Origin: Xiphydria camelus
Taxonomy: Eukaryota; Arthropoda; Insecta; Hymenoptera; Xiphydriidae
Assembly (NCBI GenBank): GCA_963678675.1
Contig: OY783192.1
Coordinates: 31,031,250 to 31,095,249 of the forward strand
DNA: 64,000 bases
Direction: 5' to 3'
Made by a program: the position numbers and the translations under genes. Below are positions 1-64,000 of the stretch, piece after piece. Every line of letters begins with the position of its first letter. Within the stretch, counting starts at the first letter, position 1. The notes below the pieces were generated by a model. That model did no database searches and was not told where the DNA came from. It saw only the letters and a program-made list of their open reading frames with translations.

Positions 1-1116
1 GCGCGGGAGCGCTCCGCCCGAAGTACTCACGGAATCTATTCGATATTCGAAGCGTTCACTGCCGATCGTAAACCGGAGAGCGGGTCCGATACGACGTTCT
101 GTGCCACGCGGGCGTCGATCTTCGTCCCTTTCTTTTTCTTTTTCTCCCTTCCTCCCTCTCTCTCTCTCTCTCTCTCTCTCGCTCTTCTGCTCCCTATAAC
201 GCTTCGCCGTATCTCGTCTCTCGCTTAGCCGTTCGTCTCATCTTCCTCTCGTTCTCTCCCTCTGGAACTGGCCTTCTTCGTCTTCCCTCTCTACCGATAT
301 TCGAGGAGTTATGTCGATTTTTAGTGCCGCCTTACCCGGTTTAACGGCTGCTTAACTCGCAGAACGGAACGTGATTCAATGCTTTCGGTGTACGTACGCC
401 ACGGGGCGCCCGCTCTTACACAACGGCGCCTTTTCTCTCACCGTCGCACACAGCGCGCGTCCCTCGAGTCGTCCGGACTAGATACTCCCTCGACGTCGCG
501 CTTCTTCTCGCGTTCACCTCTCGCCGGTTTCGTAGGTGTGTACAATCGTCTTGAGCGGGAGAGAGGCTTTTCCGTCGAGAGTGCAGCGCGAAAGTGCATC
601 CGGATTACGTCCGTCAAATTACGGACGAGGAGGTCCTACTTTGCTTTCTTCTTCCGGATGTCATCAAGTCGTCAATATTACAGTAGCACAGTCAGTCAAT
701 ATTACAGTAGTCAGTATCAGTGCATAGAGAAAAAGATTTGCTTAATCCAAATAAACATGTTTTTTAATAATCCTAAGAGTACATTTATTATATTCGAATG
801 AATACTAAGTTGATCCAAATAATAGGATTCAATTGAATGAATCTTATATTTTGTTTCTGGAAGGTGATTTTTCGTGACAAAACCTTTGTTTTCCTTTATG
901 CCAAATCAAAAACGATAAATAAGATACCATTTTAGGGGTTAAGTTCTCCGCTTTTGACGAATTGTTAATTTACAATAGCACATTGTATTATTTCTTTAAA
1001 AATCGAAGATAAAAATTGATTTTGGCAAAGACAACGCGTAATCTACAATCATTCCATATCTTTCGAATCTACGTTCCCCATTTTCTTTCGTCTGTGGAAT
1101 TTCTGCACGGGCCCAC
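1..1116. other. Gene-free start of window
   Basis: CpG- and CT-rich up to about 660, with a CT dinucleotide run near 150-181, then AT-rich. The ORFs are short, overlap on both strands and show no domain. No exon could be supported. Confidence 0.5.
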
Positions 1117-1118
1117 TA

Positions 1119-1387
1119 CACGGAAAAAAAAGGATTTTGTAGTCTTACAATTAGCAAAACTAGGTTTTGCCGAGGACTTTTTGCTACCGCAACAAAAGTA
1201 TTGCTCGTCGCAGAAAATCTATATCCAGTGATAGCAAATTTAACTGCAAAGTAATTGCCATCTCAGTAAATACCTTCATTATTATTCGACATACCTCTGG
1301 TTACGATAAATAATATCTCTGTCACAATAAAAAGTATTCTCAGCAAACCCCAGTTTTGCCAAGACTACAAAATAATTGTTTTCCGTG
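1119..1387. mobile_element. Palindromic MITE, family B, copy 1
   Basis: The ends begin CACGGAAAA and close with the reverse complement TTTTCCGTG. TA dinucleotides flank both sides (1117-1118 and 1388-1389), as expected for a Tc1/mariner-type target duplication. The interior carries inverted AGCAAAACTAGG-like and GTTTTGCC-like blocks. Other copies lie at 13840-14132 and 63256-63550, with a solo end near 12693-12745. Non-autonomous: no ORF. Confidence 0.75.
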
Positions 1388-1389
1388 TA

Positions 1390-2338
1390 GTAGTATTTAC
1401 GTACGTTTTATCGGTATTCATTGAAATCAAATAAATGTGCTCTCAGGATTATTCAAAAACACATTTAATTCGATAAAGTCAATTTTTTGCCAGTATGTAG
1501 AAAACTGTTCGATCTCTCGTATTCGAAACCCCGTTAAGGTGACAATCAGATGGAGCCGTCGAAAGAAGTAGAAGAGGAAGAAGAAGTGCTCCAATTGAAC
1601 GCATCTACGCGCATACACACGAGTAATCGCGGTCCTTCGACATATCGAACCCAAGCATTCCCGCCGATGCGACGCCCTCCAAGAGTCGAATCTCTCGCGA
1701 CCGATCGATCGAAGCCGGTCGGGAAAGGCATTTGGAGAATTCCCGTCTACGGGACGACCTTAGAAGGCCCCTCGCGACTGTGTAGTACGCGGCGCACACG
1801 ATGTACCAAGCGTACGCGCGCGCAGACGGTATTCTAATGCGGGGACTGTTTTAGCCCGGGCTCAACGCAGCGCGCGCTGCATTTCCATGCGGTCGCCGTG
1901 CCATCGCCGCGCTTCGAGATATCATCTCCGGTTGACATACACGCATATTTATCACTCCCAGGCGAGAAAGTTTTGCCCCGACGCCGCCGACGCGGAATCG
2001 GACCGACGCAACGAGGGAATCACGGAAATCTCTCTTTGCTACTAATTCTTTCCTCCGCCTGCGTCCCTCGTATACGCGTTGCGCGCGCTCGATGCTCGTG
2101 CGTGCGGAGTGTCGATTAATGGACGGCGGAAGGAATCCGGGTGTTGGCGCTATATATGTGCGCGATACTTCCGGGGTGATGGGGACTCGATAGACGGGTT
2201 TACGAGCGCGGAATCGGTGGGAAATATGAACCGTTGGAATCTCTGGTGCGGAGGGCATCTCGATCGGGGGACGAAACTTTTAGTTCGTAGTTCAAATTAA
2301 CTCAATTCCCCGGTCCAAATTGTTCTCCACTTCGGACC
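1390..2338. other. GC-rich gene-free block
   Basis: CpG-rich with overlapping chance ORFs on both strands. No splice-supported exon, RNA gene or repeat was seen. Confidence 0.45.
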
Positions 2339-3428
2339 CTGGCGGAAAAATTCTATATCTTTTATATAATCCACATGTGATTCTGGTCATATATGGATTA
2401 CATGCATATGATTTCCACATACCACCATATAAAGATTATATATGGATTATACAAACATTCAAAAATCTATATATAATCCTTACCCAGGTAGAAAAGATCT
2501 GAATTGATTAAATAATATACAGGGTGTTCGGAAAAAACACCGACACAGAAATAGGGGTGATAGGTTACGTCATTACAAGTATTCTGATATAAGGGACCTA
2601 TACCCACAAGCGCGCCCCCTTCTGGAGATATCAACTTTTCAAGTTTATAACGACCGAGGTTGATCAAAGTAGAATGATATTGAGTTTTTTGTCTACCTGT
2701 ACAATTGAAAAACAAATGAAAACGCCTTGTATCCGCATCATCTTCGAAAAGTACAAGGACTTGAGCCAAGCGGTTATCCTTTCCGCAAGCAGTTTGCGCA
2801 GTAGCACATCTATCCAGAATCGTTTCCGATGTTGCATGGACATGGGTGGCCGTCATTTTGAGCATTTGCTGTAGTACATTGTTTTTGTATCTCGTAAAAT
2901 TAAATATTCGTTACCATCTTGATACGTTTCTTATTATTCTACTTTGATCAACCTCGGTCGTTATAAACTTGAAAAGTTGATATCTCCAGAAGGGGGTGCG
3001 CGCGCTTGCGGGTATAGGTCCCTTATATCAAAATACTTGTAATGACGTAACCTATCACCCCTATTTCTGTGTCGGTATTTTTTCCGAACACCCTGTATAT
3101 GTATATATCTTGTATATAGAACATAGATATATAAATTTGGGCTTTTTAAATTTACATATATGTGGTTTCAATATAAACCATATAGTATGTATTATATATG
3201 GATTGTACAAAAATTAAAACAATTTAAATAATACTATATATAAGCTATATATAGTATAAATTAAAAAAGCCCAAATTTATATACGTTCTATTTACAAAAT
3301 ATATATATATATAATCCATATAAATCTTTTTCACTTGGGTACATGGTTAATATAAAAATTATGTATAATTTATATATAACCTAAACCCACATAATGGATT
3401 ATATAATATGTAGAACTTTTTCGCCTGA
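2339..3428. mobile_element. AT-rich inverted-repeat element (family H) with nested insertion
   Basis: The left end (GGCGGAAAAATTCTATAT) is inverted at the right end (GTAGAACTTTTTCGCC). The interior is made of TATATGGATTATA-like words. A second element (2520-3095) sits inside and splits it. Related H elements lie at 41641-42022 and 42027-42880. Confidence 0.6.
2520..3095. mobile_element. Foldback transposon with ~157-bp arms
   Basis: The ends are CAGGGTGTTCGG and CCGAACACCCTG, flanked by TA on both sides (2518-2519, 3096-3097). The arms 2520-2676 and 2939-3095 are near-perfect inverted repeats. The plus-strand ORF in the spacer ends at 2874 with CCMDMGGRHFEHLL, which resembles the C-termini of IS630/Tc1-type transposases. 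That resemblance is only suggestive. The minus ORF across the spacer is probably chance. Confidence 0.75.
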
Positions 3429-3525
3429 GGAACTTGAGCGCGCGTAAAGCTCAGCGAATACGCCCTTCCGAAAATAAGAACGGTCTCATTTTTTCTGATT
3501 TTCCGAGGTAGATACCCGAATCCGA

Positions 3526-4029
3526 CAATGGGCTCGTCCCATAATTTTTTTTATTTCACATTAAAAAAGTACATGACGAATTAGTAAAGAAAAATTTTTT
3601 TGCGAATTTTTATCACACTCCTTTAGCTGCAAAAAAAATTGGGAAACTCGGACATCAATTTGAACTTCTATATTTGCCGCGGCGGAAGTGACGCACACAT
3701 TGTTAGACCAATAAGAAAGATATGAACCCGGAGCGCCGAGTTGATAGGCGGACGCGCCGAGTGACGCTTCACGAAGTTGACAACAATGGCAACCGTAGAG
3801 CTTCCAGTTGGAAAATGCACATGCTCTATGCTAACAAAGAATACGTCATCAAAGCGCGGCGATAGCGGAAGATTTGAAACACGGGCACATTAAAAATTTT
3901 TTTTTATTAAATACTAGAGGGGATTTAAAAATGAACTGTTTTCATGAAACGAGTTCCTGTATTATAGTATCTGCAACACCTTACATATTTTTAATTCACC
4001 ACTTTTAACTACGCGGGACGAGCCCATTG
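3526..4029. mobile_element. TIR element with CAATGGGCTCGTCCC ends
   Basis: The 15-bp ends at 3526-3540 and 4015-4029 are exact inverted repeats. The interior is about 475 bp, with runs of T near the left end and no ORF. The superfamily is not identified. Confidence 0.65.
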
Positions 4030-4536
4030 ATCTCCACTTCGGCCGACGATCGACGCGATGCTCACCGGACAATGGTCGTTCCACGGATTGAAATGTCAAC
4101 GTCGGGCGCGTGGGCGTCGTCGCGCGGGACAATTAATCAATCTGTCAATTTGACCGGGTGTATAACCCCTCGCCGAAACGCGGGCGACGCGCGTCCTTAT
4201 GTTTCTCCCGGGTCAGCCGGGTGGGAGCGCCGCTCGCCGCGCGATCGAAACCGGCAACCGACAACATGTATTTAGGCACGCGAGATCGAGCCGCGGACTG
4301 CATTAGTCATTGACCGCGCTGCCCGGAATAAGTCTCAATTACACGTTCACTGCGGTGATATTCGATCTCCTCGCGATGGGGACGGGGGAAGAGTTGACGA
4401 GATCCCCTAGACACGGGTCCATCGGCGATATTATCGCTGACTTTTCCTGCGGTGATGTCGACTGATAATAATTTTCATGAATACCGTGGTGGCGACAATT
4501 TTTGTCTTTTGATTAATACTATTTTTCATTCAGGGG
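4030..4536. other. No feature seen
   Basis: GC-rich then mixed sequence without a supported exon or repeat. Confidence 0.45.
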
Positions 4537-4830
4537 CGTCTTTCAATTCTATGCACTTTGAAAATAGTTCATAAGAATTTTTCGGGTGATAGTTCGGATA
4601 CATCGATTCAGCAAATGAAAATCACTCAATCAATATTCGATCCTCATTGGTTAATATTTATAATGACATCCGATAAACATCGAATTCTCACTGAGCAACT
4701 ACATCTGCTGGACTAGTGTGCCTTGAATAAAATTGAATATTTCCTGAAAGTCACAAAATCAAAAATACGCCATATCTCTCACGCTCCCCGAAACAACTCT
4801 AAGCAGACAAAAGCTGCGACGCTGAAATAA

Positions 4831-4976
4831 TATCTTATGTCATTAGGCGGAAATACGAGGTTTTTTCAGACTGTGTTTAATTAGGTTGTCCTCGTCCCCT
4901 CACCATGCCTCGTGTTACGACCTAATTAAACGCAGTCTGAAAAGACCTCGGAATTCCGCCTAATGACATAAGAGAT
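4831..4976. repeat. Foldback repeat, ~60-bp arms
   Basis: TTATGTCATTAGGCGG and the following sequence, through TTTAATTAGGT, are repeated inverted at 4920-4976 (ACCTAATTAAA...CCGCCTAATGACATAA). The spacer is only about 25 bp. It sits at the edge of the insertion that splits repeat K. Confidence 0.75.
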
Positions 4977-4997
4977 AGGTGCTATTTCTGCGTAAAA

Positions 4998-5121
4998 AAA
5001 ATCCCGAGCTTTTCATATATTTTCTTGCACAATGAAAACCAGGGCTTAATGCTGAAGTTATGTCATGTTTTTGATTGAGGAAAACTTTTTTTTGGCACCA
5101 CCAATTATTTATCTCAGTGTA
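4998..5121. mobile_element. Half copy of MITE family C
   Basis: Matches the right half of the MITE at 24243-24524 (ATATTTTCT.GC...AAAACCA, then ATGTCATGTTTTTGAT, GGCACCACCAATTATTT and CTCAGTG). The left half is missing. Confidence 0.55.
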
Positions 5122-5317
5122 TTACAAATCTGCATCGAATTTTCATCATTCAGAAATAAAAGGAAAGAGGGGAGAAAAATAGGATTCATCGAAATACGAG
5201 TAAACGAGGAATTTGATTCAATCGAATACATTCCTATGTTCGATCTTACGAGCAAATGTAGTAATCGCGGTACAGCTCTAATTAAAAAGAATATAACACA
5301 GTTCACATTCGCTATAC

Positions 5318-5840
5318 TTGACCGAGGTTGAATCTATTACAACTACGGTGCAAAAACAAAATATGCAACAAACTTTGGAGAAGTCCAGTGTGATCCCGGT
5401 AGTCGCAACTAGTCAAAGTCATGCCCTGACGTTGACGAAGCCTTTGACTTCCAATTTGGATCATAACGCCGTCGAGGCTTATGACGTGGAACAAGTTAAG
5501 TGACGAGTTACTTGTCGCTTTCTATTACTGGGAAGATGGCATGCGGCATTTGATCATACCAGTTTTTCAAAATATCGACCGCATTATAGATGCAATCCCG
5601 CATTAAATCAGCAGAAAGTGAGGAACAGGATAACACAGCCGAGTAAAGCTAGATCGACTCCATATTGGATTATGGAATTTTGGCAGGAATTGATTAAAGA
5701 TAAATTCAACGTTGAATGGGAATTTTAGATATTTTATTTGGAGGCCTTCGCAGCTGAACTGCCAGAGAGGAACTAAAGCTAACAAAGCAGACTCCTGATC
5801 CCTTCTATTTCTTCTCGAGGGTTTCATACGCGTCACTTGT
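5318..5840 (+). pseudogene. Decayed coding-like stretch, unrecognised
   Basis: An open frame at 5318-5503 has protein-like composition (residues such as QQTLEKSSVIPVVATSQSH). Similar-looking peptide (WIMEFWQELIKDKFNVEWEF) continues to about 5725 after frame changes and stops. It lies inside the transposon-rich insertion 4830-6504, so a degraded transposon ORF is more likely than a host gene. No domain was recognised and confidence is low. Confidence 0.25.
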
Positions 5841-6048
5841 ATATATTTTAAGTAAGATAGTGCACGCGTGGGTTCTTAGGGAGAGATAAACATATACATC
5901 CTTATCTCACCATCTAAACTTATAACCACTGCTCTATAGCACATACAGAGTCTTTGTCTTAATCAAAATAGTTAAATTAAATTAACTTATTTTGTATATA
6001 TATAAATACTCCCCAATTCGAAGTCTTCGCCACTATCATAATATCGCA

Positions 6049-6120
6049 GGAGCGTTTCGTCCCGGAGTCGGCCTGTGTACTTGCCAATAAGACTAGGCCG
6101 ACTCCTGCTTCAGACACTCC
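6049..6120 (-). ncRNA. Decayed type III hammerhead ribozyme, copy 2
   Basis: Read on the minus strand: GGAGTGTC (stem III and GUC cleavage triplet, 6120-6113), a stem I hairpin with loop GGAGTCGGCCT, a core replaced by TTGGCAA where CTGATGA is expected (6087-6081), loop II AGGCCGACTCC, then GGGAC, GAAAC and GCTCC. Stem III pairs over 7 bp with one wobble. The 3' half of stem II and the GAAA box are intact, but the CUGAUGA box and the 5' half of stem II are mutated, so this copy should not cleave. The homologous surroundings extend to about 6235 (GCCACCAGATGGCGC-like block). Confidence 0.72.
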
Positions 6121-6289
6121 TGCTGCTGCCCACGAGTGTCGAACGCGGTTGCGGTGTTATGCACCGCACCATTGTTCCATTACTTACGAGAGGGAGAGAG
6201 GGGACGCGCCATCTGGTGCCGGGCCGCCACAATTCCAGTATGCAACACGCGCAGCATCGAGTCTCGCCGAGATCTCGACGATAACACTG

Positions 6290-6425
6290 AAAGCTGATTA
6301 ACCCGCTATCAGGCGCTTGATTTTTACCGCGCTATCGGACAGGTGGGATGCGCGAAACAACTGATTGATTCAATTTAAGCGACGAATGTGATGTCATTTT
6401 TTCTTAATCTGCTTTATCGGTCGGT
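6290..6425 (+). repeat. Dispersed repeat L, copy 1
   Basis: The sequence from the CGCTTGATTTTTACCG..GCTATCGGACAG region to GTGATGTCATTTTT recurs inverted at 9985-10120. No ORF. Confidence 0.55.
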
Positions 6426-6960
6426 GTCACGCGGGAAAAACGCCATCTTACGGTCTAAAAATAAGCTGGAAAAGGCCTCAAAATGGGCATGAGTGAGGAA
6501 AAAAATTTTCTTGGGTTCAGCGAAATAATCGAAAGGCCGCTAGTGCGACCGAATTTACTGTAAATACACAAATGATTCTTAAGCTGCTGTAAATATTGCC
6601 GCCTGTTAAATTTTGTTAGCCATCGTGGACATTATCTGCGATTTTCTTAAATAAATAAATAAATGAAATAAATAAAATAATAAACGTAAAAATGTCCATA
6701 TTTCTATATATTTATTTAATAATAAATGTTTAGACTGTTAGGAATAAAAAACCGCACTCTCTAACAGCCTGATAACAGTTTGATACGATCGATTGAAATT
6801 GATTTCGGCGCACGAAAATAAGCAGAGGAAGAAATATTTCGAAACTACTGATTTATGCCAATTTTGCCGACATATAATAAAATAATGCTAAAGATGCTTC
6901 TGAATTAGTAATCGCCGTCGAATTACAAAATTAGCCCCTTTAGTCTCGTCAATCGTCCGT

Positions 6961-7566
6961 GCTTAAAAACACCATAGATTGTATATATTGCCATTAACCG
7001 GCAGCAATTGCTTTGTGCCTCGCTTGGAGCCGCGGCTATTAAAACCGTAATAGGAGAAATAAACAATCGATAGTATCTTCATTGTTCCTTCACTCCCGGG
7101 GGCGAGCAAAGTCCACGTTCGTTATTCGGCCGCAGCTAAAGACTTCTAGCCTTAACGGCCCTTTGACGAGTGCGCGAGCGAGCGTCTACCCTCTGCTTGC
7201 TCCTTTTTCTCTCGATCCTTCTCGTAATTAACGGTTCCGTGGCCGACGCGCCAACTTTCTTTGAAAGAGAGAGGGAGAAGAAGAGGATCTCTTGATCTTT
7301 TATACATCGATATGCCAATAGTATTCAAACAGGTTGCAGAGGCGTACCACAATGGGAATCCTATCAATTAGGCACGTTCGATCTATACCTAACATTTAAT
7401 TCAATTCAATTCAGTGATCCTTGAATGATTGCAGCTTTCCTCGGCTAGGGATTCAATTAGGAAGCTCTTATCCCTTCAAAAATATTGTGAATGAAAATCG
7501 CAGTCGGTAACCCAATAACCCCGGTAATATTAACAATAATGATTAAAAGTAATATTGCATCATACA
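6961..7566. repeat. Mostly featureless; repeat N at 7357-7465
   Basis: 7357-7465 on the minus strand (AATTGAATCCCTAGCCGAG, GCTGCAATCATTC, then ATAGATCGAACGTGC) matches 17228-17340 on the plus strand. The remainder holds nothing supported. Confidence 0.5.
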
Positions 7567-8265
7567 CAGATAAAATAGTAGTAGCTAAATCTATTTAAAA
7601 TTACTTCCGGTGTCCCAATTATGTGAATTCAATCTTTTCTCATATTAATTAAATATTTCCACATGATTGCAAGGTAAAAGCACTCGTGACCGTACACGTC
7701 CCGATATCCGGACATATGAACGTACGATATAACATAAATTATTGAATGTGGTGAAAAGAATCTACTGCTGGGAAAGAATCTTCAATAAATCAGGAATGTC
7801 CATGACGAATTCCAGCTGATAAGAACACTCAATCAAATTTGCTATATATATTTGTATGGGAGTCCAGAGAGGATACTGATCTTAACCGTCCGGCCACTGG
7901 TGCGTTTACCTCAAGGAAGAGATATTTAACGCAAGATTTTTTTACGGACGATTTCGACGTTCTAAAATGGTCACTTGGCAGATAGTTATCTCGATAACTA
8001 CGACATTTTAGTTTATGCTACTATACCTATCTTGTACAGCGAAATCTAGTCTACAAAAAAGTATTCCACCAATTTAGTCTAAAACCTCATAGTTTACTAG
8101 ATAATCGAAATTGAATGGCACTCTGAATAAGTCACCCATCAAATTGACGGGTTTCCGTAAATCTAGTGTTAATTGATGTACAAAGAAATTTAATTCACGT
8201 AATGAAATAATTACTTGCGACCTCACAAGTAATTTTTAAGAGATCTACCCAATTTTTTTTCTCCC
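7567..8265. mobile_element. Decayed MITE family A interrupted by repeat G
   Basis: The flanks 7585-7685 and 8160-8265 resemble the two halves of the family A MITE at 16866-17130 (AAAATTACTT..., ATTGCAAGG, TTACTTGCGACCTC, AAGTAATTTTTA). Between them, 7940-8130 is an inverted relative of 52200-52385 (CTACAAAAAAGTATTCCACC and AACCTCATAG). Confidence 0.45.
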
Positions 8266-9337
8266 TATACGCATCCGCTCGCGCGCCAGCAGAGAAAGAG
8301 AATGAAACAGAAATCCTTCCACCGACGATTTCGCAATGTTTATCGCGGGACAACTGCTCCGCGCCTTATCGGTTTTCTCACCTGCGCGCGAAATTCCCTC
8401 GTTTCCTCGCGGCGAGCGAGGAGAAGAGAAGGCCGCGGCAAACTCTCTAGTATCAATTTCGATCTTTTATCGCCGTCCGCCGCCGCACGAATCGTCGCTC
8501 GGCGGCATTGTCCGTATACCGGTGGGCGCGCAGGCTTGTGGGTGTTGGCGAAATGTTACGCGGAATTAATTAAATGGCAGCTTTTTACGAGGGCATACAC
8601 ACGGGAGGCACGGAATAGCCTCGCGCCTACTGTGCCGGGGCCCTGCCCGCTGTGAGTTCGATATGAGACGCGTTATGAGAAACCTGGACCCGCCTATAGT
8701 TACGACGTCGGGAGCACGCGGCGTAACCCGACGTTCGGGCCACATCGCCGTTTCTCGCTCCTCCGCCGACCGCGTCCGAAGAGAGAGAGAGAGAGAGAGT
8801 GTATCGTCCTCCCTCGCGCATCCTCCTTCTCCTCGTCTTCTTCCTCCTCGCGCGACGGGGCGGAAGACGAGGTGGACGCGCAGTCGGGAGTAGAAAGAAA
8901 GGGAACTCGCGGTTGCAATCTCGCGTCTTTGAGCACAGCTGACTGTGCCCCGGGCGGACTCTTGATGTCGTTTGACCACCCCAAAGCCATTTGCCGGTGC
9001 GCGGGTCCGCATTGCGCGCGGTGATCGAAACTGATTATCGCCCTCCGTAGGTGGTGCACTTGGAAGGAAATGGGAGATGCGTTGTCGATGATTGCGTATC
9101 GCGGAACGATTGAAATCTGTCGTTGGTGGGCAGGTTTTTCTATTCTTTGTATGTCTACCATTTCCGCTACTCGTGACGTCATATATAATAATTTAGGAAA
9201 AAATGTGGGAAAAATCTCAGAGAGTTACTTTTATCCTAAATCTTTGATTCAGTTCGCGCATATAAAACACTCGGAAAAATAATTTGCCGAACCAAGTTAA
9301 ACTGTCGACATGAATAGTGCTAAGAAAACATATGTAT
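8266..9337. other. GC-rich gene-free block
   Basis: CpG- and purine-rich, with a GA run at about 8780-8800. Several long ORFs overlap on both strands, which is the pattern produced by high GC rather than by coding. No exon is supported. Confidence 0.45.
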
Positions 9338-9524
9338 TTAGGGTAGACCGAGACGAATCGGATCATAGATCTGTATTTCTTAAATCGTGGTGAAATTGAG
9401 TATTTCGATTGTTCGTATTATTTCATCGGAGAGGGACGAAGTAATACGAACGATCGAAATGCTAATTTTCAACACGATTTAAGAAATATGGATCCATGTT
9501 CCAATTCGCCTTGGTCTACCCTAA
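9338..9524. mobile_element. Foldback MITE with TTAGGGTAGACC ends
   Basis: Near-perfect palindrome: TTAGGGTAGACCGAGACGAA at the left is inverted as TTCGCCTTGGTCTACCCTAA at the right, with matching TTTCTTAAATCG and ATTTCGATCGTTCG inner arms. Spacer about 25 bp. No ORF. The TTAGGGT end resembles a telomeric word by chance only. Confidence 0.75.
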
Positions 9525-9659
9525 GTCAAACATATTGTTGAACCAAGTACATGTTAATCGAATCAAGTATAGATTCATTCTATTCGGTCTTAACATAAAA
9601 AATATTCACAATTTAAAATTTGATTCGTAATCCGTATACACATTCAATAACAAAGAAAA

Positions 9660-10120
9660 AGCGGTTCGACAAAAAATAGTAATTTTTCCCCAAGTTATAA
9701 GTGCATTTCTCTCTACAAAATTGTAACGTCATTGGAAAAGCTGCGAGACACACTTATGCCAAGCAACGAGTGCGGGGAGGGGATGATAATCTTACCAGAC
9801 TATAACGTAGTGCATTTCAAAATATCGTTTTCCCGCTTTGACAATACAGAAAATGACTACCTAATGAAAAAAATACTGGGTTGATAATTTTGCCCAAATT
9901 TTTCGAATCTGCAATAACAAAAATTATTGTTAAAACCGAATTATGTCTTTCAATGTAACTAGAAATGCCGCAGGAAATCGAGTGTCAGATATAAAGCATA
10001 TTAAGGAAAAATGACATCACATTCGTTGCCTAAATTGAGCATGTAAACCAATCGGTTGTTTCGCGCATCCCTGCATCTGTCCGATAGCACGGTAAAAAAT
10101 CAGACGCCCGATGGCGGTTC
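9660..10120 (-). repeat. Dispersed repeats J (9660-9940) and L copy 2 (9985-10120)
   Basis: On the minus strand, 9940-9660 (GCAGATTCGAAAAA..., GGCAAAATTATCAACC, CTCGTTGC, GAAATGCAC) parallels 15636-15895. 10120-9985 parallels 6290-6425. Both are dispersed non-coding repeats. Confidence 0.5.
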
Positions 10121-11204
10121 TCTTCCTCTATTCGACCGTGATAATTTCAGTCAATGTCAATTCCAACAAATATTCTTAATATTATTCATGTAAACGATTA
10201 CTCGGATCGGCAAATTATTTTTCTCGGTGAACGATCGATTAAATTAATCAAAGAAGAGTAGAGGGAGGGATGAGCGATGCACCTTGTCGATTGCGAATAA
10301 ATCGCGGAAGAAGTAACGCGAGTCCTTCCGCTCCGAGCGAGAAATCCTTGTGATAATACGCGCCGCGAAATCCTCTGTCTCGAAGGACTCGCTCCGGCGG
10401 AACGGTAGAAACTAATTACGTACCAGAGAGGGGTCGGGGGGCCCGTCGATTCTGCTCGATTTGAGTTTGCTCGTCGATCGAAGCGCGATCCACACGGTCG
10501 TGCGGCGTGATGGGCAGGGGGCGCGGAGGGGGGAACGGACTTATTAAGCAAAGTGATGAGGCACATTCCAGCGTATCGGCCACCGTGGGCCGTGCTGCTG
10601 CGCGCTTGCAACGGGATGCGACGAAGGTGGCCGCGGGAGGAACAAACCTACGATAGAATGGCTCGTTGTTATCCTTCTGCCGTGGTCGTAAGTACATTAC
10701 TCGCCGATATTGCTGCGGCTCGATACTTCCTCGTTTCCTTCCCTTTTATTCACCGAGGCGCTTGGGCTTCGGATAGTCGCGTGCGGATTTCATTTGGAGG
10801 GTTTACGTCGATTTAGAAGTATTTTGGAACGAAACTATGTAGTACCTATTGTGTGGAAATGTTAAAAAGGAATACCACAGGTTTTATTGCGAAGGAGAGG
10901 GTGGTAATGCGAGCCAATTCCACACAAGGGGTGGATATTATCACCCTCTGCTCCGCATGGAAAAAATAATTTTGCATGAAGTACTCAATGAATGAAGGAA
11001 TTAGCGATACATTGACATGGCAAAATAGCGATCCTCTCGGGAGTGACATGACAATAGCGTTGTGACTGCTACTGTGTTAAATGAAAATTAATTAAACGTT
11101 CATAGCAACGCTTAAGATATTCCACATCCAATAATATCACTAATGTAAATATTTCATACAATTGTATAATATGAGTGTTATGCTGAATTGTAGTTTTTGC
11201 AATG
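10121..11204. other. No feature seen
   Basis: GC-rich 10250-10760, then AT-rich. Short overlapping ORFs only. Confidence 0.45.
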
Positions 11205-11450
11205 AAAGATGAGTACTTACAATTCTACAATGGTACTCTACGAGGTTGCAAGTAATTACTTATTTATATCACTGAAATTGTGTGTGTTTAACACATCAAT
11301 TTGATATCTCTTCCTTATAACCGTATGGAATAGTGTGTGATTGCAAGGAAGAAATATCAAATCAATATGAAAAAAGATCAAATTGATGTAAATAAATAAT
11401 TATTTGCGATCTCGTAAGTAATTTTTAGTAGATCCAACTACACGCTGTCT
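11205..11450. mobile_element. MITE family A, copy 1
   Basis: The inverted arms contain TTGCAAGTAATTACTT and its complement (AATTATTTGCGATCTCGTAAG), flanking ATCAATTTGATATCTCTTCC and GCAAGGAAGAAATATCAAAT. Same layout as 16866-17130. Confidence 0.6.
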
Positions 11451-13839
11451 AGCAAAATGTGAGAAAGAAGTTCCTTGATTTTTCCAGATTTTCCAGTCTG
11501 AAATAATCAAATTTCCCTGACCGCTATGGGTATAAAGTATAAAGTATAAATCTAGTATAAAGTGCTACGCATCAATCATTTTTTGTCGAATGAATAAATT
11601 AACTAATATTCATAGAACAGGTTATGAGAATTAAGAAATGTGTGTGAACATTAAAATAATTAAATTTTATCAAATCATATTATTTAATGGCTTCTTTAGA
11701 AGAAGATAGAACTTAGATACATACCTATACATGTATGCATACGGAACATTTTTTTTAAGATTTTTATATTAATTCTTAAAAATTTTAACAGACCAGAAGT
11801 TAAGTGTAAGTTATCAGTAAGATTTGAGTTTTCTCGAAAAATTTCAGAAAATCCTTCATTTTTGCTGACTTTTCCCTGACTTTTTCCTGACCTACATAAT
11901 TCCCTGACAATTCCAGATTTTCCAGAATTCCCCGACCGCTAGACATCATGAACTAATTCTTTTTCTCTGTACGGACATATGTAGCTTCGAAGCGCTCCAA
12001 TCACCTCGATGTACGTCGTCCAACCGTCTCTCCCATGTAATTACCATAGACTCTCTCGCGCGCACGTCGACAACCTCGTCGCCGAGTGTCACACGACACT
12101 TTCGTTCTCGCGCCGCGAAAGGACTCTACGGAGTTCGCCTCGAGATCGGCCAGCTGGATGCTGGAGCAGATCGATCTCGCCTGCAAACGCTTTACGTTCT
12201 CTGATTGAGAGGTGATCGACGGCCGGATGACCGGCGGCTGACGGTGTCGCTCTCACGGATCGACTCGATCGAGGTGGCTGTCGGTGACGCGCGTCACCGC
12301 GGACACTCCGCGCTGGTACGGCCGCGCAATTCCACGCCGAAGTCGGCGGTCGGACGCCGCGGCGATTGACACCGCGCGCGAGAGGGACGCGGTTACGAAT
12401 GTATCACGCCGCGAGACGCGCGCTTAACGACTTCGTTTATCTTGGGGAGCGAAGTGTCGGGTGTCGGAATGCTGCGCGGACATCCGACGCTCGGCTGCAG
12501 TTAAACGAGACGGCACCGAGGGTAATTTTGCATTTATGGGAGGATTCTTATTGTTCGCACGGTTTTGAGAGATTACGACTCTGTGGAGCGGTTTGATCTA
12601 GTCTTCGAGTTAAAATCGATTCGAGTGGCTGGTGAGGAGTTTATTAGGAGGATAATTTTATCATGAATACGTGGGGGGTAATCGGGATTCGCTACATGGA
12701 AAAAAAGGATTTTGCAATCTTTTAAATTAATTATTGTAGTACATTTGTATTACCATTTTTTTATATTTTTACTTTAAAACTGTGAAACGTCTCCAGAGTT
12801 CACTCAAACAGAATTCTCGACGAACCCGACTGGTAGCCAAATAGTTTCGCATCCACATGCATGCCTCTTGCCGCCGCGTCTCACCAATCACCCACGCGTC
12901 ACACGTCCCACGCGTGAAACGGTGTTGCTGCCTCGTACGACACGGAGACTCGCGCGATGAAGCGGAAGATTCGGTGTACAATTGTTCGGTTCGGCGCTGG
13001 GATCGTTATGGGATTAGCGGCGATGGCACCTGACGTAACGTGACATTGTACGAGCATTTTACGGGTGACCGCACCTCGCGCGGTCCAGAGGCGCAGCTTC
13101 CCTCGATAACCGCGGCGCGTTATCCTTCGTAGATCCTTCGGTCCGATAGCCATTGTCCACGGGCGTTACCGCACAAATCGTCTTGCCACTCCTAAGGATC
13201 GTTCGTCCACTCGGTTGGATAGCTGACGTTGCCGCTCGCACGGCAGATCCTCACTGATCTGTATACGTCGTACTTATCGGTATGTGGATGCACGTAAATG
13301 CACGCTAGAGCTCCCGCGTGGATTAACGCGTTTAAAGTCCACTACAGAATAAAGTGAATACAGTATAAGAAAAAAGAAATGAGATTCCGATTGGTTGGAA
13401 TTTTATTAGTTATTTCTTATTTTTTATTTCCTGCTAGTTGGTCTATCCGGCATTGCCTGGATTTTGGTCAATCTTGTAAAAGGTTTTTGTAGCGGTAGGC
13501 AAGCATATAGTGAAGTGTGTCGCAACGGCATATGTCGCTACACCACTTTTCAAACAATTTTTTAACTTCAAGTTCGAATTTCTTGGTTCATGAATATTCG
13601 ATCGGATCCGGTCGAACGCCATTCGACGGAAAATTGTATGGGCTTTCAGAATATCTGCATCTACTTTTGCCGATTTCCAAACCGTTTCTGAGATATTTGC
13701 GAAAATCTGAAAAGTTGCACGTGTCAATTTTACTTGAGGGGGTTGAAAAGAGTAGTCGGGGTGGATTTTTGTAAACCAGATATAGATAGTATTTTCAGCC
13801 TTGTTTTCAAGTATATGTGTGCAAGATTTCACGTCGGTA
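11451..13839. other. Gene-free; AT-rich then GC-rich
   Basis: 11451-11990 is AT-rich with runs such as CCTGACTTTTTCCTGACC. 12000-13300 is a CpG-rich block with overlapping chance ORFs on both strands. A solo end of MITE family B lies near 12693-12745 (CTACATGGAAAAAAAGGATT). No exon is supported. Confidence 0.45.
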
Positions 13840-14132
13840 CACGGAAAAAAATGATTTTACAATTTTAACAAAACTAGGTTTCACTGAGAATGTCTTGCTA
13901 TAATGATAAAAATATTATCCGTGGCAACAAAAGATGTGTCCGATAATAGCAAAAATATTTACTGGAATAGCAAATACTTTTACCGAATAAAACTTCATTG
14001 TGACTGTAGTTACATTTGCCGTCATCGAACATATTTTTCGCTGCCACATATAATATTTCTGCCACGACAGCAAAGAATTCCCAGCAAAACTTAGTTTTAC
14101 TCTAAGGCTGCAAACTCACTTTTTTCCCCGTG
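13840..14132. mobile_element. MITE family B, copy 2
   Basis: Ends CACGGAAAAAAATG and TTTTTTCCCCGTG with TA on both sides (838-839 and 133-134 of their kilobases). The interior is homologous to 1119-1387 and 63256-63550 (GATAATAGCAAA, GGCAACAAAAGATGTGTCC). Confidence 0.7.
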
Positions 14133-15117
14133 TAAAACGACGAGGAGAACACAGAAATACGGAATAGCAAACTTCAATTAAAACTCTCCGGAAGCACACT
14201 TCCCCCTATCTCCACATGCATCCATTCACAGTAGCCTTCCCAACGATCCTCCGCGGATCGGAATCGGCCCGCTCCGCGCGCGGCGATTATCGTCACCGTC
14301 CGCGAATCGCGCGTACATCGAAACGCGACGTATATAAGATACCGCGCGTTGGCCACCGCGCGCGGAGGTGCTTTCGACGCCGTGCAGGAGTCAAGGAGGT
14401 TATCCACACCGGGTACAGAGAGCCTTTGCGCGCGCGCGCGCGCGCGCGGGCACGCTGCGGTTCCCGATACCCCTGTACGAGTTCCTCCGCTAACGAACAA
14501 GGTTGCTGATACGGGATCTCCGCTCTGCTGGAATGCTCCGTTTGCCATCGAGCATCGCATCTCCCATTAGCATTCGAGTCCGCGAGAGGGCGCTCGCTTC
14601 TCGCCCCGGCGGCGCGACATTTACTGTGTTAGATTCGATACCGGCAGCTCTCGTCCGCCGATTCCGATCGTGAAAGACCACGCGCGCGAGTTCCACACGC
14701 ATCGGCGTTGATAAACGACCGTCCCGCGATAAATTATCGCTCGCTTCCTCCGCGCGGTGGCATACCGTTCCCGCTTCGCCGATCGGAACGTACTGCCGAT
14801 AATGACGAGGATGACGAGCGCGGGGCAGCGACAATAACGGGACGATCTCGATAAGGCGGGAGACGCGCTTCGACACGGTTCGTTGGCACGACCGTTTACC
14901 GGTCCGGCTGGATCTTCCGATCTATCATTGCGGATAGATGCGCTTCTCTTCGGACGTAAATGGGGGCTCGTGCCGGTGAATTTTTCGAAGGGGTTGGATG
15001 GGTTGATTGAGATACTTAAACTGGATGTCGATTAACTATTGGGAGGGTGAGATAATCGTATGATAGCTGAGGGATCGTGGCACGAATTTGACTTGAACAG
15101 CTCGATGCGGTAATTAG
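14133..15117. other. GC-rich gene-free block with (CG)n
   Basis: Contains an alternating CG run at about 14428-14449. ORFs run in several frames on both strands, as expected of high GC. No exon is supported. Confidence 0.45.
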
Positions 15118-15350
15118 CTACACTGTACAAAAAAGTTGTATTAGATTTAATACAATTGTTCATAAAACTTTCATCCAACGTGTGATTACAGAAATTAATG
15201 TACTTTATCAAGAGATTTATAAAGGCAATTTCATAAAGAAATATATTCATTTTAATAATTACGGAGTAAGTTGATTTTCATAATCACGTATTGGAATAAA
15301 GCTTTGTATAAAACTATATTAAAAATACAAATTTTAAAAAATAGTGTGTT
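15118..15350. mobile_element. Foldback MITE family I, copy 1
   Basis: Arms CACTGTACAAAAAAGTTGTATTAGATT and ...TTAAAAATACAAATTTTAAAAAATAGTG are degenerate inverted repeats around AATTTCATAAAGAAATATATTCATTTTAATAATTACGGAGTA-like sequence. It parallels 18181-18412. Confidence 0.5.
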
Positions 15351-16865
15351 ATGTAGAATTCTACTAGATTTATCCGCGTTGCAAACGATTTACGTCTGTA
15401 GTTTATTCTCACCATCCAGTGGTATCGGTCCTACGCGATGCAGGGACGGCGAATCGGGGTGAATCGGGTCACCTACCCGTAGAAATGAATAAAGCTATTA
15501 AAGTGCCGCGTCCGCGCACCGTCCACTCGTCCGAGGCATGAACACCCTTGATGATCGAGAGAGTAAAACGAGCGCGTCCCATTGCTCTGGGCGGTCGGTT
15601 CATCTCGCAGCGTTCGTATACGGGTAACATTCGGTTTTCGAGCAATTTTTTTTATCGCAGATTCGAAAAATGTAGGCAAAATTATCAACCCCGTGTTTTT
15701 TCATTTTTTATTTTCGCCCTTATCTGAGCTGGAAACCGACATTTTATAATGCAGCTACGTCATCATGCTATGAGTTTATCTCTCTCGCACTCGTTACTTA
15801 TTGTTAGCATAAGTGCATCTGTCTGGCGTTTCGATGACGTCATGACGTTGCAGAGAGAAGCGCATTTGTAACTTTACGAATAATTATTCTTTCCGATATT
15901 TTCTTTTTCGTGTTATATATTGAATATGTATGCAGATTACAAATTGAATTTAAAAATGAAACATTTTTTGTTAATTCAAAGACCGAATTCGACTAATACT
16001 CGCGCGAATCGGGTTTCCCAAATCCCTCCAAAATACGTCCATCGAATTAACGCTTCTCTGAGATTTCCTCCGCGCAAGAGAGAGCATCGAATAGTGATCC
16101 TATAACTTCAGCAGAATCCGCGCCACAGCTTACCATTTGTTTCCGCGGCACTTTCGAGACGCGTTCGCCGGTCCCTGGTCCTCGTCAATTGTAGGTTGCC
16201 TACCGCTAGACGCACTCTCGGGGCGTGGCAGATGCATTATGGATAGCCACCCCATATTTACGAAGCGTACAGCGCGGCACCAGGTGAGGGCAACGGGACG
16301 TACACGCGTTATAACGCGTTATACGTTTTATGCTCACCCGTGACGCCACCAATACGTGCGGCGCGCCTCGCGCTCTCGCACACCGAGGACGAATGGGCAC
16401 GCGGGACGGTTCTTGCGCTGCAACGTCCATTGGCTCCGCTCGCATTTGCATAATAGGATTATTTTTAAACGCTTTTAAATTGGTCCATTTAATGGCACTC
16501 TGCTTACTCTCTACGGTCCTCTCGCGCTCCGAGATAACATCTTTATAAATACAGCTTAGGAAACGGGAGTGCTAATCGCCGCGGTGGTCCAATTTTATCG
16601 TACCATTTTTTTTCTTTACTTCTACTTTCGTTATTCCGAAAGATCCTCGCCTCGGGATGACTGGGTGTGTATCGCGAGGGGGTGCGCGGTTAGAGGGTGT
16701 TGCATCGAGTCGACCTCTTCCGGGTTTCGTCAAGCGGAAGAGGAGTGGGACCGTTCTTTTGGGGAAAACGGTTTTTATTAGAAATTGACGATGATTGAGA
16801 TTCGTTTAGATTCGAGAAATTCTCTTTTAATCTCGTTCTTAAATTTGAAAATTATTTGACTCTCG
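15351..16865. other. Gene-free; repeat J at 15636-15895
   Basis: 15636-15895 is a plus-strand copy of repeat J (ATCGCAGATTCGAAAAATG, GGCAAAATTATCAACC, CTCTCGCACTCGTTAC). The rest holds chance ORFs. Confidence 0.45.
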
Positions 16866-17345
16866 GTACACCGAGAAAAAGAATTAATTGGATCTAGATA
16901 CTAAAAATTACTTGCGGAGTCGCAAGTAATTATTTACTTAGATCAATTTGACCTTTTTTCATGTTAATTTGATATTTCTCCCTTGCAATCACATACCACT
17001 TCACATGATTGCAAGGAAGCGATATCAAATAGATGTATTGAAAAGTTACATTGATGTGAATAAAAAATTATTTGCGACTCTGTAATTAATTTCGAGTAGC
17101 TGCAACTCATTTTTTTCTTTCTCTATGTATAATGCAGTATTTGTATTGATTATTATCGTTAGTATTACTGGAGTTATCAGGTTATCGAATGCGATTCTTA
17201 TTCGTAATAGTTTTAAAGAGATGAGAGGTTTTTAATTGAATCCCTAGCCGAGCAAAGCTGCAATCATTCGAGGCTCATTGAATTGAATTTAACTGAATTC
17301 AATCGAATGTTATAGATCGAACGTGCTTAATTGATAGGGTAATTT
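16866..17345. mobile_element. MITE family A, copy 2, followed by repeat N
   Basis: 16866-17130: ends CACCGAGAAAAAG and TTTTTTTCTTTCTC; arms with TTGCAAGTAATTATTT-type sequence (here TCGCAAGTAATTATTTACTT) inverted near the right end. 17228-17340 is repeat N, also found next to a family A copy at 7357-7465. The pair A plus N may therefore be parts of one larger element. Confidence 0.6.
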
Positions 17346-18180
17346 TGAAGTAATTTTTATAGATACAACTAATTCTTTTTCTCTGTGTAGTAAAAAAAAT
17401 TATTCAGTCTACGATTAATTTTAATTAGAGATTTTGATGATCTATCAAAGTCTCCCATTACATCGCTCACTCTCCGCGCGCCTCCTTTCCTCTCGCCGAT
17501 GTCGCATCGTTGCTCGTTGCACCCACGAGTCGTCTTTAAGCCGTGATAACGAATACGAAACGATAAGCGAAATATATTCGATCCGATATTCGTCCCACGT
17601 ACGTTTCCCATGCGGATATGCGAATTCCGCCGCACCTGATCAATACCCCGTGACGTCACGCAAATTTGATCCGTTTTATCCACGCCTCGGTGCATACGTA
17701 GAATGGAATTCGAATGCCGCTCTCGCCGCAAAGATATAGATTTGCCGATAAATCAGAGGGAGTCGTCTTCGCGGACAAAACATAAGCGGTTCGCGGTTGC
17801 ACTCGAGAAAAGTAAATAGGAATACGTGCCATTGTTGGGTATAACCAATAGTGCATGAAAATCGCGCGTTATGATCAACGCGCTCGCGGAACCATTATTG
17901 CTCGGGGTGCGGTATTGTTCCGATGAACGGAAAAGAAACATTCGAAATGCTTCGCTAGCTTCGGTATCCTTGCGTCGGAATGAACACTGTTTTATATCCT
18001 GCGTAGATTCGTGGAAATCGTTTATAAATCTTCCTAGACTCGTAGGGGTCAGCGTCGCGCGTATATAGTCGAGATTTTTAAACTCTCTGATATATTTACA
18101 GGTGAATTTGTCGAGTTTTATTTTTCTCGATCTGTTGCAAGGAAGATTCAGAGGCTGCATCTATACATTTTTGAAATCCA
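17346..18180. other. No feature seen
   Basis: Mixed composition and overlapping short ORFs. No supported exon. Confidence 0.45.
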
Positions 18181-18412
18181 CATTGCAAAAAAATTTGTAT
18201 TAAATTGAATACCTATAATTGCATGCAAGGCTTCTATTCAATACGTTATTATGAAAATTAATATACTCCATTGTGAAATGTATAAGGGTAATTTCATAAG
18301 GAAATAGATATACTAATTTTCATAATTACGAAGTATATTAATTTTCATAATCAGTTATTGGAAAAGAAAGCTTTGTATAAAAGTATATTAAAAATACAAA
18401 TTTTGTTTACAG
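18181..18412. mobile_element. Foldback MITE family I, copy 2
   Basis: Arms start TTGCAAAAAAATTTGTATT and end AATACAAATTTTGTTTACAG. The centre is GGTAATTTCATAAGGAAATA followed by TTAATTTTCATAAT. Homologous to 15118-15350. Confidence 0.5.
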
Positions 18413-19863
18413 TGCAACTCAAGTGCATCAAAAATTTGCCAATCAGAAGGTAATACACTTCGTTTAACCAAGAATTTCTCTCCGTTCAATTAGATTGTAA
18501 TTATAGATTAATTTCGAGACCTTTCGATAATCAGACTCCGTAATCGCGAGTGCACGATGCATTAGATTAAAGTGAATGTATACGCCATCTGCGCGTAGTG
18601 CCCCGAAGTCTGAATTGCTAGCGCATTCAACTCACTTGAATAAGAGAAACTCTGTCTCGTTGAACTACGAACGAAAAATAGCCGGTCTTAATTGTTGTAA
18701 AACGTCGTATTAATTATTGAAATTAATTAAATTAGGTAAAAGCAGCAGTAAAAAACTGCATGCCAGCTTTTTCTGATAAAGTTACTTAAAGACACGTAAG
18801 ATGCATTTTGATTCATTTAAATTAATTATTACGGACGAGTTGGATTTTTAAGGACTTGATTGATAATCTCTTCCGAACCGGATGTACGCGTAATACCGTT
18901 ATTTCCCACGTATTCGATCACTTCCGGAGTCGTCGCCGAACGTATAATTCCCCGAAACATTCCGCGTGGCGCATTAGTTCTCGCGCGCCTTCGAATCCGC
19001 TGATTTCGCAGCGACCGAAATCTCGGAAATCGTCACCCTCGTGGCGACGGGCGTGGAAACCGAGGCGTTGGCACAGCTCTCGCGCCCCGTTTCCCTCCGT
19101 TGGATCCTGGAGGAGAGGTGCACAAGTGGAACGCATTAATGGATCGGTAAACACGTATATGCACTTCTCGTTTCCTCGTTGAATAATGCATCTCGGATTC
19201 ATAGATCGCCGGATAATCGCGTGCGAACGCGACTGTAAATCTAATGCGGAAATCACGTTTGCATTTGCCGCGGGGAACAAAAATGCGACTTAGGTTTTGT
19301 CGCTGCTTCGCGCTTTCCCTTTAACCGTCTCACCGTGTGCTGTGGTGAATTTTGATTTCCCACTAATTCTTTTTTTACTGCAGATCCGTAAAACTCAGAC
19401 AAAATTATGTATCACTTATTTTTTCGCTTTTTATTTTCAGCCTTATTTAAGCTTGTAAGACTCTCTCGCACTCGTTGCTTGGCGTTCCTTGACTCTGTTT
19501 TTTGGCTCGCAGTGGTAGGTACCTACGTGCTTTGGTATCGGCATTCGTTGATTTCGGTCGGATGATAGAACGACGATATTTTGAAACGAAAACATAGTTC
19601 CGCGTCTGATAAATATAGGCGGGGAAACGTTGGAAGGTGTTGACTTCTTTATAGCGCATTTCAAGAATTTTAAAAGAGTCGTTTATATAATAATAATCGA
19701 ATTTGAAGTCGATAAATATAGATAAATTATTATTCTTTATTAGCATTCGAGAGATCATATACAATTCCGAGTCATCACTGATTTGTTCAATCGGGAGATT
19801 CGATTCGAATGAATTCGGAGCAATATAGGAATGGATGCAATTTTTATTATGAATGCATTATGC
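18413..19863. other. Gene-free; downstream of gene C
   Basis: A fragment of repeat J lies at 19371-19450 (GCAGATCCGTAAAACTCAGA, CAAAATTATGTATCAC) with its CTCTCGCACTCGTTGC tail to 19482. No exon is supported. Confidence 0.45.
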
Positions 19864-19869
19864 TTTATT
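19864..19869 (-). promoter_or_regulatory. Poly(A) signal of gene C overlapping its stop
   Basis: On the minus strand the last codons TTT TAA run directly into AAAGC, so the stop codon is embedded in AATAAA. The 3' UTR before cleavage would be very short. Confidence 0.5.
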
Positions 19870-20435
19870 AAAACTCAACGTTATTATCGAACACCGACGA
19901 TAAGTTCGCCTGACGTGCCAGCTTTTCCAATTTGTACTTTAAAAACTCCCTGAATCCGTCCTCCACCCGATCGACGATCTCTTGAACAATGATGCCGACA
20001 ATTTTGGCAGAGTCATTCTTGAAGACCGGTTTCGCGAAAGAGTACGCCAAGGTACTCGCCAATTCCCCGTGAAAGGACACCGCCTTAGGCGGAACGTTCG
20101 TTTCGAGGTATTGTATCATATGTGTTGAACCGATCATCAGCTAGAAAAATGTTGTCAGTCAGGTACGCGTAATTTTTGCCGTTTATTCGTAATTACACAT
20201 TCGGTAAATATTCGCTTAATTTGCAGCGACCAATCGTATTAAACGAATTCCAGCGACTTACCTGTTTTCCAACTATTTTCAAAATGTTCATACCGCAGAC
20301 GATAAAATTGAATATTATCTTGGACAATATGTAGGAGTAACTGGAGAAAAACGAGTCCAAAATTACGTTGGCAATTCCGTAATTTTGAACAGCGATTATC
20401 GTAAAAAGAAATAATAAATAATGATTTTTGTTCAT
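19868..20435 (-). CDS. Gene C: small secreted paralogue, 148 aa, two exons
   Basis: Exon 1 is 20435-20262 and exon 2 is 20140-19868; the 121-bp intron is canonical (CAG/GTAAGT ... TTTTTCTAG), phase 0. Residues 1 to about 22 form a signal peptide (MNKNHYLLFLFTIIAVQNYG), followed by a hydrophobic stretch to residue 58 ending GKQ. Exon 2 aligns with the last exons of genes A and B: LETNVPPKAVSFHGE sits where they have the INVPAAT block, and IIVQEIVDRVEDGF where they have HI.QE..DR. The RW pair and INVPAAT itself are lost, and the middle exon with RR sites seen in A is absent, so this is a divergent, shortened member. The start is the first ATG before the signal peptide. Function unknown; an exported helical protein is inferred. 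It is last in the tandem array. Confidence 0.75.
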
Positions 20436-21259
20436 GTCGAAAAATATGACAGGTGAACTTCGTTTGGTTTTCGAGCTACGACTGATATTACTCTGAGAGG
20501 ATGAAGGTGAAAGATGGGATGAATTATGTTTTAATTAAATTCGTTCGTCATAGAAGATTACCGATACGTAAATTGTTAACAGAGGTGACGCTGCAGTGAT
20601 ACACACGGAAGAAAATTAGATCGATAGGAGTAATAAATTTTTGCGGCAATAGAAACAGGGTCGAGCGGAATTAGATTCTCGTAGAAATGATAAATTTTGC
20701 ATTTTCTCTCTGGTTTTATCGCTTAAAAACTCGTAGATGACAAAAAATAATGATTATAACTGTATTATACACCTACATATATAAATACATTTTATTAGAA
20801 ATTGCAGTTCAATGTATCGTAACAAAGGATGATAGATGTTCATGTTTTTGATGTTACAATCATGTGCATCTCATTTTTATTTTGTTTGTTATTCGTTAAA
20901 GATTTATTGCCATAGAAAGATTCAATTAATTGAAGACTCAGCTTAGTGAATGAAATTTCGAATCGGTCGTTTCCTCGTTTAGATGATAATCCTGCTTCTC
21001 GTGATATGTATGGAAAATTCCACTATTACTTTTTCTCCCTTTTGTGGCATTAAAAAGGTTCGATAGTGCTTAGTTTCTCATCTTTCGTCACGGAATCCCA
21101 TCTGAAAATGAAACATTCGAGGCAGCTCATAGTCTTCATTCCCATAAAAATCAATTGAAGGAACGCAAGACTTTGAACATAATTTGTTGTCGAATTGCGG
21201 AAGACGCAGTTACAGCAGCACGGATTTAAAATCGCGTGCGGTGTATTTACATTCGTACT
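20436..21259. other. Intergenic C-A interval
   Basis: AT-rich. Candidate poly(A) signals for gene A on the minus strand (AATAAA complements near 20786, 20876 and 20907). No TATA-like motif for gene C was evident. No exon. Confidence 0.4.
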
Positions 21260-22075
21260 TCAAACTCTTGAGGTTGCTCTGGCGTAGAATTCTTCGGAGC
21301 CATTGACATAGCGGTCGACTGCTTCCTGAACAATGTGAGCCGCGATGCCCGTCCAGCGTTCCCTAAAGAACTGGCCGAGGAACTGAGTTGCCATCATTCC
21401 AGCGGCGCTACCCATTGTGGTCGCCGCGGGAACATTGATGCCGCCGTTATCGTGCTTATTTATGTTGGCGAGGACCTTGTTGATACCTTGGTTAACCTTG
21501 AATTAATATACGATTAATTTCGAGTCCCTCATCCCAGGTACTTATTAATTCTACATCTCTTCGAATCACCGACCTGTTTCGCGGCAATGTCCAGGAACAG
21601 AAGAACATTCTTCCCTACTATTTCGAGGAATTCTCTCAGTGATGTTCCTGGCGTGATGCCGAATTGCTTTTGCATTTCTGTATTAGAAATATATTTAAAC
21701 AGGGATGTGTCTCTTTTTCCCGAGTAGTTTAGGAGTTTCCCCCGGCTCTCTTAAAACTTACCACTTCCGCTAATGGTCTGCGCCCTTCTGTGCTGGTGAT
21801 AAGGCGGGTAATTCGAGTGAGATCGTCCGCCATAATGAGCCCTTCTAACGTGTTCCGAAGGAGCGTGCTTCGTCGTATGCGGCACGTATGACGACAGCAT
21901 ATTGATCAGCTGCTGATTGTAGCCTTTGTCTAGAATTTAATTTTTCTTCGGCAATGTTATCTGTTGACGCGTTCCTCTGTACATTCCATAACTTACCATC
22001 ACTGTCCGCGATCGAAGGGCTCGGAATCGCGAGGAAACTGAAGAGCAAAAGGAGAAGCGATACCGTCAAGGCCAT
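21260..22075 (-). CDS. Gene A: small secreted protein, 195 aa, four exons
   Basis: Exons: 22075-21997, 21929-21762, 21677-21574, 21496-21260. Intron phases are 1, 1 and 0; introns are 67, 84 and 77 bp. The third donor is a weak GTCGGT, but reading through meets a stop. The signal peptide MALTVSLLLLLFSFLAIPSP is followed by SIADSD. Exon 2 is polar and His/Tyr-rich with two RRA motifs (55-57, 74-76) that could be convertase sites. Exon 3 (LREFLEIVGKNVLLFLDIAAKQ) is amphipathic helix. The last exon holds INVPAAT (137-143), RW (164-165) and HIVQEAVDRY (171-180). The last exon is about 40% identical to that of gene B by hand alignment. Initiator context GCGATGG is good. No cysteines are in the mature part, so it is not a disulfide-stabilised toxin or antimicrobial type. 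Family not recognised; role unknown. Confidence 0.82.
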
Positions 22076-22138
22076 CGCTTTGGTTCTTCTCGAAAGACGA
22101 GTGGACGGACTGTCGCACCGGACACTCTTGCTATCTCA

Positions 22139-22146
22139 CTTATAAC
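22139..22146 (-). promoter_or_regulatory. TATA-like element of gene A
   Basis: GTTATAAG on the minus strand, 64-71 nt upstream of the ATG. Placement fits a short 5' UTR. Gene D has a similar GTTATAAA. Confidence 0.45.
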
Positions 22147-22854
22147 GAGCTTTTAACTACCGTAAAATCGTTCCGATTTTGCATTATGTATCATCGTTAT
22201 CGATTCGACGTGGATAATCGCAAAGAGAATATCCGCGTCGGCGTAGGAATACTCTTCGGCGTGATTGCGCGAGTGCACCGATAACGCGGAAATTGCGGTT
22301 CTAGACTTTCAGGTGTCGATATAAACAAATTCTTGGTGCATTCATTTTATAGATCGTTATTATTTTGAAATAGATACGATTGATGTAATAGGGTTGTATT
22401 GAAGTTGATCCCCTTATCGGCTTTGCATAGTGAAAAAATTGCAGTTTGCTAGGCATTTCAGTTATAGGAAGGATTAAAAAATTAATAAATAGCGTTATTC
22501 ATCATTTCCAAGTAAAAGCATCCAATCGTAACACTTATTTAAGGATCACCATGGGGATTGGTAGTTAAAAATACATTGGTTCCTGTTTATTAATTGTCCA
22601 AGTTTGCACGTATGTGATAGTAGGACGCGATATTTTCATTTCATCAATCATTTATTTTTAGGGCACAAATGAAGTAGACTCGTGTATCAATCATTCATTT
22701 TTTATTAACGATTTATTAAAATAATCCCTCCTCGAAGCTCAAAGATTTTCGACGTCCATTCTCGTCCTGGATTAGAAATATCCTCCAATTCCTAAGATAA
22801 AAAGAAGACGTACGTTGAAGTAATAACATTTTGTTTATAAAGTGGCGAATCTAA
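22147..22854. other. Intergenic A-B interval
   Basis: AT-rich. Complements of AATAAA near 22652, 22691 and 22724 could serve gene B. Nothing else seen. Confidence 0.4.
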
Positions 22855-23846
22855 TCAAGAATTTTCTTTTTCTATCAACATTTCTCTAATGTTACCATAA
22901 ATTGTTTCCGTAAATTGAGACGTTATCTCGTGATCACACTTACACGTGACCGTGATACGAGCCAAAAGTTCTTGAACGCCCTCGACCATGCGATCGGCAA
23001 TTTCCTGAATTATGTGCGATAAGAGACCGTTCCAGCGGTCCTGCAGATAACCCTTTAAAGCCTTGTTCGACATTTGACCTAGATTTTGTCCAACGGAAGT
23101 CGCAGCAGGAACATTGATACTTCCATTTTCGTGACTTCCAAGATTATCCATGATAGCTTGCGTTCCCCTGACGACCTACATCCTCCGAAAAAATTGTATT
23201 ATATAATTCAATATGAACTTATAAGAAAATAAACTTGTATCAAATGGAAACTTGCATCAATCAGCTTAACATATATTTATCCATATTGACCTCAGTGCGT
23301 TTTATATTTAGTGCAAATAAATGTATTATTATAGTTTCACATATTAAAATGTATAAATGACTTCTCTTCACGTATCAGCCAATTCATTAGCACATATATA
23401 CTATAATCACTGTAGTAGCAATCGTATTAATATCATCATCATATCATCATCATTTAATTTCAATGTACCTGCGACGCAAGGATTTCGAGGGTTAACATGG
23501 CACCGCGAGACATCACTTTAACAAAATCAGCTAACGCCGATTGGGGATCGACTTTCCCCAAATCATCAACGGCTCGTCGATTCCAATTGTCCGACCATGG
23601 CGCACGACGAGTATGTCCTTCATAAGTGTCATCGTTCGCATAGATGTTTCTATCGTCTGCAGGATTAGTGCAATTTTTTTAATAAGAACGTTCTTCTAGC
23701 TTTCGTTACTGCTTTAATTATATGTACATCGCGATTATTCAATTAATTATTCGAGACGACCTTGCAAATTATTTTTACTTACAATCACGTCCGAGGACCA
23801 CGACGAGCAAGCTTGCAAGGATGAGAAGGTAGCGAAAAATGTTCAT
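22855..23846 (-). CDS. Gene B: small secreted protein, 190 aa, three exons
   Basis: Exons: 23846-23783, 23656-23469, 23175-22855. Intron phases are 1 and 0, donors GTAAGT and GTACAT, acceptors CTGCAG and GATGTAG. Signal peptide MNIFRYLLILASLLVVVLG. The segment after it carries two RRA motifs (38-40, 48-50), as in gene A. Residues 61-84 (ALADFVKVM...LEILASQ) match exon 3 of A. The last exon has INVPAAT (104-110), RW (131-132) and HIIQEIADRM (138-147). Its C-terminal tail is longer than in A, with a CKC pair at 162-164 that A and C lack. It appears to be the best-preserved member, with a clear TATA box. The intron after Gln is at the same place in A, B and C, which supports tandem duplication. 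Function unknown. Confidence 0.85.
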
Positions 23847-23933
23847 ACTTCGAATTACCTTCTTCCGCTGTTTACCTCCGTCGTCTTCTTAAAATGAGCG
23901 ACGCAAGTGCCCGTCGCTACGTAGGAAATTTCG

Positions 23934-23942
23934 TTTATATAG
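23934..23942 (-). promoter_or_regulatory. TATA box of gene B
   Basis: CTATATAAA on the minus strand, about 88-96 nt upstream of the ATG. A strong match to the consensus, so initiation is expected about 30 nt downstream. Confidence 0.6.
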
Positions 23943-24242
23943 CGATGTCACACTTCCCGACGATTTATTACTTTTGATTAAACTGCATGATGATTCGATC
24001 AAACTCGCGGGAAGACCGTGGTGGATCGTTTCACATGAGATGAGCATCGGTTCGATAATCATAGCTGCATCATAGATATCTTCACGTATTGACACATGAA
24101 TGACCGTACAGCGAATGTATCATTCTTATAGCAAAGTAGATGTATAAAATCTGTACTTGTGAAATTGGCGCCATATGTAGTCGCTAATCCTCCATATTAT
24201 AAACCAAACGAATTGCAAATTAGATATCGGGAAATAATCGTA

Positions 24243-24524
24243 CACTGAAAGAAATAATTACTAGTTTCAAAGAAATATTTCGAAAGCAAGAATATATGAT
24301 CTTAAAAATTTTTAAGAATACAGATTCTTGGTCGAAGGACATACATTTTTAATTCAAGTATACCTTCGTTGGGATAAGTTCTTTCTGCGTGAAAAAAAAA
24401 ACAATTACTCGAGCCTATCAAATATTTTCTAGCGCAAAGAAAACCATAACTTGATTCTGGAATTATATCATGTTTTTCATGAAAGAACAAATTTTTTTGG
24501 AACTAGTGATTATTTCTCTCAGTG
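24243..24524. mobile_element. MITE family C, copy 1, next to gene E
   Basis: Ends CACTGAAAGAAATAATTACT and AGTGATTATTTCTCTCAGTG, preceded by TA. The interior has inverted arms (TTAAAAATTTTTAAGAATAC, TAATTCAAGTATACC). It lies about 30 bp beyond the poly(A) signal of gene E. An inverted copy is at 56634-56924 and a half copy at 4998-5121. Confidence 0.7.
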
Positions 24525-24554
24525 CAGAGGGGAAATTTCTCGGCGAAGTGCATC

Positions 24555-24560
24555 TTTATT
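24555..24560 (-). promoter_or_regulatory. Poly(A) signal of gene E
   Basis: AATAAA on the minus strand, 41 nt after the stop codon at 24601-24603. Confidence 0.6.
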
Positions 24561-24600
24561 GAATCAACTCTCATCTGCCAGTCGGTGTTGTAGAACTTCA

Positions 24601-26846
24601 TTACGCTCCGAAGATTCCCTTCACTGTATTGCCCACCCCATCGATGACACCTTGAAGGGTGTGCCTGATGTTCAGACTTCCAGTGTCTCCCAACAAAGGA
24701 TACGTCAAAATCTCTGCCATCCTGCCCACCATTCCTCCGATAATGGTCGAAGAGGATATCTCTGCGCCGAATGTAACACCGGCGACCGCTCCCGTAACCC
24801 CGCCTATCATCACATTCGAGACGTCATCGACAAACCTCGATCTCATGTCCCTTCTTCCACTGCTAATCGAATCTATCCCTTTATTGACCTCCGTGTAAAA
24901 ATTTACCCCAACGTGGTACGTAGCGGTACGATCGGTATCGTTCAGAGCAACCGGAAGCAATCGCCGTAGGGCCTGGTTCATCTTTCCGGCTGTACGACGA
25001 TACTCGTTAATCGTCGCGACGATCTTATCGTCCGCATTGCGTGAAGCATTCTCGTCCATCTGCAGAACCGGTAACAATTTCTGTAAATGATTCTCATCTA
25101 GCATCCTGCGAGCCATGAAGGAGAGATTCACGAAGAGATCGTCATTGAAGAACGCCATTTGAAGAGTCAAATCCTCCTTCATGAGGCTCGACTCGATGAT
25201 CAACAGCCCCTCTAATACATTCTTCCAACAGAGAGTCAGTTCACCCCTATGATCTTCGGGATCGTCAGCCTCGCATTTTCGAAATCTATTGATGATTGAT
25301 CGCCCGAAAACGCTTATCATGTGCCTCAAACGATTTTCCAACTTAACTTCGCGCCAAGTACTCATCAAATCTTTAACCCACTTAAATTGAGGCTGATCCA
25401 CCTGGTCCAAAACTTTATTCAGTAGTGAGTTTACGAAAACCTCGTTGATCGGTCTCAATTTAATGTACGAGTAGAGTAAAGATTGCATGTGAAGTCTGTT
25501 GAACTTCGCCTTTTGCTCCGCAATGTTCCTTATCTCTTGCTGTCGATTAACCGGAAGATTCTCGACATTTCGCAAACCTATCGTATCGATTTCTACCCTC
25601 TGTAAGCTCCCCATGCAACGCGCTACTTCTTCAGTGCGATATAACTCCTCGAAGGTTCGTGGCTTTAGGTCGTACTCAACTCTCAGAGTGTCTTGACATT
25701 CGAGGACGCACAGGTTCAAAGTGAATATTTGATCCTGGTCCGGAGCTATGACCAAGAACTTCGAATCGAGAACTTCCTTAATCAATGTTACCAAATTAGC
25801 TAGAGAAACATCAACTGACACATCCGACGCAAATGTGAATTCGAGGCTCTGTCCGTGCTTTTGCAGGAAAGTTTCGAGGACCAGTAAATTGCCCATGTAG
25901 CTTCTCAGACACTCGTCCCAATTATGCGATGAAATTAATTCCTCCAGGGGCTTAGATGGTTCACAAATACCTCGCAGTCCCTCGCTTCGCAAATCGAAGA
26001 ACCACTTTCTTCTTTCAGTGTCGTTGACGACGCTCTTCCATATGTTGATCTTATTCCTTGCCCAATTGAAATCCGGATGAGCCAACGCATTGTGAATCTG
26101 TCCGTCTGTTAGTTCTTCTATCTTCTCCATGGCGGGTTTGACGCGCTCGCGATTCCCCAAGATCATCGAGATCCTCCACAAAGTTCTCGGTAGGTAAAGA
26201 AGCCACGCCATTTGAGAAATGGGGGTGGAAGTGGTCGCTAGAGTCTTCACACACCCTTTGGGACTTCTCGCGTAGCTCCACAGACCCTGACGAGTGATGT
26301 TAGTTTTGCGCAATTCCTTCATACACTTCATGTACGCAGGCTCCAGGTCGTACAATGCTTCCAAGTATAATTCTTCTTGTTTATTGATGTCGTTCGGTAA
26401 CTGATTATCTGCCTTTACTGCAAGCAATCGTTGGAAACTCTCTGAATTGATTATATCGGCTCTACCTTCACGGCCGAAGACGGCACAAAGCATGTCGTCG
26501 ATTTTTTCAGGCAATCGTGACGTGTCAACGTCATCGAGACACTCTTCTCGATTTCCCTTGACGTTAGTATAGTAGGATTCTAAGAAATCCACTGTTCCGT
26601 TGGATGAAACATTCTCAGGTCTTCGGATAGTCTCTGTACCGCCAGATCGACGACTATCGTCTAAGAGTGGAGCTAGTAAGTTCGAAGCGATATCCTGCAG
26701 GTCTTCGACGTAAGGTCTTAGCAGCGGATTATTTTCGGAAATTGCCAGGTTTCGCAGAACGTCTCGCAAATCGTTCGAAACGTCATTAGTGGGGTGAGAA
26801 TGTAGGGGTCGCACTGCAAACGTTGAACGCGGTAAAGCGAAGCTCC
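24601..26846 (-). CDS. Gene E: large duplicated-module protein, single main exon
   Basis: The open exon is 26846-24601, starting at acceptor TTCTTTTCTAG in phase 1 and encoding SFALPRSTFA and a further 737 residues. There is no in-frame ATG near the 5' end. The 171 bp up to gene D's stop holds only an out-of-frame ATG, so the first coding exon lies elsewhere. The leader exon of gene D (30824-30785, phase 1) would fit and give about 761 aa. Numbering from residue 1 at 26814: N-terminal polar region 1-140; module 1 about 160-350 (C164, SQMAWLLYLP, FNWARN at 249-254, ECL..YMGNLLVLE); module 2 about 400-575 (FKWVKD at 477-482, LCW..VLEGLLIIE); C-terminal hydrophobic Gly-rich block 665-737 with STIIGGMVGR and YPLLGD. 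The same modules occur in gene D. All-helical by composition. Family and function not recognised; export is inferred only through the shared leader. Confidence 0.78.
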
Positions 26847-26917
26847 CTAGAAAAGAATGTTAAACCCATTTAAGAATGAATCGCTTTCCTAAGTATAAAG
26901 GAGCGAATGAGGAGAAT

Positions 26918-26923
26918 TTTATT
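26918..26923 (-). promoter_or_regulatory. Poly(A) signal of gene D
   Basis: AATAAA on the minus strand, 95 nt after gene D's stop and 72 nt before gene E's splice acceptor. It implies that D transcripts can end before E. Confidence 0.5.
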
Positions 26924-27017
26924 TGAAGAAGACAATGATAATCAAGGTTTATATTTTTGTGGGAAATATGGTAAGCACGATGCAATCGACTTTGAGAAAT
27001 CTTGATTGCCAACGGCG

Positions 27018-30000
27018 TTATATGGACAGGAGGTTTTTAATATTCGTAATCGCAGTATCCGCCGCACCCTGAACACCCCCCCTGATCGCCCTGCCAGCGA
27101 CATCCCCTACGATCGGATACACAAAGATATCCGTCACTCTTCCGAGTATCCCGGCAATTATAGTCTTTGCGTTCGCATCGGTATCAAATTGAATTCCCGT
27201 CGACGCGGTGATGAGAGATTGTAGCAGGGGGTTCTTCAAGACATCTATTAGCCGCCCGCTTGTTTCTTGCACGTCGTCCCCTCCGTATCGACGAGATGGT
27301 CCCTCTCCTCTTCCATTGGTCTTCACTTTACGCGGTGCATCTTTCTTCATTGGTCTTTTAGGGGCCCGAATGATGTACCGTTTGGATGCACCGAAAATAC
27401 CATCGATACTTGATTCTTCTTGTTGCGATTGCCGATATAAATTGTTCCCATCCTCATCGGCACGTTCTAAACTCGACTTACGAATATCCGGTGCAATGAA
27501 TCGCGGTAAAGTATTCGCTTGAGAAATTGGAGCGACTCCGTCATCAGTTTTCAGTCGTCGCTGGAACTGATGAGGGACCATATCGTTGGAATCCACGTTT
27601 GTTGGTTCCTTGGATTGAATTGGCACAAGGTAATCATCATCGCGGTTGTCTGATGGAAGGGGCAGGGCTGTTGGAGCTTCGACTATTTCGCCCTCCGGGG
27701 CCAGCTGATTTTGAAATTGATCGGAATGCATTTCATCTGAAACTTTGGACGAGGGTTTAGATGTAAAAGGATTGATGAATCGAATGTAAGGTATTTCTTG
27801 AGAATGGACTGCACTCTCATCCAACAATGGATTCTTATTGCTTCGTCTCGACGGAATTGACTCAACGTCATGGTTCGTTGTCATCTCCAAGGCATCATCG
27901 TTCGACATCGGTGGACGAAACGTCGGGTAACAATCATCCACAGAAATATTGGGAACTGCAGCATACACCGCTTGTTCCTCTTCAAGTCGTATTTGGGGAA
28001 TGTATTCATCTTCATCCAGTATTTCTAATTCCGACTCGTCATCGCCGGACGTGGGCGAATGAAGTTCGGGATAAGAATCTTCGGTGGAAGACGTAGGAAT
28101 CTCAGTTGGCATCATTGGTTCCTCTAAATGATTTAATTCGGAATCGTCAGAAGTCTCGAAATTAGTCACTACCGGCGATTCCGCTTCGTAACGATGAGTT
28201 TGAGACCTTCTTCCTGCCTCTTCCAGAATATTACTCCCCGCTTCATCAGCTTGCAAAGGGATATCAGTACCGAACAACTCCTCCGCAGTAACTTCGATGA
28301 CTTTCTTCGCCAGATTCTCGTAGTCGTGAGAATTCGCGGCCATAACACTACCGTCGACCTTGAGTTCATCCCCGAAGAGGCTCTTGCGGAAGCTCGTACT
28401 TTTCCTTCGAGTCGTTTGCGGATCGTCCTTAACCGACAGCTCTTCGTCGACCATATAAACCAAGTTCATCAGGAGAGGCTCGCCCATGAAGATCGTCTGC
28501 AGGGTCACTCCGCTCGTCGCGATAAGAGACTCGACGAGAACGATTTCGTTAACGACCGCCATCCAACAATCGTCGAGAGATCGCCCGGACTCCTCGATTT
28601 CTTCGGAAGCGTCGCAGGGTGACCAAGACGTCTCGTTGCCGACGGTGCGGAAGGTTTCTTCGAGTCTCGCATCAGCATCACTGATCATTTCCAACTCCCG
28701 CCACTTCTTCTCGAATCTCTTGGCCCACGAGAAATCTGGGAAGGTCATCTTCTTCGACACGGCGACGCGGTCGCGAATGATCGGCCGCAGGAACTTTACC
28801 TTCTCATAGTTCCTCAGCAACGATCGCACGAAAACCTCCTCGATCTTCTCCTGAAGCCGCGATACGTTCAGAGAGGTAAACTCTCTCGAAAGCGAAGGAT
28901 TTAACTCGACGAGCGACACCTCGAGGGACTCCACCCGTTCGATCACTTCGCGAACGCACTCCGACGCTTCCGACGAATTCATAACGTCGGTTACGCGAGT
29001 GTTAGCCTTGTCGACTCGTTCTCGAAGAGCGTTCAAACACCTCACCTTGTCGCGCCTCAACTGGTTGACCTTGGACCGCGCGATGGACAGTTCGTCCTTC
29101 TGTTCCAAAGTTTTCCGTGTCTCTTGAGTTTTTGTACTCTTCAGGGCGCTCTTCACGGCCGCCAAAAGCCGTTGGAACGTATCGCCGTCCTCGAAGAATT
29201 CGTGACTCAACGTTTTCCCATCTTCCCGCAACGTATCTTCAACGATCAACAGATTTCCAATGATGGTAGTCAGGCAATCCTTGGATCGTGATCCACGAAG
29301 GAGCTCACGGAGTTGAACGGACAATTGACACTGCTCTTCCAACCGCGGAGCCTCCCTCATCATTTTCTCCAAACGCTCGTCACTCTTCTCAGGCGTCTTC
29401 CTCCATTCCTCTGCTATATTTTTCGCCCACTGAAATTCCGGGCGATCCCAATTCTGCAACACTCCAGCTCTGGTCAGTATCTTGGCCAATTCGCTCATTC
29501 GTTGGTACACTTTCGTGGCTCTCTCCAGGAAGCGCAGCGTCTCGGGAAACGCCACCAACCAGACGACCTGCGAAAGTGCATCAGATTTAGCGACGAATTT
29601 CGACACGCATTGGGCGTGATAGTAGATAGCCTCAGTCTCGTCGAAAAGCTCGTTCGCCGTATCCAGACATCCTTGTATTTTGGGACGTATGTTTTCCAGC
29701 GTCTCTTCGAAGGCTTTCTGGTCGTTCTTGTCACTAGAGTCGATCGCTTCGACGTCAATGGCATCGACAAATCCCTTAACGATTTTCGAACCGAAATATT
29801 GGCAGAGCGAGTCAAGTAGGGCCAGGGCGGACGGGTTAAAATGTCCCATAGCCTTCGGCGGTCTTTCTATACATTTCTCCAGTAACGAATCGTCCTCCGG
29901 TTTGGCTATCAAGATTTCACGATCGTCTTCAGCGTCTGCGAGTGAATTATCGGGATCATCGGACGTTTGGTCCTCGTCCACTGCGGGAGATCTTTTTATT

Positions 30001-30824
30001 CTCTCTTTCGCTACGTGTCGATCGATCTCGAAAGACGGGACGGTCTTAGTACGACGATCGGGAATCGACTGCGACAGCGTAAAAAGTCCTAAAAAATAAA
30101 TATCCTCTCTCGTCAAGAATCCCTTGCCGCGGAATCCGGAAATGACGTCGAAGTTTTCGCACTGGGGAGTGACCTTATGAAAGGTGGATTCTACGCGTAA
30201 TTCTCATCGGCGATTGCGTTTAGGAATTTCTCTCTCGGCGAGTCTACAGAACAAAAAGTAACTCCCTAGATCGGATCTTCGTTCGCTCGATTTCTCCTTG
30301 TCGGTTGGGATCTTCTTCGTCAGCGATAATACGATCGAATGACGGATGGGAATTCTCGTGGAGTCGCATACACCGCGAAGTCGTTTGGTTGTGGGAATCA
30401 TTTAATTGCGTTTTCTCGGTGTTCCTCTTTCAATTACACTTCGATACGCGTACACGCACTCATCGTATGCCCCCCCCCCCCCCCCCCCCCCCTCGGATGG
30501 CAGTTATATTGCGGCGCGATCGGATCACGATTTACGATTTGAAGATAATAACGTTTCATTACCGCGTAACGAAGTTTAGAATCGATCAGGCGCAACGAAG
30601 TAAGGCGATTTCATCTCGCTCTTGCGTTTTACTATTTCGGTTATATTTTCCTCTTTTTTTTTTTAATTGTGGCAATAGAGTCTTTAAAAATATCACGTGG
30701 ATTGCGCGAGGGCAATGATCGGTGGCCAATGATCGCAATAATTCCGTGGCGAATTAATGATTCTGGTAAATTTGACAAACTCACCCAAAAGGAGAATCAA
30801 AGTAGTCGAAAGAGGCCGAACCAT
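27018..30824 (-). CDS. Gene D: large secreted duplicated-module protein, 1036 aa
   Basis: Exon 1 is 30824-30785 (MVRPLSTTLILLL, donor GGTGAGT, phase 1). Exon 2 is 30088-27018 (acceptor ATTTTTTAG). The leader continues over the junction as LLLGLFTLSQSIPD, a good signal peptide. RIKRS soon after (about residues 43-47) is a possible furin-type site. In precursor numbering: module 1 about 150-325 (C154, SQVVWLVAFP, FQWAKN 232-237, CL..IIGNLLIVE); module 2 about 390-565 (FSWAKR 466-471, DCW..VVNEIVLVE); an acidic, Ser/Pro-rich disordered insert about 565-910 that gene E lacks; a basic patch near 915-950; and a C-terminal hydrophobic block with TIIAGILGR and YPIVGD as in E. The start is chosen by ATG context (GCCATGG), donor and signal peptide. 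Intron 1 is 696 bp. Family not recognised; a secreted or matrix-associated role is inferred. Confidence 0.85.
30470..30492. repeat. Poly(C)/poly(G) run of 23 in gene D intron
   Basis: 23 consecutive C on the plus strand, so a G-run within the first intron of gene D. It could form G-rich structure in the transcript. Length is likely polymorphic and prone to sequencing error. Confidence 0.8.
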
Positions 30825-30862
30825 GGCTAAGATGAATTTGACCTGGAGGCAAACAGCTGGAA

Positions 30863-30871
30863 GTTTATAAC
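30863..30871 (-). promoter_or_regulatory. TATA box of gene D
   Basis: GTTATAAAC on the minus strand, about 39-47 nt upstream of the ATG. It implies a very short 5' UTR of roughly 10-15 nt if standard spacing holds. Confidence 0.5.
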
Positions 30872-32468
30872 ATATTCATGCCGAGACGATACGTACGTTG
30901 ACTAATCGTGATTTTAATGTGCTAGAACGAATGATAAAGATAACGAGTAACGCGTGCAGTCTGTGGCGGTGCATCGAGGTGAAATCTTGTAAAGGCTTCA
31001 CGGGACGATTTCCTGTTTGAATCGTTAATTTATTCGTCTCGTGAGCAAAGAGATGCGTATTGGGCAGTTTAATCAGTGATTTCGTCGAAGTCGGTCAGGA
31101 AGCATTCTTATCGGTGCCGTGATATTCTTTATGCAGAATGTTTGATGGAAAAGCATAGGGGTGTATTCTAGTGATTTCTTTTCCTTAATTGAGTTGAAGA
31201 CTTCTAGAAGGTTGGAATTTCGACTACCACATGATAATGCCACTAGAGTTCGATTTAAGAGATGACTCTAAGATGCACCTGTTTGGTTTGCCATCGAATG
31301 TTCGATACAATCACTTACGATGAGAGAAAAATATAGTAAATTTGTGACTAAATCGACGATTACGGGTGGGGAAATGCAGATCTAGTTACTTGGACTAATA
31401 ATTAGACTCGAATGGACTACAGCCTCTTTCCTCCAAATAACCGTTAATCGTTATAACCAAATTTATCAGTCAGAACAACTAATTCTGCATTCCCCATCCG
31501 TAAAAGCGCAATTTAATTATTGAATGTACTATTTTTTTCTCAGTGTATCATGTTGACACAGGAGAAATATCGACCTATGTCCAACTGAAGTAGAATTTAA
31601 ATGAGAAAACTTTAATTAATCACAATGGAGAAGGAAGAAATATTTTTAGAAACTCACCGTAGTTGATTGATGTAAATTCCAGAATAAAGAGTGAAATATC
31701 CATCGCTACTTTGGAACGAAAAGAAAAGAATCACTCACTTTTAACAGCTAACAAAAGCGAAGCCGATTTTATTTTAGCGTGTAATTCGCTTCTTATCTCA
31801 CACCCATGTATGGAGAACGTACTCCCGTTCTGTACACATTCTCAGTGACGAAATATCGTCGCTTCGATCCGATCGTTTCGAAAGGCGTGCGATATAAAAT
31901 CATATATAAAACTTTACAAACCAGGGACTCCCGTTTGAATAGCCTCGTCGCTTCAGCCGCAATTTCATCCTCGATGCAGAAAAGCCCGGGTTCGCGGAGT
32001 CGAATGCAATTTGCGATAGGGTGAATTTTTCTAATGCCCCGACCACGAACAGGTCGTTTCGCGTTATCGGTAATGTAATCACCGGGTAATTATCAGGGAT
32101 CATTGCATGTCCCGATACAACTACCTACCACCGCGCTATCGGTGATCTCGCGGGTAACACCACGTTAACGCGTCGGGAACTGGAATCCCCTTGCTTCGTT
32201 GCTTGCTGCCGCTGCAGCTTGCATCGAACGAACCGGCTAATTTTTTTCCCCGTTTGAGGAGAAGACGGACGTTGCCTCGAGCTTCCGCGAGAGACTCGAA
32301 GTGTATACCGCGCGGTACAAGAGAGAGAATGGGAGAATCTCGATAGATATGGGATCAAAATTATGCGAAATGGAAAGCCGGTTCGTTAAGTCGAGCTGCA
32401 ATTCTTTAGAGGAAAGGAAGAGGTGAAATGTTAGTTACTATCAGCTATGATTTGAAAAAAATAGCGTA
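30872..32468. other. Upstream of the cluster; one degenerate foldback
   Basis: 31330-31555 is a degenerate inverted repeat (CGGGTGGGGAAATGCAGAT versus CTGCATTCCCCATCCG; right end TTTCTCAGTGTA). The remainder shows no exon. I found no further signal-peptide exon for gene E here. Confidence 0.4.
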
Positions 32469-32691
32469 CACTGAAAAAAAATTGCTTCATTCAACCATCG
32501 GTGAGGTTGAATACGGCGAACCTGACGGTGTAATTGTTTCAAGTAGATATTCACTTATTTAAACTTCAAATTGGTTGCTTCAACTCTATTTAGTTTTCCT
32601 CGCACTATTATAGCATTGAAACAATTGCACCGTGAAGTTCGCCGTATTTAACTTAACCGATGGTTGAATGAAGCAGATCTTTCTTTCAGTG
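32469..32691. mobile_element. Palindromic MITE with CACTGAAAAAAA ends
   Basis: The arms CTTCATTCAACCATCGGT and ACCGATGGTTGAATGAAG are exact complements. Inner arms GGCGAAC/GTTCGCC and TGTTTCAA/TTGAAACA also pair. TA flanks both ends (467-468, 692-693). No ORF. Confidence 0.75.
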
Positions 32692-32693
32692 TA

Positions 32694-33707
32694 AGGATAA
32701 ATTCATTTAAAGATAATTAGTGGTCCATTGGGATGCTGCGCGCTAATTTTGCTACCACGTCTCGCTACTTCGCGAGGGCTGCTTTTTTACGCATGTGCTA
32801 AAATGAGAATAAAGAATCACGGGGAAATAACCGAGGAAATGTCGAAGGGATTCAGAGATCTCGGCAATGGTCAAACAGTCCTCCTTCGTATCGATGAGTG
32901 CACGGCAAAGTCGTGCTACCAAGGTGGTATTCTCTACGAGTTTGAAGTAACGATCGGTGCTTGCCGCGGCGCTAGCTCACGGCTTCAATTCTGTGAAAGG
33001 AACGGGTTCGCCGTTACCGACTATGTAGCTCGACTGATACAAGTCTGAAACGCGGGGAAGAGATGCAATGGGGTGCTCGCATTTTTCTATCTCTCAAAAT
33101 AGAGAGATATGCGGTAAAGCAGCGATTATTTAAATGAGTTAGAAATGCATCCGACGGTCTGTTCGAAAAAAAATAGAAATCCTCATTCGCCACACTTAGA
33201 AGCAATTTCAGGAATTATCATTTTTTATTTGCAATTTCCTCTTCACTTAGTCTACAGGTGATGCCTAAGGGAAACACTTTGAAACAAGAGTACTATCTAT
33301 TCTCAGAAACTCTACTTTTAAAATGCAAGTAGCATTTGCAGAGCACATCGAAAAATTGCACTGATATCGTTGCATTTTTTAACTTTTAACCAAAAGGACG
33401 ACGTGTTCACCAATGATAACGATTTCGCTTTCACATCAAAGTCTGTCACGGTGCTTCATTTCGCAGATTCTCTATCTTACAAATTCAAGAGTATTTACAT
33501 CTCGGTTATTCTGCGTTCGCTTTGAATATTCGAACCTTTCTTCGATCCTCGTCCATCGATCGAAGTCGGAAATCATGTTTCTGAAGAGCGCGAAGTAATT
33601 CTAGAATATCTTACGCACATAAATACGAGTATGTCGATCTCGAAGAGACACTTGAGAAAATTCAAGAGAACGATTTTGCATTTGTCATATTACAACTTTC
33701 GCTCTTA
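32694..33707. other. Unresolved 106-codon ORF and featureless sequence
   Basis: An ORF at 32728-33048(+) has fairly balanced composition (DECTAKSCYQGGILYEFEVT). It has no recognised domain, no clear splice partner and no promoter. It may be an exon fragment or chance. Nothing else was seen. Confidence 0.25.
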
Positions 33708-33711
33708 TTAA

Positions 33712-33933
33712 CCCCTTCAGACCTGATTTTTTTTTTCGCGGAGTAAATAAAATTGTTAATGATGTTTTAGCCTTTGAGGTATTATTATATTTTAACATAT
33801 TTTTGCAATCTTTATTTTTTTAATTTTCTTATATTTATGTGCAAACAGTACAAAGTTGTATTTTTGCGTAACACTTTTTAATAAAATAGCTAAAATCCAA
33901 TGTACATTCTCGTGTACACCAGGTCTGCAGGGA
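33712..33933. mobile_element. piggyBac-like MITE (family M), copy 1
   Basis: Flanked by TTAA on both sides (33708-33711, 33934-33937). Ends CCCCTTCAGACCTG and CAGGTCTGCAGGGA. The interior matches 48946-49166 almost throughout. TTAA duplication plus CCC-starting TIRs are hallmarks of piggyBac-type transposition; no transposase is present. Confidence 0.8.
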
Positions 33934-33937
33934 TTAA

Positions 33938-34591
33938 ATTCCGCATTCTTTTCGGCGTTCCCTCTTCATCCGGAAGCTACTATTAAACAATTCCCACGAC
34001 GTGTCTGTCAATTTAAAGCCTCGATCGACGACGGTGATCGCGTGCGCCAGTCGACTCCAAGTCCGCGATTGACACGACGAATCGGTCGAGCGGCTGCCCG
34101 TTACACAGCCACCCTTATCGGTCGTATCAAAATGTCTCGGCTCGAGATCCCACGCGCGCCGTGGTTTCAACAGGCACCCGTCAGACGTCGAGTTCCGATC
34201 GAATTGCTCTCGGTGCGCGGCACGGGTTAGCCCTGTCGCAAGAGATGCCGATTACCGCGGCTACCGCGGCTCGGCTGAGAGTCCAATAAGAGATCCGCGC
34301 TGGATCAATGCGATCCCGATCTCCGGCGCTCGAACTACCGCGGCTCGCGTACCGATCACGCACCGCTCGCTAATTGGTAATTGCGCGCAGGTATCTGCCG
34401 GCTGATTTAGAAGCCGGACTGTGTCTCGAGCTGGACGCGGTCATTCGGGACGACGCGTTCCTCCTTCGCGGCGATTGCGGGGCAACGGGGAGAACGGATG
34501 AAGGGAGAATCGGGGGGAAGGGAAGGAGTCGATGGAAGCTATCGCGGCGAACGTGGTTTCTTTATTTTATTTTTGGGGATGATGTATTGTA
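33938..34591. other. GC-rich gene-free block
   Basis: CpG-rich, with ORFs in opposing frames. No exon is supported. Confidence 0.4.
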
Positions 34592-35112
34592 TATTGAGAA
34601 AAATAATCCGGTTAATTTAACCAAAATCTTGGAAATCATAATCAAACAGTTTGGTGAAATGTGGTTCCTCCATCTATTTGATCAAACAGACCATTCACTG
34701 ATTAGAATAACTAGACATGTAGTTAGAATAACTAAATATTTGGTTCAATTTGCTAGTATTTTAATTATTTTTGGGGGATGATGTATATGGAGAAAAATAA
34801 TCTAATCGATCAAATTAAAATCCTAGAGATTACAACCAAACTGTTTGGTGAGATATGGATTCTCCATCACTGAGAAAAATAATCTGGTTAATTTAACCAA
34901 AATCTTGGAAATCATAATCAAACAGTTTGGTGAAATGTGGTTCCTCCATTTATTTGATTAAACTGATCATTTTCTGATTAGAATAACTAGACATGTAAGT
35001 AGTTAGAATAACTAAATATTTGGTTCAATTTGCTAGTATTTTGGTTAGAAAAGCTAAAATCGACTAACCAGACGTGTTTTGCCATTTTAACCAAGTTATT
35101 TTTATCAGTATA
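34592..35112. mobile_element. MITE family E with internal partial duplications
   Basis: Built of ATAATC.GGTTAATTTAACC, CAAACAGTTTGGTGAAATG and TTAGAATAACTAGACATGTA words, first at 34592-34767, partly again at 34773-34865, and again at 34868-35112. It ends TTATTTTTATCAGTATA. Single copies of the same family occur at 38854, 48755, 52408, 55150 and 55975. Confidence 0.6.
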
Positions 35113-35360
35113 CTAGTGTGTGGATCGTTGGAGGGAAAAAGAAGGGAATAGGATTAAATGAATAAACAGCAATAAATGGGAGTCATCTAAAAATTTTCAT
35201 TCTACTACATGTTTCCTTATAAACGCATAGACATGGTAGAAAATTCGTTTTCAAGCATGTTATCAGGGTGATAAGAGTGTATTGACGAGCGGACTAGGTA
35301 GAGGGACGACTGGCAGTCTTGTCGTTAATCAGTTCACTTAGAACGAGATTCCTCATGTGC

Positions 35361-35836
35361 ATACCATATGAGGCTAAACTGATTCGTGAAGAAAGAAACT
35401 TCAATCATTATTATCTCATTATTTATGAGATTTTGGATGATATTTGTATAACACTTTTTTGAAGATTATATTTTTATCTACAATAAAGTCATATTGATAT
35501 AAGCCAAAAATTCTTAAATAATATGATACACTGAGAGAATAGTTTATTAACAGTTAATGAATATAATTTTAAGTACGGCAAAACAAATATTTCATTAGAA
35601 CAAGAAAATATAGGTTAATTATTGAAATGTTTATTTTATTCAAACGGTTGCCTCAAAGGAATAATTTGTACCAAATAAATATCGTAATATTTAACGAATA
35701 TTTACTCGATTCAATACAATGTTTGTTTCACCATATTCAAACAAATATTTATTGACTACAAATAAATTATTTTCTCGGTGTATTAGTAATTGAAGTTTCT
35801 TTCCTGGCGAGTGTAAGTTTAGCCTCACATGGTATA
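35361..35836. mobile_element. Foldback element F carrying a nested MITE
   Basis: The left arm (ACCATATGAGGCTAAACT, GAAGAAAGAAACTTCAAT) is inverted at 35783-35836 (ATTGAAGTTTCTTTCC, AGCCTCACATGGTAT). The F element is split by the family D MITE at 35529-35780. An uninterrupted copy is at 54908-55150. Confidence 0.75.
35529..35780. mobile_element. MITE family D inserted inside element F
   Basis: Ends CACTGAGAGAATAGTTTATT and AAATTATTTTCTCGGTG, flanked by TA (35527-35528, 35781-35782). The interior is CATTAGAACAAGAAAATATA and GCCTCAAAGGA. Family copies at 37843, 45968, 46372, 48503 and 58561. Confidence 0.8.
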
Positions 35837-37842
35837 CTACACATTTCTCTCTGAATCTTCTCGCGAGCTTCGATCCTCTTCACGGTGCCACCGAGAGAAC
35901 AATCCAAGAGCTACGAATATAACAACGAGCCGTTCCGGAATTGGTGAAAGTCCGACAGATGTACGCGATGAAGTTGCGAGAGAACCCGCTAGGTTAACGT
36001 ATACGCGTGTTCGCGAATATATGATAAATTACACCGAAAGTAGAGGCGAGAGCCTAATTGGCGATGAACTTTAACTATGTCCCGGTCTCTCGCGGTATTA
36101 AATTCGAGGGGGGGGGGAGGGGGGAGGATAGAAGCATTGAGAATAGATCGCGAAGCGGAGAGAAAAAAAGCCACCGACAAATCTCTCCGCCGCACTTTTT
36201 TCAGCAATTAAACGCTCCCGCTACACTCGCCGCCGCGATGAAATCGTTAATTAACCTTAAGTTGCGCGCGTATCGTTGGCATCTCGCCAACGTTGTAGCG
36301 AAAATAAATTCTCCCGTGAAATGTCAACAAATTTGTATCATTAATACTCGACGTACGATTATCGCTCACTCGCCTCTTGACACTCACGCTTTTGCGACAC
36401 ATGCATATGCATGGCTTTATTATACGTAGCCTTTAATTTACGCGCCGACGCCAAAGCAGAACCGCCCTATCATCCGGATATACGTCACGAATATAACGAG
36501 GATAAATTATCGCTTCTCTCGAAAACGTGAATTACGAGTCCTCGGAGGACGTTCGTTTAACGCGGCGAATTCGTCCGCCTCGCCGAGCGAAAGAGGAGAT
36601 TCAGCTTGGCGCGCTCCGCGTTACACGCGTGTCGGCTAATTTGGGAGAATTCATCTCTCGCCAATTTGCGATGATTTAGACGGCAATTATTCGTAACGGG
36701 AGAAAGCGCGGAATGATGGACGCAGCGTATCGTCGCCCGGGATATCCTCGAATCGCTCGCACAGAATTTCCATCGCGCTAATCGGCCGCCTCAAATAATT
36801 CCCACAGCGGACCCGAAGTAACTGCAAAGCCGTGACCCGTATTCGCGCCACCCCCACGTCTCCCGCGCCGAGCGCTATCGATCTCTCCCGACGGGAGATC
36901 CCGAGTCGCATGGGGCGGCACCTTCGATCATCGCGAAGGTCCTCGCGGCGGTTTCGAAAGGACTCGTACTCGGCGCGGCCAGCCGAGCGCGCTACACGCG
37001 GCGATGGAAACGCCAGTGGCCCGGAAAGCGCCGTGGGAACGCTCGCCGGGATAATGAAGACGCCTTTACGGCGTCGTCGTCATATTTTATTTACAAGCGG
37101 CGAACATAACTAAAGGCCCTCAGGAATCGCGACGGCTCTCGAAGATGCGGGGAATCGATAACGATATAGAAGCGCGAGAGAGAGAGTCGTGATGCCCGAC
37201 GCGGACGTCGAATCGGCCAATTCCACGGCAACGGCGGCGGCGTCTCGCCGTGCCGCATCACCTCGTAATTTCTAAATCGGATCGGTTCTCCATCCGATCG
37301 ATTCTATCTCTACCGCGGACCGCCGGCCCGTACCCGCGCCGCTCTCCGGTATACCTATATGGCGCCAATTATGTACGTGACGGGCATGCCTCGTGTGTTC
37401 CCCGCTAATTATAATAGAACCGCTTAATTACCGGCGCGCGGTACCTCACGATTGCCTTATAGCGCGCAGCCCGGGAGAGGGGCTCCCGTTCGAGTGTCAT
37501 GGCGGTCTTGTGAAAAATTCAGGCGGAAATTGGGGGTGATTTATCTCCCGGGGGAAAATATCTTTGGAGGCGGTCTATTAATCTCTTGTGGTTAAAGAGT
37601 CAATTCCCTTTGATTTCCCTATGAAGCCGTCGTACTTTTCCCTAGAGTTTATAAGTCTTGTCATTTCGAAATAAAGAACATTTCGCTTAAAAACCCGTAC
37701 GTGGTTTTTCCCACAAAGGAGACCTTCGAATTGTTGCGCGCGTTGCCTTAGATTTTAGAAATGTTTCTTTAATTAAAACTTAGGTATTAGCATGAAAATG
37801 CAATCTTTAAGAATTCGGTCCTAGTTGGATTCGCTATACCTA
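35837..37842. other. GC-rich gene-free block
   Basis: Contains a G-rich run at about 36109-36126 and long CpG-rich stretches with overlapping ORFs on both strands. No exon is supported. Confidence 0.4.
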
Positions 37843-38060
37843 CAGAGAGAAGAGTTTATTTCTAGTTAATAAATGTATATTTGATTATGGCGAAAAAAAA
37901 ATATTTTGTTGAGCCTAGTAAATCTATGTTCATTATTAGAATGTCTTTTTCATTTAGAAATAGAGTAATAGCTAACGAATATTTGCTTGGCCCAGAGAAA
38001 TATTTCTTTCGCTATAATTAAGTGTACTATATTAACTATAAATAAACTGTTTTCTTAGTG
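37843..38060. mobile_element. MITE family D copy
   Basis: Ends CAGAGAGAAGAGTTTATT and AATAAACTGTTTTCTTAGTG, with the shared interior words of the family. Confidence 0.65.
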
Positions 38061-38853
38061 AAGAGAAGCCGCTATGTTTTTTCCGAGATTTTAGATCCCT
38101 ATATCGATTTTAGATTTTAGATCTCAATTCTCTCACTAACACCACCTCATGTTCATTATCAAGATAGACTCTGCATCTAAGAGTGTACGTAAAACATGGC
38201 GGTTTCACCAATCAGAACAGGATCCTTAAAAAAAACTAAGACCACGTGTAACGATTCGAAGGTTTCCTTTTTGGGGAAAACCATGGTTTTTAAACGAAAT
38301 ATTCTTTATGTCGAAATGAGAGGACCTAGAAAATTTAGAGAAAAAAATATGAAGACTGTGTAGTTTAAATTACGATTTATTTCGATAACATCGATCCATC
38401 CACGTACCCCTAATCGTTATTGAAGTTAGCTCGGCTTTTCCACGTCCCTTACTGTCGCAGTTACTATCTCCACGCGGTACCTGCATTCGCCACGACGAAA
38501 TGCAGGAGCAGACAATGGGAGACGATGATATATCGATCGTACGTGCAACCGTAAGTGCATGCGCCGGTGCACATATGCACGTCAGTGCGCGCATAATATA
38601 TACGAGAATATAAATATGTTTCAATGCGCTCTTTTGTGGAGCAATGTTTTCGCTCCTGATTTAGTAACTTCGCGCCGTAAACCGAGCATCGAAGTACGTA
38701 ACTACCCCGGAGAGAAAGGTTGTTGCGACAGGTGATAAACAATAGTTATTGAACGAGAAATCTCTGAGGCATACGCTGGATCGATTATCGAGGCCTTCCA
38801 CGGATTACAAGATCCATCGACGTTTTATAATGCCGCCTAATTAATTTATAGTA
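38061..38853. other. No feature seen
   Basis: Mixed composition; short ORFs only. Confidence 0.4.
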
Positions 38854-39050
38854 CATAGAGGAAATAACTAGGTTTAAATGAAAAAACGCAACTTGATAAA
38901 TGAGTTTAGTTCTTCTAACCAAAATACTAGTAAGTTGAACCAAATGTTTAGGTATTCTCACACAGATGGAGAGAGGATCCATATTTCATCAACCGGTTTG
39001 GTTATGGTCTCCAGGATTTCGATTAAATTAACCAGGTTATTATTTTCAGT
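38854..39050. mobile_element. MITE family E copy
   Basis: Starts near CATAGAGGAAATAACTAGG and ends CCAGGTTATTATTTTCAGTG before TA. Contains AACCAAATGTTTAGGTATTCT and CATCAACCGGTTTGGTTATG. Confidence 0.65.
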
Positions 39051-39219
39051 GTAGACACGATAAATCATTTAGAATAATTGATTAGGAGGGGTAACAGAAA
39101 TAGTCTTGTTAGTGCGAATGAATTTATTACAAGAACTTTGTATACGCACAAGATTATTTTTGTCGTCTTCATTTTTCTACTAAAAAGTATGGAAATGCAG
39201 AATTTTTAGGAAGAAAGGG

Positions 39220-40020
39220 AAGGAAAAATGGGAGGGAAAGACGGAAACGTTATTCTAAGTAGGAACTCACAAAAGTGACGACACCCCTTTCGCTTATGAT
39301 TTGTTTCGGAGAGTAAATTACCGGGTACTTTATGTGAAGTCTCTGTAAAAAAGAGAATGAACGGGCACTTACTCCGCGGTAATTATAAGTTACCGAGCGA
39401 GAGGGAAAGGAAGTAGAGAAAAAAGGAGGAATGATCCTCTAAATAGGAGCTAACGCAGAAATGACGGCACTCCTTTCGCTTCTGATCTCTTTCGCAAAGT
39501 AAGCGTACCCGCGCACTTTGTTTTATACGTCTCTGAAAACGGAGAGTGAGCCAGCACTTATTCCATGTCCTGGGGTTAATTGCAAATTATCAAGGCGGGC
39601 GCGGATTAGGGGAAGTGGGGAAAGGGGGAGGAATGATTTTCTTTCCGCTCCGGATCTCCTTCCGTAAATCAAAAAATAACTTTAAGCATCCACGATGAAA
39701 TAACGAGCAGGTACTTATACTTCGTACAATTTAGAATTCATTACAAGTCACATCGGAGAAAAACATCGGATCCGAGAAAAAAGGGCTAAACGTACAGTTA
39801 ACTTTGCATCTCCGCTAAAAAAAAGGCAGACCGAATCGGAGACTCACACCGTGCTCTAGAAATTAACTCTAATTTTCTAATACAGCACGGGGAGATGGAG
39901 ACTGTAAAAAGTAGAGGAACGATCCTCTGAGAAATGGCTGACAGAAGAGACATCATTTCTATTCCGTTCCTAATGACTTTCATCCGTGTTTTTTGCGCAT
40001 ATTTTTTTACGACGCCTGAA
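39220..40020. repeat. Degenerate tandem repeat, ~190-200-bp units
   Basis: Units start near 39220, 39407, 39606 and 39892. Shared words include GGAATGATCCTCT / GGAACGATCCTCT, GACGACACCCCTTTCGCTT / GACGGCACTCCTTTCGCTT, and GTCTCTG.AAA..GAGA followed by GCACTTA.TCC. Satellite-like, non-coding. The fourth unit is partial and spaced wider. Confidence 0.6.
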
Positions 40021-40424
40021 TAAGTTGTGGGTACAGTCGGACAGTTAACGAGGCTCGTTTGCGTTTCATAGCAATTTCTAACGTTCCATTCTGTTCGTTG
40101 ACGGCTGTTCGTCGACGGGCCTGATTAGCAGGTGACGTTTGAAGTCCTCCCTTGTTATTATTCGGTCATCAATGACTCGAAACGCTCGCATATGAGAAAT
40201 TCATCTGTAGCAGGGTATAACGGGAACGGCGGGAATCACGCGAGAGCATCGGAGAGACGAGGCGAGTCGTTCTTCGCCTTTTCGCGAAACAGATCGGAGA
40301 AAGTGCCCGATCCCGTTCCGCAACCGTAAATGCACTTGTCGTACAAATCATACCTATGCTCCATTGTATACCGAGCAAATGTATTGCATCGGCTCCTTGA
40401 GCAAATCGTTTATTTATATCTCAA

Positions 40425-41075
40425 GGGACATTATTTTAGCATTGTTGTATGTTGGCAAAATTGACTCAAATCAGTAGTCCCGAAATGTCTTTTTCCCGGT
40501 TAATTTTGATCGTATTAAATTATTACACGGCCGCTAATACGCGGTTTTTTATTTTTAATCGTTTAAACATTTATCGTTAAATTAAGAAAATCGCAGGCGA
40601 TGCTCCTAGCCTATTCATTACCATCCTTGATTGCTAACAAAATTAGATAGGCGACGATATTTTAAGCAATATTAGAATTATTTATACGCTTACAGAGAGA
40701 GAGAGAGAGAGTAAATCCGGTCACACTAGCGGCCTTTAATTTATTCCGCCGAACTTGAGAAAATTTCGTTCAGCGCCGTAGCTCTTATCTACGTAGAATT
40801 ATTTCGGCACGCGTGAGAGATATGACGTATTTTCGATTTTATGACTTTAAGTGGAAACATTAAATTTTATTGTTAGTCGAACATCTGTAATTACTCAGTG
40901 GGAATAGGATGTTTATTGAACGACATTAAATATTAACCAACGAGGGTCGAATATTGATCGAGCGATTGTCATCCGTTGAATCGACTTATCCTGACTAACT
41001 GTTACCTGAAAAATTCCTGTGCTGTATTTTGAAAGTCCCCAGAATTGAAAAACGCCCCTTAATTACGAGTGCATC
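40425..41075 (+). repeat. Dispersed repeat K, copy 2
   Basis: The longest uninterrupted copy: TAGCATTGTTGTATGTTGGC ... CACTAGCGGCC ... CCGTAGCTCTTATCTACGTA ... CAGAATTGAAAAACGCCCC. It includes a GA run at 40695-40713 absent from other copies. Copies: 59795-60965(+) and the split 4537-6960(-). No ORF. Confidence 0.65.
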
Positions 41076-41640
41076 TCGACGAGTCCCGACGATAACGACT
41101 CTATAAATAGAGTGTATTATTTTAGTAATGTAAAAAAAGACCCATAAAATTTCCCAAATGCGAGATTAGCGTCCGTAACCCGGGCCATATCGACACATCA
41201 CCTAAATAAACCTCACATAGCATAATATCCGTGCAATCGTAACAGCAATTAGCGTGACATCATCCTCATCGGGCCACATGTATCCGCGACGTAGTTTTTT
41301 ACACGCGGGCCGTACCGGTCGAATCGATTTGGTAAGACCGCCTCGAGACAGCTAGGCGGTTGGTGCGCCGTGGAGATATCTAGGAGCTGAGGAGAAATGG
41401 ATCGCGCGCGAGAGTCTCGGCTCTCGAAGGAGTTTCGACGATCTTATCAAGCGCAGTGGAGAATGCGATGGTTCGGGCACCGTACGTGAACGCGCGAGGG
41501 AACGAAAAGGGGGCCGATCGTTCCGGCAGATCCCGACGAGGCGCGCGGGCGAGATTTTTAGTGTCGATCGCGGAGTACCGCACTTGCGGGGGCTCAAGGA
41601 TGGCTCCGTTAATTTTAGCGTTTGATACGTATGGGAATTT
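41076..41640. other. No feature seen
   Basis: Mixed then GC-rich; opposing ORFs around 41380-41600 look like chance. Confidence 0.4.
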
Positions 41641-42022
41641 CCAGCGGAAAAGTTCTATATGGATTATATATTGTCCATCGCACCTCTGGAAGAACAATGA
41701 CTCACGTGCAAAAATCTTAATTCTTCAGAAAAATCGATTTACTGGAAACAATGATGATTTTTAAGACTATTGAGGGGTTTAATTAAAAAATTTCAAAATT
41801 TGCACTTCCGTCATTGTTCTTCCGGAGGTGCGATATATAGATTTGGTCTTATGTGGAGTATATATCATTTCTCTATATAAACCATGTATGGACTATTATA
41901 TGGAGTATCCAATAATTTTAAAGATTAAACAATTTTATACATGGTCCATATCTGATTGCAGAGAAATCATGTATAATCCATATATGGACTATATACAAAT
42001 CATATAGAACTTTTCCGCCTGT
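41641..42022. mobile_element. Inverted-repeat element H, copy 2, with inner foldback
   Basis: Left CAGCGGAAAAGTTCTATAT, right ATATAGAACTTTTCCGCCTG. An inner foldback at 41675-41836 pairs CATCGCACCTCTGGAAGAAC with GTTCTTCCGGAGGTGCGAT. Confidence 0.7.
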
Positions 42023-42128
42023 GCCTAACGGAAGAGTTTTATATAATTTGTATATATAGCCATGTACACGGATTTGGTCTTATATGGATTACATATTATG
42101 ATTTAAATAGAAATCATATATGGTTCAT

Positions 42129-42367
42129 ATACCATATGAGTCTAAACTTACTCGCCAGTAAAGCAACTTTAATTACTATCATATCTTCCTCATCTCATCT
42201 CATTATTTCGGAAATTTTGGCCTACATCGATGTACACACACGTCGTTGTATAATACATGAAAATATAATCTTCAAAAAACTATTATGCGAGCATAAGTCA
42301 AATGATAATGCGATAATAATGATTCAAGTTTCCTTCCTGGCGAGTAAGTTTAGACTCATGCAGTATA
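42129..42367. mobile_element. Foldback element F copy
   Basis: Left ACCATATGAGTCTAAACTTA and CTCGCCAGTAAAG, right CTTCCTGGCGAGTAAGTTTA and GACTCATGCAGTAT. Arms are inverted. Confidence 0.65.
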
Positions 42368-42394
42368 GGACCAAATCCATATGTGGACTGTAAA

Positions 42395-42855
42395 CAGGAT
42401 GTCCCACAGTGATCGTGAGAACGGGAAATGGGAGAACCCTTGTTAGAAACTAGGTGTATTAAGTGCAAGTTATAATGTCGAGTTAAGGAATTAAAGAGAT
42501 AATTTTAAGATGACCAATATGACAGTTCCGATGGTAAACGTCGTTGACACGTAAACAGGTAAGCGCAAGGAGCTCCATCCAAGGCCTCATTAAAAAAATA
42601 ATTGAGAACAATTCGGCGTTTGAAATGTGTCGGTCACGTATGCGCGCAGGCTTTGGACAGAGCCTCTTACGTCAAGCTGTTTAGGAGTCAACGACGTTTG
42701 CCAATGGAACTATCATCCTGTTGGTCATCTTAAAACTCTTTTAGTTCCTTAACTATCACCCTCCCGGCATTATAACTTGCACTTTATACGCCTACTTTTT
42801 AATAAGGAATCTCCCATTTCCCGCTGTCACAGTCATTGCGGGACACCCTGTATAA
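42395..42855. mobile_element. TIR element with CAGGGTGTCCC-type ends
   Basis: Left AACAGGATGTCCCACAGTGA, right TCATTGCGGGACACCCTGTA. The arms continue inward as GGGAAATGGGAGA / TCTCCCATTTCCC and TGCAAGTTATAATG / CATTATAACTTGCA, about 140 bp each. No ORF. The ends resemble those of the element at 2520-3095. Confidence 0.7.
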
Positions 42856-42999
42856 TCCATACGGAACTTTTTCGTCTGGAATGGACGAGTGGATTCCTTC
42901 GCTTCGGGGGAAAAACAAGAAAGATAATTATAAAACGTCAATAGTTCTCATAAAACCTCCTCGGAGAAAATACTGAGATACGCAAGACTAAATCTGTAC

Positions 43000-43255
43000 C
43001 TTTTGGAATAGAGAAAGGGCGTTTGTCCAAAACCCTGTATTCGCATAAACATAAATCGCGGATGTCCACATAGGTCTTTTAAATATTAACTCGAATTGGA
43101 CATCTGCCATTTTTAAATTAACATGTCAGGAACGACTTAAAATTCAGCATTTTAACCGTGCTCAATGAAAAGATCGGGCTTCTTTATTCTAGAATATACA
43201 TTTATCCAAAAACTTGAATTTTAGGACATCCGCCCTTTCTATTCCAGGGTAAAGA
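43000..43255. repeat. Foldback repeat, GGACATCCGCCCTTTC ends
   Basis: GGAATAGAGAAAGGGCGTTTGTCC at the left (43004 on) is inverted at 43230-43253 (GGACATCCGCCCTTTCTATTCC). Degenerate inner arms. No ORF. Confidence 0.6.
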
Positions 43256-43568
43256 AATATCCTCGCGAATAGCGCTACACGCGAGCCACCTCCCTCTACA
43301 CGATAGCCGCGAAGGAAAGCAAATCACTACTACCCACGCGAATCTCGACGTATGAATGTTTAATGCTTTAAATTATGAAGTTCCCAAAAGCCCGCAATAT
43401 GCCCCGGAGCTTTTTATTTTACAATTCAACGATCGCGCGCGCGGACCACTTACTGCTGCCGCGTTAAGCGTTAGGAACTTACAATTAGTCGTTCGCGCGC
43501 GTTCTCGCTCGTGCGAGCACGCTCGATTCGTGTTATGTCGTACACATGTATTATGTATTATTCCCGAG
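43256..43568. other. No feature seen
   Basis: GC-rich with short ORFs. Confidence 0.35.
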
Positions 43569-43619
43569 GGTTTATCTCAATATACATATCGATACCTGAA
43601 AGCAACAGTGAGATAAACC

Positions 43620-43790
43620 TTTTGAGCTAACTATGTCAAACGTAAGTTAACACCGGCCTTTACACAATGTAACACTGAGTTTCCCTTTTTGACAGTATTT
43701 TAAAAATGTATTTCTGCCGAGATATCTCAGTGTTGCATTGTGTAAAGGCCGGTTTTAGCTTACGTTTGACATACATAGTTAGCTCTGTGG
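43620..43790. repeat. Foldback, GAGCTAACTATGTCAAACGTAAG arms
   Basis: AGCTAACTATG.TCAAACGTAA and CCGGCCTTTACACAATG at the left pair with CATTGTGTAAAGGCCGG and TTACGTTTGACATACATAGT at the right. The spacer is about 60 bp. Confidence 0.75.
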
Positions 43791-43911
43791 CGACCCGTCA
43801 CGCTGCGGCGGCCTGACGCCAGATGGCGCCGACCCTCTCGGCCCTCGACTCACGGCTCCCGGCCCACGGCTCTCGGCTCTCGATAGTGGTCCGACGACGG
43901 GCAGTCATTAT

Positions 43912-43992
43912 ATGAAGACCTCGGCTGTAAAACCTGTTAACTTGCATGGAACTTCATATCAGTTAACAGGTTTTACAGCCGAGGTCTTCATA
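43912..43992. repeat. 81-bp perfect hairpin inserted in the ribozyme repeat
   Basis: 30-bp arms beginning ATGAAGACCTCGGCTG are exact complements around a 21-nt loop (TTGCATGGAACTTCATATCA region). The copy at 6049-6235 lacks this hairpin at the matching place, so it is probably a later insertion. The perfect arms suggest it is young or gene-converted. Confidence 0.75.
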
Positions 43993-44029
43993 CAAGACCG
44001 CAATTGCCCGCCTCTTACGGAGGGCCACA

Positions 44030-44100
44030 GAGCGTCTAAGGCAGGAGTCGGCCTAGCTTTACTGATGAGTCCACAGGCCGACTCCGAGTTGAAACGCTCC
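44030..44100 (+). ncRNA. Type III hammerhead ribozyme, copy 1
   Basis: Order: stem III 5' strand GAGCGU (44030-44035) with cleavage C at 44036; stem I UAAGGC (44037-44042) with GCUUUA (44056-44061); catalytic box CUGAUGA (44062-44068); stem II GUCC (44069-44072); loop II; GAAA (44091-44094); stem III 3' strand ACGCUC (44094-44099). Stem III is 6 bp and stem I 6 bp with one G.U. Both conserved boxes and the GUC triplet are exact. Loop I GGAGUCGGCCU is fully complementary over 11 nt to loop II AGGCCGACUCC. Stem II is weakened because its 3' side reads GAGUU where GGGAC would pair. Known hammerheads process transcripts of satellites and retroelements; here host processing is inferred. It belongs to a dispersed repeat (second copy at 6049-6120). 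Confidence 0.85.
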
Positions 44101-44265
44101 GTCGATTAGATGGCGACCACATCTTTTCGCCACATCGTAAATGGGTTTTGATCCAATCGGTGGTATCGGACCTAAAATTGGTATTTTTTGGGGTTTATCT
44201 CACTGTTGCTTTCAGGTATCGATATACTCGTTCGCATGCATAAGTGCAGAGATAAGACGATGGTA

Positions 44266-44526
44266 CATTTGAGGGGTATAGATGCAAAAGCCGCCAAGTC
44301 ACATAGTCACATTTTTGTGAAGTCTGAGTTGGATACGGGAGTTTGTTCTTTATAAGTACGTGCATAAGGTCGAACATAATTTAGGTGCAAATTCCACTTT
44401 ACACCGTCAATAATATAAGGTAGAAAATACGCTTGCAGCTGCACGTACTTATAAGGAACAAATTTCCGTGTCTGACTCGGATTTCACAAAAATGTGACTT
44501 GGCGGCTTTGCATCTATACCCCTTAT
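44266..44526. repeat. Foldback repeat with ~85-bp arms
   Basis: AGGGGTATAGATGCAAA, GCCGCCAAGTCACAT and TTATAAGTACGTGC at the left are inverted at the right (GCACGTACTTATAAG, ATGTGACTTGGCGGC, TTTGCATCTATACCCCT). Spacer about 80 bp. Confidence 0.75.
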
Positions 44527-45738
44527 TTCCCTCTCTTTTAGAATGTTTAATTTCCCATTTTATTCCATTCATACATTTTCTACGTTCGATTATCATTATT
44601 ACGCGGCAATAAGATGTCGATACGTAGCCCCCAGGGCGGGAAAAGGATACAGAGGCTGGCACGTCCTCGGGTACCAATCATATCTAATAAAACACCCGTT
44701 AAGAAACCGCGCGAGCTTACACGAGGGACTCTTACTCGCTCTCGCCGTATCCTCGGTACGATGACAGGGCAGATACGACATATTACAACTCGTGGGCCCG
44801 CGGTAATAAAATCCCGTGGCCTTTCCTACGGGATTTTATTGCGGAAGTCGCGCCTATCGGAGAGAACCGCTCGCCGAGAGCCATTGGAAGGCGAACGAGC
44901 GACATCATCGTCTTTCACTCGTAACAATAACGCGCTATCCTTTATTTCGATCGCCGACTTTCCGTTGCTCGCGCGCCGCGAGAGCCTATCACCGCGGATG
45001 AAAAAAAAACTGCGCGACTGAACGGAAACCGATCGCTGCACTTGCATATTATAGATCTGCGCACGCCGCGCGCGTGGTCGATGTAAAACCCGATAACAGG
45101 CGCAAATAGATAAACCGCAATAAAATCGAATCGACGTGTTCACTGAACGCGCGTATGTAATGCAGGCAATCACGCAGCGGGATTCGTTTCTCCCTTTTTT
45201 CGTTTAGTTTTCGCAAAGCGCACTTTCGCCGCACCTGCATTGTCTCTAAACATCGATACGCGAGCTTTCGCGTCCTTCGATCGATCCGGCGACGGATACG
45301 CGGAGGCGACGACGCCGCACGGTTCGTTGGCTGCGCCTGGGATGCAGAAATCGGGATTAGCATAGGTGCGCAGGAGGTGTGGGTGTCCGCTTTATCGGGG
45401 GAGCGAGAATGCAATGCGCGCATGCGAATGCGATTGCGCGGCAGGGATCGTTGAATTCGACGTGGAGATACTGCAATGTCGATTTTATATCGACGTGGAT
45501 ATATGTATGCATCCACTTAATCTCGAGAGACTGATAACGAGTGCAACCATGCATTGCGGCGGGGTTATCGACCACCTCGAGTCCTTCGCGTCTTTCTTGA
45601 TTCAGGATGCTCATTAATGCGTCGTATGCTATCGAACGAGTAATTAATGCTCGATTTCAGTTCAATCACTCGTCCAATCACGAGGTGTAACGTTACGGAT
45701 TTTTGTATCGTTAAGTGGAAAGCATATATTTATAGATG
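44527..45738. other. GC-rich gene-free block with one hairpin
   Basis: A hairpin at about 44800-44845 pairs GGTAATAAAATCCCGT with ACGGGATTTTATTGC around a GC-rich loop. Long ORFs on both strands overlap throughout and look like chance. Confidence 0.45.
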
Positions 45739-45965
45739 TACCATACTAGTCTAAACTTAGTCTCCAAAAAAGAAATTTCAATCACTACTATCTCACTATC
45801 TATGAGCTTTTGGCTCTTGTTTGAGTAGGTAATACTTTTTTGAAGATTACATTTTTATCTACAACAAAGTCTGATATCGCAGTAGGTCAAGTTCATAAAT
45901 ATTGAGATATTATAATAGTGATTGAAATTTCTTTCCTGGCGGGTAAGTTTAGACTCAATGCTACG
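45739..45965. mobile_element. Foldback element F copy
   Basis: Left ACCATACTAGTCTAAACTTA, right GGGTAAGTTTAGACTCAATG, with AACTTTTTTGAAGATTAC-like interior shared with 35361 and 54908. Confidence 0.6.
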
Positions 45966-45967
45966 TA

Positions 45968-46700
45968 CATCGAGAAATATTTATTAACGATTAATAAATG
46001 TAATTTCAAATACGGCGAAATAAATATTTCCTTAGGGCGAGAAAATATATGTTTATCGTTATTCAAATATTTATTTCAATCAAATGAATGCCTCAAAGGA
46101 TTTAATTATGCCAATTAAATATCGCAACAGTTAACGGATATTTACTTGATCCAACAAAATGTTTTTCGCCATATTCAATCAAGCATTTACTTACTACGAA
46201 TAATCTGTTTTCTCGGTGTAATAAAATGTCCAATCATTTAAGTTCCTCGGATAAATGCAATCGAGGAGTAGAACTTTTAATCGCGATTATTTCATCAGCT
46301 ACGGAAAATTTTCGCCTGTGTGTCAGCTTAAAAATTTTTCAGCAGATCTATGGAATCTTCAAGAATATATATGTATATTAATTATTAAAACGTTTATTTC
46401 ATTCAAGTGACTGCCTCAAAGGCTTTAATTGCGTCAAATAAATGTCGTAATAATTAACGAAGATTTACTTGATTCCACACAAAATGTTTATTTTGCCATA
46501 TTTAACCACACATTTATTAGCTACGAATAAACTGTTTTTTCGGTGTAACAAAATGTCCGATCATTTAAATTCTTCGGATGAAAGCAGTCAAGAAATTGAA
46601 TTTTTATTGGGGTTTTTGTCGTCAGCTGCGAAAAATGTTCGCCTGTATATCAGCTCAAAAAATTGTAAGCGGATCCATGTAATCTTCAAAAAATTGTATC
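45968..46700. mobile_element. MITE family D and a ~325-bp tandem duplication
   Basis: 45968-46218 is a family D MITE flanked by TA. From about 46050 the sequence, including the MITE right half and its 3' flank (AAAATGTCC.ATCATTTAA, then CGGAT.AA.GCA.TC), repeats about 325 bp later (46375-46700). The second right end is at 46545. This is a direct duplication that spans the MITE boundary. Confidence 0.65.
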
Positions 46701-48480
46701 CGTATATATATGTTGGGCTAAATAACACGCTTAGCGAGATAATCGTACTTTGAGCGAAAGCCTTCGCGGTACAAGTTAACCGTGCTCCTACACTTCGTAT
46801 GTCGCTCCGCTTTATCGGCGCGGTTTCCCCGCCTTCTTTCGTCCCCGATCCTGCGCGCGCTTAAAGCCACTGCTATAATCCTAGTTTATCGACATAATCC
46901 CGGTGCTGCGAGCAAAAACTTTCAACGAATTGCTCGTACATCACGGAGGCGAGAGAAGAGTGAAACTATTGATACGAGGCAACGATTATTCTTAGCTTCG
47001 ATAATTTTGCGAAAAGTATAGATATGCTTAATTTTAAATCGCGAAACCGGTTCTTTTATCACGAGGGAAAAGCCGTACAGGCTTTCTTACTTCTTTCGCG
47101 TAAAAATTCCTTATCTCGACCTCTCTCTTTCTCCCTCCGTGCTCGATTCGCACCTCCTGGCGAGGATTTCCTCCCACGCGTTTCGCATCGCGCACGGATA
47201 AGAGGTCGTCGCGATTCGCGATGGCGTTGTGCCGTCGCGTTGCTGGTGTGACATTTTGGAAATGTCTCCTGCCGGGAAGTAGGTTACCGTAGTAGACTGC
47301 CAGGCCCGACAGAGCCAGTCGTGGCTGCAGGTTGGACCGCCTACTTCGTACGCAAATGCCACAGCACCTAATCACCGCCCGAATAACTGCGTAATCCCTC
47401 GATCAAATAATTACAATTCTCATATCGCCGCGGTGTACGTGTGCGTAAAGATTTCGAGACACACCGAAGGCACATATTATCGTGTGTACCGACGGTTTCG
47501 AATCGATTGGAAGGTCGCTGTGTTGCGTCAACGAAATCGGCATTTGAAGATAACGGTGTCTGTTTTTTTTTCCTGACACTAATATTCCGCTATTTAACAT
47601 CGCGAATATCTGCTCGATCGATTTTCCTTCTGCTTCGATTTTTTGGAAGCGATGCTTAGCGTTGGAAGTGTATTATCGATAAATTCTGGAATCTATCTCA
47701 CTTCAAACGTGATTATCTCCTAACTCGTGCACTTTGGATTAAATTGTTATCATACTTTTTTGTATATCGTACCTCGCTCGAAAAAAAGTTTTACATCAAC
47801 ATTGATGACAAATTTAGAGTTCGGAAGATAATTGCGGTCAAAGCGAATGTTCCCTTCGAAACGGAATGCAGCCTCTCGCCGGATTCCCCATTCGGTATTT
47901 CTAGATTTATAATTAAGACTTTCGACTTATCTTAAGTGGCGCCGTATAAATGTCTCCGGTAGTCGGATTAGGTATTGTTTTATCATCTTTAACCGTAGTG
48001 GACGCCATTACCCTACTTTCTCCTAATGTACGAACGACGTTGCGCAACGGACAGTTATACGATCCCATGGGGCTTCAAAGATCGCATCTCGATGCGAATC
48101 TTTGTATCAGTCGTTAGTCAGTTTTACGATCGAATTGCACAAATCCATTTTCCAAAAGGAAACGGCATCCCGAGATGCGTATCCGCATCGCGGCGCACGT
48201 CGAAGGCTGCGGGTTAATAATTCTCGAGTTTTTTACTACCTCCGAATGCTCTGCGTTCGGTAATATGGGTTAACTGCAGCTCATTGCGCAACTACGCGCC
48301 GCCCATATTAGACGCGCATTTTCTTGTTATGCATTTCCCGTGGTTCCTTTTGGGTAGCGCGGATACTTCGATACGAACACGACGGTACATAATTTCATGC
48401 CGGCTTTACGACTTTTTTTCTCCAAAGTTACTCATCTCATTTTTACATCGCTCGACTTAATTCATCTCACGAAAAATGGT
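46701..48480. other. No feature seen
   Basis: GC-rich at 46780-47400, mixed after. Short ORFs only; no exon is supported. Confidence 0.4.
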
Positions 48481-48502
48481 CGTACACGGGGAAAAATAAT
48501 TA

Positions 48503-48919
48503 CACCGAGGAAATAGTTTATTTGTAGCTAATGGACGTTTGTTTGAATATGGGGAAATAAACATTTTATTGGTTCAAGCAAATATTCATCAACTATTGCA
48601 ACATTTATTTGACACAATTTCATCCTACGAGCCAACCATTTGAATGAAATAAACTTTTTAATAATTAGCATATATTTTCTCACTTCAACGAAATATTTAT
48701 CTGGCCTTATTTAATTACATTTATCAACCATTAACAAACTGTTTTCTCGCTGTAGATTAAAATGACAAACCGCTTCTTGTTAAACACGTTTAGTTATTCT
48801 AACCAAAAAGTGGTCAGCCAAGCGAAACACACAGATGTAGAGGATCCATATTTCACCAAACAGCTTGATCATCGTCTCCAAAATTTTAGTTAGATTGACC
48901 AAATTTTTGTCCCAATGTT
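48503..48919. mobile_element. MITE family D (48503-48752) abutting family E (48755-48919)
   Basis: The D copy has ends CACCGAGGAAATAGTTTATT and AACAAACTGTTTTCTCGCTG. It is followed after TA by a family E copy (GACAAACCGCTTCTTGTTAA, CCAAAAAGTGGTCAG, AACAGCTTGATCATCGTCTCC). Confidence 0.6.
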
Positions 48920-48945
48920 ATTTCCACGAAGCAGCGTTAATTTAA

Positions 48946-49166
48946 CCCTTTTAGACCTGATTTTTTTTGGTAGAGTAAACAAAAATGTTTAATGATGTTT
49001 TAGCCTTTGGGGTATTATTATATTTTAACATATTTCTCCAATCTTTATTTAAAAAATTGCTTTATATTTATGTGCAAACAGTACAAAGTTGTATTTTTGC
49101 GTAACATTTTTTAATAAAATAGCTAAAATCCAATGTACATACTCGTGTGCACCAGGTCTGAAGGGG
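48946..49166. mobile_element. piggyBac-like MITE (family M), copy 2
   Basis: TTAA at 48942-48945 and 49167-49170. Ends CCCTTTTAGACCTG and CAGGTCTGAAGGGG. Nearly the same interior as 33712-33933 (TAATGATGTTTTAGCCTTTG, GCAAACAGTACAAAGTTG). Confidence 0.82.
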
Positions 49167-49170
49167 TTAA

Positions 49171-50156
49171 ATCTCTAAGAAAACCCGAAAAACCTCGATC
49201 TTTCATGCAGACCCCAATTGTTCACCCGTCGCACTCTCATCGCGCGAAAATTCGACTATTTTTTTCATTATAATCACGCTAAAATCTACGCAAATTCCCC
49301 GGCAATTTCCGCGAGTTTCCCGCGATGACGCAAGCCGCGCTCCGCGGAGCTCGGACCGCGCGAGAAACTGCAACCGGAGGCTGCGGAGCAGCGCGCGTCG
49401 CCGAGCGTGTTGCGCTATCGGCCGCGATAACGCGGGGTGGATACCGGGCAGGATAAGGCAGGACGGGGCAGGAGATTCGTGAAAGGTAAGAGGTGTGGCT
49501 GGTCATTCGCGTGGCAGGTATAGGTCCGGTCGATCGGTTGCGAAACCGTCTCGCTCTCACCCCGGTTTCGATTATTCGCTAATTTGCGACGTTATTGCGG
49601 CGCGCGAGAAAACGCGACCTTATTTTCCTCCTCTCGTTCCGCTGCACGCGGATTTGCTCGCGCCGGTTGCCCGCCGCGACGATGGACCGCAGCCGCACGC
49701 TCGGCGGACAAACGTCCCGTTCCTCGTTTGTTAATTGCGGAAAAGACGAGGCGACGACATCCTTGATTATCGCGGCGGCGCTTCCGCCGCCGAGGGGTCC
49801 CTCGGGTGAATTTTCTTTATGTCGTTGCAGTCGTCTTGTCTGGATGCCGCGTGGCTCATCGCGCGCTACATCCGCGAACGCATGTCAGAGTCGCACTGCA
49901 AAGACGCTTTATTTGGAGCAGCGCGGCGGGGCGATCCTCGAATTTTGTAGCGACGCTCGGTTATGTCAATTTTGTATTCGATGGTATCGCGGTCGTAATT
50001 AGCGGCCAGCTGTCATTCCAGTCGAACGATCTTCCGGTAATATTGACTCCCCAATTTGACCTACATTTTCATAAGGAAATAAAAGACGTAATAGACGTAT
50101 ACTTCCTCCGAGGACGTTCAGAAATAGGTCTAAAAAACACGACTAATTCGAGGGAG
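49171..50156. other. GC-rich gene-free block
   Basis: CpG-rich, with overlapping ORFs. No exon is supported. Confidence 0.4.
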
Positions 50157-50600
50157 AGAGAGAAGAAGAAGAAGAAGAAGAAGGGACTATTTATTAACTC
50201 TGGGACAAGGTCTCCTTAGAGCAAACTACAAAAAGCGTAAGAGAACAGCGTAAAGAATCTAAGGGAAAAATACTTACAACTAAATATGTAACAATGAGAA
50301 GAAGAAACGATAATAGCTATACAATTATACAACTAGCGATTAAAAACTGAAAACTGCAAATAAACGAGCAATCGCCTCACGCACCAATCATGGCCCTAAT
50401 GCGCTCTCGTAAATGAGAAAATGAAATAAGCCTTTCTTAAAGGTGGGGAAGATAGAAGCCTCCTTGCGTGGGCAGGTAACCGGTTCCAAAGGGCGAAGGC
50501 AGCCACCCGAATGGACCCCCGAAAGAAAAAGAAAAAGATGCGTTTATTGAATAGGCTCTAAGACGGGTGTCTCCTAAATACACAAAAAGAAAGGCAAAAA
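50157..50600 (-). mobile_element. 5'-truncated LINE 3' end with (CTT)n tail
   Basis: On the minus strand, 50584-50396 encodes SLFNKRIFFFFFRGSIRVAA then FALWNRLPAHARR and LRKAYF, ending in a stop. This matches the C-terminal R-x-LWN-LP-x-FK pattern of CR1/Jockey-type LINE reverse transcriptases. AATAAA lies at 50190-50195(-) and the element ends in a CTT microsatellite (about 50157-50183), as in LINEs with simple-repeat tails. Everything upstream of the C-terminus is missing. Confidence 0.65.
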
Positions 50601-52199
50601 TAACAGAGCACAACGTGGTAAAAATAAATGGTCAATAATAAGTAAGTCAGTGGAAAAAATAAAAAATAGTAAGAGGAAATAAAGAGAAGTAACAAGAAGA
50701 ATAGTAAAATTAAGTAAAATATAGTAAAAGTAAATAACATGAGTAAATACTAAAACTAAGTACAAATAAGTACAAATAAATGGTAAAAGCGTCAACCGTA
50801 ACGGTAAGAAGTGAAACGAGCAAATAGTAAAACTATTTGTAACAGGTGTACAACTTTGTTCCCGCCGTTTTTCCCATTAGCCACCTACAGAAAAACGGTG
50901 GAACCAAAGTTGTACGCCTAATAAAAATATGTAAAAATAAATGACATTAAAAGAAATAAGAAAGAGAGAGAGAGAGAGAGAAATAGAGAAATAGACATAC
51001 AAGCACGATTATTCCGTAGGCATCCGAGTATCAATACTTCGTCACATATACATTCTTCGCTTCGCATACGCGAGATTAAATCATCGACATATGCATCCAT
51101 GTTCCGACGCATAGAAACAGCCGCAGATTCAATCATCGCGAACGAATCAGAGAAAATCTTCGTTACGCTCGACGCGAATATCGTCTTATCCGTCTCCGAT
51201 CCACGATCAGAAATCCCGAGATCGTTCGCAATCGAGCTTTCCAATCTCATCGCGGCGCCCGAGACTAGCCGCGCCAAATGACGATCCATCCTCCTCCCAG
51301 TCGATCGCCTCCCGTCACGCGATACCGCTCCGCTCTTATCCCGACCGTTTCTTTCCGCGTGGCACACGCGAGGATCCGCGCCCGTTAATTAATTCCAGTC
51401 GCTTCGCAAATATTCCCGGTTGCCGCCTTCGCCACCCCGCCGTTTTCTCCCTCTCTCTCTCTCTCTCTCTCGCCCACGCGTCTCGTCTCGTAGGTTCCTC
51501 GGCGTCCGAGCAATTATGCAAATCCGCACGGCGGCGGCGGCGCACTCTCGAGTTTCCTTTTAAATCCCGTGTAATTACATGGCCGCCGCGTCCTCTTTCC
51601 TCGCGCCCGATGTCTTTCCGGAAAATTGCCGTCGCGCGCGAGAAGTCATTTACTCGGGAAAGATCGCGGACGCGGGGAAGATGTCTCTTGACGCGTAGGT
51701 ACTTACGTCGCGCGCGGAGCCGTTACGCGTGGCGATAATGTATTCATGGCGGGGGAAAGCGTCTGATGTCTTACATTTGAATTTGCCACGGGGTTCGCGC
51801 TGTGGTCGGAGTTATAAATAGAGTCGGGGGTGAAATCGGGTGGGCGATGTCGTGGGCGCGCTTCCGGTGTACGTCTTTGATGATATCGGGGAAGAGCGTT
51901 GAAGTGTGCGTTGGATTTTCTTCGGATTCAAATGTGGAGCGTATCGATGCTCGCTAATGATTTCTGCTGAATTCCATACAGAGAGAATGTATAATACGTA
52001 GTGGACGCTGCGAGGAATATTGCTGCAGTTGCAATATTGCTTTAGTTTCAGCCTGAATATTTCTTTTCGGTGCACCCTTCCTCGTTAATTTCCATATCGT
52101 ACTCAACTGGCATCGCGGACTCTGTCGCTGGTGATTTTTCAGAATGTAAGTTTTGACACTCTCTGAAACTAGGTATCGCAGACAGTCATATTTAACTGG
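50601..52199. other. A-rich low complexity, one foldback, GC block
   Basis: 50601-50830 is AAAT/AAGT-rich low complexity. 50844-50919 is a hairpin (AGGTGTACAACTTTG... with ...CAAAGTTGTACGCCT). A GA run lies at 50967-50984 and a CT run at 51448-51471. 51100-51900 is GC-rich without a supported exon. Confidence 0.45.
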
Positions 52200-52650
52200 T
52201 GTTTTATTCAGAGTACCATTAAACCTCTGTTACCTCGTAACCCATGAGGTTTTCGTCGAAAAAGGTGGAGTACTTTTTTTTATAGTAGGATATTGCGGTC
52301 TACAAGAAAGTTCTATAGCAGTATAGGCCAAAAATCTACAGATAACGAGATAATCGCTCGCCAGAACGACCATCTTAAAACGCGTCATCGTTCGATCGTT
52401 CCTACACTTAGTAGTAGAAAAATAATTAGTTTAAAATGACAAAACGCGTCTAGTTAAATACGTTTAATTTTTCTAACCAAAATACTGGTCAGCTGAACCA
52501 AATATCAAGTTCTTCTAACCAAATGATTAGTTATTCTATTCAAAAAGTGGTCAGTTTAATCAAACAGGTGGAGGATTCATATTTTACTAAACGTTTTGGT
52601 CATCGTCTCCAGGATTTTGGTTTGATTAACTAAGTTATTTTTCTCAGTAT
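52200..52650. mobile_element. Repeat G (52200-52385) next to MITE family E (52408-52650)
   Basis: G: GTACCATTAAACCTCTGTTA, GGAGTACTTTTTTTTATAG, inverted relative of 7940-8130. E: GTCTAGTTAAATACGTTTAA, CAAACAGGTGGAGGATTCAT, ending TTATTTTTCTCAGTATA. Confidence 0.5.
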
Positions 52651-52653
52651 AGT

Positions 52654-52766
52654 GTTAAACGTACTAGCTAGTGAACAATTAATTCTCTTGATTCATGAGC
52701 TACGGTGGCGTTTGTTCTGACTAATGAAAGCAAGATAATGAATCGTTCATCGGCTAGTACGTTTAA
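52654..52766. repeat. Small foldback, GTTAAACGTACTAG arms
   Basis: TTAAACGTACTAGCTAGTGAAC and ATGAATCGTTCATCGGCTAGTACGTTTAA are inverted copies around a ~55-bp centre. Confidence 0.65.
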
Positions 52767-53175
52767 GAATGGCATTTTGAAAAGCCGCCGACGACAGAAT
52801 CTATGACACCGGGAATAGCAATATGCATGAGACATTTAAATCGATGCACATGTACATCTGTGTATAAAATAACGCATTTTAGAAAAAAACGTTTTTTATA
52901 AAAGTTATTTGCTTTAGAAGGAGAAAGAGAGCTGTATATTTTATTTTTCATTTAGTACGCGTCTTCAAGGCCATTTTAAGGTCAACGTTTTTTCTTTAAA
53001 CGGATGCCTATACTTTTTCGAAAAATCCTTAATCTACACGTAAAGACGGAAAAATATTCTCTGAACAGTTTTTTATTTCTTTATTTTCTTTCAATGTAAA
53101 GAAAAAACGTTGACCTTAAGATGGTCTTGAAGACGTTTACTAATTGAAAAATAAAATATACAGTTCTTTCTCCCC
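52767..53175. repeat. Foldback with ~85-bp arms
   Basis: TATATTTTATTTTTCA..TAGT, GTCTTCAAGGCCATTTTAAG and GTCAACGTTTTTTC at the left are inverted at 53095-53170. The 52790-52915 flank is also an inverted relative of 53565-53660. Confidence 0.6.
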
Positions 53176-53181
53176 CTTTAA

Positions 53182-53270
53182 CCCTTTGGTTACATTTGAC
53201 GAGTGAGACTCGTCATCTGTTTACTTGGGCGAGCATAGGAATCTTCAAATAATTCCGTACTCTCAAAGGG
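53182..53270. mobile_element. Minimal TTAA-flanked element, 89 bp
   Basis: TTAA at 53178-53181 and 53271-53274. Ends CCCTTTGG and CAAAGGG. The interior includes ACGAGTGAGACTCGT, itself palindromic. It resembles a very short piggyBac-type MITE. Confidence 0.5.
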
Positions 53271-53282
53271 TTAATAGTTATT

Positions 53283-53395
53283 TTCGTTATTAGGGCGTGA
53301 AGCGCTGTTTCTAACGAGTGTGAAGTTTGCCGCACGAGCGAAGCGAGTACGGCAATCACACTCGTTAAAGCGGCGCGAAACAACCGAATAACGAA
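53283..53395. repeat. Hairpin repeat centred on TAACGAGTGTGA
   Basis: TAACGAGTGTGA and TCACACTCGTTA are exact complements, nested within outer TTCGTTATT and AATAACGAA arms. The centre is GCACGAGCGAAGCGAGT. Total about 110 bp. Confidence 0.65.
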
Positions 53396-54907
53396 TTCTA
53401 TTTTTTGTCACAAGTGTCAAATACGAGGTTGACGATTTCACGCACTGCGCAGGTTATTTCACGCACTGCGCAACTTTTCACGAATTGGTGTGTGAAAGAT
53501 GACTTCACATGCGTCGAGGACGCCCATGAAACCGAGTATTTGACACTGAGTGACAAAAATAACTTTTACAAAGAGCATTTCTTCCTAAAATGCATTAATT
53601 GTTTTACAGATATTCAAGTGTGTCTCAATTTAAATACTTCACCCCGTATACGCGATTAGCGATTACAATCGTTATCAATATTGCTCCTCCTGGCACCGAA
53701 AGTGTTTTCATGCTCGTTTAGCTCTCTTCGTTTTCTCGCGTACTCGTTTTCTCGCGTACCGGTCGAACGAGTCCCCGTCACTTTTTCCTTCGTCCTCCTT
53801 CGTCGAGATGAAAGAAGACGGCGAAATTTCATTCGGAGATCCTCCCTATCTCGCGGTGGAAGGCCGTGTAATGCGAAGTACAATGGCACGTCGTTAAGGC
53901 GAGAAACAAGTAAAAGGAAACGGGCGAAATTTGCGTAGGATGGTCATCGATTAAATTAACGGGCGCGCAAACCCATTAGCGAAGAATCCGCATTGTCCGC
54001 CTCGCACCCAGGTGCATCGCGAAGGAACCGGAGAATTCGGCCCTCCTTTGTTCTCCCCGCGTTTCATCTCGCAATATGCATAACCGCGAAGTTCAATAAA
54101 CGCGGCTGGAGAATGCTGCGCGGTGTCTCATCTTCTGAAAGCCGCAAGGCGTCGCGGAAGGAAAACCCTTTCATTGTTTCGAATAGCACGGTTATCGTGT
54201 AAACTGTACATCCGCAATTATACACCGTATAATCGTGGCCTCTCCGCTCGGCGATGCGGTGCGGGTCTTTAATTTGAAAGATATAGGCGCGAATATGAAA
54301 ATCTTAACGCAAATTATTGTAACGCAGGGTATAATAATTTGCGGCGATTCTCGTTATAAAAATATAAAAGCTCTGATTAATAGAATTTTTGTATTTTGTT
54401 ATTTAATACATTGGAGTTAGAGAAAGTGGAGTGGTCTATTCGGAGCAACTTCCAAATTGGACCACTTATCTCCGAATACGTAGTTTCATATACCAGTCGT
54501 CCGTGTCTTACTATTTGAAGAGTTAACGAGCCATTTTAAGAACCGGTTCAATTTGCGCAACCCTCCCCTAAATCTCGTGTGGACGTGGCATTGTTGCGGA
54601 TAAATAATTGCGTTAATTCTTAGCGATAAGAAAACAGAAGCGACCACACTGAAGAAAAGGATGTTTCAAAGTGTAACAATCAATCCCAGAAAGTAATCCC
54701 TATTTCTTGTAATTAATAACAAATTAAAGAGGGGTGTAATAATCAAAATCTTATATTATTTATTCGTGGAAAAGCTATATCACAGGAGCTCCTAATATTA
54801 ATGGAATTAATCAATTTCCAAATCCTCCTATTATAATTGGTATAACTATTAAAAAAATTATAATGAAGGCATGTGCACTAACAATAATTGGCAAGTACCT
54901 AATACTT
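53396..54907. other. No gene seen
   Basis: 53430-53480 holds a short direct repeat (ATTTCACGCACTGCGCA twice). The rest shows only chance ORFs. Confidence 0.4.
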
Positions 54908-55150
54908 ATACCATGTGAGGCTAGACTTACTCGCCAGGAAAGAAACTTGAATCACTATTATCTCATTATCTGTAAGCTTTTGGCTCATATTTGTATAACA
55001 CTTTTTTGAAGATTACGTTTTCATCTACAATGAAGTTTTATATCGATATAGGCCAAAAATTCATAAATAATGGGAATAATGAGATTCATGAATAATAGTG
55101 ATGGAAGTTTCTTTCCTGGCGAGTAAGTTTAGCCTCACATGCTATGATAT
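54908..55150. mobile_element. Foldback element F, uninterrupted copy
   Basis: ACCATGTGAGGCTAGACTTA and CTCGCCAGGAAAGAAACTT are inverted at the right (AAGTTTCTTTCCTGGCGAG, AAGTTTAGCCTCACATG). It serves as the reference for the split copy at 35361-35836. Confidence 0.75.
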
Positions 55151-55344
55151 ACTGTATATCTGCCAAATATCTAGTTATTCTAACTACCTGTTTAATAATT
55201 TCAACTACATGTCTAGTTATTCTAATCAAAAACGGTCAGTATAACCAAACACACACAAATGGAGAGAGGATCCATATTTCACCAAACGGTTTGGTTATGG
55301 TCTCCAGAATTTCGGTTTAATCGACTAGGTTATTTTTCTCACTG
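55150..55344. mobile_element. MITE family E copy
   Basis: Contains ATCTAGTTATTCTAACTACC, CATATTTCACCAAACGGTTT, and right end GGTTATTTTTCTCACTG. It abuts the F copy. Confidence 0.6.
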
Positions 55345-55974
55345 CGTCCAATTCGAAAAATCATCTTAACGGAAACTCGCTCAATGCGTGCCATCGTTAC
55401 ATCATTGCGAGTGCATCGAACCTGACGTTTACGAGCCGCACCAATTATTCCCGCGTACAATTTATCCTCATATTTCGCGATATTAGTTTCTCCCACAAAG
55501 GCAATACGCAGTCGTTCGATGCTCGCCCATATAAAGGCCCCGTGCACTCCACCGGGCGAAACGGCATTATCGGACGCGTAATAATAACGCGTGCGAACAC
55601 TCGCGTATGCACGCGTTACGCGCGGCGGCGGTGTATGGCGAGGCGTTTTTTCAGAATCTTCGTTTTATTGGAAAGCGCGTTTAGTAGGCATTCGCCGTTG
55701 CGCCGAGAAATGCAATCCGCGCCGAGAGGCTCGTATCGAACGTGTTCACGTAACGACAAGTGGGTACGACGCAGGCAAACGGCCAACTGCAGTCGCGCGA
55801 GGTCACGCCGCGGTCCGGCGCGATGCACTCGTGGTGCATCAAACGGCGCGGAGCCCTCGTCTCCGAGAATTGCCGACTCTTCCGAGGGATTAAGTTCCGG
55901 ATTAATTTCGTAAAACTCTTGAGGGGTTTTTGAACAAAAAGTTGAAAGAATGCCGAAATTCTCATCAGTACAGA
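55345..55974. other. No feature seen
   Basis: GC-rich with opposing ORFs. Confidence 0.4.
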
Positions 55975-56202
55975 GAGGAATATATGTATATTCTCTAACC
56001 AAATATTAGGTAATTATTCTAACCAAAATCGTTCTTATTGATTAAACAAAATATCAAGTTATTCTAACCTAATGTTTAGTTATTCTAACCGAAAAAATCG
56101 TCAGTTTAACCAAACACAGACAAAGGATCCATATTTCACTAAACGGTTTGGGCATCGTCTCCAGGATTTTGGTTTGATTTGCCAAGTTATTTTTTTCAGT
56201 GT
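55975..56202. mobile_element. MITE family E copy
   Basis: AACCAAATATTAGGTAATTA, CCATATTTCACTAAACGGTT, and right end AAGTTATTTTTTTCAGTGTA. Confidence 0.6.
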
Positions 56203-56633
56203 AGTACGATTAAATTTATTTCTTCATCTTTCCGCTCAATTCTATGAAAGTAATGTATGCATTGAAATGAGTTACTTTCCATATTCAGCAGATATGAGAG
56301 AATGGCTTTGAAATATTTTCCAGTCGATATAATCCATGGCTTTCCCCGGTTGTGACGCAAGAATTTCCCCCCCACTCGATAAGGGGTCTCGTTATTTAAT
56401 AAAGAATCGCGCGAACCTCGTTGGGAAGCGTAATTTCGAGAGTTTCATGACACCAAGTGGTTTCGCCGGAAAGCCGCCGTTTGTATTGCATTTCAGTCGC
56501 GGGCGTAGCTCGAGTGTCAGCGAAAAGTGCATCGCATTGAAAAGCATTGTCGTGTGTCGTTTGCGTAATGAGTGTGCATTTTTTATTTCTACAATATGTG
56601 CAATATAGTTTTGGTGACAAATTAGGAGCTATA
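56203..56633. other. No feature seen
   Basis: Short ORFs on both strands, mixed composition. Confidence 0.35.
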
Positions 56634-56924
56634 CAATGAGATAAATAATTGCTGGTGTCAAAAATGTGTTTTCTTCAATCAAAAACATGATATAATTTTG
56701 GTATCAATATATTATGGTTTTTTTCGTGCAAGAAAATATTATATTTGATAGGTTCGAGTAATTATTTTTTGTTTGCGCAGAAAGAATTTCACCTTCCCAC
56801 GATGGTATTCTTGAATTAAGAATACTTATTATTTGATCAAGAATATGTATTCTTAAAAATTTGTAAGATCATATGTTCTTGATTCAGGAAACATTTTTTT
56901 GACACTAGCAATTATTTCTCTGTG
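56634..56924. mobile_element. MITE family C, copy 2 (inverted)
   Basis: Flanked by TA (56632-56633, 56925-56926). Ends CAATGAGATAAATAATTGCT and AGCAATTATTTCTCTGTG. The interior is in reverse order relative to 24243-24524. Confidence 0.7.
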
Positions 56925-56926
56925 TA

Positions 56927-57436
56927 TTTGTCAGTACAGGCCAATCGTCGTATGGGAGAATTTATAGATTCAATCAGATTTTCTACGTATTACACAGCTT
57001 TGCTAGAAATTCCAAAACGGATCTCGTATCTGAATCGTTCGTTAATACCAGCATTTCTATTTCTCATCGTCGATGAATATTCAATCAACTGCATCAACAA
57101 TGCATCTAATTAAGAATTTCTCTTCGACGATAAGCTTTCACCTGTTCGATACAAATAATCACACGTTGGAAACCTCCCACACGGCTCAAAAAACACGAAC
57201 CCCTGCAAATACCTTAACGCACACTCGTCAATATATGCATATTGCACGTGCGAGCGTCTGCAATATTATTGCAACTGCAGCCAGTTTCCAATGTCGAGTC
57301 AAGTGCATGACAATAGATACCTATAACGTCACATTCGTTATCGTTAAGCTTCCGACTGTTTCTCACATTGAATCCATATTATCTCTTCCTACACACATGT
57401 AACTATATCTCCATTAGACATCATGAGTTTTACCCG
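56927..57436. other. No feature seen
   Basis: AT-rich with short ORFs. No exon is supported. Confidence 0.35.
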
Positions 57437-57910
57437 TGAACTGAGAAAAAGAAATTTGCCAGCCACACCAACCTCTCGGGCAAACCGACTAAATATATAG
57501 TTATTTCAGCAGGTATGTGATTTGAGTAACTAAAATTTAATTAAGATAACTAGGTACTTAGTTGCTAAATATTTGTCTAAATAATTATACATTTAGATGG
57601 CCGCCCGTAACTTTAAAATTCAGTTGAATCAAACGATTTTATTTCTCAGTTCAATTAACAATATAGGTACTTCCACCGTTTGTCTCACAAAAATTTTTGT
57701 CCAAACAAACCAACTCGGATTCATTTAACAAAGCAGTGAAGTTGAATTGCTTTACATCTATCGATAAAATGAATTTTATCGAACGAAACGAGGAAATTCA
57801 GTTATTCCAACTATATACAGTCCAACCAAATACAAAATGGTTAATTTGACGAAATGTAACCTTCAACGCAAACAATTTGGTTGGAACAATAAATTTTTAT
57901 TCTTAGTGCA
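57437..57910. mobile_element. Two diverged family E-like MITEs
   Basis: 57437-57652: GAACTGAGAAAAAGAAATTT and TTTTATTTCTCAGTTC ends with GATAACTAGGTACTTAG inside. The second, to 57910, shares AGTTATTCCAACTATA and AACAATTTGGTTGGAAC and ends TTTTTATTCTTAGTG. Confidence 0.45.
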
Positions 57911-58560
57911 TAGAGAAGTTTTTTAATTCACGTTTCAATTCATATCGAATTAAATGATAATTCCAGTAAATCAAATTTAAAACTCTACGATAGATAGACT
58001 GTCAATTAAAATGTATCTAGAACTTTTAATAAATCAAATTTCGGTTTAAAAATGAATTTAGATACACTTCTATGATTAGAACACACGACGACACGTGCAT
58101 ATACCATAAAACGCGGTTCGCCGAAGGAAAGGCGATTGCAGAAATGTGCAAGCCCTCGTATCCCGAGAAGATCGTCGCTGCACGTGGTTATACGGCAGTT
58201 CTTTTCCAAGATATCGACCCTATTAAATGTGACGGGAGACCTTTGCACCGGATTATGCTAATCGGGCAGCCCCGGCCCCACGCGGACTATTATTAAGTGT
58301 CGCTTTACCTTTGTGATTAATTATGAGCCGCGTCTGCTCGTAAAATTTTATGACAATGAATGGGTGCGGTGGTGCACCTATACCCACAAGAGAGACGCGG
58401 CGCGTTCGGCTCGCTGCTTCGTATTCGTGTATCTCGTCGTTGCGACAAGATGCACATTAGCATTCGAACGGCCAAGGATACGGGGGGAATTTTTGGTGGC
58501 AACGCAATCGCGCAATATTCTAATCGAACCGACGAGAATGTCGGCAGTTTCGTATTTGCG
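57911..58560. other. No feature seen
   Basis: Mixed composition; overlapping ORFs on both strands at 58300-58560. Confidence 0.35.
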
Positions 58561-58926
58561 CACCGAGAAGATAGTTCATTAATAGTTCATACATTTTATT
58601 TCATATACAACGAAATAAATATTTCGTTACGACAAGAAAATGTAGACTGAGACAATAGTTAGTAAATGCAAAATAGTAAATAGTAGATTAATAGGTTAGT
58701 AAATGCAATTTAAAATAGAGCGAAATAAATATTTCGTTAGAACAAGAAAATATACATATGTTAATTATTAAAACCTTTATTTCATTCAAATAATTGCCTC
58801 TGAGGATCAAATCGTGCGAAATAAGTATCACAATAGTTAACGAATATTTATTTGATCCAATAGAATACTTCTTTCGCCTTATTTAAACAAACATTTATTA
58901 ACTACAAATAAACTATCTTCTCGGTG
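58561..58926. mobile_element. MITE family D with internal duplication
   Basis: Ends CACCGAGAAGATAGTTCATT and AATAAACTATCTTCTCGGTG are near-exact complements. The CGAAATAAATATTTCGTTA and CAAGAAAATGTA/CAAGAAAATATA segment appears twice (about 58609 and 58720), so the copy is longer than others. TA flanks are not preserved. Confidence 0.65.
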
Positions 58927-59794
58927 CGACGATCGAAGGAACGTGGATCCCGCTACTCCGCGATGTGTCGACACATCCACCGAGATTGCATCGCGCGCGT
59001 TAAAACATCGCGAAGATGTATTGTCAAAACTTCATTCGGAGTTACGTACAGCCCGCGGAGAATTCGCGCAATATTGTTGCCGAACCTTTCCCCGAAAGGC
59101 CGTTTCGTCGCACGACCGCGACGCGACAATGTCGCGCCTTTCTCGAGTCAGCGGATTTCTGCTCGCGTTATTTTTTTTATCGCATAATTGCGGGCCGAAG
59201 ATTTCGCGCGCGATTCGGGCGAGGCTGCTTTCGGGCTGTCGCGGCTGAGCGATCGCTTACTCGGGACGAACGGCGCGTCGATTTGCATAAGTCTCGAACG
59301 CGATAGCTCGCTGGCCCGGTTAAATATCTTTTTCAACGTAATTAAAAGGGAGCGTGTGTGCACGAGCGAGAAGGTAGAGATCATTATCCGTGAACACGGC
59401 AGATGTTCGGCCCGCGACTGATCTCCATTAAAAGATTCGCATGATCGTGTGGCACTTAACTCGGAATGGCTTCAGGCGACGTTCTAACGAGTCTGGAAAA
59501 ATTATTACACCGCCGTTTACGACTTCGGTTTATACTGATATCGCAACTCTCTCTCTCTTTCTCTCTCTTTCTCCGTGCTCACAAGCTCGAACTTTAACCC
59601 GTAACTGGTAAGGTGAAACTCACAATTTCATTGAAATCACATAAGGTATAATTTTAATAATTCAGACTTTTTTTCCAGTTAAGGATTATAATTAGCCTTA
59701 GACGCGATATATTCAAGTGATTATCGAAATTCCTACATATTTTGAATATAACCATGCCTTTCGAATTCCCCTTCGATGAGACTTTAATTAAGGA
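58927..59794. other. GC-rich gene-free block
   Basis: CpG-rich to about 59420; a CT run at about 59549-59572. No exon is supported. Confidence 0.4.
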
Positions 59795-60965
59795 GCGTTT
59801 TTTAGCATTATTTTATGTTGGTAAAATTGACACAAATCGATAGTCCCGAATTGTCTCTTTCTCTTCTTATTTTTATGCACCGAAATCAATTTTAATCGAT
59901 CGTATCTAATTATTACCACGTAGCTAGCGAGCGGTTTTCTATTTCCGATCGACTAAAAATGTATTATTGGATTTAAAAAATTGCAGGGGATGCCAATTAC
60001 CATTCATGATGGCTAACAAAATTTGGCAGGCGAGAATATTTCGAGCAATATTAGGATTATTTGTGTACTTACAGTAAATTCGGTCACGCTAGCGGTTTTT
60101 AGGTTATTCCGCTGAATCCAAGAAAATTTCTCCCAGCGTCGTAGCTCTCATCTACGTAGAGTTATTTTGGGACGCGTGAAAGATGCGGCGTACTTTCAGT
60201 TTGTTCGTTTCAGGAAACATAAAACTTTATTCCAGACATATTAATCCAGCAGGCTCAGTAAGTGATGTGATTGCTGAGTAAGATTTCGATATTTACTGGA
60301 CAACATTAAATATTAACCCATTCCCCTTTATACCCCTATTTTTTAACGTGTTCTCCTTTTCACCCTGTAACTCGATATTTATCCTCTAAAACCCCTTATT
60401 ATTCAGCTTCTCAGTTGAGTGTCTTTTCATCATTTCAGATTACGCGAAAAGGATCAAAATTGTAAATTGTTTTTCATTAAAATGTTACCATAACTCTTAC
60501 TCTATCTATCTGCGCCAATATTTCGTTTCAAGTATAATAACCTAGTTGAATTAATATTTCTTACCGGAAACCAGAGAGATTTGACAAATAATCTCGTTTC
60601 CTTAAATCAGATTGCGAGGCTCAGATTTAAGTTACAAAAACATCCTTCATTCACGTAATAACTATTGATATTTCGTTGTATATCTTACAAATTGTTATTT
60701 CTTAAACCACTAGACGTGTTTAGTTTCTGGAAGATCTCTTTTTTTAATCAAAATTGTCCTCGTTTTAATTTTTTGTTCGGATTTCCCCTATTTTCTCTAA
60801 AATAAAATAAACAGGGGTTGCGAAGCCTGCAAAATCAAAAGATCGAATAGCCATTGTGCGATTTCTACCTGTTGCATCGGTGTATGCTGACCATCACCTG
60901 AAAAATTCCTACGAGCTCTTTTAAAAATTCCCAGAATTGAAAGACACCCCTTAAAGAGTATTGTT
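59795..60965 (+). repeat. Dispersed repeat K, copy 3, with extra ~570 bp
   Basis: 59795-60310 and 60885-60965 match 40425-41075 in order. The segment 60311-60884, AT-rich with TTCCCC and CCCTAT words, is missing from the other copies, so it is an insertion here or a deletion there. Confidence 0.55.
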
Positions 60966-62442
60966 TCCATAACCCTCGTGCGTAAAGAAAAAAAAAATGC
61001 TCGCATTTGTACGTAGATATACTCATTGCGTAACGCTCGACAATCGTCGTTCGAAGCACCAAAGATATCATCCAGCGAAGTGTGTGTCGTGCGCCCCCGC
61101 TTCCGGTCTCGAGTGCAGCCGTGATGCATTTGCACGCGCCACGGTCACGTGCTCGTCTTCGCGCCGCCTCTCGGTCGGTCGGAAGTAACCCCGACGTTCT
61201 CCGAGGCGGAACGATAGTGAAATCGCTATCGGGCATCGCGCGCGCGCACGCGCTAGGTGTTTCCGGAAACGCGCAAACGGTATTATTTCGATTGCGCAAT
61301 CGCGCCGAGCGCGACGCCGACTGCCACGGAATTCGCGGTAAGCGTTGCCCTCCTCCCCGCGGTCGCAAAAATGCTTCTGGACGCGGTAAACGCGCGCGCG
61401 CTCTCCTCGTTCGGGTTACCGCGTGACGTTATTTCACGCTCGGACAGTCTGGCGGATTTGCATAGCGACGAAGGCGGGGATTAAGTTCGTAGCCATTTTG
61501 GCTTTGTCGATTCGCCGACGATCGACGCCTCGTGTATTTGCGTTTCGACCGAATCGCGCGCATCGAGCCGCTATTTGTCGCTCGCGGCGAGAACTGGATA
61601 TGGAATCGGTCGTTTCTCGCCGAAATTCGCGATATTTTTGCCGCTCTCGTGGTTAAACTGGGTCGCGCAGCTCCGTTAGCACCGTAGACATTGTAGCTAT
61701 ATTCTACACGGTCGTGTATACTACACCGAGAGGGAAACCGATTGCAAGTCATTTGCCCCGGCATTCGACCGAATTGCGCGTTGCAGGCTAATTCCGCGAA
61801 GAGGCGAGCGTTTACGACAGGCGTGGCTCAGACGGTCTACGATGTCTGGTCGCGCGGGTCTGTTACCACTGCTGCGGTGGTTGGCTGCGCGGTGACGTTT
61901 TTCGGCTCTTCGGCGTTGGAGCGTTCCGCGTTAAATGCAATGAGAAAAATGGATATTGATAAAATTATTCTTCAATTTTCGATTGCTGACACGAGGATCT
62001 GTGTTCTTCTGCTGAGAGAGTTCTTATTTCAGAAATCCTCGTTCCTAAACGTAGTGATGTAATTATTCTTAGTGTTTTGCGATGAGTTCTCCTACCAACA
62101 AGCGTAATTTTCCTTTAATTTTAGCAAAACAAATCGCTGCTTGGAGGTTGTTATGACGTTTGAACTTCTTATTCATAAATATTTAGTGATGCAAGATTTT
62201 GCCAACGGGGTAAAAGTGGGATAGATACTTTAATTTCTATTTAACTTCGAATGCGATTATTTTAAAACGCAGTGGAGATACACGAAAAATATAGAGTAGC
62301 TTTTTTACAGTAAAAATCTAGAGAAATATTTTCTATTGGAACTTTTCTTCGACATCTGCAATTGATTTCGGGATAATCGATTTTGAACTTGTTCTTCAAC
62401 TGAGGCAGTCTTTCTTCTTATCTTAATTGGAATACGAGTATA
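60966..62442. other. GC-rich then mixed; no gene seen
   Basis: Long opposing ORFs at 61000-61760 are typical of CpG-rich sequence. No splice-supported exon. Confidence 0.4.
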
Positions 62443-62683
62443 CACTCAGGGAAAAGGTCTAGTTGAATACGAACCTATAATAGAAAAATTTATTTGAGAT
62501 AAATAGGAATTTATTCACATCAAATAAAAGTCTATTTGAATTTGATAAATATTCTACTAGGTTCGTAATGGATTAAACAGGTATGCAAGACATGTATCTA
62601 ATTTCAATAGATTTGCTCGATGTGAACAAATTCTTATTTATGAGCGAACAAGTTCGTATTCAATTAGACCTTTTCTCTCAGTG
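62443..62683. mobile_element. Palindromic MITE with CACTCAGGGAAAAGG ends
   Basis: GGTCTAGTTGAATACGAAC at the left pairs with GTTCGTATTCAATTAGACC at the right. Outer TA flanks at 62441-62442 and 62684-62685. No ORF. Confidence 0.72.
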
Positions 62684-62685
62684 TA

Positions 62686-63255
62686 TGATTCCAGTTGAAA
62701 TGCATGTACTAATCACAATATAGTTGCCCTACAATATCCTTATGAGTAGTTGAATTATTATACTACCCACAACGATCTATTTTTCTCAGTGTACTCGTGC
62801 ATCGCGACAAAACGCAATCATAACAATCCGCTTCATTTGACGAGCGGAAAGATCCTCTCCGATCCTCGTATAATAATCCACGCTCCACGACTCATAAATA
62901 TCGTAAAACGAAAAATGAATACGAAACGAGCCGCACAGCGCAATATATGCGCACGCGCGTATAATTGCACATTACCATCGCAATCCCGACATCGGCTCGT
63001 CAAAGTAAATTACCGAGTCGGCTTTCGCGTTTTCCGCGAGGCGACAAGTACATTTTCCGAGTGTTACGAGCGTCGCGCGATAATGATCGTCGCGCGCGCG
63101 CGGATACGAATTATTGAAATTTATCGCTAAGGAAAATCGCGCAGCGCTCGCGCGACGTCTCCGAAACGATCGCGAAGGATTGAGATCGACGGGCGTGACG
63201 ACGCACGGGCAATTCACGCCTCCGCGATGGACACTTTCTCGTTAGACGAAGAGCG
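62686..63255. other. Solo MITE end; otherwise no feature
   Basis: CTATTTTTCTCAGTGTA near 62778-62794 looks like an isolated right end of a CACTGAG-type MITE. The rest is GC-rich without a supported exon. Confidence 0.4.
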
Positions 63256-63550
63256 CAACGGAGAAAAAAGATTTTGCAGTCCCAGCAAAACCGGGTTTTG
63301 CTGAAAACTTTTTGCTGTCACGACAAAAGTATTATTCGTGGCAGCAAAATGTGTGTCCGATTATAGCAAATGTAGCTGCAATCGCAGTGAAATTATTTTC
63401 GGTAAAAATATTTGCAAAATATAAAAGAACCATTTGTATTATTATTCGACATATCTTTCATCGCCATGGATAATATTTTTGTCACGATAGCCAAGTAATC
63501 TCAGCAGAATCCAATTTTGCTAAGATTGCAAAATCATTTTTTTTCTGGTG
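63256..63550. mobile_element. MITE family B, copy 3
   Basis: AACGGAGAAAAAAGATTTTG start and CAAAATCATTTTTTTTCTGG end. The interior GGCAGCAAAATGTGTGTCC and ATTATAGCAAATG is shared with copies 1 and 2. Confidence 0.65.
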
Positions 63551-64000
63551 CGGGAGAGAATTCGACTCTCTCTCTCGAGTCCCTCGTGAAGAGATCTAAT
63601 CGCGGTGATACGACACGAGCCAAGAAAGCTGTATACGCGGCTACTTCGGCCGTCGAAGAAGAAAAATGGGCCTCGGGCCCGCGGGTGGGCGTCTCCCGTT
63701 CGGCAGCGTCGTCCGCGTCGGTGTCGGACGGCCGAAAGGAACCGGCTGTCTTTCCGGCGGATCGTTAACCCCGTTATTGCGCGGCTCGTGCTATTAACGC
63801 GGCAATCTATGTATCCGAAACGCTTCTTACGACCGTTTCTCGTTGTCCGCCGCCTGATATGCAGGCTTTATCTGTAATTGCCGCGGCGTGTCGGGTCGTT
63901 CGAAGCGCGATGTGGAATTTTTTGTTGGAACGGGGCGGAAGAGAGGGAGAGGCTATGTTATCGTAGTCTTCACGATGCGCTCTCCTCGAACTTCTTTTAT
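63551..64000. other. GC-rich end of window, no gene seen
   Basis: Overlapping ORFs only. Confidence 0.35.

Follow-up and report, generated by a model that had tools for sequence, protein, structure and literature searches.

Plant LTR retrozymes are reported to give rise to circular RNAs by means of two ribozymes per transcript, and viroid-like agents have been suggested to stem from them (Cervera et al, 2016; PMC4918200). They are described as carrying a hammerhead in each LTR, of type III (PMC7229834), with LTRs of a few hundred bp around a non-coding centre, 4-bp target duplications, and a PBS and a PPT resembling those of Ty3/gypsy; the unit measures 697-776 bp in Jatropha, and the ribozyme of plant retrozymes is predicted to be blocked in the full RNA (PMC4918200). 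The insect family described below resembles them in these respects and differs in its host, in a PBS matching tRNA-Trp where theirs matches tRNA-Met, in LTRs of ~250 bp (214 bp in L079, a copy of a second subfamily) where theirs span 300-400 bp (PMC4918200), and in the 11-nt complement shared by its loops of 13 and 14 nt. Animal hammerhead repeats, by contrast, are described as type I and without LTRs, PBS or PPT (PMC7229834, PMC4918200); they measure 150-450 bp and are low in GC (PMC7229834), whereas the insect family has type III hammerheads, LTRs, a PBS, a PPT and a GC of ~0.60 (one copy). Common to both are small non-coding hammerhead repeats and tandem copies, and circular RNAs have been reported for the animal repeats (PMC7229834).

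Type III hammerheads are described from HDV-like agents and, in insects, from termite and fly genomes, with a long helix I containing an internal loop and a 4-nt GCCR/YGGC contact; those of termite genomes are presented as isolated motifs, and the account given there reports none in the hymenopterans examined by its authors when searching with this architecture (PMC7936874). In the present family, stems of 6 and 4 bp with the 11-nt complement are found instead, within LTRs. Small LTR elements lacking a described ribozyme are a further point of comparison. PbTRIM of ants is a small non-coding LTR element with 4-bp duplications, a PBS and a PPT, like the present one, and is set apart by its description, namely a tRNA-Leu PBS and LTRs of 152-184 bp; the main text of that paper nowhere uses the word "ribozyme" (PMC3532108). 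Helenus TRIMs, too, are LTR elements of small size whose LTR contains a structured RNA; in animals they have 4-bp duplications, and some of their hymenopteran families are described as using tRNA-Trp, but the structure in their LTR is a tRNA-like sequence (PMC10886601). ARAGORN found no tRNA in L090, L093, L094 and L099, all element-bearing loci, although degenerate promoter boxes would escape it.

Among the matches listed from open PMC papers, none described an animal LTR retrozyme with a type III hammerhead. One review refers to unpublished results that concern type III elements in insects and raises horizontal transfer to plants from type III bearers, e.g. bacteria or insects (PMC7761336).

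The hammerhead-like stretch of the window and its surroundings

Inspection of the sequence places a type III hammerhead layout at 44030-44099 (+) of the window, i.e. the whole 64,000-nucleotide stretch that was analysed; we call it copy A. As the preliminary description had it, GAGCGTC (44030-44036), a stem I hairpin, CTGATGA and GAAACGCTC (44091-44099) follow each other in this order and place, stems III and I both close over 6 bp, and the two loops share an exact 11-nt complement. Stem III is formed by GAGCGT (44030-44035) and ACGCTC (44094-44099), with 6/6 pairs, and the C at 44036 is the predicted cleavage-site C17 of the GUC, which we take it to be by analogy to known hammerheads. Stem I pairs TAAGGC (44037-44042) with GCTTTA (44056-44061), 6/6 with one G.U, and closes a 13-nt loop I (44043-44055) holding one arm of the complement (44044-44054); the other arm (44075-44085) lies in the 14-nt loop II (44073-44086). 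The catalytic core CTGATGA (44062-44068) differs from the family form CTGACGA at the fifth base, which is free in hammerheads (CUGAnGA), and the second part of the core, GAA, occupies 44091-44093. Copy A has the core CUGANGA, the GAA and an NUH cleavage site. The stem II hairpin that had also been announced is not formed: GTCC (44069-44072) faces AGTT (44087-44090), where the family has GGAC, with 2/4 pairs left. Three of the five substitutions that separate copy A from the family form fall in this strand and break stem II, so that this locus is not expected to cleave after 44036. The arrangement of three stems with stem III open and stems I and II as hairpins is found in the family and not in copy A, which, on its letters, has no formed stem II. 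The identification as a type III hammerhead with complementary loops was thus right for the family, while copy A itself is broken; we read 44030-44099 as a degenerate version of a self-cutting RNA whose complete form, by sequence, is found elsewhere in the genome, in the LTRs of a small non-coding mobile element.

The motif of copy A is above chance. A type III descriptor without any demand on stem II, with stem III of at least 5 bp and stem I of at least 3 bp, gave one match in the window, compared with an average of 0.063 over 300 first-order Markov shuffles, and requiring at least 6 bp for both stems lowered the shuffle mean to 0.0067 (2/300 shuffles); note that this test is post hoc and that the window is one of many. 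The descriptor found no hammerhead on the minus strand of the window, where weak matches of the family model correspond to the palindrome. An 80-nt stretch of copy A folds best as one long hairpin (-35.6 kcal/mol, z -4.5 versus 200 shuffles), i.e. the competing long hairpin foreseen in the preliminary description is the predicted minimum-energy fold.

A comparison with the Rfam hammerhead covariance models had been suggested in the same description. No Rfam match reached the gathering score in the whole window and no hammerhead appeared up to E 10 in 43700-44300 (601 bases); on 44020-44110 alone (91 bases), Hammerhead_3 gave 12.5 bits (E 2.9, gathering 48.5) in another register, without the GAA. 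As controls we used hammerhead-like stretches with a canonical core and stem II from viral contigs, for which 17 loci were found. At the gathering score, 0 hammerheads were obtained in 9 of these 17 loci, and relaxed settings gave 24.6-32.5 bits in 4 of the 17, above the score of copy A, plus one further match of 44.2 bits in L008. Since the control stretches also miss the gathering score, which is a curator's cut-off without the status of a defining trait, we judge it not decisive here. Eight complete family copies in L041, L042, L043 and L052 reached 21.9 bits under relaxed settings, with a type I model and below gathering, and up to E 0.5 there was no hammerhead row for L023 (complete) or L019 (broken). 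The match in L008, an IMG/VR contig, is a good type III hammerhead match in its own right (4748-4803), and the same contig has a second hammerhead match at 427-485.

The preliminary description overlooked the origin of copy A in a mobile element, of which it is a solo-LTR relic, and the presence of complete ribozymes at other places in the genome. BLAST with the intact LTR of L042 delimits this relic to 43786-44134 (+): LTR positions 1-121 align to 43786-43927 (70%) and 105-250 to 43990-44134 (90%), the two parts being split by a nested palindromic insertion (43908-43995, no strand assigned) with 35-nt arms that are 97% complementary. The internal region of the retrozyme has no BLAST match in the window. 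The relic is enclosed by perfect 34-nt terminal inverted repeats (43586-43619 and 44192-44225) and adjoined by a further palindrome (43627-43778, 91% complementary), so that 43586-44225 contains nested insertions, possibly TIR elements. A MITE or fold-back origin of copy A was considered, given these repeats and the nested palindrome, and rejected, as the LTR homology explains the ribozyme part.

A BLAST of the surroundings of copy A against the window returned a diverged match on the minus strand (6119-6043, 80.5%), which belongs to a second LTR relic at 6037-6231 (-), hereafter copy B. It is closer to L079, a copy of the second subfamily (LTR 1-193 aligned to 6231-6037, 74%), than to L042 (LTR 42-227 aligned to 6221-6037, 71%). 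Its decayed hammerhead (6050-6119, -) has lost the core CTGANGA, which reads TTGGCAA, and keeps the GAA, within GAAAC, and both 11-nt arms; 5/6 pairs remain in stem I, 3/4 in stem II and 6/6 in stem III, and copies A and B show 0/13 differences in loop I and 0/14 in loop II. Copy B scores 84.7 bits in model R1, by construction since it was included in that model. Taken alone, copy B, with its core lost and its hairpin kept, had seemed to speak against a ribozyme, a reading that was reversed when both relics were compared column by column: for stem II, copy B supplies the 3' strand GGAC and copy A the 5' strand, the core also being preserved in copy A, and stems I and III resolve to full pairing. 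The two relics together suggest an ancestor with an intact type III hammerhead, deduced ahead of the genome result, and this ancestor is identical to the genome copies except at the free core base (C instead of T). Both window copies are dead solo LTRs. Exact copies of the hairpin arms at the set spacing were absent from IMG/VR and GTDB genomes.

Paired-LTR elements in the genome

We searched the assembly from which the window comes (357 Mb, 38 contigs) and scored the best 40 of 1362 first-look candidates, among which several match pairs lay on one strand ~815 bp apart; note that 1362, as well as the 1116 given below, are numbers of first-look candidates and not of copies. The genome scan proposed in the preliminary description thereby uncovered complete ribozymes elsewhere in the same assembly, upon which a chance motif was rejected. 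Twenty regions were fetched and the 14 with two clear direct LTRs were analysed, L048, L050, L053, L054, L056 and L057 (disturbed, single or cut copies) being excluded from the counts of 14 and 28 that follow. The layout of an LTR retrozyme, two direct LTRs with a type III hammerhead in each, was found in 14/14 of the paired elements. All 28 LTRs contain a complete hammerhead with stems of 6, 4 and 6 bp, 11-nt complementary loops, the core, the GUC site and 16/16 stem pairs; 27 are identical and one has a G-C changed to G.U. The two LTRs of an element are 97.6-100% identical. They measure 250 bp, from TGTGGCG to CGCCACA, where our script found both ends; L052 starts with TGTAGCG, and the 3' LTR end of L051 is altered. 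The cleavage sites are 811-819 nt apart in 12/14 elements, 775 in L052 and 619 in L043.

The non-coding nature of the centre was judged from L042 alone, with stop-to-stop frames of up to 184 aa. In this copy, GC amounts to 0.62 in the LTR, 0.59 in the internal part and 0.36 in the flanks, and a TATA-like box, a putative promoter, lies at LTR positions 103-111, ~40 nt upstream of the cleavage site. The predicted circular unit, for which one copy was compared with 40 Markov shuffles, is only mildly stabler than these (z -1.5).

The PBS, TGGTGACCCCGACGTGAT, begins after one base 3' of the LTR. In L042 it is the reverse complement of the 3' end plus CCA of one of the genome's own tRNA-Trp genes (18/18), and the match is 18/18 in 13/14 elements, with one mismatch in L043; two tRNA-Trp(CCA) genes were found, in 2 of 9 short genome stretches, and none in 12 other loci. 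It does not fit tRNA-Met as in the plant elements, and we treat the tRNA-Met PBS as a lineage trait that does not define LTR retrozymes. The PPT, AGGGGGGGAG, precedes the 3' LTR in 12/14 elements, with one-base variants in L043 and L052. Target duplications were detected by script in 12/14 rows. L044, L045 and L055 are one insertion in duplicated flanks, which reduces the 14 elements to 12 independent insertions, of which 10 show duplications of at least 4 bp, one of these being a 6-bp duplication in an AT repeat. The script missed L051 owing to its altered 3' LTR end, and by eye AACCT (5 bp) is found at both ends. In L041, no target duplication was found, and the 3' LTR is extended by 19 nt of PBS sequence that separate it from the flank, perhaps by read-through into the primer site. 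Overall, the insect family shares the plant LTR retrozyme anatomy tested except for the tRNA-Met PBS. The traits of animal non-LTR retrozymes (type I, no LTR, PBS or PPT) and those of PbTRIM (tRNA-Leu PBS, LTR of 152-184 bp) were not found in the paired elements.

Second subfamily, loop conservation and a proposed partner element

A search with copy B gave 45 matches including itself, of 1116 first-look candidates, the others being 74-87% identical to it. Of the 29 other loci kept, 23 have at least two ribozyme-like 70-mers on one strand, and in 17/23 these are spaced by 753-789; note that some loci overlap. We compared one copy of each subfamily, L079 for the second and L042 for the first. 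Their ribozymes are identical (70/70), whereas in the aligned columns identity falls to 79.8% for the part of the LTR upstream of it (46 gap columns; Fisher p 1.5e-5) and to 81.3% for the internal part (162 gap columns; Fisher p 2.6e-6). The 34-36 nt that follow the ribozyme on its 3' side are near-identical too (33/34), which makes the exchange of a ~105-nt module by template switching a live alternative to selection; part of the ribozyme conservation could come from swapping of such a module between the subfamilies.

Among the own-genome loci, we collected 82 distinct 190-nt contexts of ribozyme-like 70-mers, in which the LTR pair of a young element, like identical LTRs from separate elements, partly collapses and from which indel-bearing or locus-end matches were left out. 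The core and 16/16 pairs are present in 67 of them and not in the 15 others, which include copies A and B; as the copies are best matches to each query, the complete fraction 67/82 is biased upward and is not a genome frequency. The loop complement characterises the family, all 11 pairs (G.U allowed) being kept in 62 of the 67 intact contexts. In these 67, single-sided breaks occur, and the loops showed no compensatory change. The stems offer little covariation across copies, to which the preliminary description had also turned: a single two-sided change was seen, in stem III of L067, a copy outside the 82 that is otherwise damaged, with stem I one base short and two extra bases in loop II.

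In L085 (minus), three ribozymes follow one another at intervals of 787 nt, at 36, 823 and 1610, within an LTR-internal-LTR-internal-LTR tandem. Unequal exchange would be expected to leave such an arrangement, and so would an RNA in circular or multimeric form. In L079, a partial ribozyme with a foreign 5' half is seen at position 2532 (+), ~140 nt behind the second ribozyme of the element.

The tRNA-Trp 15-mer occurs 289 times in the genome (reversed control, 0), and some of these occurrences belong to further LTR elements that have this PBS in common with the retrozyme (L098, L100, L101). The frames of L098 encode a DUF7041 gag (E 1.8e-23) and a protease-like match to PF13975 (24 bits, below the cut-off of 28.2). 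L099 is a mosaic in which an LTR end and PBS of that element are followed by the retrozyme internal part, a retrozyme LTR with a complete ribozyme, a PBS and the gag/protease part of that element; its similarity to that element is 99.3% over 147 nt for the LTR end and PBS and 98.6% over 1,529 nt for the gag/protease part. Its joints coincide with the PBS common to both, suggestive of co-packaging with that element and of a switch of template, and the mosaic points to the gag/protease-bearing LTR element as the partner of the retrozyme. Of the 45 rows of relatives of the DUF7041 gag, 9 name an organism, all 9 an arthropod: Trachymyrmex (twice), Polyergus and Ooceraea, which we take to be ants, and organisms that we likewise take to be a wasp, a bug, a beetle (two rows) and a tick. 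The odorant-receptor family 7tm_6, which is specific to insects, has 128 matches in the genome and none in any of 14 control genomes, which makes the host an insect, probably an ant or something close to one.

Proposed cycle and alternative explanations

The LTR pairs, the short target duplications, the tRNA-Trp PBS, the PPT, the complete hammerheads and the mosaic L099 lead us to conclude that the family is very probably a small non-coding LTR retrotransposon with a type III hammerhead in each LTR, i.e. an LTR retrozyme, in an insect. Transcription would start near the TATA-like box, upstream of the ribozyme, so that the transcript would hold two hammerheads; these would cut out a unit of ~815 nt (~780 in the second subfamily, about 780-820 nt overall), which the host would ligate into a circle. 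The circle, or a linear form, would then be reverse transcribed from tRNA-Trp by the enzymes of the partner and integrated.

The loop complement probably gives the same stretch two forms, one active early and the other locked later. The calculated energies are -31.8 kcal/mol for the long hairpin and -15.8 for the open-loop hammerhead, a gap of 16 kcal/mol; the 11-bp loop duplex amounts to -22.3 and its best 7-bp part to -12.9 kcal/mol, such that a hammerhead with a partial 7-bp kiss approaches the energy of the long hairpin, penalties uncounted. For loops of 13 and 14 nt, a kiss over all 11 bp seems to us to strain the geometry. Stepwise folding begins with the stem I hairpin, and the long hairpin appears when the second arm has emerged. 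From these energies and this order of folding we propose that activity comes early and locking later: the hammerhead would be active during transcription, perhaps with a partial loop-loop helix, and the stable long hairpin would afterwards bury the core and keep the circle from re-opening. The complete picture, of animal LTR retrozymes that move via a self-cleaved circular RNA with a DUF7041-gag partner and a two-state ribozyme whose loops aid the active fold and then lock the circle, is put forward tentatively, as quite possible though short of probable.

Three other explanations were weighed against this picture. That the family is an ordinary TRIM with an LTR hairpin only, the hammerhead reading being due to chance, might seem attractive given that the long hairpin is the minimum-energy fold and that TRIMs with 4-bp duplications are described in ants (PMC3532108). 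We regard it as highly improbable, since a mere hairpin needs neither the core, nor the GAA, nor stems I and II, while core, GUC, three stems and 16 pairs are complete in every one of the 28 LTRs of the paired elements; moreover, the arrangement was deduced from two broken relics ahead of the genome match, and the chance rate of 0.0067 in the window holds even without stem II. A second explanation accepts the ribozyme and has it trim a normal LTR transcript, or regards it as left over from past use, the element moving by plain retrotransposition of a linear RNA without circles. The PBS, PPT, LTRs and short duplications are indeed those of ordinary LTR elements, the LTR pairs are nearly identical and the PBS is common to the partner element, but cutting in both LTRs would remove the template ends needed for LTR strand transfer, and plant retrozymes of the same layout are reported to make circles (PMC4918200). 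The tandem copy L085 also speaks against it, even though unequal recombination yields tandems as well, and we hold this explanation to be unlikely.

Less easily set aside, though still doubtful in our opinion, is the proposal that the loop complement has no catalytic role and that the long hairpin is kept for packaging, dimerisation or small-RNA processing. Copy B keeps the hairpin arms though its core is lost, the arms form in the lowest-energy fold, and miRNA-precursor models match copy B weakly, with every score below cut-off. Against it, arms, core and stems are kept together in the complete copies of both subfamilies, and loop-loop helices have been described as predicted in ~40% of hammerheads and, when tested, as needed for fast cleavage (PMC3088659).

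If the LTR retrozyme reading is true, a young type III family in an insect would mean that this layout is no speciality of plants, and insect LTR retrozymes would bear on the question of the origin of the plant ones. The exact 11-nt loop complement, kept in two subfamilies, offers a putative switch of natural origin, from cleavage to a locked hairpin, that lends itself to direct testing.

Elsewhere in the window, two neighbouring long ORFs lie on the minus strand at 24601-26814 (737 aa) and 27018-30116 (1032 aa), with C-terminal ends that look alike by eye; Pfam gave no family for either, and none of the 8000 candidates scored was a homologue of the 737-aa protein. The sequence CCAGATGGCGC, which we take to resemble a CTCF-type site, is found at 43819-43829 (+) and 6206-6216 (-), both inside the LTR relics, and no other place in the window comes within one mismatch of it (shuffle mean 0.56).
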